Shown: positions 1 to 64,000 of the stretch, piece by piece | Position numbering within the stretch: position 1 is the first letter of the stretch | Layout of the letters: each line of letters begins with the position of its first letter | Origin: Kyrpidia tusciae DSM 2912 | Lineage (GTDB): Bacteria > Bacillota > Bacilli > Kyrpidiales > Kyrpidiaceae | NCBI RefSeq assembly: GCF_000092905.1 | Contig: NC_014098.1 | Coordinates: 2,108,001 to 2,172,000 of the forward strand | DNA length: 64,000 nt | Direction of reading: 5' to 3' | Program-made: the position numbers and the translations under genes | Notes under the pieces: model-generated | The model's input: the letters and a program-made list of their open reading frames with translations, nothing else | Told to the model about the DNA's origin: nothing | Database searches by the model: none

Positions 1-644
1 GAAGCCGACATCACCTACCAGCACACCAAGACATGGAAAGTCTCGAATGATCCTGAGTTTGAGGTAAAAAAAAACGAATCCAGTCGCTCTACCGGAATCC
101 GCCCAAAGACGGACGGGTCATCTGCGTTGACGAGTTTGGACCGTTGTCCATTCAGCCGTTTTCCGGTTGCGGATGGTACCCGAAAAGTCGGCCCGATCGA
201 TTGCCGGCAACGTACCGCCGCACCCACGGGGTGAGGCACTTGTTTGCGGCTCTAGATCTGAAAGCGGATAAGCTGTACGGGCACGTCTCATCCAGCAAGA
301 AGCACCAGGACATACTGCGTTTTCTCAAGGAGCTCCGCCGGCGGTATCACCGGTCTGAACGGCTGTACGTGGTCTTGGACAATTTTTCACCTCACAAGCA
401 TCGTACTGTGACTGAGTGGGCTGCAGAAAACAATGTAGAACTGGTTTTTACACCGACCCAGGCGTCATGGTTGAACCGAATCGAATGCCATTTTGCGCCG
501 TTACGATCGTTTGTGTTGCGTGGGAGTCACTATCCCAATCACGAGGCGTTGGCCACAGCGATTCGGTCGTACCTGCGTTGGCGAAACAAGCACAGCCGCC
601 ATGCCAGACTTCTACGTGAGCAAAAGAAGATCAAGGTTGTCTGA
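1..644 (+). CDS. IS630-family DDE transposase, 3' part, with a -1 frameshift site
   Basis: This is the C-terminal, catalytic part of an IS630/Tc1-type transposase; its 5' end lies outside the window. The reading frame entering at position 1 (start EADITYQHTKTW) runs into a run of nine A at 66-74. A -1 shift there enters the frame that continues to the TGA at 642-644. In the shifted frame the DDE triad is visible: D in CVDEFGP, D in VVLDNFSPH and E in NRIECHF. An internal start in the downstream frame at 144 would lack the first catalytic Asp, so a separate short protein would be inactive. Either programmed frameshifting, known for some IS630 members, or an inactivating indel explains the two frames. 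Confidence 0.75.
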
Positions 645-678
645 AAGGGCACTAGCTTGAAAAGTGGAGGGATGATTG

Positions 679-1419
679 GTGAAACGTTTCTGGAAATTGT
701 GGTTTGGGGCAACAGCGTTACTGGCGCTCTTGGCCGGCGGGGCAGCTTCGGCGGCAGCCCCCATGTTCCACGGGTTTCAGACGGTACGGGTGGTACTTGA
801 CGGAAAAGAAATCAATGCAGACGTTCCCGCTGTGATCCTGGAAGAACGCACTCTCCTGCCCGTGCGCGCTCTGGCGGAAGCATTGGGCCTGCAGGTCTCA
901 TGGGACGCCCAAAACCAGACAGCGCTCCTTAAAAGCAACAAACAAACCTGTGCGCACAGTTTTACAACTCCTGAGGGAATCACTTTCACAATACAAGGGG
1001 TTTTTGCGAACATCGAGGACAAAACCGCCAAACCTGCCGCAACCGCTACAGTTTCTGTTATAAGTACCATCACCAACAACAGCGAGAAACCCTATGACCT
1101 CGGCCAAGCCCGCCTCTGGCTGGGAGACGCCGGTTCCAAGAACTCCGCCGTCCGGCTTGAAGGCAAGATCGTCTCTCAAAAGGGAGAACCTGTTTCAGGT
1201 AGCTTCGCTCCCTCTGAATCCACCAGGGTCTGGATACTGTTTAACGTGCCTGCCGATCAGTCCGGTTCGCCCAACCTGAAACCGGTCTTTGGAACATGGA
1301 CAGGCGGTCATTTCGAACCATATTTGAATACGTGCCCGAACGGCCATTGGGTCGCGACTTATCCGCGGCCTAATGATCCGACTCCCGTATGGGTCTGGGT
1401 CTGTGATTTCATAGACTAA
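679..1419 (+). CDS. secreted protein with copper amine oxidase-like N-terminal (stalk) domain
   Basis: This is a 246-residue protein of unknown function that is probably secreted. Residues 1-27 form a signal peptide (MKRFWKLW, then a hydrophobic stretch ending near ASAA). Residues about 36-78 match the repeat seen in copper amine oxidase N-terminal-like domains of Gram-positive surface proteins (VVLDGKEI, RTLLPVRALAEALG, VSWD). Residues about 90-200 look like an Ig-like beta domain (TFTIQGVFANI, STITNNSEKPYDLG). The C-terminal tail is short and Trp/Pro-rich with two Cys. The GTG at 679 is preferred because GGAGG lies about 8 bases upstream; the TTG one codon earlier is too close. A strong terminator follows directly. 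No enzyme activity should be assigned. Confidence 0.7.
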   Translation: MKRFWKLWFGATALLALLAGGAASAAAPMFHGFQTVRVVLDGKEINADVPAVILEERTLLPVRALAEALGLQVSWDAQNQTALLKSNKQTCAHSFTTPEGITFTIQGVFANIEDKTAKPAATATVSVISTITNNSEKPYDLGQARLWLGDAGSKNSAVRLEGKIVSQKGEPVSGSFAPSESTRVWILFNVPADQSGSPNLKPVFGTWTGGHFEPYLNTCPNGHWVATYPRPNDPTPVWVWVCDFID

Positions 1420-1658
1420 CCCTCGCGATCAGACGAGAACAGAGCGGGAGGCACCACCGTCTCCCGCTCTGATTGTATTTTTTGGAGAAAGTCAAGCGGC
1501 TCAGGGAACGTCCGGAACCCGTCGCCCGTGTAGACCACAACCGCGAATTTCGAATAAGGGTCGCCTTCGTCAATCAGGAAGGCGAAAATCAGGCCGCCAA
1601 GCTGCTGGCGGAGGAATTCGGCTTTCTTTTCGATTTCGAGTAGGTTCATCGGTACCAT
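1416..1658 (-). CDS. small hypothetical reading frame, possibly the displaced 3' end of the sigma-factor gene
   Basis: This is an 80-codon frame on the minus strand beginning MVPMNLLEIEKKAEF. It is not recognised as a family. It starts exactly where the IS607 element ends. If the empty target site carried four G, the frame would be continuous with the interrupted sigma-factor frame (...IQKELG then MVPMNLLEI). Five G, which simple rejoining at a GG also allows, would put it out of frame. The last 20 codons run through the terminator of the convergent gene. It may be the sigma C-terminus, an independent small gene, or chance. No convincing ribosome binding site precedes ATG 1658 or the ATG three codons later. 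Confidence 0.3.
   Translation of the reverse strand: MVPMNLLEIEKKAEFLRQQLGGLIFAFLIDEGDPYSKFAVVVYTGDGFRTFPEPLDFLQKIQSERETVVPPALFSSDREG
1440..1483 (+). terminator. rho-independent terminator
   Basis: A perfect 11-bp inverted repeat (CAGAGCGGGAG at 1440-1450 and CTCCCGCTCTG at 1461-1471) with a 10-base loop is followed by a T-rich tract ending in TTTTTT at 1483. It lies 20 bases after the stop of the secreted protein gene and should end its transcript. It also lies inside the 3' end of the opposite-strand reading frame 1416-1658, which argues against that frame being conserved to its end. Confidence 0.85.
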
Positions 1659-1663
1659 CCCGT

Positions 1664-1693
1664 TACTTGAAACATATACATCTGTTTCAAGTA
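1664..1693 (-). ncRNA. hairpin at the IS607 right end, probable 3' part of the TnpB guide (omega) RNA
   Basis: A perfect 10-bp inverted repeat (TACTTGAAAC at 1664-1673 and GTTTCAAGTA at 1684-1693) straddles the tnpB stop codon and ends 3 bases before the predicted element boundary. In IS605/IS607-type elements the guide RNA covers the 3' end of tnpB and continues through the right end, so its guide would be copied from the flanking DNA below position 1660. Placing this hairpin in the RNA scaffold is inference from that architecture. A terminator is unlikely because no T run follows on the minus strand. Confidence 0.45.
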
Positions 1694-2988
1694 CCCGTCC
1701 CTTGCGGGGCAGGGGCGCCGGTCTTACCCAGTTGCCTAGTGCCGGCTTCCCGTTTCATCGAAGACCGCCCGGCCAAGTCGGGTCTTACATCCTCTCCACG
1801 GGCGTTTTTCGTCTCCGGTCCACTCCCGGCGACGGCGACCGCAAGAGCCGCCAGATTCCGCGCCGCATTCTCGTCCCGGTCCATCACCGTCCCGCATACG
1901 TCACATCGGTACACCCGTTCCCAAAGCGGAAGGATTTCCTTGATCGCCCCGCACCTGGAGCAGGTCTTGGAACTGGGATACATCCTGGGGGCCTGGACGA
2001 GACGGGACCCGTACCACTCGCATTTATACCGCAACTGCCGTCTCAACTCCGCCAGCCCCGCGTCGTAGATCGCCCGGGACAATCGCCGGTTCCGCCCCAT
2101 CCCAGCCACATTCAGGTCTTCCACCACGACGGTGCCGAACGTGGTCGCCAGCCGGTGAGTCAGCTTGTGCATGGCGTCCAAGCGAATTCTCGCCACCCTC
2201 GCGTGGGCCCGGTTCAGACGCCGACGGGTATCCTCCCAGTGTCGGCTTCTGCGTTTTCGCCGGACCAACTCCCGGTTCAACCGCGCGATCTTTCGCAATG
2301 CCTTGCGCAAGGGTTGCGGGTTCGGCACCTTCTCCCCCGTGGACAGGACCGCCAGGTGTTTCAGCCCGGCGTCCACTCCCACCACGTCCCGGGGGCGCTT
2401 CGGCCGCCCGGCGTCCCGCTCCACTTCGCAGGTGAAACTCACAAACCACCGCCCGCCTTCCCGGGAGACGGTCGCCGATAGAATCCGCGCCCGGTCACTT
2501 TGCACCCGCTCCAAGAGCGCCGTGGTCATCTCGTGCGTTCTCACCCGCCCGATCCGGGGCAAAACGACGTGGCTTTTGTCGTCCACCCGGATCGCTCCCG
2601 TCGTGAACCGCACTGATTCCCGACCCCGGCCCTTCTTGCGGAACTTCGGAAACCCCACCCGACGACCCTTCCGCTTCCCGGACCGGCTGTCGAAAAACGC
2701 CTTCAGCCCCCGGGCCAGGCCGTTCAGCCCCGCCGAGTACGCTTCCTTGGAATTCTCCCGCCACCACGGGGCGACTTGTTCCTTCTGCCGGTTCCACTCC
2801 CTCCGAAGGGCCGCAAGCGTCCACGGCACTTCGACGTCTTCGCCTCGTTCTCTGGCCTCCAATCGCTCTTTTACCAATGCCAGCCCCCAGTTAAAGGCAA
2901 ACCGCCGGGCTCCGCTGTGGGAAGCCAACATCCTCTCCTGATGCGGCGAAGGATCGAGTGCAAAGCGGTACGCCTCAAGCGCCTTCAT
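1687..2988 (-). CDS. tnpB: TnpB, RNA-guided RuvC-type nuclease of an IS607 element
   Basis: A 433-residue TnpB with all three RuvC acidic residues visible: D in VGVDAGLKH, E in VVVEDLNVAGM and D in MDRDENAARN. The zinc ribbon CSRCG...CDVCG is intact. The N-terminus (MKALEAYRFALDPS) has the usual beta strand plus a PSPHQERML-like helix. The start is ATG 2988 with GAAGGA upstream; the frame is open further upstream but that part is antisense to tnpA. It overlaps the tnpA stop by 4 bases (ATGA), as in other IS607 elements, so the pair is probably translationally coupled. TnpB proteins cut DNA guided by an RNA from the element end. Here nothing in the protein looks broken. Confidence 0.93.
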   Translation of the reverse strand: MKALEAYRFALDPSPHQERMLASHSGARRFAFNWGLALVKERLEARERGEDVEVPWTLAALRREWNRQKEQVAPWWRENSKEAYSAGLNGLARGLKAFFDSRSGKRKGRRVGFPKFRKKGRGRESVRFTTGAIRVDDKSHVVLPRIGRVRTHEMTTALLERVQSDRARILSATVSREGGRWFVSFTCEVERDAGRPKRPRDVVGVDAGLKHLAVLSTGEKVPNPQPLRKALRKIARLNRELVRRKRRSRHWEDTRRRLNRAHARVARIRLDAMHKLTHRLATTFGTVVVEDLNVAGMGRNRRLSRAIYDAGLAELRRQLRYKCEWYGSRLVQAPRMYPSSKTCSRCGAIKEILPLWERVYRCDVCGTVMDRDENAARNLAALAVAVAGSGPETKNARGEDVRPDLAGRSSMKREAGTRQLGKTGAPAPQGTGT

Positions 2989-3563
2989 GATTCCTTCCCA
3001 TCCTTTTTTGCGGCGGTCACAGCCCGCAAAGCCCGATTCCGTGCTCCCCGTCGGCCGTACAACCGTGCGCAGAACGATGTCAAGACCTCGATCATGTCCC
3101 GGACCAGATCGTCGCGGGTCTCTCCGGAATCCACCACCACGATGTGACGGCCCTGAGCAGCCAGTGCAGATTCCAGGTACTCCACGCCAAACCTCGCCAG
3201 TCGATCCCGGTGTTCCACAATGATGGTCGTCACCCGCGCATCCGCCAAAATACGCCGGAGCTTTGGACGTTTCCCGTTCATCCCCGATCCGACCTCCGTC
3301 ACCACCTCGTCCACGACGAGATCTCGCTCGGTTGCCCACTGGGTGATTCGAGACACTTGCCTGTCCAAGTCACTCCTCTGGTCGTGAGAGGACACCCGGG
3401 CATACACGACCGTCCGGCCATCTTTACGGCTCGGAGGGACATCCACCAGGATCGTGCCGGATTCGGTCTGACGGGCGGGTACAGGCAGCTTGCCGTCTTT
3501 CCACCAACGCCAAGCGGTCATGTAGGAGATTCCTTGTTGCCTAGCCCAATCGGAGAGTTTCAT
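2985..3563 (-). CDS. tnpA: TnpA serine recombinase of an IS607 element
   Basis: A 192-residue IS607-type transposase. An N-terminal MerR-like DNA-binding domain (MKLSDWARQQGISYMTAWRW) precedes the serine recombinase catalytic domain (VVYARVSSHDQRSDLDRQ, with the nucleophilic Ser after YARV). The conserved recombinase segment EHRDRLARFG lies about two thirds along. ATG 3563 is chosen because the family consensus begins there; a TTG five codons upstream is possible, and neither has a clear ribosome binding site. It lies in front of tnpB with a 4-base overlap. IS607 recombinases insert circles at GG dinucleotides, which fits G-rich sequence at both boundaries. Confidence 0.92.
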   Translation of the reverse strand: MKLSDWARQQGISYMTAWRWWKDGKLPVPARQTESGTILVDVPPSRKDGRTVVYARVSSHDQRSDLDRQVSRITQWATERDLVVDEVVTEVGSGMNGKRPKLRRILADARVTTIIVEHRDRLARFGVEYLESALAAQGRHIVVVDSGETRDDLVRDMIEVLTSFCARLYGRRGARNRALRAVTAAKKDGKES

Positions 3564-3605
3564 GAGACGATTGTACAACAGAAATATATGTTCGTCTATA
3601 GATGT

Positions 3606-4136
3606 TTATGAACTTCCAGGCTGTTGATCCCCCAACTCTTTTTGTATCTGCTTGTAGGACTGTTCGAAAATATATCGCCGAACGAAGCACTCGCGTTCAA
3701 GATCGGTCAGCGCCTGGTCCAGCACCTCGTACAGCCGTTCCTTGAGGGCCAGACGGATCAGCCTGGCCATCGCCTCATCTTCCGCCGACGGCACAGACCT
3801 CTGGGCCGTCCGGTCCGACACGGCTGTTTCCAGGCTCACGGCCTCCCGGAAAAACACGTGCTTGCCGCCGTACACTTTTCTGGCGACAAGGGTTTTCAGC
3901 CGGTTGTGCAGGAACATCTTCGCGAAGCCCTGGAACGGGCGCCCCGGCCGGTATTCTTTCACGGCGTTCCACAGTTCGATCCGCAAAACCTGAATCACTT
4001 CGTCCTCGGTATCGTTCGGGAGCCAGTATTTTGCGGCCAGCTTCTTCATGAGCGGTTGAAAGCGCGAGGCTAGTTCAGCAAATGCGTCCGGGTCTGTTTT
4101 GGCCTAACAGGCTAGCGCCGTGACACCGTCGTCCAT
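3606..4136 (-). pseudogene. sigma-70-family RNA polymerase sigma factor, broken by a nonsense codon and by IS607
   Basis: The frame starts at ATG 4136 behind AGGGGGG (4150-4144). It reads MDDGVTALAC, meets TAG at 4106-4104 (codon 11), and then continues AKTDPDAFAELASRF. The region after the stop has sigma region 2 features (LASRFQPLMKKLAAKYW, DEVIQVLRIELWNAVKEYRP) and region 4 features (LTDLERECFVRRYIF, SYKQIQKELG). The helix-turn-helix is cut after KELG, where IS607 begins. A CAG to TAG change would explain the stop. The next start, ATG 4049, would lose the first part of region 2. The gene lies behind a long structured leader. It resembles small SigH/phage-like sigma factors; its regulon is unknown. 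Confidence 0.8.
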
Positions 4137-4143
4137 AAAAAAT

Positions 4144-4167
4144 CCCCCCTTCGCCTTATTGGCGGGG
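4144..4167 (-). promoter_or_regulatory. hairpin sequestering the sigma-factor ribosome binding site
   Basis: The minus strand reads CCCCGCC, AATAA, GGCGAAGGGG, then ATTTTTT and the start ATG 4136. The G-rich right arm contains the whole Shine-Dalgarno sequence (4150-4144), so folding would block ribosome access. The T run right after it also makes the hairpin terminator-like. Confidence 0.6.
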
Positions 4168-4173
4168 AGGGAG

Positions 4174-4196
4174 AAAAAAACGGCTTTTCGCCGTTT
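4174..4196 (-). terminator. intrinsic terminator in the sigma-factor leader
   Basis: On the minus strand AAACGGC, loop GAAA, then a complementary arm is followed by seven T. It lies 38 bases before the sigma-factor start codon, so it would stop transcription before the gene unless an alternative fold prevents it. This is the typical layout of an attenuator or of the 3' end of a free-standing small RNA. Confidence 0.8.
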
Positions 4197-4501
4197 GAGG
4201 TGGGTTGAACCGTTCGATTATGGTCGATCATGTGAGTGTAAGGCTAATAGATTCAAGAGTTGGGATTAAGGGGAAAGCCTCCCTACCGTCGGCTTCTCCC
4301 CGCTTCCCCTGATCCTACCAACGGGTCGGTCAAGAGCTTTCACGGCATATTCTCGCCTCACTGCGGTATTCGACGATCTCTTGACCTCCCCCTCAAGGTC
4401 TCAAACTGCAAAGAGCCTTTTTAACCCTGTCCGCCCCAATAACTGCCTGGGGCTTTAAGGGAGCCCTTCTTTCTTTGGTCATACCGGGGTCAAACAGAAT
4501 A

Positions 4502-6883
4502 CTACCTGCCGGAAACGGCACCAGTCGCCGTGGGAGCCGGGGATCTGTCCCCGCGGTTGACCTCGTCCGACCCGTCCGTGCCCTGGGGCATTGCCGGATT
4601 CGCTCCGGGCACGACCGGTTTCAAGTGCAGGAATGCCCGAATCACTCCCAGTGCCAGAGGCAGAACACCGACGACAATAAAGACCGTATCCGGCACGATC
4701 CGTGCCCAGAGCAATGTGTAAACGAAGGGTTGGCGATAGAATGCCAGCTGACGGGCCGCCCAGAATCCCTGTTCCATCGTGGTTCGCAATTGCTCGACCC
4801 CGACCGGAAACAACGTCACCAACGCCATGCCGACAAGTCCAAGATTGAGTCCCCACGCTGCCCACTTGAACAATTTTTCCGGCCAAAACGCTCCCGGAAC
4901 CAACCGGCGCAACGAAAACAACATGAGCGCGATGGCCAGCATCCCGTACACACCCATCATGGCGGTATGGCCATGGGTGGCCGTTAAGAACGAACCATGT
5001 TCGTAATAACTGACCACCGGCAGGTTGATCAGAAAACCGAAGACCCCTGCCCCGACCAGGTTCCAGACGGCCGTGGAAATCAAGAACCAGAAGGGCGCCT
5101 TATATGGAAAAACCCGGCCTCCGTCGCGAAGCATGCGGTACTGATCGTATGCTTCGGCAGCCAGCAGCGTCAGCGGCACCACCTCCAGGGCGGAGAAGCA
5201 AGCCCCCAGCCCCAGCCACATGGCCGGATCACCGATCCAATAATAATGGTGGCCGGTCCCGATCACGCCGCTTCCCATCAGGATCAAGATTTGAAAATAC
5301 AGGGCCCGCACCGTGGAGGCCCGGGTCACCAGACCCATGGTCACCAACAGGAATCCGATGGCCACCACGGCAAACACTTCAAATACGCCTTCCACCCACA
5401 GGTGGATCACCCACCACCGCCAGTAGTCCGAGAAGGTAATGTGGGTTGTCGGATTCACCAAAAATGCGAAGATATAGAAACCAGGAATCGTCCACGCGCT
5501 GTAAAACAGCAGGTGCACGAGACCTCCCTTGTCCGTTTCCCGGCGCAGGCTATCCCGCAACCCCCGCCATACGATAAACAACCAGATGAGCAGCCCAGCG
5601 ACCAGCAAAACCTGCCATACCCGTCCCATCTCTAAATAATTCCATCCCTGATTGCCGAACGTGAACCAGAACTTGCCCAGCAGCCCCTTGGCACCCAACC
5701 ATTCCCCGGTAAAGCTGCCTGCCACCACGGCCACCAGAGCCCAGAACAGCACGTCCACCAGGATCCCTTGGCCTTTCGGCTCTCGACCACCGACGATCGG
5801 GGCGATGAAAAGACCCATGCCCAGCCAAGCCGTGGCGATCCAAAAGACGGCCGACTGTAAATGCCACGTTTTGGCAATATTGAAGGGAAGCCAATCAGCG
5901 ATGGGCAGGCCGTAGAATCCGCTTCCCTCCACGTAATAATGAGCCATCAATCCACCCATCAGGACCTGAAAGAGAAACACCAGGCAGACAACGACAAAAT
6001 ATTTCCCGGTCTTTCTCTGGCTCACGGTGATCCCCTCCCTGTCCGGGCGGAGATCCGGGAACGAGGAGTCATAGGCACTCTGCATTTGCAATTTAAAATG
6101 GTTGTACACCCAGAGGATGAATGCCAGCATAAGAATGAGAAAAGCGACACTGGCCGCACTCCAGAACACGGCGTGGAATGTGTTCTCGTTCCCCGCTCCC
6201 GGCTCGTAGGGCCAGTTGTTGGTGTACGAATAGTCAAGCCCTGGACGGTTCACGGCGGAGAGCCACGCCGTCCAGAAGAAGTAGTCGGCCAAGCTGCGGA
6301 TGTCCTCCGGGGACGCCTGGTTTAAACTTCCCGGCTGGAGTCCCCGGTCGGGATTGCCCAGGGTGAAAAGCTGGTTGTAATACGCTCGAACCTGATCCAA
6401 GGCCCGGCTTTGAGCCGGCGTGAGCGTCAGCGTGTCGGTTGCGGGATCGTAGCGGTTGACCCGAATCTCCGACTTCACCGCCTGGGACACCGCGGCCTGA
6501 CGGTCAGCAGTGAGCTTATCGTAAGAATTGCCGTACATCTCGTTCGCTTTCTCGTCCCTCATGGCGACAACCACCAAGTGCAGAGTCTCCGCCGTGAAAT
6601 CGGGACCGAAAAAAGTGCCATTCCCCAGGATCGAACCGTAATCCATCAGGTCGTATTTTTGAAATACCTGTTGTCCATGAAGAAGATCTTGTTTCGACAC
6701 CAGCGGTTGGTGATCCGTTCCGAGCATCGTGGGAATCGGTGCTTTTTCCTTATAAATCCAAAATCCTCCGGCCAACAGCACGGTGAAGCTGAGCAGGACG
6801 ACAACTAATAGAATGTGTTTCCACAAGCCCGAGTCGCCGTGGTTTGACCTCCCCCGAAGAGCATCCACCTTAACCGCAGACAT
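4502..6883 (-). CDS. norZ: quinol-dependent nitric oxide reductase (qNOR)
   Basis: A 793-residue membrane enzyme that reduces NO to N2O with quinol electrons, for detoxification or denitrification. One N-terminal membrane helix (residues about 20-43) is followed by a cytochrome c-like periplasmic domain lacking a heme-binding CXXCH (about 50-235). A heme-copper-oxidase-like bundle then runs to about 770. Histidines expected for heme and FeB binding are visible in KTWHLQSAVFW, VIHLWVEGVFEVF, GTGHHYYW and THGHTAMMGVYG. Start ATG 6883 has AAAGGGGG 7 bases upstream; the longer frame to 6943 has none. It stands alone, with an Fnr-type palindrome about 90 bases upstream. The structured leader of the sigma-factor gene begins just after its stop. 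Confidence 0.95.
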   Translation of the reverse strand: MSAVKVDALRGRSNHGDSGLWKHILLVVVLLSFTVLLAGGFWIYKEKAPIPTMLGTDHQPLVSKQDLLHGQQVFQKYDLMDYGSILGNGTFFGPDFTAETLHLVVVAMRDEKANEMYGNSYDKLTADRQAAVSQAVKSEIRVNRYDPATDTLTLTPAQSRALDQVRAYYNQLFTLGNPDRGLQPGSLNQASPEDIRSLADYFFWTAWLSAVNRPGLDYSYTNNWPYEPGAGNENTFHAVFWSAASVAFLILMLAFILWVYNHFKLQMQSAYDSSFPDLRPDREGITVSQRKTGKYFVVVCLVFLFQVLMGGLMAHYYVEGSGFYGLPIADWLPFNIAKTWHLQSAVFWIATAWLGMGLFIAPIVGGREPKGQGILVDVLFWALVAVVAGSFTGEWLGAKGLLGKFWFTFGNQGWNYLEMGRVWQVLLVAGLLIWLFIVWRGLRDSLRRETDKGGLVHLLFYSAWTIPGFYIFAFLVNPTTHITFSDYWRWWVIHLWVEGVFEVFAVVAIGFLLVTMGLVTRASTVRALYFQILILMGSGVIGTGHHYYWIGDPAMWLGLGACFSALEVVPLTLLAAEAYDQYRMLRDGGRVFPYKAPFWFLISTAVWNLVGAGVFGFLINLPVVSYYEHGSFLTATHGHTAMMGVYGMLAIALMLFSLRRLVPGAFWPEKLFKWAAWGLNLGLVGMALVTLFPVGVEQLRTTMEQGFWAARQLAFYRQPFVYTLLWARIVPDTVFIVVGVLPLALGVIRAFLHLKPVVPGANPAMPQGTDGSDEVNRGDRSPAPTATGAVSGR

Positions 6884-6973
6884 TGAACATCCCCCTTTCC
6901 TGCATAGCCGTATCTTGAGATGTATCGGGTCGGCCGACCGCAATCACACCGTAGCATGAAGCCCCACCCCCTC

Positions 6974-6991
6974 ATGTGACAGTCGTCACAT
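6974..6991 (-). promoter_or_regulatory. Fnr/CRP-family operator upstream of qNOR
   Basis: A perfect palindrome ATGTGAC-AGTC-GTCACAT matches the TGTGA-N6-TCACA consensus bound by Fnr in Bacillus. Its centre lies near 6982, about 40 bases upstream of a plausible transcription start for qNOR and about 100 upstream of its ATG. That suggests a class II activator site responding to low oxygen or NO. The regulator itself is not in the window. Confidence 0.7.
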
Positions 6992-7275
6992 AAATGGCAG
7001 CGTTCACCAATTGTTCAAGGCTGCAGGTACACGAACGAACATATGATTCACACGGTTCGCCGGCAAAATAATCGCGAAAAAGCGTTGGGAGACGACACGA
7101 TGGGCCCCGCCCCCATCCACCTCCTCGGAACTCCGAATCCGCCTTCCACTCTTTTGGCCATATTGTCAGTGAATTCGGATGGCGGAACACGCGGTATCCC
7201 ATTTAAGTTATCATCAACAAGCGGGTTTATGTATCCAACGTGGAACATAAAATCTCCTTGGCAGGAGGGAATCAA
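6992..7275. other. intergenic stretch without recognisable gene
   Basis: No reading frame with coding character, tRNA or repeat is seen here. It separates the qNOR promoter region from the decayed area that follows. Short frames on both strands lack ribosome binding sites. Confidence 0.5.
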
Positions 7276-7473
7276 CTAAGAAAAGACTGCCAAGCAGAGT
7301 ATCCCTTCACGATGAAAACCACTGTTAATTAACCCCGGCTTGGCGTTATTGCGCGTCCATATCGCGAGGCTCATACCTCCCATGATGCCCACAGTGAGCA
7401 AGGCCACCAGGCTGGAGAGGGATGATAGGAGCAATTTTGTCGACATGCCGATATGATTAAATAATCCGAACAC
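7276..7473 (-). CDS. short membrane-segment reading frame, probably a remnant
   Basis: A frame of up to 65 codons with one clear membrane helix (LLLSSLSSLVALLTVGIMGG) after a short basic N-terminus, ending a few codons after the helix. No ribosome binding site stands out before GTG 7473 or the internal ATG. The N-terminus looks like the first helix of a sensor or chemoreceptor, but that is only an impression. Given the pseudogenes next to it, a truncated remnant is the likeliest reading. Confidence 0.25.
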   Translation of the reverse strand: MFGLFNHIGMSTKLLLSSLSSLVALLTVGIMGGMSLAIWTRNNAKPGLINSGFHREGILCLAVFS

Positions 7474-7515
7474 TATCCAATCCTCGCCGTCAAAACACCG
7501 TCAAGATGAGCCCCT

Positions 7516-8013
7516 GTTATTTCTATTCATTTACGACGCGGTCACTGAGGCAAGAAGACTGGGATTAAAGGTTCGCTTGACTGTCGGGGAAGCATCCCGG
7601 ACCTCCTGGAACACATTGAGACGGTGGCCCAAGCTGCATTGGCAGCAGGCGTGAATCGCATCAGTTTGGCGGATACGGTGGGCGTATGGGAGCCGCCAAT
7701 TTGTCAGAAGTGGGTAGCCCGGGCCGTGCAGGAGTTGCGGTGACCGTTTGAAGTTCACTTACACAACGATCTGGGGCTTGCTGTCGCCCATGCCCTGGTG
7801 GCAATCGACGCCGGGGCGGCCGTGATTGACGTATCCATCATGGGACTGGGTGAGAGGGCCGGGATCGCGGATTTGATCCAGCTGTCGGTCGTCCTGCATA
7901 CCTTGCATGGCGAACAGCAGTTTCCACTGCACAGGATCCCGGAATTGGGGCGAGCAGTTGGTCTTCTGACAGCGGTTCACCCCGACGCCCTGCGCCCCGT
8001 AGAGGGTCGCCAT
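7516..8013 (+). pseudogene. homocitrate synthase / isopropylmalate synthase-like gene remnant
   Basis: This is an internal fragment of an HMGL-like (DRE-TIM) acyltransferase. Pieces in order are DAVTEARRLGLKVRLTVGEA; then, after a frameshift near 7595, PDLLEHIETVAQAALAAG and RISLADTVGVWEP. A TGA at 7741-7743 follows, then FEVHLHNDLGLAVAHALVA, DAGAAVIDVSIMGLGERAG and finally PVEGRHAF. The metal-binding HLHNDLG and the NGLGERAG-like motif identify the family. The N-terminal active site (DGEQ) and the C-terminus are missing. The 3' end fuses directly to a multicopper oxidase fragment. Homocitrate, isopropylmalate or citramalate synthase cannot be told apart from what is left. Confidence 0.8.
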
Positions 8014-8095
8014 GCCTTTTATCGCGTTCACGGCGGACACCCCCGGGCAATGGATGTTCCACTGCGATATTCTCGACCACACTGTCCCCCAGTGA
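8011..8095 (+). pseudogene. multicopper oxidase C-terminal remnant
   Basis: One short frame reads PFIAFTADTPGQWMFHCDIL and then DHTVPQ before TGA 8093-8095. It matches the C-terminal copper-binding segment of multicopper oxidases (ADNPGxWxFHCHILEH), with Asp in place of the second His. It begins where the homocitrate-synthase-like remnant ends and is in a different frame, so a deletion has joined two unrelated genes. It is not functional. Confidence 0.7.
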
Positions 8096-8234
8096 AGCGG
8101 CGGATGGATCGGCCCACCAAATGGCCTCTATGGGCGGTTCAATCACGTTCATCAACGTAATAAGTTACGCAGTTTATCGAAACCGGTGCCGACACCGGTG
8201 GCATACGGCGGACGGGAGCCGGGCATGAGGGGGA

Positions 8235-9314
8235 TCATACTTTGCGGCGCTGGCGCCACCGGTGTACTACGACAGCCAAGAGAGGCACGGCAATCCCTGT
8301 GAATGTGAGGTATCCCCAACCCACATACATAACATATTCCAGAAACATTGATTCGTTCCGTATAAAAAAAATACTGCCCGCCCAGGCCAAAACCGCACCG
8401 CTCCATACAGCGGGCCGATAATGCCCTAGCCCAGTCCATTGGCTGATACCCGTTACTAAAGCATAGTGGATAAAAGAACACTGTAAAAAGATACCCACGA
8501 CGACCCCCATCACGTAAAACGTATCCAATCGCTCCAGAAAATCGGCAATCCGAATCGTCCGCACCACCTCCAGGATGGGATAAAGAGAGTAAGCTGCGCT
8601 CGGGCCCAGTACCATGCAGATTGTAGGTTCCGCTACAAGCCCTACTGACGTAATAATCAAAACCATGATTACAAGATCTTTTCCCAACCGTTGTGGAACT
8701 GCCTCGCCCAGCTGCAGAACAAACAGCAACAGCCAAGCGTACATCCATACCACAATGCTGCCTCGCAGAATAGGCGTCCAGCCATCTGCTAAAACGGGGT
8801 GATAATGAGAAGGATCCGCATACTGCATGGAGAGTACCGATATAACCAGCGTAATACCCATCCCGATGGGCGTAATGGTCTCCCCCAATCTCCCAACTGC
8901 TTCCACACCTTGATATACTGCGTACGCAACGGGAATAAGGAACATCGCGTTCACAACATACTCCGGGGTCGAAGGCAGGACCGTGGTGGTCAGAAACAGG
9001 CCCACTTCGCGAAGAACGAAACATTCGACGACGAGCGTCATGATCAAAAACCACAAACTAGGGATCCTTCCCCACCACGGGCCGAAAGCTGTGTGACAGC
9101 CCTCAACCAGCGATTGTCCGGGAAACGTCTGTCGGAACCACGTAATCACCCCTGCCACGATTACCCCCTGAGGTATAAAAAGGAAAGGAACGATCCAAGC
9201 GTCTCGAACGGTGAATTGTCCAATGGCAAACGGCAATGTCAGAAACCCAGTACCCAGAAAGAGCCAAATGCTCAACATTACGAACTGTACGCGGGACAGT
9301 TGCTGTGTATGCAT
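8235..9314 (-). CDS. spore germination receptor permease subunit, GerB/GerAB family
   Basis: A 359-residue APC-type membrane protein with about ten helices, of the family forming the B subunit of nutrient germination receptors in the inner spore membrane. The N-terminus (LSRVQFVMLSIWLFLGTGFL) and the segment PSLWFLIMTLVVECFVLREV are typical. ATG 9314 follows GGAGGG closely; a TTG 7 codons upstream is an alternative. It starts 31 bases after the gerA-type gene and is in the same operon. No GerC lipoprotein gene follows, so the receptor is incomplete unless a C subunit is supplied from elsewhere. The reading frame itself is undamaged. Confidence 0.88.
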   Translation of the reverse strand: MHTQQLSRVQFVMLSIWLFLGTGFLTLPFAIGQFTVRDAWIVPFLFIPQGVIVAGVITWFRQTFPGQSLVEGCHTAFGPWWGRIPSLWFLIMTLVVECFVLREVGLFLTTTVLPSTPEYVVNAMFLIPVAYAVYQGVEAVGRLGETITPIGMGITLVISVLSMQYADPSHYHPVLADGWTPILRGSIVVWMYAWLLLFVLQLGEAVPQRLGKDLVIMVLIITSVGLVAEPTICMVLGPSAAYSLYPILEVVRTIRIADFLERLDTFYVMGVVVGIFLQCSFIHYALVTGISQWTGLGHYRPAVWSGAVLAWAGSIFFIRNESMFLEYVMYVGWGYLTFTGIAVPLLAVVVHRWRQRRKV

Positions 9315-9345
9315 AGGCCCTCCAAGGATTTTCAATCTTTATCTT

Positions 9346-10916
9346 TTATGGCGGATCTTGTTCTGTCTGACCCGGCAGGGGCTTCGGTATACCCGCGCTC
9401 CTGGTCAAATCTACCGACTCCATGGTTTTTGGACGGTGGCGCATCTGCCACCACGGTGGCCTGGTAAATACATCTTTGATGTCGGGCCACATAAAGGGCG
9501 CAATCGGCGACAGGTACGGAACCCCAAAGGAACGCAGGGAAACCAGGTGAGTCCACAAGATGAGCACCGCGATAATGATCCCGTACAGACCAAGCACCCC
9601 GGCCATGATAGTCATAGGAAAACGCAAGATCCGCAGTGTAATGGCAATGTTGTAACTGGGTATGGTAAAAGAAGCAATCCCGGTCAGGGCCACGATGATC
9701 ACCATCGCCGGCGACACGATTCCGGCGGCAACAGCCGCCTCATCGATCACCAGGGCCCCGACGATGCTCACCGATTGACCCACAGCTTTCGGCAGGCGAA
9801 TCCCCGCCTCCCTCAGGGCCTCGAAGGTGATCTCCATGATCAGGGCCTCCACCACCGACGGGAAAGGAATTTGTTCGTGGGTTGACATCCGAGTCATCAA
9901 GAGGGTTGTCGGAATCATCTCCTGATGGTAGGACAACAAGGCCACGTAAGTGGCCGGCAGCAGGAGGGCCATCCAAAAGAAAAGGTGCCGGAGTAATCGA
10001 ACCGCCGCGGCCATCGTATATCGTTCAAAATAGTCTTCCGGAGACTGTAAAAAATTGACGAAAATGGCCGGCACCAAAAGCGCATTCGGACTGCCGTCGA
10101 CAATGATTCCCACGCGCCCCTGGAGAGCCTCGGCAGCCAGGCGATCCGGCCGTTCCGTGTACTCAATTGTGGGGAAGGGGGAAAAAGGGGCGTCGTCGAT
10201 CAGTTCCTCGATGTACTCAGAATCGAGGATGGAATCGACATTGATCCGCTGTAGGCGTTCCCGACATTCTTCCACAAACCCCGGTTTCACGATACCCTGA
10301 ATGTAAACGGGGGCGACCGTTGTCTTGGAGACTCTTCCGAGCGTCATGTATTCCACTTTTACCCGGGGACTCTTGAGCCGGCGGCGAATGAGCCCGAGAT
10401 TGGTTTGCAAGCTCTCCGTAAATCCTTCTTGAGGCCCTCGTACCACCGACTCCACGGTTGCCTTCTCCACGGCGCCCGGCCCTGAAAGTCCATCACGTCC
10501 ATGGCCACGGCCCGATCAAAGCCGTCAACGCAGAGAACCGCCTGGCCGTTCCCAATCGCTGCATTGATTTCTTTTACGGTCTTCACCGTGTTCAAGGAAA
10601 CCGTTTGCAGGACCCGTTCGAGACCATCCAAGGATATATCGGGTCCATCCCAGGTGGCAAGTGGTTCAAGGAGCCCCTCCTGGGCCAGTTCTTTTCCGAT
10701 CAGGGTGTAAATCCATACGACAAAACCCCTGCGGTTCCCGACCTGAACCCAGCGAAACCGGACGTCGTCACAATGCCCCCACACTTCAGCCAGTCGACCA
10801 TACATCTCGTCAATGCTTTTGGACAACTCGTTGTAACCTTGCGGGACTTCGGGAGCAGACCAACTGATGTTTTTCTTCCGCTTCTCTTTTTGCCGCCTTG
10901 CACGTTTTCCCCGCAT
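9346..10916 (-). pseudogene. spore germination receptor A subunit (GerKA/GerAA family), frameshifted
   Basis: The N-terminal part (start 10916, GYNELSKSIDEMYGRL, VLCVDGFDRAVAMDV, DFQGRA) and the C-terminal part (VEKATVESVVRGPQEGFTES onward, with membrane helices such as FFWMALLLPATYVALLSY) are in different frames. They join near 10475, inside GGGCCGGGCGCCGTGG. Family members read straight through here (...RA-VEEP..VIRGPREGFTE), so a 1- or 2-base change broke the gene, unless the base call is wrong. The rest of the protein is collinear with GerA proteins. Without full-length A subunit the linked GerB protein probably has no partner. Confidence 0.85.
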
Positions 10917-11088
10917 TGCCCCACCAAGTCTCGTCTAAAGATCACTTCTGGATTATTATGCCAAGGAATCTGCCCATTTATGCGAATGTCCGAGTTATCA
11001 TCTGAGTGCGCAAGAAAGCCTGCGATCGTTACATACGGAAGACTGTTTCCGGGGAAGATAAGTGGCAAAAGTCAGGAGGTGTTGTACA

Positions 11089-11316
11089 ATGGCACGTGGC
11101 CAAAAGAGGAATACTCGCGTTGTCCCGGGCGCTCTCCGGGCCCTGGATCAGTTAAAGTACGACGTGGCCCAGGAACTGGGCATCCAGGTGCCGGCGGATG
11201 ATTATTGGGGAACCATGACGACGCGGGATACCGGGGCAATCTGAGGAAACATTACCCGCAAACTTGTTGCTTTAGCAGAGCAACAACTGGCCTCTCAGAC
11301 TTTCGGGATTCAATAA
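11089..11316 (+). pseudogene. alpha/beta-type small acid-soluble spore protein with an internal TGA
   Basis: An ideal AGGAGGT (11074-11080) precedes ATG 11089. The frame reads VVPGALRALDQLKYDVAQEL (SASP helix 1 with the protease cleavage region) and reaches TGA at 11242-11244. In the same frame it continues GNITRKLVALAEQQLASQT to TAA 11316. The usual family text at that point is GGxITKxLV, so TGA replaces GGA (Gly). The truncated 51-residue product would lack the second DNA-binding helix. A CATAC at 11032 could be the -10 of a SigG promoter, but the -35 is weak. Sequencing error, true loss and readthrough all remain possible. Confidence 0.85.
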
Positions 11317-11326
11317 TAACCGCAAA

Positions 11327-11357
11327 GAGGGCTGTCTCATTCCGGGAGACTGCCCTC
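11327..11357 (+). terminator. hairpin after the SASP gene
   Basis: GAGGGC-T-GTCTC and GAGAC-T-GCCCTC form an 11-bp stem with one internal mismatch, 10 bases after the SASP stop. The following sequence is only weakly T-rich, so it may be a terminator or a 3' protective hairpin. Confidence 0.55.
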
Positions 11358-11393
11358 GCTCGTTCCTTTCGATAAACTCTGTGACCGAGATAC

Positions 11394-11753
11394 TCATGAC
11401 GACGCCGAGGCCCGTTGCCGTTCGGGCACATCGACGACCTGACCGGCAAGCCCGTGCTTCGTCCGGTACCAATAGTGAGGCTTCGTCAGCAGTTCCACCA
11501 GCGCCCAGTAACTCGCGATGGAGTGCAACAGCCAGTAAATCGGCATCAGTAACCCCCACCACAGGAAATCCTTGTATCCCCTCTTCCAGCCCCCCCATAC
11601 GGCCAGCAGGACCATCACCGTATTGCCGAACACAAACGAAACTGTCGCGGGCCAGCGCACCCAGGGATCCGTAAAGAGTAGGTCCGGGCCGTAATGAAAG
11701 AACGTGTAATTCAAAAACAGCGCCCACAAAATCAGATTCGTCAAAAGGGTCAA
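11394..11753 (-). pseudogene. 3' fragment of the IS3-interrupted glycosyltransferase
   Basis: A minus-strand frame that begins PLTLLTNLILWALF at the IS3 border and ends at 11394. It is rich in Trp and membrane helices (VSFVFGNTVMVLLAVWGG, LLMPIYWLLHSIASYW), as in the C-terminus of processive family 2 glycosyltransferases. It continues the gene fragment 13124-14618 on the other side of the IS element. It is unlikely to be translated as an independent gene. Confidence 0.8.
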
Positions 11754-11814
11754 AGGTGCAGTATAATGGACCCAAGAAACTGGACAACAAGAAGGGAGAT
11801 TTTAAGGTAGGTCC

Positions 11815-12147
11815 ATGCCGAGAAAAAAGTATGATACTGACTTCAAAACCAAAGTTGTCCTGGAAATTCTCAAAGAGGAAAAGACGCTCTCGCAATTGGC
11901 ATCCGAATATGGTGTTCATGTCAATCAACTCCGCCAGTGGCGGGATATCGCCTTGGAAAACTGGCCACAAGCGTTTGAACCTGAGAATAAACAGCTGGCA
12001 AAAATTCGTTCAGAATATGAAGACAAGATCCAAGAATTGTATGCGGAGGTCGGTCGCCTGAGCACACAATTGTCTTGGTTGGAAAAAAAATCTCGCCTCG
12101 CTCAGTCGAGAGGACAGGCTGGCTCTCATCGATTTCCAAGAACGTGA
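11815..12147 (+). CDS. IS3-family transposase OrfA (helix-turn-helix)
   Basis: This 110-residue protein carries a leucine-zipper/HTH DNA-binding part (MPRKKYDTDFKTKVVLEIL, LASEYGVHVNQLRQWRD) and a coiled coil (KIQELYAEVGRLSTQLSWLE). Shortly before its end, at A8 (12083-12090), a -1 slip enters the orfB frame to give the OrfAB transposase. The part after the slip site in this frame is not conserved-looking. Start ATG 11815 has AAGGTAGG upstream. Confidence 0.88.
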   Translation: MPRKKYDTDFKTKVVLEILKEEKTLSQLASEYGVHVNQLRQWRDIALENWPQAFEPENKQLAKIRSEYEDKIQELYAEVGRLSTQLSWLEKKSRLAQSRGQAGSHRFPRT

Positions 12148-12928
12148 ACTCCCGCTCGCCGTTCAGGCCGAGCTTCTGGGCTTAAATCGGTCCAGCCTGT
12201 ACTACAGGCCGGTCGGACCATCCGAGGAGGAGGTGAGGCTCAAACACCGGATTGACCAAATCTACACGGAGCATCCGTTCTACGGTTCCCGGCGCATCAC
12301 GGCCATTTTACGCAGTGAACATTGGACCGTCAACCGCAAGGCCGTCCAGCGTCATATGCGGGAAATGGGGATTGCCGGCATCACTCCGGGTCCCAATTTG
12401 AGCCGGCGCGCCCAGGCACACCGGGTGTATCCCTACCTGTTGCACGGCTTGAAGATCGAGCGTCCGAATCAGGTCTGGGGCATCGACATCACGTATATCC
12501 GCATGGCGCATGGCTGGATGTATCTGGTGGCGATCCTGGACTGGTACTCCCGTTACGTGGTCAGCTATGAGCTGGATCAAACCCTGCATATGGATTTTGT
12601 TCTCAAGGCCTTGCATCGGGCCCTGCGGCAGTGGACGCCGGAGATCATGAATAGCGACCAAGGAAGTCATTTTACCAGCCCGAAGTACACGGACGTCCTG
12701 CTAAATCATGGGATTCGGATCAGCATGGACGGCCGGGGTCGAGCCCTGGACAACATCTTCACCGAGCGCCTGTGGCGGAGTCTGAAGCAGGAAGAGGTGT
12801 ATCTTCACGACTACCAAACGCCGAAACAGGCTCGGGAAGGGATCGCCAGATACCTGGAGTTCTACAACCACAAGCGCCCGCACCAGTCCCTGGGATACGT
12901 GACGCCGGCCTCTGTGTTCGGGCTCTAG
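12090..12928 (+). CDS. IS3-family transposase OrfB (DDE integrase), made by -1 frameshifting
   Basis: The frame opens at the A8 slip site (NLASLSREDRLALIDFQERE), so the enzyme is expected as an OrfA-OrfB fusion. A GTG-initiated internal product at 12233 would lack the N-terminal part. After an HTH_21-like segment (HPFYGSRRITAIL) the rve integrase core shows the DDE residues: D in VWGIDITYI, D in IMNSDQGSHFTS and E in FTERLWRSLKQE. The C-terminus (YLEFYNHKRPHQSLGY) is typical. The element looks complete and possibly active. Confidence 0.88.
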
Positions 12929-13123
12929 AGGGGGCCCCTCCGCCAAGGAGGGGGATCCTCCTGCCAAGAACGAGCACCAACGACGAAGGGGGGCTCCTCC
13001 ACCAGAATGATCGAGGGATGATCCAGAAATGGAAAACAGGTCCGGCGTCCATATCCAAATTCAGGAATCTCAACACACTTTAAAAAGGGCCAAAAAAATG
13101 TCTTGACAATGGGGTCCACCTCA

Positions 13124-14618
13124 CAGAGCCCACAAACAAAAGAAACGCCCCGTATTGTTTGAAACCGAAATTCTTGAACATCTGAACAGGGCGCCTCGTA
13201 TACACCAGCGTTGTCTGCATGTATCCTTTGATCCAGCGAACCCGTTGCCGCAGCCAGTTCATGAGAAGACTGTTGGCTTCCTCCCAGGTTGTGGAAGGCA
13301 ACATTCGCACTTTGATTCGGTACCTTGCCGCCCGCATCCCAAGATCCGCATCTTCCGTTACATTATAGGCATCCCACCCGCCAATCTGACGCAACGTCTC
13401 CACAGGAAAATGGTTGCTTGTGCCGCCGAGCGGAATCGGCAACCGCCACCCGTGCAATCCAGGAAGCAGGATGTCAAACCAATTGGCGTATTCCAGAGCA
13501 AACCACCGGGTCAATAAATTCTGTCTGCTGTTGTAGAATTGCAGGGCACACTGCAGAATGGTGTCATCCCCCCAAGCCTGAAACCCTGCCAGGGCTTTGT
13601 ACAATTGGTCATGTTCCGGAATGTCCTCCGCATCATAAATGGTGAGGTACTTCCCCCGAGCAAACATAAGGCCGTAGTTGCATGCTTTCGGTTTGGTCCG
13701 GGGCCCCAGCGGCGGAATGTACACAAACCGAAAATGCCCTGGCGGCCGACATTGTTTCAGATATTCAATCGTCTGTCGATCGTCCTCTTCCACAAGCAAC
13801 AGGACATCAAGGCGGTTCGGCGGATAGTCCAGGTTTTTGATCGCTTCAATCGATTGTCTCAAGACATGTTCCGGTTCTCGATACAAGGGCACCAAGATGC
13901 TGTACACGGGCCACTCGGATCTTGGCAGTCGGGAGATGGGTTCTAGATCAAGGACAACGTCCTTGTGTCCCAAAGTCAGCCAGACCTTGAACACCCACTG
14001 AAGCAGGTAGATTCCTTGCAGGATAAGAAAAGAGCCCAAAAGAACCTTTGTCGGAAAAAGCCATGCCACCACGATAAAAACCACAAGAGCAATACTCATG
14101 ACAATCCGTTGTGACCGACCGAGCCTTTCCCGGGCGGATTCCTCCGGCGACCGATAGAACAGGCCGTCCGCAGCCCACTTGACCAAGTCAACCTTCCAAA
14201 AACGCCTGACAAGTTCGAAGAAATCGCGTTCGCCAATCACCCGCACCGAGATCTGTTCTGTCTGGTATGTGTCTTTGATCCAGGTTAAGGCCGACTCCGA
14301 CCCCGGATAGATGGTCCACACTTCAAGCTGATCTTCAACCCGCCGAACCGGCAGTGTTTGATAACGGAGCACTTCCTGATAGGAAACTCTTTCAATTAAG
14401 GAAATGTCAACCAAATTCGCATGCTCACTCGCGTTTTCCAAAAATGGAAGGTGATAATGCTCCGCCAGGATTTGCAACAATTCCCGCGAGGTTATGTACC
14501 CCAAGCTCAGCGCAAGCCATCCCGTTCTCCCGCCTGTCTGCTGCTGCGCCTCTAAAACTCTGTCCAACTGATCCTTTGTCAATAGACCGCGTTTCAGAAA
14601 ACGCTCCCCAATTTGCAT
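13124..14618 (-). pseudogene. family 2 glycosyltransferase with N-terminal MshEN-like domain, 5' part, split by IS3
   Basis: The N-terminal 130 residues resemble the MshEN/GspE_N domain that often binds cyclic di-GMP (MQIGERFLKRGLLTKDQLDR, RTGWLALSLGYITSREL). Two membrane helices follow (about residues 185-230), then a processive GT2 domain with DxD-type YDAEDIPEHD, TED in NVTEDADLG and the RQRVRW motif. This resembles XagB-like exopolysaccharide synthases. The frame enters IS3 after LLFVGSV; the missing C-terminal helices are at 11394-11753. Upstream of ATG 14618 only a weak, distant AAGGGTG is seen. The intact gene would have made a membrane polysaccharide, perhaps under c-di-GMP control. 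Confidence 0.85.
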
Positions 14619-14756
14619 GCGCAGATGTCACACCCTTACGATGGTGGCTCTCCCACTAACATACAGCGAAAATCAATCACCTACTTTTCATACCAAACGT
14701 TTCAAGATTACGCAATAGCAAAAAGAGGTCTTGAGAATGCGATCAAGATCAACTTT

Positions 14757-15068
14757 TCATTTCCGCCCTTTCGGAACCCACCACCCGGCCTTCTTCCCGG
14801 AGTGATCATCCAGATACACCCTGCCGTTTCGAAGCACCAGAACCCCTTCCCATACCTCATCCTCATCCGGTCCAAACAGCATGATCCGCACCCGGCTCCC
14901 GGTTTCCACCGCTTCGGCCAGCACATACCGCAATTCCGCTAACTGGTCTTCCGTCAACTCCGGCTCCCGGCGTCGGTTCGCCTCCCGCTCCATCCGTTCC
15001 GCCATGTCCCGGTGTTCGGGAAGCACCAGCCGCATGGCGGAAAAGAGATTGCCTTCCGTGATCCGCAT
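14757..15068 (-). CDS. YolD-like family protein
   Basis: A 103-residue soluble protein. The N-terminus (RITEGNLFSAMRLVLPEH, with a following LTEDQLAELRYVLAEAV) fits the YolD-like family of small Bacilli proteins often found next to UV-damage-type DNA polymerases. No polymerase gene is adjacent here. The second half (RVRIMLFGPDEDEVWEGVLV) is a predicted small beta barrel. ATG 15068 is preceded by AGGAGGG at about 10 bases; the frame is open upstream but lacks another good start. Function in the cell is not established. Confidence 0.65.
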   Translation of the reverse strand: MRITEGNLFSAMRLVLPEHRDMAERMEREANRRREPELTEDQLAELRYVLAEAVETGSRVRIMLFGPDEDEVWEGVLVLRNGRVYLDDHSGKKAGWWVPKGRK

Positions 15069-15253
15069 CCTTTTGGTTCCCTCCTGTATGCCTTGGTCAT
15101 TGCGGTTTTTCTCCCAGCCACGGCCGAAACGGCCCGTCCGTACAGCTCCAAGGATCAGCCTCGTCAGGACCCGGAACCTCCCCCCACTTTGGCCCATGAA
15201 TGAGTCGGCTCCCTGTCGAGCCTTTCCGGGTCGACGCTTCCCGAGCAGATTTA

Positions 15254-16699
15254 TCAGATGACTGTCGTTTTCGACGATGCCGCCATGCGCGTCGAAATGA
15301 GCAACGTGGCCACGGCACCAAGGATCGCGGCACTCCCGAACGCGATCCTCGAACCGATAACGAGCGCCGATTCACTGTAATGAGAGGATGTTCCGATCGC
15401 CGTCTCAAGCAACACGACGGCAAGCGCCACACCGGACACCCGTCCAAAGTTTCGTATGGTGGCCAGCAGACTCCCGATGAGCCCGGTTTGCGCCACCGGC
15501 ACACTCTCCAGAATCGACACGTTGTTCGGGGCGGTAAACAAGCCCATCCCCAGGCCAAACAGGGCCTGTGCCGCGACGACGGCCGGCTTCGAAGTGCCGC
15601 TTCCGAACCCCGCCATCCACAGCAAAGCCGCGGTCACGATTGCCATGCCGACCGTCGTCGGCCATTTCGGGCCATATTTGTCTGTCAACCAACCCGCCAC
15701 CGGGGAAATCAGGATCATCGCAACAGCTTGGGACGTCATGAGCAATCCGACATGCGCTATCGGCTCGTGCATCACCTGGTGAAGGAACAACGGCAGAATG
15801 AACGTGGGGAACATCATGATGACATACGAAAGATAACCTGCGACGTTCCCAATGGCAAACCGGGCGGAACGGAACAGCCGCAGGTCGATAAGAGGTTCGC
15901 GAATACGCGATTCGCGCATCATGAACAGAAGCCATGCTCCGATGCTTAGACCACCCGCCATGATGCTCCTGCCGCTCATCCATCCCCAACTGTTCCCATT
16001 CGACAAAAAAAGAAGCGTTCCCGCCATGGCAACAAAGAACCACAACGAGCCCATCCAGTCAAATCGCGCCATGGAACGATTCGTGGACATGCGCCTCAAG
16101 AATGCGAGGCTCATCACGATAGAAATCATGCCGAGCGGAATGTTCACCCAGAAAATGGATTTCCAGCCAACGGCCGCCGTCAAGGCACCTCCCAGCGCAG
16201 GACCGACGATGGTCCCTGCAGCCACAACACTGTTGACCAAGCCAAGAGGTCTCCCGCGTTGACCGGCCGGAAATGTGTATGAAATGATCGACATAACGTT
16301 GCCCATAATGGCCGCGCCACCCAGCGCCTGAACAAGGCGAAAAACGATCAGTTGGTCCACATCGGTCGACCATGCACACAAAGCGGATCCTAAGCTGAAA
16401 ACGGTCACCCCGGCAATATAACATGTTCGTCGATCGGTCCGATCAGACATTCCGCCAATCATTGGCAACATGGCGGTGACCACGAGCAGATACCCGGAAA
16501 TGACCCACTGTAAGGCCCCTGGCCCAACATGAAAATCCCGCTGTAACACCGGCACCGCCACGTTAACAATACTGCTGTCCACATTGACCATGAACGTACC
16601 GATCACGACACTGATAAACACCAACCATCGATGTGCTGCCGGTTCGTGTGACTGTCCGGCTTTTTCGAGCGATGCCCTTGGCATACCGTTACTCTCCAT
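15254..16699 (-). CDS. MFS drug efflux transporter, DHA2 (EmrB/QacA) type
   Basis: A 481-residue transporter with about 14 membrane helices and the DHA2 signatures: an N-terminal NVDSSIVNVAVP (acidic residue in helix 1), motif A GGMSDRTDRRTCYIAG and motif C AAGTIVGPALGG. It should export hydrophobic or cationic compounds by proton antiport. It follows a PadR regulator gene with an 11-base overlap, so the two form one operon and the transporter is probably under PadR control. No lesion is visible. Confidence 0.9.
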   Translation of the reverse strand: MESNGMPRASLEKAGQSHEPAAHRWLVFISVVIGTFMVNVDSSIVNVAVPVLQRDFHVGPGALQWVISGYLLVVTAMLPMIGGMSDRTDRRTCYIAGVTVFSLGSALCAWSTDVDQLIVFRLVQALGGAAIMGNVMSIISYTFPAGQRGRPLGLVNSVVAAGTIVGPALGGALTAAVGWKSIFWVNIPLGMISIVMSLAFLRRMSTNRSMARFDWMGSLWFFVAMAGTLLFLSNGNSWGWMSGRSIMAGGLSIGAWLLFMMRESRIREPLIDLRLFRSARFAIGNVAGYLSYVIMMFPTFILPLFLHQVMHEPIAHVGLLMTSQAVAMILISPVAGWLTDKYGPKWPTTVGMAIVTAALLWMAGFGSGTSKPAVVAAQALFGLGMGLFTAPNNVSILESVPVAQTGLIGSLLATIRNFGRVSGVALAVVLLETAIGTSSHYSESALVIGSRIAFGSAAILGAVATLLISTRMAASSKTTVI

Positions 16700-17069
16700 T
16701 TCCGTCTCCTTCCAGTTTTAACGCGCCCGCTCGGATGTGCTTATCAATCATTTGCAAAAAGGACTCCAAGTTTTGCTTACGCAACTGGATGTCCTTGCGC
16801 CACCACATCAATTCTTGTTTCCCTGCATCGGTGATACAGTAGACGCGCTTGGGAGGGCCCGATTCATCCATACTCCACGTCGATTGCACCGAGCCACGCT
16901 GTTCAAGGTCTCTCAAGACCCTGTATACGGCACCACTGTCGATGTTCCACTCTTCGGGTAGCATTGTCCTGATGCGGTTCCACAGCGCCCCGCCGTGCAC
17001 TTCTCCATCCAACAAAAATAAAAGCAAAAAAGCGGGCAAATGGCGGTTCTGTTTCGAATTGAACTCCAT
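16689..17069 (-). CDS. PadR-family transcriptional regulator
   Basis: A 126-residue winged-helix repressor. The N-terminal wHTH includes LLLFLLDGEVHGGALWNRI and SGAVYRVLRDLEQRGSVQS, followed by the conserved PPKRVYCITDAGKQEL and a C-terminal dimerisation helix. It is the first gene of a two-gene operon with the DHA2 efflux pump, the common arrangement in which PadR represses the pump until an inducer binds. Effector unknown. Confidence 0.88.
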   Translation of the reverse strand: MEFNSKQNRHLPAFLLLFLLDGEVHGGALWNRIRTMLPEEWNIDSGAVYRVLRDLEQRGSVQSTWSMDESGPPKRVYCITDAGKQELMWWRKDIQLRKQNLESFLQMIDKHIRAGALKLEGDGNGE

Positions 17070-17136
17070 CTAACATGTCATCCCCATTCCCACAGGCCAA
17101 GCCCCGACCCGATCGGCTTTGGTTGTGGAGATATTG

Positions 17137-17162
17137 AAAAAAAAGCCGCCATGAGCGGCGGC
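17137..17162 (-). terminator. rho-independent terminator of the aldolase gene
   Basis: On the minus strand GCCGCC, loop GCTCAT, GGCGGC is followed by eight T. It lies about 20 bases after the stop codon of the class II aldolase gene. Confidence 0.88.
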
Positions 17163-17180
17163 ATCACCGGGAAAAAGTGG

Positions 17181-17849
17181 TTACTTCTCGGCACCAGCGA
17201 ATTCTCGCATCCGCTGTTCAATTTGTCCAAAGGCCTCATTGGGCAGGTGCTTTTCTCCGCCGATCAACCGCGCGTTCAAAATCAATTCGGCTGCCTCATC
17301 GAGAGTGGCCAACAATTGAACCGCTTCAACAGGGCTACGCGAAAACACGAGCACGCCGTGATTCGCTAAGAGCACCGCCGATACACCCGGGTGTCCCTTC
17401 ACAATGTCGATAATGCCGTTTACCGAAGCGTCCGACCCCCGCGGCGCCCATGGTAGGACCGGAATGGTTTCGGTCACTCCGAAGCGGACCAAAGGTTCGT
17501 AAACAATCGGAATCGGTTGATGGGCGACGGCAAAGACTGTGGCGTGAGGCGCATGGGTATGGATGACGCTGCCGACCGAAGCACGCTCGCGATAGACCGC
17601 GGCATGCATGTGGATAATCTCCGCTTGGGCTGGAGCAACTTCTCCCTCAAGGACAGTACCGTCGATGCGAACCACTGCAAAACTGTCCTCGTCGAGATGG
17701 TCAACATTGCCGCCCTTTGTCAAGATCATCGCATCTTCAGAGATCCGCGCCGACAAGTTGGCATGATACCCGCGAAACATCAAGCCGGCATCTCGCAACG
17801 CCCGAGACGCTTGAATCAACTCGGTTTTAGCCCGAGAGACATTGTCCAT
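17181..17849 (-). CDS. class II aldolase/adducin family protein
   Basis: A 222-residue zinc-dependent aldolase-like enzyme. Metal ligands are visible in VIHTHAPHAT and in ANHGVLVF, with the conserved Glu in QAEIIHMHAAVY. Members include fuculose- and ribulose-phosphate aldolases and methylthioribulose dehydratase; the substrate cannot be read from the sequence. The gene is monocistronic: sigma-A-type promoter upstream, AGGAGGG before ATG 17849, and its own terminator. Confidence 0.88.
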   Translation of the reverse strand: MDNVSRAKTELIQASRALRDAGLMFRGYHANLSARISEDAMILTKGGNVDHLDEDSFAVVRIDGTVLEGEVAPAQAEIIHMHAAVYRERASVGSVIHTHAPHATVFAVAHQPIPIVYEPLVRFGVTETIPVLPWAPRGSDASVNGIIDIVKGHPGVSAVLLANHGVLVFSRSPVEAVQLLATLDEAAELILNARLIGGEKHLPNEAFGQIEQRMREFAGAEK

Positions 17850-17881
17850 TCCGATCCCTCCTGTATCGATTTCTATAATGC

Positions 17882-17911
17882 ATTTTACAGTATAGAGTGA
17901 TAAACAGTCAA
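17882..17911 (-). promoter_or_regulatory. sigma-A-type promoter of the aldolase gene
   Basis: On the minus strand TTGACT (17911-17906), an 18-base spacer and TAAAAT (17887-17882) lie about 35 bases upstream of the ATG. An overlapping inverted repeat CTATA-N13-TATAG (17873-17895) could be a repressor site. Confidence 0.6.
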
Positions 17912-18008
17912 GGAAATGGAATCGAACATGAATGGGGTGGAAGAGAAGCCATGGGCGGCCTCGGTATACCCTGTCACGGCCCGCACGCTGCGAAAAAAGC
18001 CGGTGTGA

Positions 18009-18323
18009 TCAGGTTGCCCCGTTTGATCGCCGTTGATTATGCCGCCTTCCCAAACGGCCCGAGCAGGGCACCTCTAGCTTTTCAAGCACTTGCGCCAACC
18101 CGTTCAGGGCTGCGTTCTCGTCCCTGAGATGGCGCGTCCCACACTGCGGACAGCTCCATTTCCGCACCTCCGGCGGAATCCCCTCCGCCACCTGGATGCC
18201 CTCAACCAATTGACGTAGTCCCCGTACAACCGGTTCGCCGCCGTCGGTGAACGCTTTTTTTACAGCATCCAGCTTGGCCTCATGATTTCTTTCCCGCGAT
18301 GATTCGTGGTATGGTAGACGCAT
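18009..18323 (-). pseudogene. TnpB-type zinc-ribbon remnant
   Basis: The C-terminal half of this frame reads KWSCPQCGTRHLRDENAAL and then NGLAQVL. This is the end of a TnpB/OrfB zinc ribbon plus the last RuvC Asp (RDxNAALN). The rest of the protein is missing or unrecognisable and no tnpA is nearby. It differs clearly from the intact TnpB at 1687-2988, so it derives from another element. The remaining bases between 17912 and 18408 hold nothing else I recognise. Confidence 0.65.
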
Positions 18324-18408
18324 AAAAGATAGAATTATGGAGTTGGAACAACATTCGGGGAAAACAAATCAAAACCTTATTCCCGATTTGAGAGGCGTGA
18401 GAATTGAC

Positions 18409-19410
18409 ATGAACAAACATATACTCCCATATGGTGTCGCAGGGCTCGTGTTCGCCGTTTTTCTCGCCTTAATCGTGCTAGTAGGCGTTATATTTCTCCA
18501 TCAGAGTGAGCCGCATCACGTGTTGATCACCCCTACCACGCCTTCGTTGTCGGCGGCAAGCACCGACAACGAACCAATACGTCGGTCTGACTATCTCGGC
18601 AAGTCCCGATACCATTATCGCAACCGCGTCCTGGTGCTCATGTATCATCACATCGACCCGCATGAGGGTGCATTCACCATTTCCCCGGAGCGCTTCGCCG
18701 CCCAGATGAACGCGCTTCAGCAGGCAGGTTATCACATCATCGGACTGAACAAGCTTCTCGCCTTTGCCGATAGTGGCGCTCCGGTTCCAGATAATGCCGT
18801 GGTCATCACTTTCGACGATGGCTATGAAAGCTTTTACAAATACGCTTATCCGATCTTACGAGCTCACCACTATCCAGCTACAAATTTCATTATTGTACAA
18901 GATACCGATGCTCCAAACCTGAACCGCAAGGCCATCCCCCACCTTACTTGGTTGGAGATGAGGAAGATGCAGCACGACGGAATGACCTTTTGCAATCATA
19001 CGTACAATCTTCATTATTTAGCGGTGGTCGATGCAACAGGACACCAAAAGCCGGCTGCCGCCAATGCAATTTTTTTACCAGGAAAGGGTAGGAAAGAGAC
19101 TCAACAAGAGTATGAAGCGCGTATCCGCAGTGACCTTGCCCTGGCTGAGGAACGCCTCGAACGCGAACTCGGTCCGCATCCCAAAGCTTTGGCATTCCCA
19201 TATGGGGCTTACAATGACACTGTGCTCAATGTAGCACGATCCTTGGGAATTCGACTCTTTTTTACCGTCAAACCGGGGATCAACCCACCCGATCGCACCC
19301 TCCTTTACCGTATCAACGCCGGAACCACGGCCCTCAGCGCTCAAGGCCTATTGAATGTGCTGCGTCACTATGATCAGCCGACTTTGACACCTACGGGTTC
19401 AAACATGTGA
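18409..19410 (+). CDS. membrane-anchored polysaccharide deacetylase
   Basis: A 333-residue protein with one N-terminal membrane helix (residues about 8-32) and an extracellular carbohydrate esterase 4 domain. Motifs are LMYHHIDPHEG, VVITFDDGYESF (catalytic and metal-binding Asp) and a variant His motif CNHTYNLHYL. The distal motif FPYGAYND is also present. The PgaB-like MYHHI start suggests poly-N-acetylglucosamine or peptidoglycan deacetylation. ATG 18409 begins just before the membrane helix; a start 24 codons upstream is possible but lacks a ribosome binding site. A second deacetylase gene follows 130 bases downstream. Confidence 0.85.
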   Translation: MNKHILPYGVAGLVFAVFLALIVLVGVIFLHQSEPHHVLITPTTPSLSAASTDNEPIRRSDYLGKSRYHYRNRVLVLMYHHIDPHEGAFTISPERFAAQMNALQQAGYHIIGLNKLLAFADSGAPVPDNAVVITFDDGYESFYKYAYPILRAHHYPATNFIIVQDTDAPNLNRKAIPHLTWLEMRKMQHDGMTFCNHTYNLHYLAVVDATGHQKPAAANAIFLPGKGRKETQQEYEARIRSDLALAEERLERELGPHPKALAFPYGAYNDTVLNVARSLGIRLFFTVKPGINPPDRTLLYRINAGTTALSAQGLLNVLRHYDQPTLTPTGSNM

Positions 19411-19540
19411 AATTCAGACGGGCCTGACTCGACTTGAGTCCCCGACCGGGGAACCTCTATTCTGACCGCCTCACATATCCGTCACCGGGAGCGGAAAACT
19501 TAACAACGTACAAAATTGCTCGCGGGAGGGGTTTCTTGAA

Positions 19541-20425
19541 ATGGTCATGTGGCGCGCCGCTGCAACCTTATCTTTGTCGCTGCTTGTGACCGGATGTTGG
19601 CCGGCACCTCGGGAGTCTTCACCCCCGCAACCGTTACCCGCGCAACCACAAGCGCAAGTGCCGTCCAACCCGCCCCGGGCCGCTGCCCCTCACGCTGTTC
19701 GGACCACCACGCACGATCTACAAGGGGGGTGGGAAAAAACCGGCCGCATCGACACCCCGGAACTCCGCCATCGAGTGGCTGACCAATTTCCGCAAATCGT
19801 CTTTTATCGCGGTCCGAGGAATGTAAAACAAGCCGCTTTGACCTTCGACGACGGTCCTGACGTTACCTATACCACCCGCATCCTGGACATCTTGCGGCGG
19901 GAAGGGATTCACGCCACCTTCTTTATCGTTGGCCAGCGGGCCCAAGCCCATCCAGAGATGGTTCGGCGAATTATCGCCGAGGGGCATGCGGTGGGCAACC
20001 ACTCTTGGGACCATCCCAACTTTACAAAACTGTCGATCGCTGAGATTCGGTCAGAACTGATACGTACGAACGATTTGCTCCGTTCGCTGGTTGGCTATAC
20101 TCCGGACCTCTTCCGCCCACCCTATGGAGAACTGACGCCAGCTCTGGTCCAGACGATCGGCGGCATGGGCTTTAAAATCATCGACTGGAGCGTGGACACA
20201 CGCGACTGGGCGGGCACCCCGGTCCCCACGATCATGAACTATGTCCGAAAGGAAATCACCCCTGGCGGTATCATTCTGGAACACTGCGCCGGTGGCCGCG
20301 GAGAACGCTTGGATAACACGGTGGAAGCGTTACCCCGGATCATCTCCAACTTGCGGAACCAAGGATATTCGTTCGTAACGATCCCTCAATTACTCCACGT
20401 TTCCGCGAAGATGGAAGGAAGTTAA
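19541..20425 (+). CDS. polysaccharide deacetylase lipoprotein
   Basis: A 294-residue lipoprotein: the signal peptide ends in the lipobox LVTGC (Cys 19), followed by a Pro/Gln-rich linker. The NodB-type domain from about residue 95 has all motifs: LTFDDGPD, GNHSWDHPNF, FRPPYGEL and the Trp-containing IIDWSVDTRDW. It resembles sporulation- or cell-wall-linked peptidoglycan deacetylases (PdaB/YlxY type). GGGAGGGG lies upstream of ATG 19541. The preceding gene encodes another deacetylase, so the pair may act on the same wall polymer. Confidence 0.88.
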   Translation: MVMWRAAATLSLSLLVTGCWPAPRESSPPQPLPAQPQAQVPSNPPRAAAPHAVRTTTHDLQGGWEKTGRIDTPELRHRVADQFPQIVFYRGPRNVKQAALTFDDGPDVTYTTRILDILRREGIHATFFIVGQRAQAHPEMVRRIIAEGHAVGNHSWDHPNFTKLSIAEIRSELIRTNDLLRSLVGYTPDLFRPPYGELTPALVQTIGGMGFKIIDWSVDTRDWAGTPVPTIMNYVRKEITPGGIILEHCAGGRGERLDNTVEALPRIISNLRNQGYSFVTIPQLLHVSAKMEGS

Positions 20426-20753
20426 GGAGTGTAGACAACGACGCCTCTTACCGAAGAAGAAGCCACCCACGCGTTGGAAGTTCCCAGGGCCCGAGCCACC
20501 GCCCATCCCCAAGACAGATGTAACTGAGCTGGGTTCGTGGCGGAATTCAGAAACTTCGCCTTCAAGGCTGCAATCATGTCGATTTCCGGTTGCTGCCGTT
20601 GAAAATCGTTGACTCGGTAGCCGTTCCCCTCAATATCTCGCAAAAGAATTATTGTGCCGCTTTCCGATCATGTCTGCGATCTCCCGGCTGTCGGCGACAA
20701 ACTTTCCGTCACGGTTGAAAATTGTCAGACTGGAAACAGCGCTCAGTTCCACC
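20422..20753 (-). pseudogene. Rha-family (phage regulatory) protein gene with a one-base insertion
   Basis: Behind AAGGAGAGG, GTG 20753 opens a frame reading SLTIFNRDGKFVADSREIAD and MIGKRHNN. It then fails near 20648. One extra base in AATAATTC shifts the frame; removing it restores NNLLRDIEGNGYRV and the frame runs on to 20422. The DSREIADMIGKRHNNLLRDI block matches the Rha N-terminal domain found in prophages. The C-terminal 60 residues are not recognised. It suggests prophage debris in this region. A further short frame upstream on the same strand (20743-20934) is not recognised. Confidence 0.65.
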
Positions 20754-21175
20754 GCCACCTCTCCTTGTTTGTGTCGGTCCCTGCGGAAAACCCGAAGTCT
20801 TCCGACACCAATCGTTCCGTTTTAACGGTGGCGGCCGAGACCGTGTCAGAAAGTGAGCAAGTGCCGGCGCAACCCATCATCGACCCTTTGCGGGACCTGC
20901 TGAACCGGCTTTCCATTTTTTGAACCGCTTTCATGTTCCCGGGAAACCCGACTAAGGCGACATCCCCGCTTGTCTGCCCGGCTCATCGGTTCGGCCCCGC
21001 CGACACCGCCCACGTTTAAGAACTAACCGCCATCTTATCACGACCCACGGAACGAAAGGTCTTCATCGGACTGACATACGCATACCCTTTATCGAAGTTC
21101 ATGTGGGAACGGGAGCCCGACGATTGATTCCGTTCCGCGTGCAGAAAAATCTCGACTAGACGTGGGTGGGCCGGT
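20754..21175. other. stretch without assignable gene upstream of the TerC-like gene
   Basis: Only short frames with no family resemblance are seen. I looked for a yybP-ykoY manganese riboswitch, which often precedes TerC-family genes, and did not find its conserved core. A T-poor inverted repeat around 20938-20952 (CCCGGGAAACCCG) is minor. Confidence 0.4.
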
Positions 21176-21823
21176 ATGCGTACCATTGTGCAGGTGTTTA
21201 TGGTCAATCTTGTCATGAGCGTGGACAACATCATCGTCGTCGCCGGGATTGTCCGGCGCTCCTCGCACCTCGTCGCCATTGCCGTCATATCGACGTTCAC
21301 ACTGACGGCCGTCCGGACCGGGCTGATCGCCGGACTGCACCGGTTACCCCAAGTTCCGGGCTTGCAACTGGCGTTGGGCGGCATGGTTCTCGGCATCGCG
21401 TGCAAAATGACCCATATCCCCGGCACCCGGGGAGGAAGCGGTCCGCCCTTGTGGCAACTTCTTTCTTCCGTCGTTCTGGCAGACCTGGCCCTGAGCGTCG
21501 ACAACATGATGGTATTGGCACTCATATCCAAAGACTTAGCGACCATCGCGATTGGAACGGGTTTAAGTTTATTGCTGCTCCTGTCGTTTCTACCCATCAT
21601 CACCAGAACCATGCAACAGATACCCCTGTTGCAAATCGTTGCGGCCGGTTTTGTTGCGCTGCTGGGAGTGCGTGCGATGTTGCAGGACCCATTGGTCGAC
21701 ACGCGGCTCCAAGCCGGCCTTCCTGTGCCGGGAGGGCAACAGGATCTTCCGCCGGCCGTTGCCGCTGCACTTGTCCTTTATGGGATCGGGAACATGGTTT
21801 ATCAAAGGGGACGCCGCCGATGA
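21176..21823 (+). CDS. TerC-family integral membrane protein
   Basis: A 215-residue protein with about seven membrane helices and the internal repeat typical of the family: MVNLVMSVDNIIVVAG near the N-terminus and LADLALSVDNMMVLAL in the middle. The paired SVDN acidic motifs are thought to bind metal, and TerC relatives in Bacilli export manganese or assist metallation of secreted enzymes. ATG 21176 has a weak GGGTGG upstream. The neighbours are decayed and give no functional hint. Confidence 0.85.
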   Translation: MRTIVQVFMVNLVMSVDNIIVVAGIVRRSSHLVAIAVISTFTLTAVRTGLIAGLHRLPQVPGLQLALGGMVLGIACKMTHIPGTRGGSGPPLWQLLSSVVLADLALSVDNMMVLALISKDLATIAIGTGLSLLLLLSFLPIITRTMQQIPLLQIVAAGFVALLGVRAMLQDPLVDTRLQAGLPVPGGQQDLPPAVAAALVLYGIGNMVYQRGRRR

Positions 21824-21844
21824 CTCCATCTTCATCCGAGTTCA

Positions 21845-22065
21845 TCATCGTCCGCCGTCATTCTCCGGGCTCGGCAAGTCAAACACCGGCTTCACGGCCT
21901 CTGCAAGAATCCGCTGAATATCATCCATGATGACGGCAAACCTCGATCCCGCCGGGCTTCGGGATCGGCCTGCAGTCGATCCCGCGCTTCTTCCAGTTTC
22001 CGATGCCACTCGCTTTCCCGAAGTGCTCTCGCCAGACCATGGGCGTAGTCATACAGATTATTCAT
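21845..22065 (-). pseudogene. YlbF/YmcA-family gene with an internal deletion
   Basis: The N-terminus starts at ATG 22065 (MNNLYDYAHGLARALRESE, ARDRLQADPEAR), as in YlbF-type regulators. It then shifts into a frame reading MDDIQRILAEAVKPVF to the stop at 21845, which is the family C-terminus. About 70 central codons are missing and the two parts are out of frame. The family supports competence, biofilm and sporulation through RNase Y in Bacillus; this copy cannot work. Confidence 0.75.
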
Positions 22066-22628
22066 CACCACATGCGCTCCCTTCGTCCAGTCGGCCGCTT
22101 GCATCCGCCGGGATCGCGCGAGTCATTTCCCCACAAACCGTGAAACTGCTCGCCTTTCCCCGCGTCTTCGGCACCTTTCATCCACTCCCGAAACCGATTG
22201 GGAACCGTTCGGCCGCCTCCTGCTCCATGTAACCGCGCGGAAAACGATTTCACTATGGAAAAAGATCCGGGACCAGATCGCTGTGGGCGCCTCCCGGTTC
22301 TTTCTCGGCGATGACTTCGATTTGCGCTCCGCACATCTTCGCAATCCCGTGTGCGAACCCGGTCGACCGATGCACCCAACATCTTTTTAACTTGACCGAT
22401 CAAAAGTATTTTATGCGTTTATTTTATCATAATCGCGCATTCACCGGCCTGATAATCGGAATGATTATACGAAGCAGACGAGTATTGAATATTGGACTAA
22501 ACCGCTAGCGCGGTGGAAAAGACCCCTCCCTCCGTCACCCTGTCTGATACAAGTTTGTTTGGACTCTTTACGTAACTCTCGCTATCCTATTCATGCATCC
22601 CCATGCAACAATAGGAGGAGAGTGCCCT
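22066..22628. other. degenerate stretch between the YlbF remnant and the IS91-type element
   Basis: Minus-strand frames around 22150-22400 contain protein-like pieces in different frames (for example GIAKMCGAQIEVIAEKEPGG), suggesting another decayed gene that I cannot identify. From about 22420 the sequence is AT-richer and holds the small inverted repeat ACCGCTAGCGCGGT near 22501-22514, perhaps the left end of the IS91-type element. Confidence 0.4.
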
Positions 22629-23510
22629 ATGGGAGCCCATCAGCACGTGCTTCAGCAGATGACGGAGGACCTTCGACTGCGAGGATTGTCACCGAACACC
22701 GTCGACGTCTATACCCGTGCCGCCCGGATCTTTCTCGAGTTTTGCAAACGTCCGGTGGATCAACTGGATGTCCAAGATGCCCGTCGGTTTCTGTTGTTCC
22801 TCATCTGCGAGAAAAAGCGCTCTGCGGCGACGGTCAACGTCTACAACGCGGCGGTGCGGTTTCTTTTTGCAGTCACTTTGAATCGTACCTTTAATCCTTT
22901 GCAAATTCCACGCCAGAAAATGCCGAAAACCCTCCCGCAGGTGTTGAGCCGCCCAGAGATCGCATCCATTCTGGAGCATTGCCACAACCTAAAGCACAAG
23001 GCGCTGTTTGCTTTGATCTACGGTTCTGGATTGCGCGTGAGCGAAGCGGCCGCCATCAAAACCCAACACATCGATTCCCGCACCATGCGGGTGTTTGTCC
23101 AAGGAGGCAAGGGAGCCAAGGACCGGTACACCGTGCTTTCCCACACCGCTCTGCAACTGTTGCGGGAGTACTGGAAAGCGTATCGTCCGACCCATCCGGA
23201 AGGCTGGCTGTTCCTGGGCACGTATTCGCTGGCTCACATCACCTCAGCGGCCATATCCCGTGCCTTTGGCGATGCGCTGAAGCGAGCGCAAATCTCCAAA
23301 GAGGTCTCGATCCACTCCTTGCGCCATTCGTTTGCGACCCATTTGTTGGAGGATGGAGTTTCCCTGCTGCAAATCAAAGAATTGCTGGGACATGCCAGCA
23401 TCCGTTCCACGACGGTGTATTTGCACTTGGCAAATGTCACCTCTGGGATGCTTAGTCCACTTGATCGCCCGCCATCCACGGATAAAGGGAACATCAGTGC
23501 CCATGCCTGA
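22629..23510 (+). CDS. tyrosine recombinase of an IS91-type element
   Basis: A 293-residue XerC/D-like integrase. The SAM-like N-terminal domain (LQQMTEDLRLRGLSPNTV) is followed by the catalytic domain with YGSGLRVSEAAAI (Arg), SIHSLRHSFATHLLEDG (His-Arg), LLGHASIRST (His) and TTVYLHL (Tyr nucleophile). AGGAGGAG precedes ATG 22629. Its stop overlaps the start of the IS91-type transposase by 8 bases, a pairing known from several IS91-like elements where the recombinase is an accessory protein. Confidence 0.88.
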   Translation: MGAHQHVLQQMTEDLRLRGLSPNTVDVYTRAARIFLEFCKRPVDQLDVQDARRFLLFLICEKKRSAATVNVYNAAVRFLFAVTLNRTFNPLQIPRQKMPKTLPQVLSRPEIASILEHCHNLKHKALFALIYGSGLRVSEAAAIKTQHIDSRTMRVFVQGGKGAKDRYTVLSHTALQLLREYWKAYRPTHPEGWLFLGTYSLAHITSAAISRAFGDALKRAQISKEVSIHSLRHSFATHLLEDGVSLLQIKELLGHASIRSTTVYLHLANVTSGMLSPLDRPPSTDKGNISAHA

Positions 23511-24630
23511 ACTCCAAGACATCTTCGCCCAGTATGCTGACTCCTACGCAAAGAGGCACCCGCTCTCCCTCGAACAGGGGAAAGTGGTCCGGGCCATCCA
23601 GAACTGCCGCACCGCCGCCTTGGGAGGACATGTGGATGAGTGTGACCATTGCGGATACACGCATATCTCCTACAATTCCTGCCGCAACCGTCACTGTCCC
23701 AAATGTCAAACCCTGACCAAGGAACGCTGGATCCAAGCCCAGAAGGCGAACTTGCTGCAGGTCGGGTACTTTCATGTTGTGTTCACCCTTCCGGAGGAGC
23801 TGAATCCCGTTGCCTACCAGAACCCCGAGGTGGTGTACAACCTCTTGTTCAAGGCCGCTTCGGAAACCCTAACGGAGTTAGCGGCGGACCGCACCTATTT
23901 AGGGGCGCAGATCGGTTTTACGGCCGTCCTGCATACCTGGGGGCAGAACCTCATGCTCCACCCGCACCTGCACTGTATTGTTCCGGGAGGCGGGCTGACG
24001 ACAGACGGACGCTGGGTGAACTCCCGCAAGAAGTTCTTCCTCCCCATCAAGGTGCTCTCGCGTAAATTTCGGGGCAAGTTTCTGTTCCATCTCAAGCGTG
24101 CAACGCTTGCACTCCATGGTTCCTTGGAGCCCCTGCGGGACGGGGACCGCTTTCGGGAATGGATGTCCTCCCTCTACCAGAAGGAATGGGTGGTCTATTG
24201 CAAGCCGCCGTTTAAGACGCCGGCTCATGTGGTGGAGTATCTCGGACGCTACACGCATCGGGTGGCGATTTCCAATCAGCGGATTCTTCGCGCGGAAGAC
24301 GGGAAAGTCACCTTCCGGTGGCGGGACTACCGGGATGGAAATCGGCAAAAAGAGATGACATTGACGGCTGAAGAGTTCATCCGCAGGTTCTTGATGCATG
24401 TCTTACCCAAGGGGTTTACGAGAATTCGGCACTACGGATTGCTCAGTCCCAGAAACCGAAAGACGAAGCTGAGCCTTTGCCGCAGGTTAACGAAGAGCAA
24501 CTGCATGCCGGTTCCCAAACTGTCTGCGGTTGAACTGTTTATCCAGTTGACGGGCAAGGATTTCACAGTGTGTCCCCGTTGCGGGGTGGGTCATCTGACG
24601 CGGGCGGCTCCCATCCTCAAAACTGCATAG
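23503..24630 (+). CDS. IS91-family HUH transposase
   Basis: A 375-residue rolling-circle transposase. The N-terminal zinc-binding domain is clear (CDHCGYTHISYNSCRNRHCP). The HUH motif is HPHLHCIVPGGG and the tyrosine motif is VEYLGRYTHR with Tyr residues four apart, consistent with a Y2 enzyme. The C-terminus carries a further Cys pair (VCPRCGVGHL). ATG 23503 lies within the end of the recombinase gene. No lesion is visible, so the element may be mobile. Confidence 0.9.
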   Translation: MPELQDIFAQYADSYAKRHPLSLEQGKVVRAIQNCRTAALGGHVDECDHCGYTHISYNSCRNRHCPKCQTLTKERWIQAQKANLLQVGYFHVVFTLPEELNPVAYQNPEVVYNLLFKAASETLTELAADRTYLGAQIGFTAVLHTWGQNLMLHPHLHCIVPGGGLTTDGRWVNSRKKFFLPIKVLSRKFRGKFLFHLKRATLALHGSLEPLRDGDRFREWMSSLYQKEWVVYCKPPFKTPAHVVEYLGRYTHRVAISNQRILRAEDGKVTFRWRDYRDGNRQKEMTLTAEEFIRRFLMHVLPKGFTRIRHYGLLSPRNRKTKLSLCRRLTKSNCMPVPKLSAVELFIQLTGKDFTVCPRCGVGHLTRAAPILKTA

Positions 24631-24813
24631 CGGTGGATGATCAGCCCGTGGAATGGGGAGGGGGAAAGTATGCGCACAGACGGAACAACAACGGTATCTG
24701 CGCCCATGCAATTCCAGGGTTTTGCCATGAAACCACTTGCAGGACATACTTTCGCGAGGAATGGCGAAGATTGATTCCCCATAGCAGCTAACGACCGCGG
24801 TTCAGTCCAAGCA

Positions 24814-24878
24814 AAATATGCGAAGTCGGCGCTCAGTCTACAGACGAGCGCCACTTTTTACACCGACTTCGCATATTT
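24814..24878 (+). terminator. nested inverted repeat with embedded terminator
   Basis: A perfect 16-bp repeat (AAATATGCGAAGTCGG at 24814-24829 and its complement at 24863-24878) encloses a 7-bp hairpin GGCGCTC/GAGCGCC (24828-24834 and 24846-24852) followed by ACTTTTT. The inner hairpin plus T run is a terminator reading rightward from the IS91-type transposase. The outer repeat could extrude as a cruciform and may be part of the element's replication terminus or a promoter-proximal operator of the MerR gene, whose start is 95 bases further on. Confidence 0.6.
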
Positions 24879-24972
24879 CACTATTCATTATCTTGACGTT
24901 ATATACTTTATGGAAACGTTAATTTGCGCTATAATCGGCAAACGATCAAAAAGCAAGGGGGGAGGGACACGC

Positions 24973-25431
24973 GTGCCGTCGGAACCACGAGAATACCAAA
25001 TTTCCGACCTCGTTCAGGAGTTTCAGATCAGTCCGAGAACGATTCGGTATTATGAGGAACTCGGACTTGTTCAGCCCCGCCGCACCGCCGGCAACCACCG
25101 CATCTATTCTCGTCGCGACCGGGCCAGGCTTAAAATGATCCTTCGCGGGAAGATGCTCGGCTTTTCCTTGCGGGAAATCGCCGTTTTGATCCAACTCTAC
25201 GACATTGATCCGACGGAAAAGCGCCAGTACGAAGAAGGGTTGCGTTATGCCTACAAACATCTGGAAGAGGTGCGCCATCGCATCGCCGAGCTAAAATTGT
25301 TGGAGGCCGATCTGGTCGAAGCCATTCATGCCGCTGAAACAAAATACGGGGAGTTGTCGGCCGAAACGAACCGGGAAGAAACGACCCGAAGCGAAAACAT
25401 CAAAGGAGTGGAGCCGACCCATGACGGATAA
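24973..25431 (+). CDS. MerR-family transcriptional regulator
   Basis: A 152-residue regulator. The N-terminal winged helix reads YQISDLVQEFQISPRTIRYY and continues EELGLVQP, then a coiled-coil dimerisation helix. No cysteine or other metal-binding C-terminal motif is seen, which points away from metal sensing. GTG 24973 is favoured by GGGGGGAGGG just upstream. It overlaps the crotonase gene by 11 bases and is followed by an acyl-CoA synthetase gene. The layout matches MerR regulators (LiuR/FadR-like) that control acyl-CoA or branched-chain breakdown. Confidence 0.85.
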   Translation: MPSEPREYQISDLVQEFQISPRTIRYYEELGLVQPRRTAGNHRIYSRRDRARLKMILRGKMLGFSLREIAVLIQLYDIDPTEKRQYEEGLRYAYKHLEEVRHRIAELKLLEADLVEAIHAAETKYGELSAETNREETTRSENIKGVEPTHDG

Positions 25432-26209
25432 AGTGACGTATGAACACCGGGGGTCCGTGGCGGTCATCACCATCAATCGCCCGGAAAAGTTGAATTGTAT
25501 CGACGGCGAAACGGCGGAGGGACTTTATGCGGCCTGGACGCGGTTCCGCGATGATCCGGCAGCGTTGGTGGCGATTCTCACCGGGGCGGGCACCGCTTTC
25601 AGCACGGGCGCGGATTTGGCCGCGGTGGACACGCTCGGACCCGAAGATCAATATGACCCCGACTTCGTGTACAGCGGTCGAGGATATCTCGGCTTTACCC
25701 GACTCACCGACGTGTTCAAACCGACCATCGCCGCGATCAACGGCTACTGCTTTGCGGGCGGTATGGAGATGGCGGCCTGGTGTGACATCCGCATCGCATC
25801 GTCCAACGCCGAGTTTGGGTTACTCGAACGCCGATGGAATGTGCCGCTGGTCGACGGGGGAACGCAGCGATTGCCGCGCATCCTGGGCTGGGGGCGTGCG
25901 ATGGACCTCATGCTGACCGGGCGAAGAATCGACGCCCGGACCGCATATGATTGGGGTTTTGTCACCGAAATCACCGAACCGGATCAACTGCAGGACCGGG
26001 CGATTGCTCTGGCCGAACAGATTGCCGCCTATCCGCAAGGTTCGCTCCGGACAGACAAGCAGGCGGCACTGCGAGGCTGGGGTTTGTCCCTTGAGGAAAG
26101 TCTGCGCATCGAAACCCAACTCGGCATGCCGCACGTCCGCAGCGAGGAAACGCGAGAAGGACTCGACCGATTTCGGCAGCGCAAGCGGAAGGATTCCCGC
26201 AGGACCTGA
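25421..26209 (+). CDS. enoyl-CoA hydratase/isomerase (crotonase) family protein
   Basis: A 262-residue crotonase-fold protein. Oxyanion-hole segments are GTAFSTGADLAAVD and GYCFAGGMEMAAWCDIRIAS. The usual second catalytic Glu region reads LLERRWNVPLVDGGTQRLPR, where the common PEVxLG is altered, so hydratase versus isomerase or hydrolase activity is open. AAAGGAG precedes ATG 25421, inside the end of the MerR gene. It is cotranscribed with the acyl-CoA synthetase gene downstream and probably acts on the same acyl-CoA. Confidence 0.88.
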   Translation: MTDKVTYEHRGSVAVITINRPEKLNCIDGETAEGLYAAWTRFRDDPAALVAILTGAGTAFSTGADLAAVDTLGPEDQYDPDFVYSGRGYLGFTRLTDVFKPTIAAINGYCFAGGMEMAAWCDIRIASSNAEFGLLERRWNVPLVDGGTQRLPRILGWGRAMDLMLTGRRIDARTAYDWGFVTEITEPDQLQDRAIALAEQIAAYPQGSLRTDKQAALRGWGLSLEESLRIETQLGMPHVRSEETREGLDRFRQRKRKDSRRT

Positions 26210-26293
26210 ACGCCCGTGTCGACCTTGGTAACCGGCAAAGTTCACCGTCAAAACGTTGAATCGGAAAACGCGATGGAGAGAGGGATCGAGGGA

Positions 26294-27856
26294 ATGATGA
26301 TCGCGAGCGAATTGATCCGCAGGGGAGCCGTCTATTTTGCCAATGAACATGCCGTCAGGTTCGGCGATACGTCACTAACATTTTCGGAAGTGTACGGCTA
26401 CGCCAACCGGTTGGCAAATTTCTTGCTTCATCTGGGACTTCAAAAAGGCGATCGCGTGGCATTCTTGTTGGCCAACTCGGCGCACAGCGTGGCGATTGAT
26501 TTCGCGATGATTCTATCCGGGTTGGTACGGGTTCCGCTCAATACCCGGCTGTCGCTCCGCGAGCTGGAACACATGGTACGGGAAACCGAAGCAAAAGCAC
26601 TGATCTTTTCCGAAAATTTTACTCAACAGGCGGATCACTTGCGGCAACATGTTCCGACGCTCCGGTGGCCGATCCTCATCGAGGGTATGGCGAATGCGGA
26701 CTGGATGCTGGCCGCGCAAGCAGAAATGGTGCGTTATACCGATGATGAACCGAGCGTGAAACTGTCCGAAACCGACCCGGTAACGATTCAGTACACGTCG
26801 GGCACCACAGGACAGTTGAAGGCGGCTGTGCACACCCAAGGCACTTGGAGCGCAATCACCACCAATATTTTAACGGCTATCCGAATCGATCGCGGCGATA
26901 TCATGCTGCACGCCGCACCACTCACCCACGCATCCGGCACCCTCGTCCTGCCGCACTGGATTCGCGGTGCGACCAACGCGATTTTGCCCGGATTTAAGCC
27001 GGCGGAGTTCCTTGAAGCGGTCAAACGTATTCGGCCGACAACCCTCAACCTCGTCCCGACAATGATCACCATGCTCTTGGCACACCCTGACGTGGCCGAT
27101 GTATCTTTTGCTTCGGTTCGTCAAATCATTTACGGTGCCTCGCCGATGCCGTCCGAGACCCTGAAAAGGGCGATCAGCTTATGGGGGCATATATTTATTC
27201 AATATTATGGACAAACTGAATGTCCGCTGATTTTAACGGTCTTGGACATCGACGATCACAAGCGCGCGTTGTCCGACCCGCAAGCCGAACACATCCTCCT
27301 CTCTTGCGGAAGGCCGACCGCCGTTACCGAGCTTCAAATTCTTGATGAACAGGGAAAACCGGTACCCCCGGGCGAAATCGGCGAGATCGCGGTCCGCTCG
27401 ACCCAGCAAATGATCGGCTATTTCCAGGCACCGGAACTGACCGCGGATACGATCAAAGACGGATGGGTTCATACCCGCGATATGGGGTACGTCGATACCG
27501 AGGGATATGTCTATCTGGTCGATCGAAAGTCCGACATGATTATCAGCGGCGGGTTCAATATCTATCCCCGGGAAGTCGAGGAAGTTTTGTACAAGCATCC
27601 CGCAGTGTTGGAGGCCGCAGTGGTGGGCATTCCCCACGATCAATGGGGCGAAGTGGGAAAGGCATTTGTGGTGCTGAAAGAAGGGCAAAGCGCAACCGAA
27701 GAGGCGCTGATCGAGCATTGCCGAAAATATTTGGCCGGGTATAAACGCCCCCATTCGATCGAGTTTGTCGACCATCTCCCCAAGAGCGCGGTCGGCAAAG
27801 TGGTGCGCCGCCTGTTGCGGGAACCCTACTGGGCGGGACGGCCGCGGCGCATTTAA
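26294..27856 (+). CDS. acyl-CoA synthetase (AMP-binding enzyme)
   Basis: A 520-residue member of the ANL superfamily that activates a carboxylic acid to its CoA thioester with ATP. Motifs are IQYTSGTTGQLKAA (P-loop), YGQTECPLIL, then DMIISGGFNIYPREVE (hinge Asp/Arg region) and the C-terminal catalytic Lys in PKSAVGKVVRR. ATG 26294 is placed next to the best ribosome binding region; starts up to 26 codons upstream are open. It closes the MerR-crotonase-synthetase operon. Substrate unknown; medium-chain or branched acids are plausible. Confidence 0.88.
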   Translation: MMIASELIRRGAVYFANEHAVRFGDTSLTFSEVYGYANRLANFLLHLGLQKGDRVAFLLANSAHSVAIDFAMILSGLVRVPLNTRLSLRELEHMVRETEAKALIFSENFTQQADHLRQHVPTLRWPILIEGMANADWMLAAQAEMVRYTDDEPSVKLSETDPVTIQYTSGTTGQLKAAVHTQGTWSAITTNILTAIRIDRGDIMLHAAPLTHASGTLVLPHWIRGATNAILPGFKPAEFLEAVKRIRPTTLNLVPTMITMLLAHPDVADVSFASVRQIIYGASPMPSETLKRAISLWGHIFIQYYGQTECPLILTVLDIDDHKRALSDPQAEHILLSCGRPTAVTELQILDEQGKPVPPGEIGEIAVRSTQQMIGYFQAPELTADTIKDGWVHTRDMGYVDTEGYVYLVDRKSDMIISGGFNIYPREVEEVLYKHPAVLEAAVVGIPHDQWGEVGKAFVVLKEGQSATEEALIEHCRKYLAGYKRPHSIEFVDHLPKSAVGKVVRRLLREPYWAGRPRRI

Positions 27857-27937
27857 GCCGAGTCGCGGAAAATCAGGAGGAACTGCAAACAAAACTCCCC
27901 ACGTCTCCAACAAAGCGCGAACAACTTCGCACTTTCT

Positions 27938-28286
27938 TGGAGGCGAGGGGAGTCGAACCCCTGTCCGAGAACCTCGCGACACCGGCTTCTACGGGTGTAG
28001 TCGTTTTACTGAGGTTCGCCGTCAGAGCGCGAAACGACACGCTCTCTTTCGGGCTAGCCTGCTGTTATCTCGTCAAAGGCCCACAGGCAAAGGCGCTTCG
28101 ACCAGCCCGCGAAGTTGGCGCCCATCCAAGCGGTGCGGGCGACCGCTCGGTGAACGTCCGGCATTAAGCAGCCAGAGCGAGTTCTTGTTTATTCGCGTTT
28201 CTTTTACGCCCGCGTTGGTACGTGGCCGCAGCCCCACGACCCGCCGCCGATGCTCGAACAGTCCCCGTCGAAACCAATACGCCCCC
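27938..28286 (-). ncRNA. ssrA: transfer-messenger RNA (tmRNA)
   Basis: The 5' end GGGGGCGTATTGGTTTCGAC (28286 downward) and the 3' T-arm GGGGTTCGACTCCCC plus CGCCTCC (ending at 27938) form the tRNA-like acceptor stem; CCA is not encoded. The mRNA-like part (near 28155-28205) reads GCG AAT AAA CAA GAA CTC GCT CTG GCT GCT TAA, giving the tag ANKQELALAA. tmRNA with SmpB rescues stalled ribosomes and tags the nascent protein for proteolysis. smpB lies immediately upstream on the same strand, the usual Firmicute order. Confidence 0.97.
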
Positions 28287-28451
28287 ATGTCGTGGTGGGC
28301 GGACCGCTCCCCCTGCCCCCGAGCCCTTCCCCCGACAGGCGGTGTGCCCGAGGTCCTTGAGATTCGCGGTTTGCCCGATGCCACCGGCCCGTCAAAGGCC
28401 AACCACAGGGCGGCACAAGGCCGGTGCAGTATTTTATTTTATCACGGCTGG

Positions 28452-28480
28452 AGTATAAAGAAAAGGGGTTTGGGCATCAA
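28452..28480 (-). promoter_or_regulatory. sigma-A promoter between smpB and ssrA
   Basis: On the minus strand TTGATG, a 17-base spacer and TATACT lie just after the smpB stop. Transcription would start about 155 bases before the mature tmRNA 5' end, so the precursor would need processing, probably by RNase P. Confidence 0.65.
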
Positions 28481-28497
28481 ACATTTTCCAATCCCCT

Positions 28498-28956
28498 TCA
28501 CTTCTGCCGTTCCCGAAAGGCCCGCTCGATCTCCCGGGCCGCGTCCCGTTTGGCCATGTCCTGACGCTTGTCGTACAACTTTTTCCCCTTGGCCAGGCCG
28601 ATCTCCACTTTGCACAGGCCGTGTCTCAGGTACAGCCGGAGCGGGATAAGCGCATAACCCCGTTCCCGGCTCTGGCCGTGGAGCCGCAAAATCTCGCTTT
28701 TGTGGAGAAGCAGTTTCCGGGTTCGCCGGGGGTCGTGGTTAAACCGGTTCCCCTGCTCATACGGACTGATGTGCATGTTGTGCAAAAATATTTCCCCGTT
28801 CTCCACCCGGGCGTAGCTGTCCTTCAGGTTGGCCCGGCCCTGGCGAATCGCCTTGATCTCCGTGCCGGTGAGCACAATCCCGGCCTCGAAGGTGTCTTCT
28901 ATAAAAAAATCATGGTACGCTTTGCGGTTCTGTGCCACCACTTTTTCCCCGGCCAT
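28498..28956 (-). CDS. smpB: SsrA-binding protein SmpB
   Basis: The 152-residue partner of tmRNA in trans-translation. The OB-fold core ([39 protein letters not shown]) and the basic C-terminal tail ([18 protein letters not shown]) that enters the ribosomal mRNA channel are intact. ATG 28956 follows GAGGTGGGG; the frame extends upstream but family length fits this start. It sits between rnr and ssrA; RNase R degrades the mRNAs released in the same pathway. Confidence 0.96.
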
Positions 28957-29127
28957 TTTCCCCACCTCATCCCGTCCGGGTATCGCCATTATGATAACCG
29001 CATCCAAGGGCCCTGCCAAGGGGGACCGGCCGATATGGCACTACCGGGACCGGAACCGCCCGGCGCCGCATCCGCCCGGGGCAACCCCGCCGTTACGCCC
29101 CGGCCCAGTCCCGGGCTCGGTCCCGCC

Positions 29128-31512
29128 TCAGCCGCGACGCCGCCCCTTTTTTCCCTTCGCCTTCGCCTTTTTTGCCCCGCCATTTTTCTTCTTCTTTTTG
29201 CCCGGGGTGACCGCCTCGCCGACAAGAACCAGATCCCGGGCTCGGCTCCGACCGGAGCCTGCCGATTTTCGTTCCCCTACTCTACTGACCGCTGCGGAAG
29301 CCGCCCCCGCCACTTTCTTCTTCCGGCGGCCGCGTCCGCCGCTGCCCGCCGCCGGCCGGAACACCGCAGCCCCGTCCCCCGTCTCCTCGGTGCGCCCTTC
29401 TCCCACTTCTTCCACCAACCGGAAATCGATGGTGCGCTCCTCTTTGTCCGCCCCGGCCACCAGAACCTTGACCCGATCCCCGATCCGAAAGGTTCGCCCG
29501 GTCCGCTCTCCGATCAGGGCGAACTGCCGGTCATCGAAGCGATAATAATCATCGGTCAAATAGCTGATGTGGATCAGCCCCTCCACCGAGTTTTCGAGTT
29601 CCACGAACAGCCCGAAGGAGGTGACCCCGCTGACGATCCCTTCAAACGTCTCGCCGACCTTATCGAGCATGAACTCCACTTTTTTCAGATCCTGGCTCTC
29701 CCGCTCCGCGTCGATTGCCACCCGCTCGCGTTCGGATGACTGGTCGGCGATCCGCGGCATCTCCGCCCGCCAGTGGGCCTCCTTCGCCGGGGGCAGGACA
29801 CCCTCCCGCAGCCACTCCCGGATGACCCGATGGATCATCAGATCCGGATAGCGGCGGATCGGCGAGGTAAAATGCGTGTAAAACTCTGCCGCCAGTCCAA
29901 AGTGGCCCAGGCCCTCGTGGGAATAGCGGGCTTGGCGCATGGAGCGCAGCAGAATCGTGTTCACCACCCGCTCCTCGGGCTCACCCCGCACCTGCTCCAG
30001 GATCTCCTGCAGAGCCCGGGGTTCCGCCCGCCCCCCCTTCGTCCGCAGGACATACCCCAGGTTCCAAATAAACTCTTTAAAACCCTCGATTTTCTCCGGG
30101 TCCGGATCTTCGTGCACCCGGTACAAAAAGGGAACCTCCAGCCGCTGAAAATGTTCGGCCACCGTTTCGTTCGCCGCCAGCATAAATTCTTCAATGATCT
30201 GCTCGGCGACAGTCTGGGGCTTCCGAACGATATCCACGGGCTTCCCGGAGTCGTCCAGAATCACCTTCGTCTCGTCAAAATGAAAATCCACAGCCCCCCG
30301 GGACAAACGCCGCTTTCTCAGCGCCATCGCCAGATCCCGCATGTGCCGGAACATCGGAATCAGCGGCTCATATCTCGCCGCCAGCTCCGGGTCCTCCTCG
30401 AGGATGCGGCGCACCGCCGTATACGTCATCCGCTCCCGGGTCCGGATGACGCTAGGGTAGATCTCGTGGCGCACCCGCCGCAGGTCCGGGGTCCACTCCA
30501 TGTCGCAGGTCATGGCCAACCGGTCCACCTGAGGATTCAAGGAGCAAATCCCGTTTGACAACCGAGGCGGCAGCATGGGGATCACCCGGTCCACCAGGTA
30601 CACGCTGCAACCCCGGCGGAAGGCCTCCTCATCCAACGCCGACCCTTCCCTGACGTAGTAACTGACATCGGCGATATGCACCCCGAGCAGCCAATTGCCG
30701 TTCGGAAGCCGTTCGAGAGAGACAGCATCATCCAGATCCTTCGCGTCCTCCCCGTCGATGGTCACCATGGCGCGATCCCGGAGATCCCGCCGCCCCACAA
30801 GATCCTCGCTCTGAACCGTTTCGGGCACCCGTTCGGATTCCGCCAACACATCCTCGGGGAATTCCTCGGGGAGTTCATACTTGCGCACAACGGCCAAAAC
30901 GTCCACCCCGGGTTCGCCCGGCCGCCCCAACACCTCTACGACCCGCCCTTGGCAACTGGTGGTCCGTTCGGGATAGACGGTGATCTCCACCACCACTTTG
31001 TCCCCGTCATTCGCCCCGCCAAAATCGTCCGGCGCGATGAACACATCCACGGGGATCCGCCGATCGTCCGGCCGAACAAAGGCGTAATAGCGCATTGATT
31101 GGAGCGTGCCCACCACCGTGTGCAGGGCGCGCTCCAGGATCCGGATCACCTCCCCCTCCGCCCGTTCCCCGTGCCGCCGGTGGATTCGTGCCACCACGCG
31201 GTCGCCGTGCATCGCGCCCCCGAGATCCCCGGAACTCACGTAAAGGTCCGGAATCCCCGGTCGATCGGGGATCACAAAACCGTACCCCCGCTGTTTCATC
31301 TGCAGCCGCCCGACGAGAAGGTTCATCCGTTCGGGCACGCCGTACCGATGGGTTCGGGTGCGGACCACCTGCCCGCTCTCCTCCATGCGCTGCAAAAGCG
31401 CCAGAAACGCCTCCCGTTCACCTTCTTCTATCTGCAAAGCCCTCTGCAGTTCCGCCGCCGCCATGGGCTTATAGGATAATTCTCTCATCAGCGATAAAAT
31501 CTGTTGTTCCAT
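29128..31512 (-). CDS. rnr: ribonuclease R
   Basis: A 794-residue 3'-5' exoribonuclease of the RNB family. An N-terminal winged-helix region (QQILSLMRELSYKPMAAAEL) and cold-shock domains are followed by the RNB domain with the catalytic acidic cluster in IDGEDAKDLDDAVSL. An S1 domain (GETFEGIVSGVTSFGLFVEL) and a Lys/Arg-rich tail close the protein. ATG 31512 has GAGAGGGTG upstream. Next to smpB and ssrA it fits its role in ribosome rescue and structured RNA decay. Confidence 0.96.
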   Translation of the reverse strand: MEQQILSLMRELSYKPMAAAELQRALQIEEGEREAFLALLQRMEESGQVVRTRTHRYGVPERMNLLVGRLQMKQRGYGFVIPDRPGIPDLYVSSGDLGGAMHGDRVVARIHRRHGERAEGEVIRILERALHTVVGTLQSMRYYAFVRPDDRRIPVDVFIAPDDFGGANDGDKVVVEITVYPERTTSCQGRVVEVLGRPGEPGVDVLAVVRKYELPEEFPEDVLAESERVPETVQSEDLVGRRDLRDRAMVTIDGEDAKDLDDAVSLERLPNGNWLLGVHIADVSYYVREGSALDEEAFRRGCSVYLVDRVIPMLPPRLSNGICSLNPQVDRLAMTCDMEWTPDLRRVRHEIYPSVIRTRERMTYTAVRRILEEDPELAARYEPLIPMFRHMRDLAMALRKRRLSRGAVDFHFDETKVILDDSGKPVDIVRKPQTVAEQIIEEFMLAANETVAEHFQRLEVPFLYRVHEDPDPEKIEGFKEFIWNLGYVLRTKGGRAEPRALQEILEQVRGEPEERVVNTILLRSMRQARYSHEGLGHFGLAAEFYTHFTSPIRRYPDLMIHRVIREWLREGVLPPAKEAHWRAEMPRIADQSSERERVAIDAERESQDLKKVEFMLDKVGETFEGIVSGVTSFGLFVELENSVEGLIHISYLTDDYYRFDDRQFALIGERTGRTFRIGDRVKVLVAGADKEERTIDFRLVEEVGEGRTEETGDGAAVFRPAAGSGGRGRRKKKVAGAASAAVSRVGERKSAGSGRSRARDLVLVGEAVTPGKKKKKNGGAKKAKAKGKKGRRRG

Positions 31513-31622
31513 ATTCACCCTCTCACCCCCTCCGAGGGGGACAGACCCGCCACGCCTCAACCGGATCTCGACTCGTTGTTCTAGTATGCACCCTTACCCG
31601 CCAGTTGTAACCCATTCCCTTG

Positions 31623-32399
31623 TCATCGTGGCGCCAAATCGTGTCCCCTCAGCCAATCGAGCACATCCCGCCACACCGCTTCCCGGTCCCGGTCGACAGT
31701 CAGAATATGGCCGGACTGCTCGTACCAACGCAACGCTTTGTCGGACGTGCCAACCCGGGCATAAATGTACTGGGCGGACTTCGGGCGCACCGTTCGATCC
31801 CGCCGGGCTTGAAGCACCAAGGTGGGGACTCGCACCCCGGGCAACAATCGCTTGGTCCGCCGGATCAAGGTCATCAGTTCGCCGACACATCGGGTGGGCG
31901 TGATATCATAACCGGCGAGATACCGTCGAATCTCCGGAGGATGCCCGGCGCTTCCGTCCCGGTGAAACGGGTGAATGGGCGCGACAAAACGGGCCAGGTG
32001 CGCCCTCCGATCCTGTAAATAGATAGGGGCACACATGGAGATCACCGCATCCACCGGAACCCCCGCCACCCCGGACCCGAGATACAACGACAAAGCACCC
32101 CCCATAGACAGGCCCGCCGCCACGATCCGGGAACTCCGTTCCCGCAACTTTTTCGCTGCATCCCGGGCGGAGGCCACCCAATCCCTCCAGCCTGTTCGTT
32201 CCATATCTAACGGAGACGTGCCGTGCCCCGCCAACAGCGGCCCCGCCACGGTATACCCCTGCTGGGCAAACCACTGACCCATCGGTCTCATTTCCGAAGG
32301 CGAACCGGTAAACCCGTGCACCAGCAGAATCCCCACTGAACCCCCGGGGAAGAAAAACGGCTCGGGCGACGCCTCCGTAAATTCCTGGTCTTCCTTCAC
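31623..32399 (-). CDS. carboxylesterase of the Est30/YvaK type
   Basis: A 258-residue alpha/beta hydrolase. The oxyanion HG appears in GILLVHGFTGSPSE, the nucleophile Ser in AGLSMGGALS, the acid in QARRDRTVRP and the His in QSGHILTVD. It is the usual gene between secG and rnr in Bacilli; the Geobacillus counterpart is the thermostable carboxylesterase Est30. The physiological substrate is not known. GTG 32399 is chosen because GAGGAGG lies just upstream and the fold begins there; a much longer frame upstream is antisense-like and overlaps secG. Confidence 0.9.
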   Translation of the reverse strand: MKEDQEFTEASPEPFFFPGGSVGILLVHGFTGSPSEMRPMGQWFAQQGYTVAGPLLAGHGTSPLDMERTGWRDWVASARDAAKKLRERSSRIVAAGLSMGGALSLYLGSGVAGVPVDAVISMCAPIYLQDRRAHLARFVAPIHPFHRDGSAGHPPEIRRYLAGYDITPTRCVGELMTLIRRTKRLLPGVRVPTLVLQARRDRTVRPKSAQYIYARVGTSDKALRWYEQSGHILTVDRDREAVWRDVLDWLRGHDLAPR

Positions 32400-32479
32400 C
32401 CCGACCCTCCTCTCGAAGACAAAGCCGCCCGCGGAGCGGACGGCTGCTCTCTTCCCATCCCCTATGAAACTCTTCCCTT

Positions 32480-32722
32480 TCAAGATCCCCGGGCAATCAA
32501 CCACGCAACGACGAGCGCCAGGATAAAAAATACAGTGCCCAACATCGTCGTCGCTTTCACCAACACCGCATCGATACCCCTGGCTTTGCGCCCGACCAGC
32601 TGCTCGGCGCCCCCGGCGATTGCTCCGGACAACCCAGCGCTCCGGCCGGATTGCATGAGAACCACCCCGATGAGGGCCAAGCTCACAATCACCAGTAAGA
32701 TCTTCAAAATCACCAGCCACAT
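32480..32722 (-). CDS. secG: protein translocase subunit SecG
   Basis: This 80-residue membrane protein has two helices (residues about 3-22 and 58-76) and the SecG signature LMQSGRSAGLSGAIAGGAEQ between them. It is part of the SecYEG channel and assists SecA-driven export. The position after eno and before the carboxylesterase gene matches other Bacilli. GGCGGGGG lies upstream of ATG 32722. Confidence 0.94.
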   Translation of the reverse strand: MWLVILKILLVIVSLALIGVVLMQSGRSAGLSGAIAGGAEQLVGRKARGIDAVLVKATTMLGTVFFILALVVAWLIARGS

Positions 32723-32845
32723 GGGCTACGCCCCCGCCTTTCATCCTGCCGGGTCACCCCCGGCCTTCATCCCGCCTTCGAGACTTCCCGGGCACTCCAT
32801 CATTCCCTGTCTATCGTATCATGAATGCGCCCAGGAGCACAACCA

Positions 32846-35660
<2,815 letters not shown>

Positions 35661-35664
<4 letters not shown>

Positions 35665-36467
35665 TGTGCCTCTCCTTTCCCCGCCTGGGCAGCAGCGGCC
35701 TTTGCCGCCGCGGCCACCAAGGCGAAAAACGATTCTGGACGCAAACTCGCCGTGCCCACGAGCCCGCCGTCCACCTCGGCCTCCGCCAAAAACTGCACAA
35801 AATTATCCGGGGCCACGCTGCCCCCGTACAGAATCCGGATCTCCTCCGCCGCGGGGCCCGCCAAATCCCGCAGCCTGCGCCTCACCGCCGCCGCCATTTC
35901 CCCGGCATCCCGGGCCTCGGCGGACCGCCCGGTCCCGATCGCCCACACCGGCTCGTAAGCCACGACCACCCGGGCCGCCCGGCCGGTGTCAAGTCCTTCT
36001 AAAGCGGCGGTGAGCTGGGCGGCCACCACCTCTTCTGCCCGACCCGCCGTGCGCTGTTCCAACGTCTCGCCGACGCAGAGAATCGGCGTCATCCCTTCGT
36101 CGAGCGCCGCCTGTAACTTTCGCTGCACCGCCTCGTCCGACTCGCCAAAATAGGCCCGTCGTTCAGAATGGCCCACGATCACATGAGAGCACCCCACGGC
36201 CCGGAGCATCCCGGGCGACACCTCGCCGGTGAACGCCCCCCGGGGCTCCCAGTGGACGTTCTGGGCCCCCAAGTACACTCCCCGAGCCCGGAGGTTCGCC
36301 CCGTCTAGGGCGGGCAGCGCGGTGTAAGGCGGACAAATCACCACCTCCACCCGCTCGCTCTCCCCCGACAACCGGCCCGAAAACTCGCGCCAAAAGGCCA
36401 GGGCCTCCTCGGGCGTTTTGTTCATCTTCCAGTTCGCCGCCAAAAGCGGTTTCCGGGCCGCGTTCAT
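35661..36467 (-). CDS. tpiA: triosephosphate isomerase
   Basis: A 268-residue TIM-barrel enzyme. Catalytic residues are Lys in AANWKMNK, His in [14 protein letters not shown] and Glu in [13 protein letters not shown]. The phosphate loop appears in [11 protein letters not shown]. The tail is Ala-rich and about 15 residues longer than usual. Its ATG overlaps the pgk stop by 4 bases and its stop overlaps the gpmI start by 4 bases. Confidence 0.97.
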
Positions 36468-37663
36468 CTCTGCACCGCCTCCCGGTCGAGAAGAGCGGCC
36501 ACCCCGGGCAGCACGCGCCCTTCGAGAAATTCCAGCGACGCCCCGCCCCCGGTGGACACGTGGGTCATGCGCTCCGCCAGTCCCATTTTCGTCACCGCCG
36601 CGGCAGAATCTCCCCCGCCGACGATGGTGGTGCCCTTCACCCCGGCCATGGCCTGGGCCACCGCCAAAGTCCCGGCCGCAAAAGGTTCCATTTCAAATAC
36701 CCCCATCGGCCCGTTCCAGATCACCGTGTGGGCGTCCGCCAGCATCGCCCGGAAGCGCTCCACCGTCTCCGGGCCGATGTCCAGGGCCATCCATCCCTCC
36801 GGCACCCCCGCTTCCACCCGCACCGTCCGGCGCTGGGCATCGGCGGAAAAGCGATCGGCGATCACCAGATCCACGGGCAAAAGAAGGGCTGTCCCCCGGC
36901 CCTCCGCCGCCCGCAAGGTCTCCCGGGCGGTCTCCAGGCGGTCTTCCTCCACGGAGGAACTCCCCATGCGATAGCCCCGGGCAGCGAGAAACGTGTTGGC
37001 CATCCCGCCCCCGATGAGGAGCCGGTCCACTTTTTCGAGAAGACGGGCCACCACACCGATCTTGTCGCTCACCTTAGCCCCGCCGAGTACCGCCGCAAAA
37101 GGGTGTTCCGGGTGGCTGAGGGCCCGGGCCAGCACGGTCAACTCCCGCTCCATCAAGAGCCCGGCCACCGCCGGCAAGAACTGCGCCAACCCCGCCGTAG
37201 AAGCATGGGCTCGGTGGGCCGCCCCGAAGGCGTCGTTCACGTATAGGTCGGCCAAACCCGCCCAAGCCCGGGCCAGGGCTGGATCATTTTTCTCCTCCCC
37301 GGGCTCAAAGCGAACATTTTCCAACAACAGCACATCTCCGGGACCCATTCCCGCCACCGCCTGTTCCACTTCTGGTCCCACCACAGCATCCACTTTATGT
37401 ACGGGCCGGCCGAGAAGCTCCCGAAGGCGCCGGGCCACCGGGTCCAGCCGATACCGCTCATCCACCCGGCCTTTCGGGCGGCCCAGGTGAGACGCCAGGA
37501 TCAACCGGGCTCCGCCCCGAATGAGATACTCAATCGTGGGCAGAGCCGCGCGGATTCGGCCATCGTCCACCACCCGGCCGTCCTCGATGGGCACGTTAAA
37601 ATCCACCCGCACAAAAACGCGCTTTCCCTGAACCTCCACATCCCGAATCGTTGCTTTGTCCAT
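36464..37663 (-). CDS. pgk: phosphoglycerate kinase
   Basis: A 399-residue enzyme transferring phosphate from 1,3-bisphosphoglycerate to ADP. Typical segments are [37 protein letters not shown] and the nucleotide-binding [15 protein letters not shown] 37663 follows GGAGGGAG; codons further upstream lack a start with support. It is the first gene of the four-gene block, 210 bases after gapA. Confidence 0.97.
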
Positions 37664-37873
37664 CCCCCATCTCCCTCCGTTCACAGGCTCTCCCGCACAT
37701 GCAAAGAGGAGAAGGGCCGCCTCCTCCTCATCCAACCATTCTAATCCTAACAGATTTTGCAGCGGGACGGAACTGGACCCACATCATCCCATCGGGTCAT
37801 TTTTCATCCCAGGTGCAGAGCGGCAGGGGGACCCTCTCCGGGCGCCGAGCGTCAATATCCGGCTGTCATGTCT
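37664..37873 (-). other. gapA-pgk intergenic region
   Basis: A 210-base gap with no gene. It could hold a transcript-processing site or an extra pgk promoter: an AT-rich stretch TTAGGATTAGAAT lies about 95 bases before pgk. I see no convincing terminator, so cggR-gapA transcripts probably continue into pgk. Confidence 0.4.
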
Positions 37874-38932
<1,059 letters not shown>

Positions 38933-38974
38933 TCAATGCCATTTCGCCGCCGGACCGCCCGGGCGGCCGGTTGC

Positions 38975-40051
38975 TCAGGAAATCTCATGAATTTCGGCGG
39001 TTTTGGCGCCCTCGCCCTGGTCTTCCCAACCCTTGTACCGGGCCAGGATCTCCCGGGCGGCGCCTTCGTCCGTCACCAACATGTGGGGCGCTACTGCCTT
39101 GGCCACCGCGGCAATAGCTCCCGCCTTGCCGCGACCGCCCGCGACGGCAATCACCGCCCGCATACCGGAAAGATCCCCCAGACCCAGGCCCAGGGTATGT
39201 TGTTGATACACGATTCGCCCATCTCGGTCAAAATAGTATCCGAACGCTTCCCCTACGGCGCCCCGCTCTTCCAGCACAGCGATTTCTTCCGGCGGCAAAC
39301 GCCTTCTCCGGGCCATGGCTATAGCCTGGCCGATCCCGTGAACGACAATGCTCGCCTGTCGAATGAGCTGCAGTTTTTCTGCGATCTGAGGCTCGCCGGC
39401 CAAGGATCGATACGCCTCTTCGCTGAGCCGGTCGGGGACATGAAACAGGAGGTACTCCGCCCGGAGTCGCTCGGCGAGGTCTGCAGCGATGGTGTTCGCT
39501 TGGTATTCCATCCGCTCTCCCACCCCGCCCCGGGCCGGGACCACCAAAATGTTCCCCGGGTGAACCGGCGGCATCCGGGCCGCCACCGCGGCCACCGTCG
39601 TCCCCCCGGTTACCGCCACCACGTCCCCCCGGCGGAGAACCTCCCGCAAAAACCGGGCGGCGGTAAACCCGAGATCGCCTTTGACTTCGGGATTTTCATC
39701 CAGGTCACCGGAGACGACCCGCACGGCTCGCAACCCCAACACCCGGCGCAATTCCCGCTCCAGATCCGCCCGCCCGTCTAGAATCCCCATCACTTCCCCC
39801 AGGGCGTCCAGCAGGGACTCCCCTAAAGGCGTGAGGCGCATCCCACTGCTGTCCACGGCCACAAGACCCTGGTCCTTCAAAAAGTCCACCTCGCCCCGCA
39901 AAATGCGCTCGGTGGTGTCCATCACCTGGGCCAGGGTCCGGCGGCCCACCGGCTGCATGTCGTACATCTGCCGCAGGATGCGAAACCGGCCTTTCATCGT
40001 CTCGATCACATCGGGCACCAACCTCTGCTGCAGGGTCAGCAGACTTTTCAT
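38975..40051 (-). CDS. cggR: central glycolytic genes regulator CggR
   Basis: A 358-residue SorC/DeoR-family repressor. The N-terminal HTH covers about residues 20-75 (MQPVGRRTLAQVMDTTERIL) and the effector domain has a sugar-phosphate isomerase-like fold with the loop VVAVTGGTTVAAVA. In Bacillus, CggR represses the gapA operon until fructose-1,6-bisphosphate binds. ATG 40051 is used by family length; starts up to 26 codons upstream are open. A two-part operator matching the Bacillus site lies 60-95 bases upstream, so autoregulation is likely. Confidence 0.94.
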   Translation of the reverse strand: MKSLLTLQQRLVPDVIETMKGRFRILRQMYDMQPVGRRTLAQVMDTTERILRGEVDFLKDQGLVAVDSSGMRLTPLGESLLDALGEVMGILDGRADLERELRRVLGLRAVRVVSGDLDENPEVKGDLGFTAARFLREVLRRGDVVAVTGGTTVAAVAARMPPVHPGNILVVPARGGVGERMEYQANTIAADLAERLRAEYLLFHVPDRLSEEAYRSLAGEPQIAEKLQLIRQASIVVHGIGQAIAMARRRRLPPEEIAVLEERGAVGEAFGYYFDRDGRIVYQQHTLGLGLGDLSGMRAVIAVAGGRGKAGAIAAVAKAVAPHMLVTDEGAAREILARYKGWEDQGEGAKTAEIHEIS

Positions 40052-40110
40052 GGCTTCATCCCGCCGTTCCACGTTCCACGGATCCACGCGCCTCTCCCAC
40101 CTTCTTTCGG

Positions 40111-40146
40111 GACATAAAATGTCCCTCATGTACTTTTTTCGTCCCG
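40111..40146 (-). promoter_or_regulatory. two-part CggR operator
   Basis: On the minus strand CGGGAC-GAAAAA-AGTA is followed after four bases by AGGGAC-ATTTTA-TGTC. This matches the Bacillus CggR operator, GGGAC-N6-TGTC repeated twice with a 4-base spacer; the promoter-distal half is perfect and the proximal half deviates in its last tetramer. It lies about 50 bases after the predicted start of transcription, so bound CggR would block elongation as described in Bacillus. Confidence 0.88.
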
Positions 40147-40200
40147 ATCGGGGCTAAAGAAAGAGGCGGCACCGCTGCGTGCGGAACCTCCTTTTACTCC

Positions 40201-40229
40201 AGTATACGCTGGACCCTTTGGGCCGGCAA
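40201..40229 (-). promoter_or_regulatory. sigma-A promoter of the cggR-gapA operon
   Basis: TTGCCG (40229-40224), a 17-base spacer and TATACT (40206-40201) on the minus strand. The -35 lies within an inverted repeat that follows rpoN. The CggR operator is downstream. Confidence 0.8.
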
Positions 40230-40252
40230 GAGGGAATGGTCCCTCGCCGGCC
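40221..40252 (-). repeat. inverted repeat between rpoN and cggR
   Basis: GGCCGGC-AAG-AGGGA and TCCCT-C-GCCGGCC pair around a four-base loop. It lies 12 bases after the rpoN stop and could end rpoN transcription, but no T run follows, and it overlaps the -35 of the cggR promoter. Confidence 0.55.
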
Positions 40253-40263
40253 TTTGGGGGGCC

Positions 40264-41619
40264 TCAGGAACCATAGCGCCGGCGCTGGGCTGACGAGGCA
40301 ATGCGGAGTTCCTCGCGGTATTTAGCCACGGTTCGGCGGGAGATCCGAATGCCCTCTTGCTGCAAAAGGTCGGCCAGGCGCTGGTCGCTCAGAGGGTCTG
40401 AACGATCCTCCTCCTGGATCCATTTGCGAATCTTCGCTTTGATGCTCTCCGCCGATGCCCCTTCTCCGCCTCGGGTCTGAACCCCTGAGCTGAAGAAATA
40501 TTTTAACTCCAATACTCCCCGGGGCGTCTGGGCGTATTTGCCCGTGGTGGCCCGGCTGACGGTGGATTCGTGCACTCCGACCCGCTCGGCCACTTGGCGC
40601 AGAGTCATCGGGCGCAAGTACTCCAAGCCCCGGTCAAAAAAGTCCCTCTGCAGCTCCACAATGGCTTCGGTCACCCGCAGAATCGTCTGTCTTCGCTGCT
40701 CCAAACTGCGGATCAACCACATGGCCGATTGAATTTTTTTCGACAGATAAGATTTCGCCTCCCGGTCCGCCCCTTGGGTCGAGGCGATCCGGCGATAGAT
40801 GGGGTTAATATGCAAATGCGGCGTGAGCCGATCGTGTACCACCACCACATAGTCCCCGCCCACCCGCTCAATGGTCACATCCGGAATCACAAACCGGACC
40901 TGATCCCCAAAAAACATCCTCCCGGGTTTCGGGTCCAAGGTTTTCAGCAGGTCGGACAGACGCTGTACTTCTTGCAGGTCGACCTGCAAAGCCTGGGCGA
41001 TTCGCGACTGACGCCCCTCGGCCACATCCTGAAGATGATGATCGATCAGATCCTTCAGACCGGGTTCGTCGGGATAACGCTCCCGGGCCTGAATGTTGAG
41101 ACATTCCCGCAGGTCCAGCGCCCCGATCCCCAAGGGTTCCAGGCCGTGCAACCGGCGGCGGCACCGCTCCACCAACATTTCCTCCACCCCGAGTTGTGCG
41201 GCCATCTCGGCGCTGGACATGGACACATAGCCGCGTTCGTCGATATTCCCGATGATGTAACGCAGCACCCGTTTTTCCAAGGGGCTCAGTCGGAGATCGG
41301 ACAACTGAACCATCAAATGGTCTTCGAGATTCTCGGCTCTGGCCGCCACGTCCGCCGGAGGCTCCCGGTACGATTCGCGCATCGAGCGCAGCAGTCCCGG
41401 ATCTGGGCCGGATTCCCGCAACCAGGCGTCAAATTCGCCCCATCCTTCGGCCCCGGCCGCCTCTTCCCATTCCATCACCGGATTCTCGGCCATCTCTTGT
41501 TGTAAGTATTGCGATAACTCGAAGGAAGACAATTGCAGAATTGCAATCGCTTGGCGCAACTCTTGAGTAAGGATCAACTTTTGCGTTTGTTGCTGCCACA
41601 GTCCGAACCCCATCTGCAT
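40264..41619 (-). CDS. rpoN: RNA polymerase sigma-54 factor
   Basis: A 451-residue sigma-54. The Gln/Leu-rich activator-interacting N-terminus (QQTQKLILTQELRQAIAILQ), the core-binding region and the C-terminal RpoN box (RRTVAKYREELRI) are complete. It directs promoters of the -24/-12 type that need enhancer-binding ATPases, none of which is in this window. Position upstream of cggR is common in Bacilli. Start ATG 41619 or the ATG two codons later; AGGAGGTG lies upstream. Confidence 0.95.
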   Translation of the reverse strand: MQMGFGLWQQQTQKLILTQELRQAIAILQLSSFELSQYLQQEMAENPVMEWEEAAGAEGWGEFDAWLRESGPDPGLLRSMRESYREPPADVAARAENLEDHLMVQLSDLRLSPLEKRVLRYIIGNIDERGYVSMSSAEMAAQLGVEEMLVERCRRRLHGLEPLGIGALDLRECLNIQARERYPDEPGLKDLIDHHLQDVAEGRQSRIAQALQVDLQEVQRLSDLLKTLDPKPGRMFFGDQVRFVIPDVTIERVGGDYVVVVHDRLTPHLHINPIYRRIASTQGADREAKSYLSKKIQSAMWLIRSLEQRRQTILRVTEAIVELQRDFFDRGLEYLRPMTLRQVAERVGVHESTVSRATTGKYAQTPRGVLELKYFFSSGVQTRGGEGASAESIKAKIRKWIQEEDRSDPLSDQRLADLLQQEGIRISRRTVAKYREELRIASSAQRRRYGS

Positions 41620-41793
41620 CCGTCGTCACCTCCTGTTCATCCCCGCTTCAATCCTTCTTTACACTTTAATTATTTCGCGATCTATCGCAACATTCCTGCC
41701 GCGTGTTCGACAAAAATCCCTGGAAATCGGCATGTTGTTCCCCGGTGGGCCGTACAATTCAATAATGACCACGCATCTCTGGGAGGGTTGGTC

Positions 41794-42651
41794 ATGCGCA
41801 TTGGGTGTATCGGGACCGGAACCATCGGAAGCATGTTGATCGAGGCGTTGTCGTCAAAATTGCCCGAACCCCCGGACTTTGTCGTTTGCAATCGCAGCCG
41901 GGACAAAATTGCCGCCCTCGCCCGGCGGGTTCCCAGTCTGGTCATGGTGGCCACGGCAGCAGAAGTGGCCCAGCGGTCACAAACCCTATTTATCTGCGTC
42001 AAATCGCCAGATCTCGACCCGGTGATCGACCAAATTCGCCCCTTTCTCTCCCCAGATCACGTCCTTCTGATCACCGCCAGCGGGTTTGAGGTGGAGCGCC
42101 TCGAGCACCGAGTTCCGGCCCGGGTGGGAAAAATTATCCCCAGCATAACCCAGTTCGCAGGCGGCGGCGCAATCCTAACCCGGTACGGACCCCGGATGGA
42201 CCGAGAAAGCTGCCGGAGCGTGGACGGGCTCCTGTCCTTCATCGGCACCCCTTTGCCGGTCACCGACGACCAGATTCGGGTGTACGCAGACCTGACCAGT
42301 TGCGGACCGGCATTCTTCGCCGCCCTCCTTCAAGCCTTCGCCCGGGCCGCGTCCGCCACGGGCCGAATCGGTGCCGGTGAGGCCGAGCATCTGCTGCAAC
42401 TGACATGGAGTGCCACCGCCCGCCTCTTTGAAAACGGGTTTACCCCCGAAGACGTGCGTCGGAAAGTTTCGGTCCCCGGCGGCGTGACCGAAGCTGGGCT
42501 CGCCGTGCTCGACCCCGGTGCCGAAACCCTATTTCGCGATCTGTTCGCCGCCACCCAAGCCCACCATCTCAGCCACCAGCCGAGCCCCGGGCAAACCCGG
42601 GACAAATGGCCCGATAGGGACAGACCCGGCACATCGAGAGATCCTCTGTAA
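41794..42651 (+). CDS. comER: ComER-like protein (pyrroline-5-carboxylate reductase family)
   Basis: A 285-residue NADP-binding oxidoreductase-like protein of the ProC family. The nucleotide-binding start is MRIGCIGTGTIGSMLIEAL; later segments IIPSITQFAGGGAIL and VSVPGGVTEAGLAVLDPG are ProC-like. It resembles ComER, encoded opposite the comE operon in Bacillus and linked there to sporulation and biofilm control. GGGAGGG precedes ATG 41794. Its last 83 bases overlap the 3' end of the convergent addA-like gene; the tail encoded there is Pro/Arg/Asp-rich and probably unconserved. Confidence 0.8.
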   Translation: MRIGCIGTGTIGSMLIEALSSKLPEPPDFVVCNRSRDKIAALARRVPSLVMVATAAEVAQRSQTLFICVKSPDLDPVIDQIRPFLSPDHVLLITASGFEVERLEHRVPARVGKIIPSITQFAGGGAILTRYGPRMDRESCRSVDGLLSFIGTPLPVTDDQIRVYADLTSCGPAFFAALLQAFARAASATGRIGAGEAEHLLQLTWSATARLFENGFTPEDVRRKVSVPGGVTEAGLAVLDPGAETLFRDLFAATQAHHLSHQPSPGQTRDKWPDRDRPGTSRDPL

Positions 42652-45600
42652 AAGGATACGCTTCGAGGCGCCATTCTCGCGACAAATGATTGAGCCTGGC
42701 ATCCACGCGTTCCAATGCTTCCCTCACGTTCCCGGGATCGACCGGCACCGGAGCGAGTTCGCCCGGGTCTGTGAAGTACAAATACGCCTCGTCCACGGGT
42801 GCGAGGTTCCGTTCCACCGCCCATGCGTACAATTGGACTTGAAGCCGATAATGATCCACCAGGGCCCCCACCCCTTCAGGCGCCGTGCGGTTTGTCTTAA
42901 AATCCACCACCACCGTACGGCCGTCGGCGACAAAGATTTTATCCACCTGCCCATGAAGATCCCAAACCCGTTGTGCTCCCTGTAACCGGAGGTAGAAAGG
43001 CCACTCACTCCACACGTGCTGGGCCCGGTTTAGCCGTTTGGACAACTCCCCGTCGGCATAACGGAGCAACTCCTCCCGCACTTCTTCCCGGGCCCTGCGG
43101 CCGAGCGGGCCCGTTAAACGAAATTCCTCCAACACCTGGTCCAAGCGATCCAGAATCGGTTCCGCCCCGGTCCAGCGCTCGCACACCCGGTGAACCACCG
43201 TACCCCGGAGAAGAGGGGACCAACCGACTCTCTCCATCTCCGCTGGCCCTTGATCTCCCCCCATCAGTGGGTCAGGGATCTCCTGTTCCCCTAGCCCGTC
43301 CCCACTCGCCGTGTCAAAGGCCTGATCGAGGGCGGGCAGGCGCAAAGTCCAGTGATAGTAGTAGCGCCGGGGGCAGATATCATACTCCAATAGACGGCTG
43401 GCGGACACGGTGGCCATCTCCGGACGTCCGAGAGGTCCGCCGCCAGGCGTGATCACGAAATCCTCTCGATCCCAGCCCCCCTCGGTATTCCCCAGGGTGA
43501 GAATGTGGTGGATCAGTCGGGCGGCCGCTCCTTTCGCCTGGCCGTCCGCCGTCTGTGCGCCGGAATCAGGGGATTCGATCACCTCCGGGCTTTTGCCGGG
43601 CCGCTCCTCGCTGATGCCGCTGTCTTTGAGCTGCGGGCGGGCCGCGTCTATGGACCCGGCCGCCCCATCCGGCGCTGCCACCCGAGTCCAGATCACTCCT
43701 TCGCCCGCACGGCCAACCAGCTCCTCGGCGCCCGACAGGTCGCCCTGAGCGAGGGAACAGATCAGCCAATCAAACCAACTCCGGGCCGTGTCCACCGTCA
43801 GCGGATCTTTTTTCTTGGAGGGCAGCTTTCGAGTGCCAAAGAGGGCGAGGTGATCCCTGGCCCGGGTCAATGCCACATAAAATTTGCGCATCTCCTCCTC
43901 CCGGTCTTTGCGCGCCTCTCCTTCCCGCACCCGCTCATACCACCCGAAGCCGGCGTACTCCCCGACCCCGGGCCATTTAACCGCCAAAGCCCCGTCTTCG
44001 TCCATACACCACATCTCTCTCCGGGAGCGAAAAGGCCGGGCCAAATCCGGCAGCACCACCACGGGAAACTCCAGGCCCTTGGACTGGTGGACCGTCATCA
44101 CCGTCACCGCATCGTCCCCGTCGACAACCCGGGCTTCCTCTTCGTCGGTGTCGTCCTCGATTTGCCATTGAATCCACGAAAGAAAAGCGGACAGGGACAC
44201 CCGGCCCTCAGCTTCCCTTTCGTAGGCCATTTCGATGAACCGCCGCACGTTCTCCGCCTTTTGCCTGCCGCCCGAGGTTTGCAGAAGAGTCGGCACGATC
44301 CCCGTTTCATCCACGATCCGCTCCACCAGGGCCCCTGCCGATTCCCAGGCGGCCCGTCGGCGCCACTTGGCGACTTGCCGTGCCGCATCCTCCGCCGCCC
44401 TTCGATCCCATGGGGAAAGGGGAAGTTTGCGACTCCCGTCGACCCACCCGAGCGGATCCGCCGAGAACGCCAGCAGTCCACGTTCTTTCCCTCGGCCCGT
44501 GGCCAGGGCGATGATCGTCAGCCCATCGTCCGACATGCCGAACAAGGGCGAACGCAGAGCTCCAATCATGGCAACCTCGTCACCGGGATCGTACACCCAA
44601 CGCAAAACCTGAATGAGATCCCGGACTTCCTGGCGGCGAAAAAAGTTCCGGCTTCCGGCGATGCGGTACGGCACCCCGGCCTCTTGAAGGGCGAGTTCGT
44701 ACACGGGCAGGTGTGTCGAGACGGCCAGAAGCATGGCCACGTCGCCGTAGCGGGCCGGACGGAGACCGGATTCGCCCCCCACGGTGCCCCCGCTTTCTAC
44801 AAAGCGCTGGATCCACCGGGCCGCCTCGGTGGCTTCGACCAGGCGACCGGCCAAACCTTCGGAATCGATGTGCACGATTTCCACCGATCCCCCCATCTTC
44901 TCGCGGGTCGGGACGAGGGGTTCGTACTCGATTTTAAAGGATGGCGGGGCGGCGTTTTCCCCGTTCGCCGATTCACCCATGACCGGACCGAGGACGCGGT
45001 TGACAAAGTCTAAGATGGGGCCCTGAGAACGGAAGTTGTGTCGAAGAGACACGGCGACCCCACCCTTTTCCTGCACCTGCCGGCGGGTTTCAACGAACAC
45101 AGACACATCGGCCCCGCGAAACCGGTAAATGGACTGTTTTCCATCCCCGACAACAAACAGCCGGGCGCCGCCATCGAGCAAGAGTCCCACCAAGCGGGCC
45201 TGAAGGCGGTTCGTGTCCTGAAACTCGTCCACCATCACATACCGCAGGGAAGCGGTCCAGTGGCGGCGCACCTCAGAGTCTTCCAACAGCCGCACCGCCC
45301 TCAGTTGCAGATCTGTGTAATCGAGAGCCCGGTGTCCGGCCTTTTTCTTTTCATACCGCTGGGCGACCCGCTCCCACAACCGGCACAGCCCCTCGGTGAC
45401 GTGAGGGAGATCGGCCGCTTGGACCGTTTCTGCCGCCGCTTTCACCGCGGCCTTCCACTTGGCCACCGCATCGCCGAGGGCCTTGGGAGCGTTACCGCTC
45501 CACATCTCTTTATCCAGCCGGCGCAGCCGCTCCTCCCATTCTTCGGTGACCCGGCCGTCCCAGGAAGCCAGGGCCTCCTCCATCTCCGGCCAACTCGCCG

Positions 45601-46348
45601 TAAACCGCGTGATTTTCTCGTAAGCCTTGGTGGTGGGCGATACCTTTTGACCGTCCTCCACCATTCGCCGTCCGGCCTCGAGCAGGGCCTCCCGGACCTG
45701 CAACCACCGCTTTGCTTCCCGGGCCAGGGCATCCCGGGAGACCGCCCACACCTCAGCCCCGGTTCGGTCCTCCTCCCGCCACGCGGCCCCCAGTTGCAGG
45801 ACCAGGTCCATGGCCCCCGCCTCCCCGTAGACGAGCAGGGCGGAGCGAACCGCCGGCTCCTCTTCCTTCAAGGCCTCCATCAGGGCCTCCTGGGCCGATT
45901 CCCGGAGGAGTCGCCGGGCCTCGGGCTCGTCCAGCACCACGAAGTCCGGGTCCACCCCGGCCTCAAAGGGATACCGCCGGATCAGAGACGCGCAGTAGCT
46001 GTGGATCGTGCTAATCGGGGCGGTTTCCAGCTCTTCTTCGTAGGGCAAGAGCCTCGTTTCCCCCGCTTCGATCAACTGCCTCAGCCGGGCCCGAATTTTT
46101 CTCCGCATGTCCGCCGCCGCCGCTTCGGTAAACGTAATGGCGATGATCTCCCCCGGCCGGCAGGGCGCGCCGGTCGGAATGGGCGCATCTGTCTCTTCGG
46201 GCGGGGGAAGTGTAGGCCGCCCATTCAGCATGGCCGCGTATCGCTCGGTCAACACCCAGGTCTTCCCGGAACCAGCACCGGCGGTCACCACCACATCGGA
46301 CCTGATGGCTGTAATCGCCCTCCACTGATCTTCAGTCGGTCTCAGCAC
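42569..46348 (-). CDS. addA: AddA-like UvrD/Rep helicase-nuclease subunit
   Basis: A 1259-residue ATP-dependent helicase-nuclease for double-strand break repair. Helicase motifs include VVVTAGAGSGKTWVLTERY (Walker A), VMVDEFQDTNRLQARL (motif II) and VMTVHQSKGLEFPVVVLPDL. The C-terminal RecB-type nuclease has GQVDKIFVADGRTVVVDFKT. It also has a cysteine set typical of an iron-sulfur staple, YDICPRRYYY and CRVCPYRAIC (Cx2Cx5C), which the Bacillus subtilis AddA lacks. GTG 46348, with GGGGAGG upstream and a 17-base overlap with addB, is chosen over an in-frame start at 46489. Convergent overlap with comER. Confidence 0.88.
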   Translation of the reverse strand: MLRPTEDQWRAITAIRSDVVVTAGAGSGKTWVLTERYAAMLNGRPTLPPPEETDAPIPTGAPCRPGEIIAITFTEAAAADMRRKIRARLRQLIEAGETRLLPYEEELETAPISTIHSYCASLIRRYPFEAGVDPDFVVLDEPEARRLLRESAQEALMEALKEEEPAVRSALLVYGEAGAMDLVLQLGAAWREEDRTGAEVWAVSRDALAREAKRWLQVREALLEAGRRMVEDGQKVSPTTKAYEKITRFTASWPEMEEALASWDGRVTEEWEERLRRLDKEMWSGNAPKALGDAVAKWKAAVKAAAETVQAADLPHVTEGLCRLWERVAQRYEKKKAGHRALDYTDLQLRAVRLLEDSEVRRHWTASLRYVMVDEFQDTNRLQARLVGLLLDGGARLFVVGDGKQSIYRFRGADVSVFVETRRQVQEKGGVAVSLRHNFRSQGPILDFVNRVLGPVMGESANGENAAPPSFKIEYEPLVPTREKMGGSVEIVHIDSEGLAGRLVEATEAARWIQRFVESGGTVGGESGLRPARYGDVAMLLAVSTHLPVYELALQEAGVPYRIAGSRNFFRRQEVRDLIQVLRWVYDPGDEVAMIGALRSPLFGMSDDGLTIIALATGRGKERGLLAFSADPLGWVDGSRKLPLSPWDRRAAEDAARQVAKWRRRAAWESAGALVERIVDETGIVPTLLQTSGGRQKAENVRRFIEMAYEREAEGRVSLSAFLSWIQWQIEDDTDEEEARVVDGDDAVTVMTVHQSKGLEFPVVVLPDLARPFRSRREMWCMDEDGALAVKWPGVGEYAGFGWYERVREGEARKDREEEMRKFYVALTRARDHLALFGTRKLPSKKKDPLTVDTARSWFDWLICSLAQGDLSGAEELVGRAGEGVIWTRVAAPDGAAGSIDAARPQLKDSGISEERPGKSPEVIESPDSGAQTADGQAKGAAARLIHHILTLGNTEGGWDREDFVITPGGGPLGRPEMATVSASRLLEYDICPRRYYYHWTLRLPALDQAFDTASGDGLGEQEIPDPLMGGDQGPAEMERVGWSPLLRGTVVHRVCERWTGAEPILDRLDQVLEEFRLTGPLGRRAREEVREELLRYADGELSKRLNRAQHVWSEWPFYLRLQGAQRVWDLHGQVDKIFVADGRTVVVDFKTNRTAPEGVGALVDHYRLQVQLYAWAVERNLAPVDEAYLYFTDPGELAPVPVDPGNVREALERVDARLNHLSREWRLEAYPFTEDLSMCRVCPYRAICPGFARGSAGG

Positions 46349-49300
46349 CGCTCTGATCCTCCCCTTCGGACCCCACACCTTTTCGCAGCAGCAACACGTC
46401 ATGTTTGCGGCATGCGTGCCCGAATTCACAACTCCGCTCCAGACAGGCCCCGGGGGCCACCGGGTAATCGCCTGCCCGCATCCGGCCATGATATTCCAGA
46501 ATATAGTCCAGGGCTCGATCGATCAACGCCTGCCACTCCTCGTCCCCAAGGCCCACCCGGGGGCCCAAGCCGTGGTCCGCCCCTTTCCGCCAGAGGCCTT
46601 CCTTTTGACGATCCGGGCGTTCCAGCCCATAATACGCCGCACCCAGGGGTTCCCCGTCCGGGTAAAGCGCTTGGCGGACAATCTCCATATAAAGGGGCAG
46701 TTGCACATCGATTCCTTTCGCGATGGCCGCTTTGCCGTGCCGCCCGCCGCCGGTGGTCCGTTTGTAGTCGTAAACGATGAACCGGCCCTGGGCATCGGCG
46801 TCAATCCGGTCCACTCGCCCTTGAAACAAAAGCCCCTCCACCGCTATGGGGGTCGGAGAAGATGCCGGGTCGGACGAATCGTCCTCGCCCCCGAACGCCC
46901 ATTCAAAATATCTCGGCCGCAGGCCAGATCCCCGGCGCTGGCTCCAGTCGTAAGCGACCCATTGCCAAATTCGGTTCCTCATCCGTTCTCGTTGGAGGGA
47001 CCACGTCGGGAATTCCTTCAACCCCAACCGCTCTTCCAGGGCCTGTACTTCCTCCCCCCACCGTCGCTCCAGCAGCCCCAGCGCCCGGTCGATATCCAGC
47101 CACAGGTTCCCGTCCCCGGATTCTGCCAGATCCCGAACTTCGCGAAACAATCCGCTCAGCACCCGGTGATACAGCAGGCCCGCCTCCAGCGCGTCCAAAG
47201 GTTCCCGGGCCCCCCTCCCCACTTCGATCTTCCAGACCCGCCGCAGTAAAAAGCGGAACGGGCATGTCCCGTAATCGTTGAACATCGAGGCGCTGTAAAC
47301 TCGGTCCTCGGAAAAGCGCTGGCCGAACTCTGTTTGGGCAAAATCACTGGACAACCGGCCTTCCCACGGGGAAAATTCCGGACCTTCCCGAAGTTTTTCA
47401 ATCATCGCCTTAGCCGCGAGCCTTCGCCACCGCCCGGACAGGGGACCTGTGTCATCCACCGGACCATCGAAGGGATGGCCGTCAACTCTGTCCAGCGCCA
47501 TGCGCTCCTCCCATGCCCGCCACAGGGCCACATGGGCAAAGGGAGGCCCGGCCTCTCTGGGATCTCCGGATTCTTGGGGAAGCCCTGCAACCGACTCCAA
47601 TTCTTGCCCGCCTCCGGGAAGACATTGCCCACTCCGCCACAGTTGCTCAAGAATCCGAGACGGGAGCTTCCCTTCCGCTTCTACGTAAGTCAAAGCCACC
47701 TGGATACCCGGGGTTGCCAGGAGACGCAACAGGTTTTCTTCATGCTGGGCTCGAAGTTCTGCCGGCCGGGGCCATTCATAGCCCCGCAGTTTCAAAACAT
47801 CGTACAGCACTTCGGCCAACCCTTCTTCCCGCTCCGGGGGAGGCCAGATCCCTTCGTTCACCTCAGGAACCACCGCCGCTTCGAGATCCAAAACCCAGGC
47901 CGTCTCCGGGGACACCACCCGGATCCCGTCTTCTTGACCCGGCCGAACGATCAACCGCCGGCCCTCCAGCTCTTCCCGCAACCAACGCGCCCATTCCCCC
48001 CGGGAACATCTCCCCGGCCATCCCACCCAACTGTCCGTCTCCCGCCACTCCCGCAGCATGGCCCGCAACACGGCATAAGCTTCCAGATCCTGGCGTATCC
48101 CCGCCCATTCCTCCGACCCCGCCTTTCGCGCCCGACGGCGCAGGGCCCGCTCTACTTCCATCTCTTCCAGCAAGCCTTCCAGGGCGTCCGCCCATTCGGA
48201 CAACGACCCCGTCTCCGGCATCCCCGCCACCCGGTCCCGCACCTGTGCGAGCCATATGAGAACATCCTCCAGTTCCCTACGCTCTCCGGGTAAAAGATCG
48301 GTCTCCGCCTCCAGGGCTCGCCGGACACCCGCCATCCACCCGTCGGCCCCCGCGCGTTCCAGGCGTGGGTCCACCCTCCGGGCCAACACCCAGTGCCGCG
48401 GTCGTCCGTCCGGGGCGTACACATCGGACGCCACGGTAAAAAGCGCCGCCCGGCTCCACAGGCCCTGTGCCAACTCCAATAAACTGAACACATATTGAAT
48501 CAGCGGAGCCGCCGTTCCGGGGCGTACCACCGGCTCGGCCAGGGAGATCCCCCGATCCGCCAAAGCCCGAACCAAAGCGGAGTCCGGCGTCGGCGGCCGG
48601 TCGGTGACCACGGCGATCCGCCGGGGTGAAAGGCCCTCCGCCAGCCGATCCGCCACCCAGCCCGCAACCCCCGCCCACTGACTCGCCTCGTCGGGGAAAG
48701 CAAGACTTGCCGCCACTGGGCGACGGCCGCCTTGAGGCAGCACATTGCCCCCTGGTTGCATGGCAAAACCCCGGCGGGTCAGCAGCCTCCATCCACCACG
48801 CTGCAAAGGCCCGCTTTCACTGCGCACGCCCGGGATCTCGACGGGGGGGAGACAGACCTCCACTGCCTCAACGCCTCGTATCGCGGCCACAAACCGGACA
48901 GCCGCGGCACTCAGTCTGGAAAATCCGTACACGACAACCCGCCTCACCCCGGGCAGCCACTCCGGAAGGGGGCGCTCCCCGAGAAGAGCCGCTGCCCGTC
49001 CCAACATCTCCGCCTCGTCCGCTGCCCCTGCGCGCATTGCCTGGGCCTCCACCACCGCCCGAAGCAGCCCGGCCAGCCAGCGCACCCGGCCCGCCTCCCG
49101 CCGGGGCAATTCCTCCGCCGCCTCTTCCAAAATCTCCGGGGGGACTTCCGCTTCCCGCAGCCGCTGAATGAGCCTCGCCGCCTTGCGCCGGACACCCGGC
49201 CAAGCGAGGGGATCGAGGGCCGGTCCTCCGCTGGGCGCCCCAAGCCGAGCCATGGCCCGGCCCACCATCCGCATCCGGACTGCCCTGGAGATGGGAATCC

Positions 49301-49511
49301 AGCGTTCTCCGGCGGCCGAAAGAAGACTTGCCGCCGCTTCTTCCAACGTCCATACTCTACCGGAGCCGAGGCTGTCAGCGACCTCTAACCACCGGTCCCG
49401 TACCGCCCGGGCCACCGCCCCGTCCGGGACCAACCACAGGACCCCGGCCCCGGGCGCTGTCTCCGACCGATCAAAGGGCGAACCGGCCACGATCTGCCTC
49501 CTCGTACTCAC
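46332..49511 (-). CDS. addB: AddB-like nuclease subunit with degenerate helicase domain
   Basis: A 1059-residue partner of the AddA-like protein. The expected Walker A near the N-terminus is not recognisable (APGAGVLWLVPDGAVAR), so it is probably not an ATPase. The C-terminal nuclease has RVDRIDADAQGRFIVYDYKR and cysteines YGTCPFRFLL and CLERSCEFGHAC (Cx4Cx5C), close to the AddB iron-sulfur arrangement. Together the two subunits should resect DNA ends and recognise a Chi-like site through this subunit. GTG 49511 has GGGAGGGG upstream. Confidence 0.85.
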   Translation of the reverse strand: MSTRRQIVAGSPFDRSETAPGAGVLWLVPDGAVARAVRDRWLEVADSLGSGRVWTLEEAAASLLSAAGERWIPISRAVRMRMVGRAMARLGAPSGGPALDPLAWPGVRRKAARLIQRLREAEVPPEILEEAAEELPRREAGRVRWLAGLLRAVVEAQAMRAGAADEAEMLGRAAALLGERPLPEWLPGVRRVVVYGFSRLSAAAVRFVAAIRGVEAVEVCLPPVEIPGVRSESGPLQRGGWRLLTRRGFAMQPGGNVLPQGGRRPVAASLAFPDEASQWAGVAGWVADRLAEGLSPRRIAVVTDRPPTPDSALVRALADRGISLAEPVVRPGTAAPLIQYVFSLLELAQGLWSRAALFTVASDVYAPDGRPRHWVLARRVDPRLERAGADGWMAGVRRALEAETDLLPGERRELEDVLIWLAQVRDRVAGMPETGSLSEWADALEGLLEEMEVERALRRRARKAGSEEWAGIRQDLEAYAVLRAMLREWRETDSWVGWPGRCSRGEWARWLREELEGRRLIVRPGQEDGIRVVSPETAWVLDLEAAVVPEVNEGIWPPPEREEGLAEVLYDVLKLRGYEWPRPAELRAQHEENLLRLLATPGIQVALTYVEAEGKLPSRILEQLWRSGQCLPGGGQELESVAGLPQESGDPREAGPPFAHVALWRAWEERMALDRVDGHPFDGPVDDTGPLSGRWRRLAAKAMIEKLREGPEFSPWEGRLSSDFAQTEFGQRFSEDRVYSASMFNDYGTCPFRFLLRRVWKIEVGRGAREPLDALEAGLLYHRVLSGLFREVRDLAESGDGNLWLDIDRALGLLERRWGEEVQALEERLGLKEFPTWSLQRERMRNRIWQWVAYDWSQRRGSGLRPRYFEWAFGGEDDSSDPASSPTPIAVEGLLFQGRVDRIDADAQGRFIVYDYKRTTGGGRHGKAAIAKGIDVQLPLYMEIVRQALYPDGEPLGAAYYGLERPDRQKEGLWRKGADHGLGPRVGLGDEEWQALIDRALDYILEYHGRMRAGDYPVAPGACLERSCEFGHACRKHDVLLLRKGVGSEGEDQSGAETD

Positions 49512-49664
49512 CCATTTCCCCTCCCTCAAAGCCGCGCTTTCTCACACGTCCCGGCGTCCCCCGCCTTGTGGCAACCCGGCCCCCCATATGTCCGTCGGCG
49601 CACACCCGGTCCGCCCTCCTGCATACACTGGCCTAGGTGACCCGGGCGGAAGGAGGCATCCGTC

Positions 49665-50387
49665 ATGATTCAAGAACACGACCGGGATCTCAGCGAAGGT
49701 TGGTGGAACGGCAAGCCCGTGCGCTTCCTCGCCGGTGGGCCGACCGCTCTGGCACCGGCGGGAATTTATATCGCGGTGCGAAGCTGGAGTTCAGAAGGAC
49801 GTCCCCAACTCGTCGAGGGCCAGCGGCCCATCCTCGATGCCCTGCCGGGGCGGCCGGGCTACAGTGCCCTTCGCTTTGTGCATTATTTTGAACTCCACTC
49901 CGGCATTCAGCCCGATGCCGTCCGCAGCGTCTCCGACGTTCTGAACCGGGCCAGGCGCATTCACACCCCCGGACACGTCGTGCACACTCCGGTGGTCCCC
50001 CCATCCACCCGGACGCTGTGGCCCACCGTGCCGGCCTGGCACGACAGCAACGAAGTCGCAGTTTTGGACGGAGGCCTCGCTCCCCTCGCCGTCAACCGGA
50101 TCTACCTGGGCATTCGGGGCGTCGACCGCAAACAGAACCGCCTCATCTACATCCCCGGACAGCGGTGGGTCTTCGAATGGGCACCGGGTCATCCGGCCTA
50201 TGGCCCCATCGCTCGGGTCCACTACGTAGAACTCGCCGACCCCGACTCCGGCGGAGGGCTGCGCAGTGTCGCCGACCTTCTGAAAAAAAGCCGGGCCCTT
50301 CACCTCACCCGGACCTTCGTCACGGCGGCGATTTTGGAAATCGACGGAAAACCCGCCTCCCCGACCCCACCCCCGAGCCTTCCATGA
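49665..50387 (+). CDS. unrecognised protein with a two-fold internal repeat
   Basis: A 240-residue soluble protein I cannot assign. It contains two similar segments of about 50 residues: PGRPGYSALRFVHYFELHSG with RSVSDVLNRARRIH (about 64-115), and PGHPAYGPIARVHYVELADP with RSVADLLKKSRALH (about 173-225). Each also has a preceding strand-rich part, so the protein is probably a tandem duplication of one domain. No signal peptide, Cys cluster or catalytic motif is evident. AAGGAGG precedes ATG 49665. It is convergent with whiA, whose stop lies 9 bases away, and is transcribed away from addB. Confidence 0.7.
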   Translation: MIQEHDRDLSEGWWNGKPVRFLAGGPTALAPAGIYIAVRSWSSEGRPQLVEGQRPILDALPGRPGYSALRFVHYFELHSGIQPDAVRSVSDVLNRARRIHTPGHVVHTPVVPPSTRTLWPTVPAWHDSNEVAVLDGGLAPLAVNRIYLGIRGVDRKQNRLIYIPGQRWVFEWAPGHPAYGPIARVHYVELADPDSGGGLRSVADLLKKSRALHLTRTFVTAAILEIDGKPASPTPPPSLP

Positions 50388-50395
50388 GGAAGCGC

Positions 50396-51331
50396 CTAAC
50401 CCCCGGACTCTCTCACCCGCCTGGCCCACTCGTCCAGTTTGCGCAGCCGATGATTCACCCCGGATTTCGTCACCCCGCCACCCAACAACGCCCCCAGCTC
50501 TTTCAGATTGATGTCTGGGTGGCGCAGGCGCAGTTCGGCGACCTCCCGGAGTTTCGGCGGGAGGTTCTCCAAGCCGATGGTGCGCTCCAGGAAGCGGATG
50601 TTCTCGATCTGCCGCACCGCCGCCTGAACCGTCTTATTTAAATTCGCCGTTTCACAGTTAACCAGTCGATTCACTTGATTGCGCATGTCTTTCAAAATGC
50701 GAACGTCCTCGAAACGGAGCAGGGCTTGGTGGGCCCCGACGAGGTTCAGAAACTCGACGATCTTTTCCCCTTCTTTGAGATAGACGATCTCACCCCGTTT
50801 GCGTTGGATCGCCCGGGCATCCAAATCATAAGTCCCCAGCAGCCGGAGAAACCCCTTACTCAACTCCGCATCCCCGAGGGCGATCTCCAAATGATACGAG
50901 GCGCCCTCGGGGTTGTTCACCGAACCCGCCGCCAAAAATGCTCCCCGCATATACGCTCGGCGGCAACAGTCCCGACCCAGAAGCCGCTTCGGCACTCCTC
51001 CTTCCAGGCTCTCCCCTCGCCGGGAGATCTCCAAAGGCTCGAGCACTTCTTCTGCCTGTCGGGAGATTCGAACCAGATACACATTATTTTTTCGCAGCCG
51101 CATTTTCTTGCGAACCAAGACCTCTGCGTGCACCTGAAAGACATCTTTCAGCAACAGGTAGATCCGCCGGGCGATGGCCGCATTTTCCGTGGCAATGTCC
51201 AGGACCTCTCGATTCTCTACCGTGTGAAGGCTGCCGTTCAGCCGCAACAGCGCGGACAGCTCCGCCCGCTTACAACACGGTTTGTCCACCACCCCGGTCA
51301 GTTCTTTTTTCGTCTCCGCCGCAAAAGACAC
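50396..51331 (-). CDS. whiA: sporulation/division regulator WhiA
   Basis: A 311-residue protein with an N-terminal LAGLIDADG-homing-endonuclease-like domain (FAAETKKELTGV, AYMRGAFLAAGSVNNPEG) lacking the nuclease active site, and a C-terminal HTH (ELGALLGGGVTKSGVNHRLR). WhiA acts in cell division and chromosome segregation in Bacillus and as a sporulation regulator in Streptomyces. GTG 51331 sits in the end of yvcK with GGGGGGA upstream. Third gene of rapZ-yvcK-whiA. Confidence 0.95.
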   Translation of the reverse strand: MSFAAETKKELTGVVDKPCCKRAELSALLRLNGSLHTVENREVLDIATENAAIARRIYLLLKDVFQVHAEVLVRKKMRLRKNNVYLVRISRQAEEVLEPLEISRRGESLEGGVPKRLLGRDCCRRAYMRGAFLAAGSVNNPEGASYHLEIALGDAELSKGFLRLLGTYDLDARAIQRKRGEIVYLKEGEKIVEFLNLVGAHQALLRFEDVRILKDMRNQVNRLVNCETANLNKTVQAAVRQIENIRFLERTIGLENLPPKLREVAELRLRHPDINLKELGALLGGGVTKSGVNHRLRKLDEWARRVRESGG

Positions 51332-51345
51332 GGCCGATCCCCCCT

Positions 51346-52530
51346 TTAACGGCGCCGCCACCACGACCTCCGGGCACGCCTGGCCAACTGCACGATGCGT
51401 CGGCTCACTTTTTCGGCGTCGTGCCACGCATACCGGTCCAGGCGGAGAAAATCCCCGGTGATCACCCGGACACCCATGCGCTCCAAGGCCGAGACGTCCG
51501 CCGCCACCGGGTCCGCTCCCTCTTTCCGATACCGGCGCAAGGCCTCCTCCGGAATGGGGACCGTATGCACCACCGCAAAGTCAAAAAAGGGAAATCCAAT
51601 GTGGTCGTATATCGCCTTCACGTGATCGGAGGCTGTGAACCCGTCCGTCTCCCCCGGCTGGGTCATCACATTGCACACATAGACTTTCCAGGCCCGGCTG
51701 CGGCGAATCGCCCGGGCGACCTCCGGGACGAGCAAATTCGGAATAATGCTGGTATACAGGCTCCCCGGGCCCAGCACCACCACATCGGCTTTCTCAATCG
51801 CCTCCACCACCTCTTGGGGCGCCTCGGCATCCCCAGGGGCGATGGCCACCCGCACGATTCGCCCACCGGCGGCGGGAATCCGAGACTCTCCGGTGATCTC
51901 CCGACCATCCTCCAACCTCGCCTTAAGGACCACCGCCCGCCGGGCTGCCGGCAACACCCGGCCCCGCACCGCGAGTACCCGGCTGGCCTCCCGGACCGCC
52001 GTCTCAAAATCCCCGGTCACGTCCGCCATCGCCGCGATAAACAAATTGCCGAAGCTGTGCCCGGCCAGGCCGTCGTCATCACCCTGAAAGCGGTGCTGCC
52101 ACAACTGTTCCATGAGCGGCTCCGTGTCGGCCAGCGCCACGAGACAATTGCGTATATCTCCCGGGGGAGGCATCCCAAAAGCCGAGCGCAGCCTCCCGGA
52201 ACTCCCTCCGTCGTCGGCCACCGTCACCACGGCGGTCAAATCCACCTCGTGCATCTTGAGCCCCCGGAGGAGCACCGATTGACCCGTTCCGCCGCCGATC
52301 ACCACCACCCGGGGCCGGTGCAGGGGAGCCAACCGCTCCCGCCAGTTCCGGCGCTTTTCCCACCACGCACCCAGAATCAGCACCAGAACGCCGAATACCA
52401 GGGCCGACCACCCGAACACCGCCCGCTCGACCCCCGCATGTCCCAGTTCCCGCCCCGCCGCCAGAACAAACCCCAGCCCGAAGGCCGCAACTCCCCAGCC
52501 CCAGGCCCACCACGTCTTACCCATCCACAT
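51346..52530 (-). CDS. yvcK: gluconeogenesis factor YvcK (CofD family) with N-terminal membrane helices
   Basis: A 394-residue protein. Residues about 8-26 and 39-55 form two membrane helices (VAAFGLGFVLAAG and ALVFGVLVLILGAWW) that the Bacillus subtilis protein lacks; the CofD/UPF0052 domain then starts VVVIGGGTGQSVLLRGL. YvcK is needed for growth on gluconeogenic carbon sources, binds UDP-sugars and affects cell shape. Overlaps rapZ by 14 bases. Anchoring to the membrane is the notable difference. Confidence 0.93.
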   Translation of the reverse strand: MWMGKTWWAWGWGVAAFGLGFVLAAGRELGHAGVERAVFGWSALVFGVLVLILGAWWEKRRNWRERLAPLHRPRVVVIGGGTGQSVLLRGLKMHEVDLTAVVTVADDGGSSGRLRSAFGMPPPGDIRNCLVALADTEPLMEQLWQHRFQGDDDGLAGHSFGNLFIAAMADVTGDFETAVREASRVLAVRGRVLPAARRAVVLKARLEDGREITGESRIPAAGGRIVRVAIAPGDAEAPQEVVEAIEKADVVVLGPGSLYTSIIPNLLVPEVARAIRRSRAWKVYVCNVMTQPGETDGFTASDHVKAIYDHIGFPFFDFAVVHTVPIPEEALRRYRKEGADPVAADVSALERMGVRVITGDFLRLDRYAWHDAEKVSRRIVQLARRARRSWWRRR

Positions 52531-53425
52531 CGGCGCCTTTCGCCAGATCCCGGTGAATATCCCGGTGGTACACGTGGACCTTCTCCCGGGCTTGATAATG
52601 TCGGCGCAACAATTCCACCATCGCCACGGACCGGTGTTGCCCGCCGGTGCACCCCACCGCCACCACCAATTGGCTGCGCCCTTCTTTCACGTATTGGGGA
52701 AGCAGAAAGTCCAGCATATCTGTGAGTTTGTCGGAAAAGGTCTTGGCCGCAGGCCACTTCATCACATACTCGTACACGTCGAGATCCAGACCCGTCAAAG
52801 GGCGAAGGGCGTCCAAATAATACGGATTGGGAAGGAATCGAACATCGAATACGAGATCCGCATCGATGGGTACCCCGTACTTGAAACCGAAGGACACCAA
52901 ATGTAAAGTCAGCCGATTGATGTCCGACCCGCTAAAATGCGCCGCAATCTTCTCTTTGAGCTCCGCCGGCTTGAGAAGGCTGGTATCGATGATCCAGTCG
53001 GCCCGGTCCCGGATCTCCTCCAAGAGCGTGCGTTCTTTTTCAATCCCCTCCAGAATCCGGTTGCCCTGGGCCAAGGGATGCCGTCGCCGGGTCGCCTTGT
53101 ACCGCCGCACGAGCACCTCGTCCCGGGCTTCGAGAAACAGGATCCGGTACTGCACTCCGTATCGTTCCCCCAGGTCTTTCAGCGCCATCAGCAGATGAGA
53201 GAACCAGGAGCCGCCGCGGATGTCGCACACCAGCGCCAACCGGGACACCTTCCCTTCCGATTGGCGCATCAACTCCGCAAACTTCGGGATCAGCGCCGGA
53301 GGCAGATTATCCACGCAAAAATACCCCAGGTCTTCGAGACTTTGTACCGCCACGGTCTTGCCGGCCCCGGACAATCCCGTGATGATGACCAACTGCAAAT
53401 CTCTCTCCACCTGTTCCTCCTCCAT
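52517..53425 (-). CDS. rapZ: RapZ/YvcJ nucleotide-binding protein
   Basis: A 302-residue P-loop protein: Walker A in VIITGLSGAGKTVAVQ, Walker-B-like FCVDNLPPALIP and the C-terminal conserved GCTGGQHRSVAMVELL. The family hydrolyses or binds ATP and GTP; in enteric bacteria it regulates glmS through small RNAs, in Bacillus its role is linked to competence. It begins the rapZ-yvcK-whiA operon; ATG 53425 is used by family start, with a G-rich AGGTGGGGGG a little upstream. Confidence 0.93.
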   Translation of the reverse strand: MEEEQVERDLQLVIITGLSGAGKTVAVQSLEDLGYFCVDNLPPALIPKFAELMRQSEGKVSRLALVCDIRGGSWFSHLLMALKDLGERYGVQYRILFLEARDEVLVRRYKATRRRHPLAQGNRILEGIEKERTLLEEIRDRADWIIDTSLLKPAELKEKIAAHFSGSDINRLTLHLVSFGFKYGVPIDADLVFDVRFLPNPYYLDALRPLTGLDLDVYEYVMKWPAAKTFSDKLTDMLDFLLPQYVKEGRSQLVVAVGCTGGQHRSVAMVELLRRHYQAREKVHVYHRDIHRDLAKGADVDG

Positions 53426-53524
53426 GCCGCCATCCCCCCACCTCTTCACCCATAAGCATATCACGGCGCAAAAAGAAGACACAATGAACTATTCTTAATA
53501 CCAAACTCCCCTTCATTGTCTCAC

Positions 53525-53558
53525 AAAAAAAAAAAGAAGGCGTCCCGAGACACCTTCG
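53525..53558 (-). terminator. rho-independent terminator
   Basis: On the minus strand GAAGGTGTC, loop TCGG, GACGCCTTC is followed by at least ten T. It lies downstream of the TPR protein gene (stop at 53728) and upstream of rapZ, separating the two transcription units. Confidence 0.88.
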
Positions 53559-53727
53559 CAACTGTATCAGATCAAAGGGGGTCAGATGTGATACATCTAT
53601 ATCTTAAACCGATCGGGCCGAGGATGGGTGATGATCTTCTAAAGAATATGTGGAGATCTGTTTAGAATCCCGCCCACGTTCATGCCGATGCCCCAACCAC
53701 CGGACACCCAGGCCAAGCCCACAGAAC

Positions 53728-55449
53728 TTAATCGGTCAACATACAGGTCTCGATGATCAACCACAGCCGATCCCCCAGTCCCTGCTGGGAGACCTTGTAA
53801 CGCTCGGCCACCTCTTTCCGGGAGAAGGGCAAATGACACCGATGACGGGCCGCACACTCCAAAGCTCCGGCCCACAGCTCCGGCTTTCGCACCCGGGGGG
53901 CCTGCAGATGAATCAATTGGGTGAACTCCGACCAAATCTCCATCGCCACTTTGGCCAGGGTCGTCTCCCCTCTGCCCTGGAGTTCCTGAACCGCCAGTTG
54001 TACAATCCGCTGCCACTCCGGGCGCCCGGCCAGGGACCTCGCGGACTCCGGGCGAAAATTCACCGGGAGAATCCTGGACGGGAGGCCGATCTCCACAATC
54101 TCCTCGGGCTGAAGCTCAAACATCCCTTTCAGCGCGGCCTGTTTCACCGGCAGATACTCATCGTCATCCAGAAGCAAAAAACGCAGCGCCCGCTCCACAT
54201 CTTCCCCGCCAAAACTCACCACCAACGGAATGACCTGCCTTTTCGTGACGGGATCCCCGTGGCGGAGCACCCACATGAGAGAGGAACGGACCACCGACTC
54301 CGGCGGCCAAAGTTCCCGCCCCAACTTCGCCCCCGGGTCTTCAGAGCCGGGACCGCTTAAACGAGTGGTATCCGCGTACGGGAGAACATATTGATAGCTG
54401 ACAGGGAGCGCCTCGAGGCCGCGGTTGATCGCCTCCCGAACGACCTCTTCATAATAGCGCCCGATCCCGGAAGAAGGATCCAAGGCCTGCACCTCTTCCC
54501 ACAGGCGGGCCGCCTTTCGCAACCGCCCCAAGTTCCCGGCCGCCGCCGCCAAGGCGTGAACCACCGGCGCCTCCGGGCGAGGTAAGAACCTCACCAGATG
54601 GTTAAAAATATCATAAGCCGTGCGGTGTTCTTGAAGAATGCCCATGGTGGTCCCCAGCTTATACGCCAGTTCGGGCTGTATCGGCCTGAGTCTCCGCAAT
54701 TGATCGAGGAGGGCTTGGGTTTGTTCTTCCTTTCCAGCAGAGCGGTAAAAAATCGCCAAATTGCACACGGCGTGGAGGTTGCCAGGCTGAAGCTCCAGGA
54801 CCCCTATGGCCGTGTCAATGGCTTTTTCGACATCTCCGAGGTAATAATACGCTAAGGACAGGTTGTTCCGGTCCACAGTGGCGTCAGACGACTCTTGAAT
54901 CTTCGCTTCAAGGTAAGCCGCCGCATCGAGAAACCTTCCATCTTCCAAAAAACGCCGCGCCACGTCCTCGTCGCCCCGCAACCGAATCCGACCGTCTCGA
55001 CGCCTGCGCACCATGCGGGTCCCGAACTCGGTCACCAGGATATCCAGCATCTCTTCGGCTTCCTCCGCGAATTCCCCTTCGGGATCCACTTCCAGGTAAC
55101 GCGAGGCATATTCCTGGGCGAGGTCGTACAACCCGAGGTTGGCAAAATTATTGGCCATGTAGAAATAACACTCGTACATTTTCGGATCCAATTCGAGAAG
55201 AACCCGCTCCAACACTTCATTCGAAGCCTGATAGTCCCCGAGCTCGGACAGTACCCCCGCCAAATTGCAGTGGTTGACCGGGTTCCCCGGCTCGTATTCC
55301 ACGACTTTCCGGAAGTATTTCAAGGCCCGGGGAAGATCGTGTCGATCCAGCGAGCGCACGGCCCGTTCAAAAAAGAACGTCGCATCCATGCGCACGAGCG
55401 CCACCTTGTGACCTTGGGGTTTGCCGCTGGTACCCCCTTGCTTCGCCAT
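53728..55449 (-). CDS. tetratricopeptide repeat protein
   Basis: A 573-residue cytoplasmic protein. Residues about 20-130 and 170-300 hold TPR units (LPRALKYFRKVVEYEPGNP, DVEKAIDTAIGVLELQPGN). The remaining half is helical, with an Arg-rich link around 135-150, and contains no catalytic motif I know. The C-terminal 60 residues have a possible HTH (FSRKEVAERYKVSQQGLGDR). GAGGAGG precedes ATG 55449. It follows lgt by about 85 bases and is probably cotranscribed with it. TPRs imply protein contacts; partner unknown. Confidence 0.85.
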   Translation of the reverse strand: MAKQGGTSGKPQGHKVALVRMDATFFFERAVRSLDRHDLPRALKYFRKVVEYEPGNPVNHCNLAGVLSELGDYQASNEVLERVLLELDPKMYECYFYMANNFANLGLYDLAQEYASRYLEVDPEGEFAEEAEEMLDILVTEFGTRMVRRRRDGRIRLRGDEDVARRFLEDGRFLDAAAYLEAKIQESSDATVDRNNLSLAYYYLGDVEKAIDTAIGVLELQPGNLHAVCNLAIFYRSAGKEEQTQALLDQLRRLRPIQPELAYKLGTTMGILQEHRTAYDIFNHLVRFLPRPEAPVVHALAAAAGNLGRLRKAARLWEEVQALDPSSGIGRYYEEVVREAINRGLEALPVSYQYVLPYADTTRLSGPGSEDPGAKLGRELWPPESVVRSSLMWVLRHGDPVTKRQVIPLVVSFGGEDVERALRFLLLDDDEYLPVKQAALKGMFELQPEEIVEIGLPSRILPVNFRPESARSLAGRPEWQRIVQLAVQELQGRGETTLAKVAMEIWSEFTQLIHLQAPRVRKPELWAGALECAARHRCHLPFSRKEVAERYKVSQQGLGDRLWLIIETCMLTD

Positions 55450-55534
55450 CCCCAACACCTCCTCAACCGCGCCTTTGGGAAAACCTCTGCCTCCAGTGTA
55501 CCAATGATCCCCATCGTACGATAGAGGGATTTTT

Positions 55535-56317
55535 TCACACCGCCTCACGGTCTGACCGCCAGGCCAAGTAGACCATAAATCCCGCTGCCAGCACAACCAC
55601 CGCCACGCTGGTCCACTGGGCAGCCGTCCAGCCGAAAAGAAACCGCGGGCTGTCCCCCCGAAGCATTTCTAAGAAGAACCGCGCTCCATTGTACAGGATC
55701 ACATAAATGAAAAACACCCACCCCTTGGGCAATCTCCACTGTTTCAGGATCAGGAGCAGGGCAAAAATCACGACGTCTGCCTGGCCTTCCCAGATCTCAG
55801 CCGGCCACAGGGGTTGGTCCCCGTATACCTGGCGGGCCAGTGATCCTTGGGGATACAGAATCCCGAAATCCCCGCCCGTGGGCCCGCCAAAGGCGTCGCC
55901 GTTCATCACATTGGCCGCCCGGCCAATGCTCTGCCCAAGCACCAACCCCGGGGCTGCGAGATCCATCAATTCCCAAGTGTTGAGTTGATGCCGCCGAACG
56001 TACCACAGCCCCATCACCAGGGCTCCGACAACCCCGCCTTGAATCGATAGGCCCCCGTGCCAAACTGCGGGGATCTCCCAGGGATGCGCTCGGTAAAACG
56101 GCCAATCAAAAAAGAACACCTGCCAAAACCTCGCCCCCACGACCCCGGCCAGAAACAGCCACGGAGCGAGATTCCACAGGTGTTCCACATACCGCTCCTT
56201 GCGTTCCACTTTTGCCAAATACAAAGTCACACCGAACCCGAGCAAAAACGCCAGCACGAACAAAGTGCTGTAAGCTCTGACAGGAAATGGGCCAATGTGA
56301 AACCAATACGGATGCAT
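55535..56317 (-). CDS. lgt: prolipoprotein diacylglyceryl transferase
   Basis: A 260-residue membrane enzyme with about seven helices that adds diacylglycerol to the lipobox cysteine of lipoproteins. The N-terminal MHPYWFHIGPFPVRAYS, HGGLSIQGGVVGAL and the signature GRAANVMNGDAFGGPTG with its essential Arg are present. The deacetylase lipoprotein at 19541-20425 would be one of its substrates. Confidence 0.96.
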   Translation of the reverse strand: MHPYWFHIGPFPVRAYSTLFVLAFLLGFGVTLYLAKVERKERYVEHLWNLAPWLFLAGVVGARFWQVFFFDWPFYRAHPWEIPAVWHGGLSIQGGVVGALVMGLWYVRRHQLNTWELMDLAAPGLVLGQSIGRAANVMNGDAFGGPTGGDFGILYPQGSLARQVYGDQPLWPAEIWEGQADVVIFALLLILKQWRLPKGWVFFIYVILYNGARFFLEMLRGDSPRFLFGWTAAQWTSVAVVVLAAGFMVYLAWRSDREAV

Positions 56318-56353
56318 GCCTCAACCCCCTGGTCCGCCGCCCCGGACGGCAAA

Positions 56354-56767
56354 CTACGGTACGCTGACGGTGGCCTCCCGGGGGGTACCCACCGGCCGGT
56401 GATCCCAATCCACCAAGACCACGCGCACCCGGTGGACACCCGGTTCCACGCTTGGCAACACCACCTTGGGGCTGTAGAGCTCGGCCACTAAACGGCCATC
56501 GAGGAACACTTGCGCGCCTCCGGTTTGCGGGGCCGCGGAGGCACGATCACCCGTCCAGGCAAACCCGTGGGGCGTGATGCCCACCTCCACCCCGTCGGGC
56601 AGGCCCCGTACCCTCACATCCACCTCGGGTCCCGGTCCCCCGGCGGGAATCCGCCCGGGTCCACCGCTCACTTCCAAGGATACCATTCCCACCACGACAA
56701 CGCCAAGCACGACCACCGCCATCTTTAGCCGCTCCGCCGCGAACGTCCAACCCGAAACCCTCCGCAT
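56354..56767 (-). CDS. hypothetical membrane-anchored protein
   Basis: A 137-residue protein with one N-terminal membrane helix (MAVVVLGVVVVGMVSLEV) and an extracytoplasmic beta-rich domain (AQVFLDGRLVAELYSPKVVL, PGVHRVRVVLVDWDHRPVG). The layout resembles PEGA- or Ig-like surface modules, but no family is assigned. GAGAGGGTGG precedes ATG 56767. It lies 36 bases upstream of lgt on the same strand and is likely in the same operon. Confidence 0.6.
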   Translation of the reverse strand: MRRVSGWTFAAERLKMAVVVLGVVVVGMVSLEVSGGPGRIPAGGPGPEVDVRVRGLPDGVEVGITPHGFAWTGDRASAAPQTGGAQVFLDGRLVAELYSPKVVLPSVEPGVHRVRVVLVDWDHRPVGTPREATVSVP

Positions 56768-56840
56768 GCCGCCACCCTCTCTGTCCACTTCGGAGTTCTA
56801 TCCGATGTGTACGCCAAAGAGGGCAAGGACATGACCCTTG

Positions 56841-57041
56841 TCACCGCCGACCACGCGGGGCTTGGGCCGACCTGGCCCGCTCCTCACCGTTTTGAAACAG
56901 CCAGGATTTCTGGCGCCCGGATTCCCCGTGCACCTCTGCCTCGGTCTTTTCCACGCAAAATGGACAAATGATTTCGTTGTTGTGGGTATTGTCCTCCCGC
57001 TTTCCGATAAAATGGCGCCCACACACGACGCAAAAAAGCAT
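56841..57041 (-). CDS. small zinc-ribbon-like protein
   Basis: A 66-residue protein with two Cys pairs, FCVVCGRHF and IICPFCVEK, spaced about 20 residues apart as in a treble-clef or zinc-ribbon fold; the tail is Arg-rich. AAAGGAGGAG lies upstream, with ATG 57041 or a GTG two codons earlier as start. Function unknown; such mini-proteins often bind nucleic acid or act as metallated adaptors. Confidence 0.6.
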   Translation of the reverse strand: MLFCVVCGRHFIGKREDNTHNNEIICPFCVEKTEAEVHGESGRQKSWLFQNGEERARSAQAPRGRR

Positions 57042-57305
57042 CACGGGCACCCACTCCTCCTTTGGCACACGATGTTGAGGGTTAGCGCGGCGCGGATCCG
57101 GCGCAGTCCGGCATCCACCCGGCTCGGCGACGGCAACCACCCCGCGTTGGCTTTAAGTTTACCGCATTCCCCCGAGGAAGTGCCAGACCCTTTTAGTGGG
57201 TTTTACAAAAAAATGTGGTGTCCGTCCACACCCCCCTGTCGGGGAGTGGCATAGGAATATGGCAGAGCGTCGACCATTCACCTTCGGCGCGTGAGGAGGA
57301 AAGCC

Positions 57306-57797
57306 ATGACCCCGAACCCGCAACAGACCCGGAGGCCGTCCGTTCGCCCAGGACAGCGCATCACCGTCGCCACGCCCCAGGGCACATACCGGGGCATCGT
57401 GTACGCCGTTCATCCCGAAGGAATGTGGCTCATGTCCCCTGAGGATCACGCGCCGCCGATTATTCCTTTAAATCGGGCTCCCGGCGGGCGGATCGAACCT
57501 GCATTTTTAGGGCTGTTCCGATTCCTTCCTGAGTTTAGAGGCCGGGGACGGCCGTCTGCACCCGATCCCCCGGCTGCAGACGGGTGGGCCCCGGGACCGC
57601 CCTTTACGCCCCTGCAAAGAGCCGTGCAGCCGGCGGGACCCTGGTTCGGCCAACATCCCGGCGGAGCGCCGGCTTCCCCTCCGGCCGAGTCTTCCGCCGG
57701 GTCCGGCTCGTCCCGGGGGTTTCTGGGTTTTCTCGCCGGCCGGAACCGGTTTTGGTGGCTGCCCCTGGCCTTTTACGGGCTGCGGCTTTTTTTCTGA
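57306..57797 (+). CDS. hypothetical protein with small beta domain, Pro-rich linker and hydrophobic tail
   Basis: A 163-residue protein. Residues about 15-55 form a likely Sm-like/KOW-like beta domain (PGQRITVATPQGTYRGIVYA, EGMWLMSPED). A Pro/Ala/Gly-rich linker follows, and the last 25 residues are hydrophobic and aromatic (RFWWLPLAFYGLRLFF), as in proteins attached to membranes or spore layers. GAGGAGG precedes ATG 57306. It is divergent from the zinc-ribbon gene. Not assigned to a family. Confidence 0.6.
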   Translation: MTPNPQQTRRPSVRPGQRITVATPQGTYRGIVYAVHPEGMWLMSPEDHAPPIIPLNRAPGGRIEPAFLGLFRFLPEFRGRGRPSAPDPPAADGWAPGPPFTPLQRAVQPAGPWFGQHPGGAPASPPAESSAGSGSSRGFLGFLAGRNRFWWLPLAFYGLRLFF

Positions 57798-57852
57798 AGG
57801 GCCACAGCCCTTCCCGGTCATCGAAGTCCGTTGAAACCCCTTCGCCAGTCTG

Positions 57853-58590
57853 TCAATTCGCCGGTTTTCGTCCGGTCACCACCACATAGCCCAAGTGCTT
57901 GGCGTGTCGCGCCATCAGCTCGGTGTTGGCCCTGAGCACCTCCCGGACTTCGGCGTCGTCCAGGGCGGTGGATCCCAGATCCCATCGATCCGGGTCGTCC
58001 CATTCGTCCTTCAAAGCCCGATTCAGGTCGATTCTCCTGGCCTCGACGAGTCGCACGTCCGAGAATCCAGCCCGACGGTACAACCCCTCCCAGTCCCCAT
58101 AGAGTGGTAAATCCTTCACGCCGTACAGATCCTCGATTGCCCGGGCGGTCTCGGCGGGCAGGGCGTGTCTGGCCGCCATTTCCACGTCCAAGACTCCGCC
58201 CCCGGGCACCAAAAGCCTTCGGTACTGCTCCACAGCCTTTTCCCGGGGCACGAACACCGTCACCGATTCGGCGATCACCCAATCAAAAGACGCCTCGTCG
58301 AAGGGAGGGGCGAGCACATCCCCCGGGACGAACTCCGCCGCAACGCCTTCCAGGCGGGCCCGACGCCGGGCCTTTCGAATCATCAGTGGCTGAAGGTCAA
58401 GACCTGTCACCCGGCAGCCAAACCGTTTTGCCAGGTAACAGGCCGTGCGCCCCGTCCCGCAACCCGCGTCCAGGACCCGGGTACCCGGGCCGAGGGACAA
58501 TTGACCGATCCATTTTTTCGTCAGGGCAAACCCGCCGGGATGGGCGCTCCCCACCCCGACTTTCGCCAGCACTTCCTGGTACCGATTCAA
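57853..58590 (-). CDS. class I SAM-dependent methyltransferase
   Basis: A 245-residue enzyme with motif I VLDAGCGTGRTACYLA, motif II GLDLQPLMIRKA and later FDWVIAESVTVFVP. Substrate unknown; small-molecule methyltransferases of this type act on quinones, sterols or polyketides. TTG 58590 gives a proper distance to GGGGAGGG, while the TTG two codons earlier is too close to it. The ribosome binding site lies inside an 11-bp inverted repeat. It follows an acyl-CoA synthetase gene on the same strand. Confidence 0.88.
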   Translation of the reverse strand: MNRYQEVLAKVGVGSAHPGGFALTKKWIGQLSLGPGTRVLDAGCGTGRTACYLAKRFGCRVTGLDLQPLMIRKARRRARLEGVAAEFVPGDVLAPPFDEASFDWVIAESVTVFVPREKAVEQYRRLLVPGGGVLDVEMAARHALPAETARAIEDLYGVKDLPLYGDWEGLYRRAGFSDVRLVEARRIDLNRALKDEWDDPDRWDLGSTALDDAEVREVLRANTELMARHAKHLGYVVVTGRKPAN

Positions 58591-58597
58591 CGTCAAT

Positions 58598-58637
58598 CCC
58601 TCCCCGCTGTGACCATTGTATGGAGAAGCGGGGAGGG
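58598..58637 (-). promoter_or_regulatory. inverted repeat covering the methyltransferase ribosome binding site
   Basis: CCCTCCCCGCT (58598-58608) and AGCGGGGAGGG (58627-58637) form a perfect 11-bp stem around 18 bases. On the minus transcript the 3' arm contains the Shine-Dalgarno GGGGAGGG of the methyltransferase gene, so the hairpin would hide it. It might also serve as a terminator for the gene upstream, though no T run follows. Confidence 0.55.
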
Positions 58638-58729
58638 CCGCCCGGGCGCGGGTCAGCTCCCGGGGCGGACAGAGGAGCCCAAAGGACTCCCCACGGGACT
58701 CGACAAAGGTCGGTTCTGGACGTGCGAAA

Positions 58730-60319
58730 TCATTGCACGCGCTTGTCCCGGCCGGACCAGTACCGCTCCCGAAGCTTGAATTTCTGCAGTTTTCCCGTGG
58801 CCGTGCGGGGAAGCTCGTCCACGAACTCGTAGTCTTTCGGGCACTTAAAGTGGGCGAGGCGCGCCCGGCAGAATTCGTTCAGTTCTTCCGCGGTGACTTG
58901 ATGGCCCGGTTTTACCACCACCAGCGCCACCGGCACCTCCCCCCACCGCTCGTCGGGCCGGGCCACGACCCCGACATCGGCCACCGCCGGGTGTTGATAA
59001 AGCACCCCTTCCACTTCCACCGAAGAAATGTTTTCACCGCCGGAAATAATCACATCTTTGAGCCGGTCGACGATCTCGATAAATCCGTTCGGGTGCACCA
59101 CGGCGAGATCGCCGCTGTGGAACCAGCCGTCCCGGATCGCCCGAGCCGTCTCCTCGGGTTGTTTGTAATACCCTTCCATGACCACGTTACCCCGAGCCAC
59201 GATCTCACCGATCTCCCGACCGTTCCATTCCACGTCAGAACCGTCTTCCCGAACCACCTTCGTTTCCCCGCTGAAAACCATCTCAACCCCTTGGCGAGCC
59301 TTGACAATCGCCTGCTCCTCCGGCAACAAGTTGTCGAATTCCTTGCGCCACTCGCAGTAGCTGATAAACGGGGAAGTCTCCGTCAGCCCGTAAACGTGGA
59401 TGACTTCCATGTGGAGGTATTTTTGCACCCGGTCGATGATGGCAGCGGGGGGTGGCGAGCCGGCCGTCCCCATCCGGGGCCGGGTGGCGATGCGCACCTG
59501 TTCCAGGTTCGGGGCTTGGACCAACATATTGAGCACCGTGGGAGCCCCACAGGCCAGGGTGATCCCCTCTTTCTCGTAGAGATTCAGGATCTTCTCCGGA
59601 TCCACCTTCCGCAGGCAGACGTGGGTCGCCCCTACGGCCGTGATCGCCCAGACCCCACCCCAGCCGTTGGCGTGGAACATGGGCAAAGTGTGGAGATACA
59701 CATCATCGTGAGACACGCGAAGATGAAGGAGAAAATCGGCGGCATTCAGATAATTCCCCCGATGGGTCATGATCACCCCTTTGGGTTTCGATGTGGTGCC
59801 GCTGGTGTAGTTAATGCTGATCATCTGGTTCTCATCGATTTCCACATGGATCGGCGCCGGGGAGGACTCCGCCAAAAGGGTTTCGTAATCCATGGCTTCC
59901 AGCGGAGAAGACAAGCCGGAATCGATCTGGATATAGTGGCGGACCTGCGGCAGCCGGGAGCGAATGTCGTGAATCCGGTCGCCCCATTCCGCATCGACAA
60001 TGACCACTTCGGAATCGCTGTGGTCGATGACGTACCCGAGCTCATCGGGATTGAGGCGGATGTTGAGAGGTACAATCACCGCTCCCATTTGACAAATCCC
60101 GTAAAAGCATTCGAGCATGGGATGGGTGTTGGGCACCATCACAGCAACTTTTGTGCCCGCCGCCACCCCAAGTTTGCGGAGAGCATTCGAGAGGCGGTTC
60201 ACCCGGTCATCAAACTGCCGGTACGTGAATCGTTTGTCCTCGTCAATCACTGCGATTTTGTCCGGATAGAGTTTCACGGCGCGGCGTTTCCAATCCAGTG
60301 GCGTCAGTGGCGTAATCAA
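58730..60319 (-). CDS. long-chain-type acyl-CoA synthetase (AMP-binding enzyme)
   Basis: A 529-residue ANL-superfamily enzyme. Motifs: ISINYTSGTTSKPKGVIMTH (P-loop), HVYGLTETSPFISYC, IRDGWFHSGDLAV, LKDVIISGGENISSVEVEG and Lys in LPRTATGKLQKFKLRERYW. TTG 60319 has an ideal AAAGGAGG 7 bases upstream, whereas ATG 60343 has none, so TTG is preferred. It resembles AcsM3/FadD3-like fatty-acyl synthetases. Divergent from the M29 peptidase gene. Confidence 0.9.
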   Translation of the reverse strand: MITPLTPLDWKRRAVKLYPDKIAVIDEDKRFTYRQFDDRVNRLSNALRKLGVAAGTKVAVMVPNTHPMLECFYGICQMGAVIVPLNIRLNPDELGYVIDHSDSEVVIVDAEWGDRIHDIRSRLPQVRHYIQIDSGLSSPLEAMDYETLLAESSPAPIHVEIDENQMISINYTSGTTSKPKGVIMTHRGNYLNAADFLLHLRVSHDDVYLHTLPMFHANGWGGVWAITAVGATHVCLRKVDPEKILNLYEKEGITLACGAPTVLNMLVQAPNLEQVRIATRPRMGTAGSPPPAAIIDRVQKYLHMEVIHVYGLTETSPFISYCEWRKEFDNLLPEEQAIVKARQGVEMVFSGETKVVREDGSDVEWNGREIGEIVARGNVVMEGYYKQPEETARAIRDGWFHSGDLAVVHPNGFIEIVDRLKDVIISGGENISSVEVEGVLYQHPAVADVGVVARPDERWGEVPVALVVVKPGHQVTAEELNEFCRARLAHFKCPKDYEFVDELPRTATGKLQKFKLRERYWSGRDKRVQ

Positions 60320-60571
60320 CGCTTGTCCTCCTTTACCCGTCATTCATTTTCCACTCAAGTGTAGTATAACAGAACACGCTCGACGCGATTGCAACAAAAA
60401 AGGTGCCCATTTGCGCCCATCTCACTCTCCTCGAGCCAATGCCATCACCGTCACCACCGGAGGTTCGCATTATGTGCTCCCACGCCAATGTCCGCCTGTG
60501 TCCTCCGATTGGGGGTAAGATCGGGTTATAATGGAAAAGTCGGAAACTGTTTCAGCGAGGAGGCCGAGCCC

Positions 60572-61831
60572 ATGTTGACGGGAAATGCACTGCGCGATCA
60601 GTTGCGTAAATACGCGGAGTTAGCGGTCAAAGTCGGGGTGAACCTGCAGCCGGGACAGCATCTGGTGATCGGCTACGGAATTCGCCAGGTGCTGCCGGAA
60701 CACGTGGAATTCGCCCGGATGTTGACGGAAGTGGGGTACGAGGCGGGAGCGAAGTTCGTCCACGTGGATTGGGGGGACGAATGGTGGGTGCGGGAGACCA
60801 TTTTGCGGGGGGATCTGGAAACCTTTAAATCCCGGGCCCGCCACCAGGTGGAATGGGTGCAGCGCCTGGCCGACGAGGGGGCCGTATATTTGGCCCTGCC
60901 CGCCACGGACCCGGACCTGTTTGCCGGGATCGATCCGAAGCAAGTGACGGCCTTCCTCAACGCCCAGGCGGAGATTTTCCGGCCCTTTAACGATAAGCGG
61001 ACAAACGACGAGTACGCCTGGTCCCTCATGTCCGCACCGACCCAGGCCTGGGCCGACAAGGTCTTTCCGGAACTGCCGCCGGAACAGCGTCTCGACGCCC
61101 TGTGGAACGACATCCTGATCTGCTCCCGGGCGGACGGGCCGGATCCCGTGGGGGCGTGGCGGGAGCATTTGGAGAATTTGAAGAAGCGGGCGAAGTGGTT
61201 GACAGACCTGCGGATCCGTCGCCTGCATTACCGGGCACCCGGGACAGACCTCACCGTGGGGTTGCCAGAAACCCACTACTGGGCGGCAGCGTCGAACCAG
61301 ACGCCCCAAAGGGTGGCCTTCGTGGCGAACATCCCCACCGAGGAGGTGTACACCGTTCCGCTCCGGGAGGGCGTTGAGGGCACCGTTTCCAGCACCATGC
61401 CCCTCAACCACAACGGCTCCTTGATTGAGGGCATCCGGCTCCGCTTTGAAAAGGGAAAGATCGTGGAAACCACGGCCACCCGGGGGGAAGAGGCCCTTCG
61501 CCACATCGTGGAGACAGATGAGGGCAGTCGATATCTCGGGGAGATTTCCTTGGTCCCGGTGGATTCGCCCATCTCCCAGCGGGGGCGACTCTTTTACAAC
61601 ACGCTGTTTGACGAAAACGCCTCGTGCCATCTGGCCATCGGGAACGCCTACCCCCTCATCGAGGGCGGACGCGATCTCGATCGGGCCGCCTGGCGGGCAG
61701 CGGGGCTCAACCAGAGCTTGGTGCACGTCGATTTTATGGTGGGATCCGACCGAATGGACATCGACGCCGAAACCCGGTCCGGGGAGACGGTGCCGATTTT
61801 CCGAAGCGGGCGGTGGGCAACATCTGTCTAA
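60572..61831 (+). CDS. M29-family aminopeptidase
   Basis: A 419-residue metallo-aminopeptidase of the AmpS/PepS type from thermophiles. The metal site residues are expected in VAFVANIPTEEVYTVPLREG (Glu), GSLIEGIRLRFEKGKIVE, CHLAIGNAYP (His) and HVDFMVGSDRMDID (His, Asp). The N-terminal domain begins LRKYAELAVKVGVNLQPGQ. GAGGAGG precedes ATG 60572, and TATAAT at 60527-60532 could be its -10. It releases N-terminal amino acids from peptides in the cytoplasm. Confidence 0.93.
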   Translation: MLTGNALRDQLRKYAELAVKVGVNLQPGQHLVIGYGIRQVLPEHVEFARMLTEVGYEAGAKFVHVDWGDEWWVRETILRGDLETFKSRARHQVEWVQRLADEGAVYLALPATDPDLFAGIDPKQVTAFLNAQAEIFRPFNDKRTNDEYAWSLMSAPTQAWADKVFPELPPEQRLDALWNDILICSRADGPDPVGAWREHLENLKKRAKWLTDLRIRRLHYRAPGTDLTVGLPETHYWAAASNQTPQRVAFVANIPTEEVYTVPLREGVEGTVSSTMPLNHNGSLIEGIRLRFEKGKIVETTATRGEEALRHIVETDEGSRYLGEISLVPVDSPISQRGRLFYNTLFDENASCHLAIGNAYPLIEGGRDLDRAAWRAAGLNQSLVHVDFMVGSDRMDIDAETRSGETVPIFRSGRWATSV

Positions 61832-61832
61832 A

Positions 61833-62819
61833 TCACAAACTCACCTCCCGCCCGATCCGGGCAGACCGATACGCCGCTTCCACCACCCGCTCCACCGCCC
61901 ACGCGTCCTCCGCCGGGGCCAAGAGGCTCTCCGGTGGCATGCGGCCGGCCCGCACCGCCTCGACAAAGGCCTCAACCATACATATATAGGGGTCATCTCC
62001 GTAGATCCGCCGGTGCACCCCCTGTTCCCCATATTCCTTGACAAACTCGGAAAACACGTCCATCTCCGCCGTGCCCTTTTCCCCAACGAGGCGAAGCTGA
62101 AGCCCGCCCCAGGTGGGATATGACGCCGGCCTCGACCAGCTGGGATCGAGCCCGGCGATCCATCCCCTTGAAAATCTCAACTGCAAATGAGCGGCGTCCT
62201 CCACTTCAATGTCCGGATGGAAAAGGGTGGCGGACCGGGCGAACACAGACTGGACCTCATCCCCGGTCATCCAGCGCAACAAATCGATCAGGTGGACGGC
62301 GTGGTCCCAAATCGCCCCGCCTCCATACCCCTTCTGGGCGAACCAACCCCCGGGCATTTTTCCACAATTGGCCCCCACCGCAGCGACGAGGGTACCGAGG
62401 GCTCCATTGTGCATCAGCGTTTTCAAGCGAAGGGCCGCCGGGCTAAAGCGAACGGCGAAGGCCACCGCCAAGACCCGCCCCAGCCGCTGGGCCCGGGCCG
62501 CCAGATCCCGGGCCCGGCTCGCCGCCCCGGCCAAGGGCTTCTCGCACAGGACGTGTTTCCCCGCTCGCAGGGCGGCCAACACCACGGGGTAATGGCGGCT
62601 GTTCTCCGCCGCCACCACCACGCCATCGCACCGCTCCAGCAGGCGATCGAGATCCGCCTCAAAGAGCACCCCGTGACGTTCCGCCAGATCCCGGCCGCGG
62701 TGAAGGACGTGATCCCAGATCCCCACCAACTCCGCCCCGGGAAGCTGCCGAAGGGTGGAGACGTAAGTGTCCGCATGAACATGGGCCCCGGACAAAACGG
62801 CCATCCGCACGGGATTCAT
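61833..62819 (-). CDS. Gfo/Idh/MocA-family oxidoreductase
   Basis: A 328-residue NAD(P)-dependent sugar or inositol dehydrogenase-like protein. The Rossmann strand RMAVLSGAHVHADTYVSTLR is unusual in lacking the GxGxxG; the segment KHVLCEKPLAGAA (catalytic Lys of EKP) and GGAIWDHAVHLIDLLRWM (Asp/His pair) are typical. ATG 62819 overlaps the stop of the next gene upstream by 4 bases (ATGA). It is convergent with the peptidase gene, with stops 2 bases apart. Substrate unknown. Confidence 0.88.
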   Translation of the reverse strand: MNPVRMAVLSGAHVHADTYVSTLRQLPGAELVGIWDHVLHRGRDLAERHGVLFEADLDRLLERCDGVVVAAENSRHYPVVLAALRAGKHVLCEKPLAGAASRARDLAARAQRLGRVLAVAFAVRFSPAALRLKTLMHNGALGTLVAAVGANCGKMPGGWFAQKGYGGGAIWDHAVHLIDLLRWMTGDEVQSVFARSATLFHPDIEVEDAAHLQLRFSRGWIAGLDPSWSRPASYPTWGGLQLRLVGEKGTAEMDVFSEFVKEYGEQGVHRRIYGDDPYICMVEAFVEAVRAGRMPPESLLAPAEDAWAVERVVEAAYRSARIGREVSL

Positions 62820-63775
62820 GAGACCACCTCTTTCGGGGATACCGGCCGCCGGCTTTCCGCGGAACGGAGGGCCGCCCAAGCCACGGCCACCGATTCCAAC
62901 GCCGCTTCCCAGGTCACCGGAGGGGCTTCGTTCCGGCGCAGGCTGTCGAAAAAAGCTTCGAGCTCCCGCTGATACGGGGTCTTCCCGAGGGGCAGCCGAA
63001 AAGCCCCGGCCCCCGCCCCGTCATCCCCCCGGGTCCACACCCGCAGGGGCACCACCGCCGAACTGCTGTACTGGAGCAGGTACCCCTTTCCCGCCAGCTC
63101 AAATTCCATCGTGAGACCCGGGGCATCCAGCCAGCTTCCTTCGATGTGAGAGAGACTTCCATTATCGTGCACCAAAGTCGTGAGGGCGTACCGTCCCCCT
63201 GCCGCCGTCCGGCAAAACACCTCCCTCACCGGCCCCAGGGTCCAGCGGCAGAAATCAAAATCGTGGATGGATAAGTCCAGCACCACGCCCCCGCTCTTCC
63301 CCACGTCCCCGTACCAGTCGTCTTCCCCCACCGGCATCGAAGACCGCCGGGCGGCCCCGGCCACCCCTTTCGCGCCCCGGGCCAGGGCTATTCGGTGCAA
63401 CTGTTGATACTCTGGAAAAAATCTCAACACGTGGCCGACCATCAACTGAACCCCCGCCCGCTTGATGGCATCGCGGATCGCCGGAGCCTCTTCCGGGCGA
63501 CGGACCAAGGGCTTTTCCAAAAAGATGTGTTTGCCGCACTCCGCCGCGAGCAAAACCGCCTCCAGGTGCAGGTGGGTCGGAAGACAAATGTCCACCACGT
63601 GGACATCTTTGCGCGTCACCAAAGGCTTCATCTCATCGTATCGGGGCGCGGGCCAGACTCCTGGCACCGGTCGGCGGGTGTAGATGCCCACCAACCGCAC
63701 GCCTTGGATCCGGCGAAGCGCCTCCACGTGAACCCGCCCCATGGTTCCATACCCCAAAACGGCCACCCCGAGCAC
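62816..63775 (-). CDS. Gfo/Idh/MocA-family oxidoreductase
   Basis: A 319-residue paralogue of its neighbour. Here the nucleotide motif is complete (VAVLGYGTMGRVHVEALRR) and KHIFLEKPLVRRP plus GGVVLDLSIHDFDFCRWTLG carry the catalytic Lys and Asp/His. GTG 63775 is chosen for AAGGGGGA 6 bases upstream; a longer frame to 63943 runs into the leader of an upstream gene. The two genes overlap by 4 bases and probably act on related sugar substrates or as a heteromer. Confidence 0.88.
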   Translation of the reverse strand: MLGVAVLGYGTMGRVHVEALRRIQGVRLVGIYTRRPVPGVWPAPRYDEMKPLVTRKDVHVVDICLPTHLHLEAVLLAAECGKHIFLEKPLVRRPEEAPAIRDAIKRAGVQLMVGHVLRFFPEYQQLHRIALARGAKGVAGAARRSSMPVGEDDWYGDVGKSGGVVLDLSIHDFDFCRWTLGPVREVFCRTAAGGRYALTTLVHDNGSLSHIEGSWLDAPGLTMEFELAGKGYLLQYSSSAVVPLRVWTRGDDGAGAGAFRLPLGKTPYQRELEAFFDSLRRNEAPPVTWEAALESVAVAWAALRSAESRRPVSPKEVVS

Positions 63776-63864
63776 AAGGATCCCCCTTCGGATCGACGGG
63801 CGGCCGTCCTCATCTCCGACCGCCCTTTTCCCCATGCATATTCGCCCGGGAAGGCAACTAGAAG

Positions 63865-64000
63865 TCAGGCCAAAGCGATCGGCAGCGGCCCGGCTTTCAT
63901 CACCAGTCCGTCCAGCGTTCGGCCGACCCGATCCTGCACCCATTCGGCGGTCTCAATCAGCGCGCCCAGGTCCACCCCGGTGCGAAAGCCCATGCTGTGG
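63865..64000 (-). CDS. hydroxymethylglutaryl-CoA lyase, C-terminal end (partial)
   Basis: The last 44 codons of a gene that continues beyond the window. The text HSMGFRTGVDLGALIETAEW, a helical stretch and VMKAGPLPIALA match the C-terminus of HMG-CoA lyases, which split HMG-CoA into acetyl-CoA and acetoacetate in leucine breakdown. It lies 89 bases upstream of the Gfo/Idh pair on the same strand. Other DRE-TIM lyases are possible but less likely. Confidence 0.7.
   Translation of the reverse strand, partial: HSMGFRTGVDLGALIETAEWVQDRVGRTLDGLVMKAGPLPIALA

Follow-up and report, generated by a model that had tools for sequence, protein, structure and literature searches.

In the window analysed here, a stretch of 64,000 nucleotides from Kyrpidia tusciae DSM 2912, the minus-strand region between a qNor gene and a sigma-like gene is best explained, at a probability of about 70%, as a decayed ISL3-type MITE that carries a degraded copy of a widely distributed folded-DNA element, a putative single-stranded DNA (ssDNA) promoter or priming site. 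The direct observations behind this reading are the family to which the element belongs, its covariation, its strand and gene geometry, an enrichment of -10-like sequences, insertion sequence (IS) ends with target duplications, and an empty sigma leader; from these we infer that the motif is used by RNA polymerase on ssDNA and has a priming role.

A degenerate ISL3-type MITE upstream of a sigma-like pseudogene

The stretch 4144-4480(-) had been presented in a preliminary description as one structured RNA, and every pairing named there was found at its coordinates by direct reading. The perfect 9-bp pairing joins GGTCAAGAG (4386-4378) with CTCTTGACC (4336-4328), and the 7-bp pairing joins CCGTTGG (4324-4318) with CCGACGG (4292-4286), one G-U included. 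The terminator-like hairpin sequence AAACGGCGAAAAGCCGTTTTTTT is present at 4196-4174, as is the hairpin CCCCGCCAATAAGGCGAAGGGGGG, covering the Shine-Dalgarno (SD) sequence of the sigma gene, at 4167-4144. No long open reading frame (ORF) lies between the end of the qNor gene (4502) and the sigma start (4136), in agreement with the description of the stretch as gene-free. Folded as RNA, 4144-4480(-) has a z-score of -3.7, with 0 of 100 dinucleotide shuffles equally stable. While the foldings stand, the single unit does not, as the stretch is composed of an insertion (4417-4182) and an older sigma leader (4181-4137).

The insertion is a degenerate ISL3-type MITE located between the qNor gene and the sigma-like gene, now a pseudogene. 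This 236-bp element (4182-4417, minus strand) contains neither an ORF nor a transposase and is thus non-autonomous; it has the inverted ends GGCTCTTTGCAGTTTGAG / GGCTTTTCGCCGTTTGAG and carries the structured core described below. On the minus strand its limits read GGCTCTTTGCAGTTTGAG... at the left and ...CTCAAACGGCGAAAAGCC at the right. The left inverted repeat (4402-4417, minus strand, outer edge 4417; CAAACTGCAAAGAGCC on the plus strand) shows two mismatches against the right one (4182-4197, minus strand, outer edge 4182; CAAACGGCGAAAAGCC). The MITE reading follows from a full-length alignment of the element with the right ends of the ISL3 elements L066, L236, L237, L003 and L103, with which it has ISL3-type terminal inverted repeats and subterminal sequence in common. 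A second hairpin, GCCGAC..AGGGAGGC, at 4270-4309(-), is shared with the ISL3 relatives in this alignment. As GCCGAC..GGGAGGC, it follows the core in the window (4270-4309) and in L066, L236, L237, L003 and L103, and a similar hairpin occurs in IS256-type elements (L024) and in an IS1202-like copy of the same genome. The element resembles ISL3 insertion sequences and MITEs in its inverted ends GGCTCTTYG.. and AT-rich targets, and full relatives that carry the core have 8-bp target repeats; it differs from them in having no transposase and no clean 8-bp target duplication, its flanks reading GTTAAAAA versus GTTTTTTT. It is a single copy in its own genome, in which a query with the ISL3 transposase found none at E<=1e-60. 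A broken relic of the element (L154), with the same right end GGCGAAGAGCC and the boundary GGCGAARAGCC, is found elsewhere in G002, a genome of the same genus. Longer ends, TTATTGGGGCGG / CCCCGCCAATAA, obtained by extending the repeats into the flanks, were rejected because their right-hand part is the sigma leader of this congener. An imperfect inverted repeat, TTATTGGGGCGGACAGGG / CTCCCTCCCCGCCAATAA, lies just outside the element (4420-4440 / 4155-4172).

The same congener accounts for the apparent terminator. Its homologous sigma leader (..GTCC|GTTTTTTTCTCCTTCCCCGCCACAAGGCG..ATG) lacks the 236 bases and keeps GTTTTTTTCTCC insertion-free, which identifies 4181-4137 as the older leader, and the look-alike at 4174-4196(-) as the right inverted repeat of the element joined to a T-run that was already there; this part thus matches a known type of transposon end. 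The hairpin covering the SD (4144-4167, minus strand) lies outside the element and belongs to the older leader, with a similar one in the congener. The gene downstream is a sigma-70-like pseudogene (3606-4136, minus strand), with TAG as codon 11 (4106-4104) and its C-terminus lost, and an intact paralogue elsewhere in the genome (L156, 757-1374) has an unrelated leader. The proposal that a cis-acting RNA leader, an attenuator or riboswitch, governs the sigma factor by means of a terminator and a hairpin that hides the SD can draw on the stable fold (z -3.7) and on hairpins that do exist, the SD hairpin also in the congener. Nevertheless, we consider it very improbable: its terminator was made by a transposon end, conservation upstream of homologous sigma genes, as expected of such a leader, is not seen in either the congener or the paralogue, whose leaders are both insert-free, and most relatives of the core do not adjoin sigma genes but lie near conjugation, IS and phage genes. 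Given the insert-free leader of the congener, the broken sigma gene and the unrelated leader of the paralogue, it is unlikely that the structured stretch regulates the sigma gene. Among the neighbouring ORFs examined across the family, sigma-70 region 4 was present in two same-strand ORFs located 5' of the motif.

The alternative offered in the preliminary description, an element-borne structured nucleic acid, proved correct to the extent that the core belongs to a covarying family and lies inside a transposon-type element. Its likening to HEARO or omega-RNA found no support: the core has no Rfam match, and its relatives are accompanied by genes of conjugation, insertion sequences and ssDNA phages. 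The IS607-type element directly behind the sigma pseudogene (1687-3578, minus strand), with a serine recombinase TnpA (3578-2985) and TnpB, has its own RF03015 Transposase-2 RNA at the 3' end of TnpB (1690-1756, minus strand, 58.8 bits). Searching 4100-4520 against Rfam with gathering and permissive thresholds returned chance matches only, consistent with the earlier remark that no Rfam class was recognisable; a search of the phage collection with the window sequence gave no match, and a literature search on IS-borne ncRNA gave nothing relevant. An ordinary tmRNA gene is located in the window at 27937-28286(-).

A covarying core distributed across three phyla

The conserved structured core, a decayed copy of the ssDNA-promoter-like family, occupies 4326-4388(-) and is matched by model R1 with 58 bits (E 2.9e-15); the core pattern has one match in the window versus 0.00 expected. 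Its outer stem P1 is the 9-bp pairing given above (5' arm 4378-4386, 3' arm 4328-4336, both minus strand), whose 3' arm includes a -35-like TTGACC (4333-4328) and which covaries across the family. Stem P2 pairs CGTCG (4371-4375, minus strand; family form CGTGG) with CCGTG (4341-4345, minus strand; family form CCGCG), and one of its pairs is broken in the window copy. Stem P3, the ATACC/GGATAT region (4347-4369, minus strand), contains a G bulge, an A bulge and tandem G-A pairs and is capped by a variable hairpin, with a C-A mismatch in the window copy.

When the window stretch was used as a blastn query, only the core matched, in Burkholderia, Parageobacillus, Alicyclobacillus and actinobacterial plasmids. 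Genome contigs yielded at least 118 stretches with the pattern GAATACCGN{4,34}GRATATGSCGYGAAAGC, and viral contigs 20; as this collection rests on an exact pattern, invariance within that pattern is partly built in and is no proof by itself. The family covers Bacillota, Actinomycetota and Pseudomonadota, and its hairpin is absent from Rfam. Among 59 non-redundant members the covariation score was 0.279, compared with 0.108 +/- 0.010 in shuffled alignments (0/500) and at most 0.169 in slid controls, the covarying parts being stem P1 and the inner hairpin. The core stem is nearly invariant, with one compensatory U-A in F. In the inner stem G-T pairs far outnumber A-C, which indicates that the given strand is the folding strand. 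Among sampled genomes, matches were present in 17 of 398 from Bacillota (E<=1e-4, several of them weak) and, at E<=1e-7 with the seed genomes counted, in 4 of 398 from Pseudomonadota and 1 of 296 from actinobacteria.

Chance palindromes of a transposon remnant, with no common function, are scarcely credible as an explanation. Inverted-repeat ends always fold, and the fold of the element (4182-4417) reaches a z-score of only -1.2 with DNA parameters (-3.0 as RNA), but the conservation of the core across three phyla, its covariation and the positional -10 signal described below refute this explanation for the family; for the window copy alone, which looks decayed, it may be near the truth. That copy has the lowest score of the close matches to model R1, and this score, together with its broken pairs and a 10-nt spacer, suggests a decayed passenger that is probably inactive.

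A second copy of the core in the same genome scores better, with 68.5 bits (C1:869099-869172; L178 6111-6156, minus strand). It is located in a polysaccharide gene cluster and follows an IS1202-like transposase of 439 aa at a distance of 115 nt. Seven Lachnospiraceae loci (L032, L105, L090, L124, L074, L056 and L030) share about 240 conserved nt that surround the core (from -32 to about +205) between differing flanks, as if this block were independently mobile.

Position and strand in conjugative plasmids

A single site (65-69 bits) is present in each of the plasmids F, R100 and ColIb-P9; it lies about 94 nt upstream of the DNA methylase gene in the leading region, on the strand opposite to the leading-region genes. 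These genes are expressed from the transferred strand (PMC7736820, PMC11541004), and so, by this published knowledge, the motif lies on the transferred strand. The family therefore has the position on the transferred strand, upstream of early leading-region genes, that the window copy, a chromosomal MITE, does not have. An enterobacterial neighbour version of the motif matches at least 5000 plasmids.

A similar layout emerged from the wider set of neighbours identified with Pfam, in which the orientation counts are based on crude ORF calls: opposite-strand genes located 5' of the motif encode SSB (5), DNA methylase (4), ParB (4), DUF932 (3), ArdC (2) and an ISL3 transposase, and same-strand genes located 3' of it encode MobC (11), NikA (8) and a relaxase (1). 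Annotated Citricoccus and Glutamicibacter plasmids display the whole layout, and in Glutamicibacter five copies fall within 4.5 kb. The core also adjoins a MobV relaxase gene and occurs on an IncQ-type plasmid with floR (L203, L205).

Small phage-like contigs and transposons

The small viral contigs with the motif are inovirus-like, with Zot or TspB-type proteins, or encode a G2P-type Rep. In those with a clearly dominant strand, the motif lies on the coding strand; the exception is one microvirus (L199, PQ006669), in which a complete copy from 1543 onward lies on the strand opposite to all genes. Relative to genes, the motif is thus on the opposite strand in plasmids and on the same strand in small phage-like contigs. 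The motif changes sides relative to genes between element types but mostly stays on the strand that becomes single-stranded, which in our reading points to a function as DNA rather than RNA. This bears on the possibility that the core functions as an ncRNA of mobile elements, in cis or in trans, and binds, for example, a transposase or host protein. The covarying stems with G-U pairs, the tandem G-A and the bulges, all typical of RNA modules, would suit such an RNA. We nevertheless regard it as distinctly unlikely, because the strand flips relative to genes between plasmids and phage-like contigs yet stays the one expected to be single-stranded, a -10 sequence on the 3' arm is not expected in an RNA body, and inspection by eye revealed no conserved promoter or terminator beside the rod.

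Several transposon types carry the core. In the ISL3 clade L066, L236 and L237, which includes full-length relatives of the window element with a DDE_Tnp_ISL3 transposase, the motif of L066 and L236 is on the other strand than the transposase, at a distance of 25-36 nt from its start, and the flanks show 8-bp target repeats (AAAAATAC in L066, AGATTTCT in L236); the core is missing from most other ISL3 elements examined. It is inside the IS256-type carriers L024 and L144 (ends at -1374/+183) and a DDE_Tnp_IS240-type carrier, L074 (ends -1633/+292, flanks repeating TTTTCACT). Elements that we take to be IS1202/ISNCY-like carry it as well, including the copy at 869,099 of the same genome. IS1202-like transposases were rejected as regular carriers, since among 30 loci the core was present only in that copy. 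In the IS256- and IS1202-like elements, motif and transposase share a strand, which does not fit a role in gene expression and leaves only priming, or nothing.

A promoter-like signal on the 3' arm

Of 132 members, 48% have TANNNT at a distance of 17-32 nt past GAAAGC, with a peak at 24-25, versus 2-11% in upstream and downstream stretches, 13% on the reverse strand and 7% in shuffled sequences; this enrichment was noticed on the same sequences on which it was counted. Model R1 stops before the -10 place, and among 16 diverged clostridial matches found with it, 13 show TATAAT, TAAAAT, TACAAT or TATACT there, although these matches are mutually related and the 13 are not independent cases. Several of them have TTGACC or TTGACT 16 bp upstream of the -10 (e.g. 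TTGACC-16-TATAAT). The clostridial loci with near-consensus -10/-35 sequences (L160-L166, L169, L171-L173, L176 and L177) include some without the CGTGG/CCGCGAAAG part, and some of them show a C-G to G-C exchange in the otherwise nearly invariant core stem; the diverged members are possibly a second subclass.

The -35 side is looser. TTG is present in 75 of 137 P1 arms versus 9 in shuffles, and a fixed -35 box was rejected since TTG is far from universal; most members have no good -35, and the spacers vary (10-16). Predicted pairing dips at positions 20-24. As a family, the members thus place -35/-10-like sequence on the 3' arm of the folding strand; in the window copy the -10-like TAGGAT (4312-4317, minus strand) is separated from TTGACC by a spacer of only 10.

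These observations also bear on whether the motif is a complementary-strand priming site for primase or primosome proteins rather than RNA polymerase, an sso or ssi without promoter function. Its place on the coding strand of inovirus-like and Rep-bearing contigs and its occurrence in small replicons and in IS families, several of which probably transpose through circular intermediates, agree with such a site. The conserved -10 position, the near-consensus promoters of diverged members and the gene placement in leading regions make it rather unlikely. As Frpo does both transcription and priming (PMC7736820), this reading and that of a promoter overlap.

Comparison with known systems

To our knowledge, a handful of enterobacterial sequences account for the known ssDNA promoters, and elsewhere such promoters have been found mainly via BLAST to these. 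The family is best read as a Frpo/ssi-like candidate ssDNA promoter or priming site that is also spread by transposons. The Frpo/ssi elements (Frpo1, Frpo2; ssi2, ssi3; F, ColIb-P9) have a rod-like fold on the transferred strand of the leading region, with promoter elements on the 3' arm, and anti-defence and establishment genes are expressed from the T-strand (PMC9849209, PMC11541004, PMC7736820). One report mentions a 'Frpo (ssi) upstream of ecoGIXM' (PMC7736820), and the family sites of F, R100 and ColIb-P9 lie upstream of the methyltransferase (MTase) gene, where this report places Frpo. Part of the family may already be among the 5 known and 13 putative Frpo sequences of PMC11541004. The family has no sequence similarity to Frpo1 and Frpo2; in place of their AT-rich tip its members share a bulged core, GTGGAATACCG..GAGGATATGCCGCGAAAGC, and it extends over three phyla and to transposons and small phage-like contigs. 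Up to E=5, the MTase site is the only one that model R1 finds in F, ColIb-P9 and R100, and the F site has no long similarity to other parts of the F leading region.

Two further systems share some of these features. The EGeRS1 sequences of pLS20-type plasmids are likewise long inverted repeats that precede establishment genes, ardC among them, but according to their authors they are not ssDNA promoters, since the transferred strand there is the non-template strand (PMC8708921); the core motif, in contrast, is on the template strand of the leading genes. The second is the sso. In rolling-circle replicons, the sso is a strand-specific hairpin that host RNA polymerase reads and that primes the lagging strand. 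By this description, the presence of the core family on Rep-bearing and inovirus-like contigs is a likeness, whereas the gene layout of leading regions points to gene expression too.

Proposed mechanism and significance

In the proposed mechanism, the motif strand would fold into a rod when the DNA is single-stranded, and this rod would mimic a duplex promoter. The conserved bulged core and stem P1 may position the host RNA polymerase holoenzyme at and above -35, with the 3' arm providing the -35/-10-like sequence and a bubble at -10. Template would be the 5' arm together with the flank on that side, and the transcript would run into this 5' flank. The resulting RNA would express the other-strand gene located 5' of the motif, in conjugative leading regions and in one ISL3 transposase clade, and/or prime the complementary strand. 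For Frpo transcripts, gene expression or second-strand priming is established (PMC9849209, PMC7736820). More tentative is the idea that one folded-DNA module, unrelated in sequence to Frpo1/2, serves conjugative elements, small phage-like elements and transposons across three phyla and, in an ISL3 clade, is coupled to the transposase such that the transposon is switched on upon arrival as ssDNA, which we consider conceivable and somewhat short of probable.

What is new is the breadth of the motif and its occurrence in transposons, the type of function being already known. A "riboswitch"-like candidate in the window turns out to be a transposon relic beside a pseudogene. A short covarying core across three phyla would reveal leading regions, and hence anti-defence genes, without a known oriT, and its presence inside insertion sequences leads to the testable idea that in some transposons the transposase is expressed, or the second strand made, in time with single-stranded stages.
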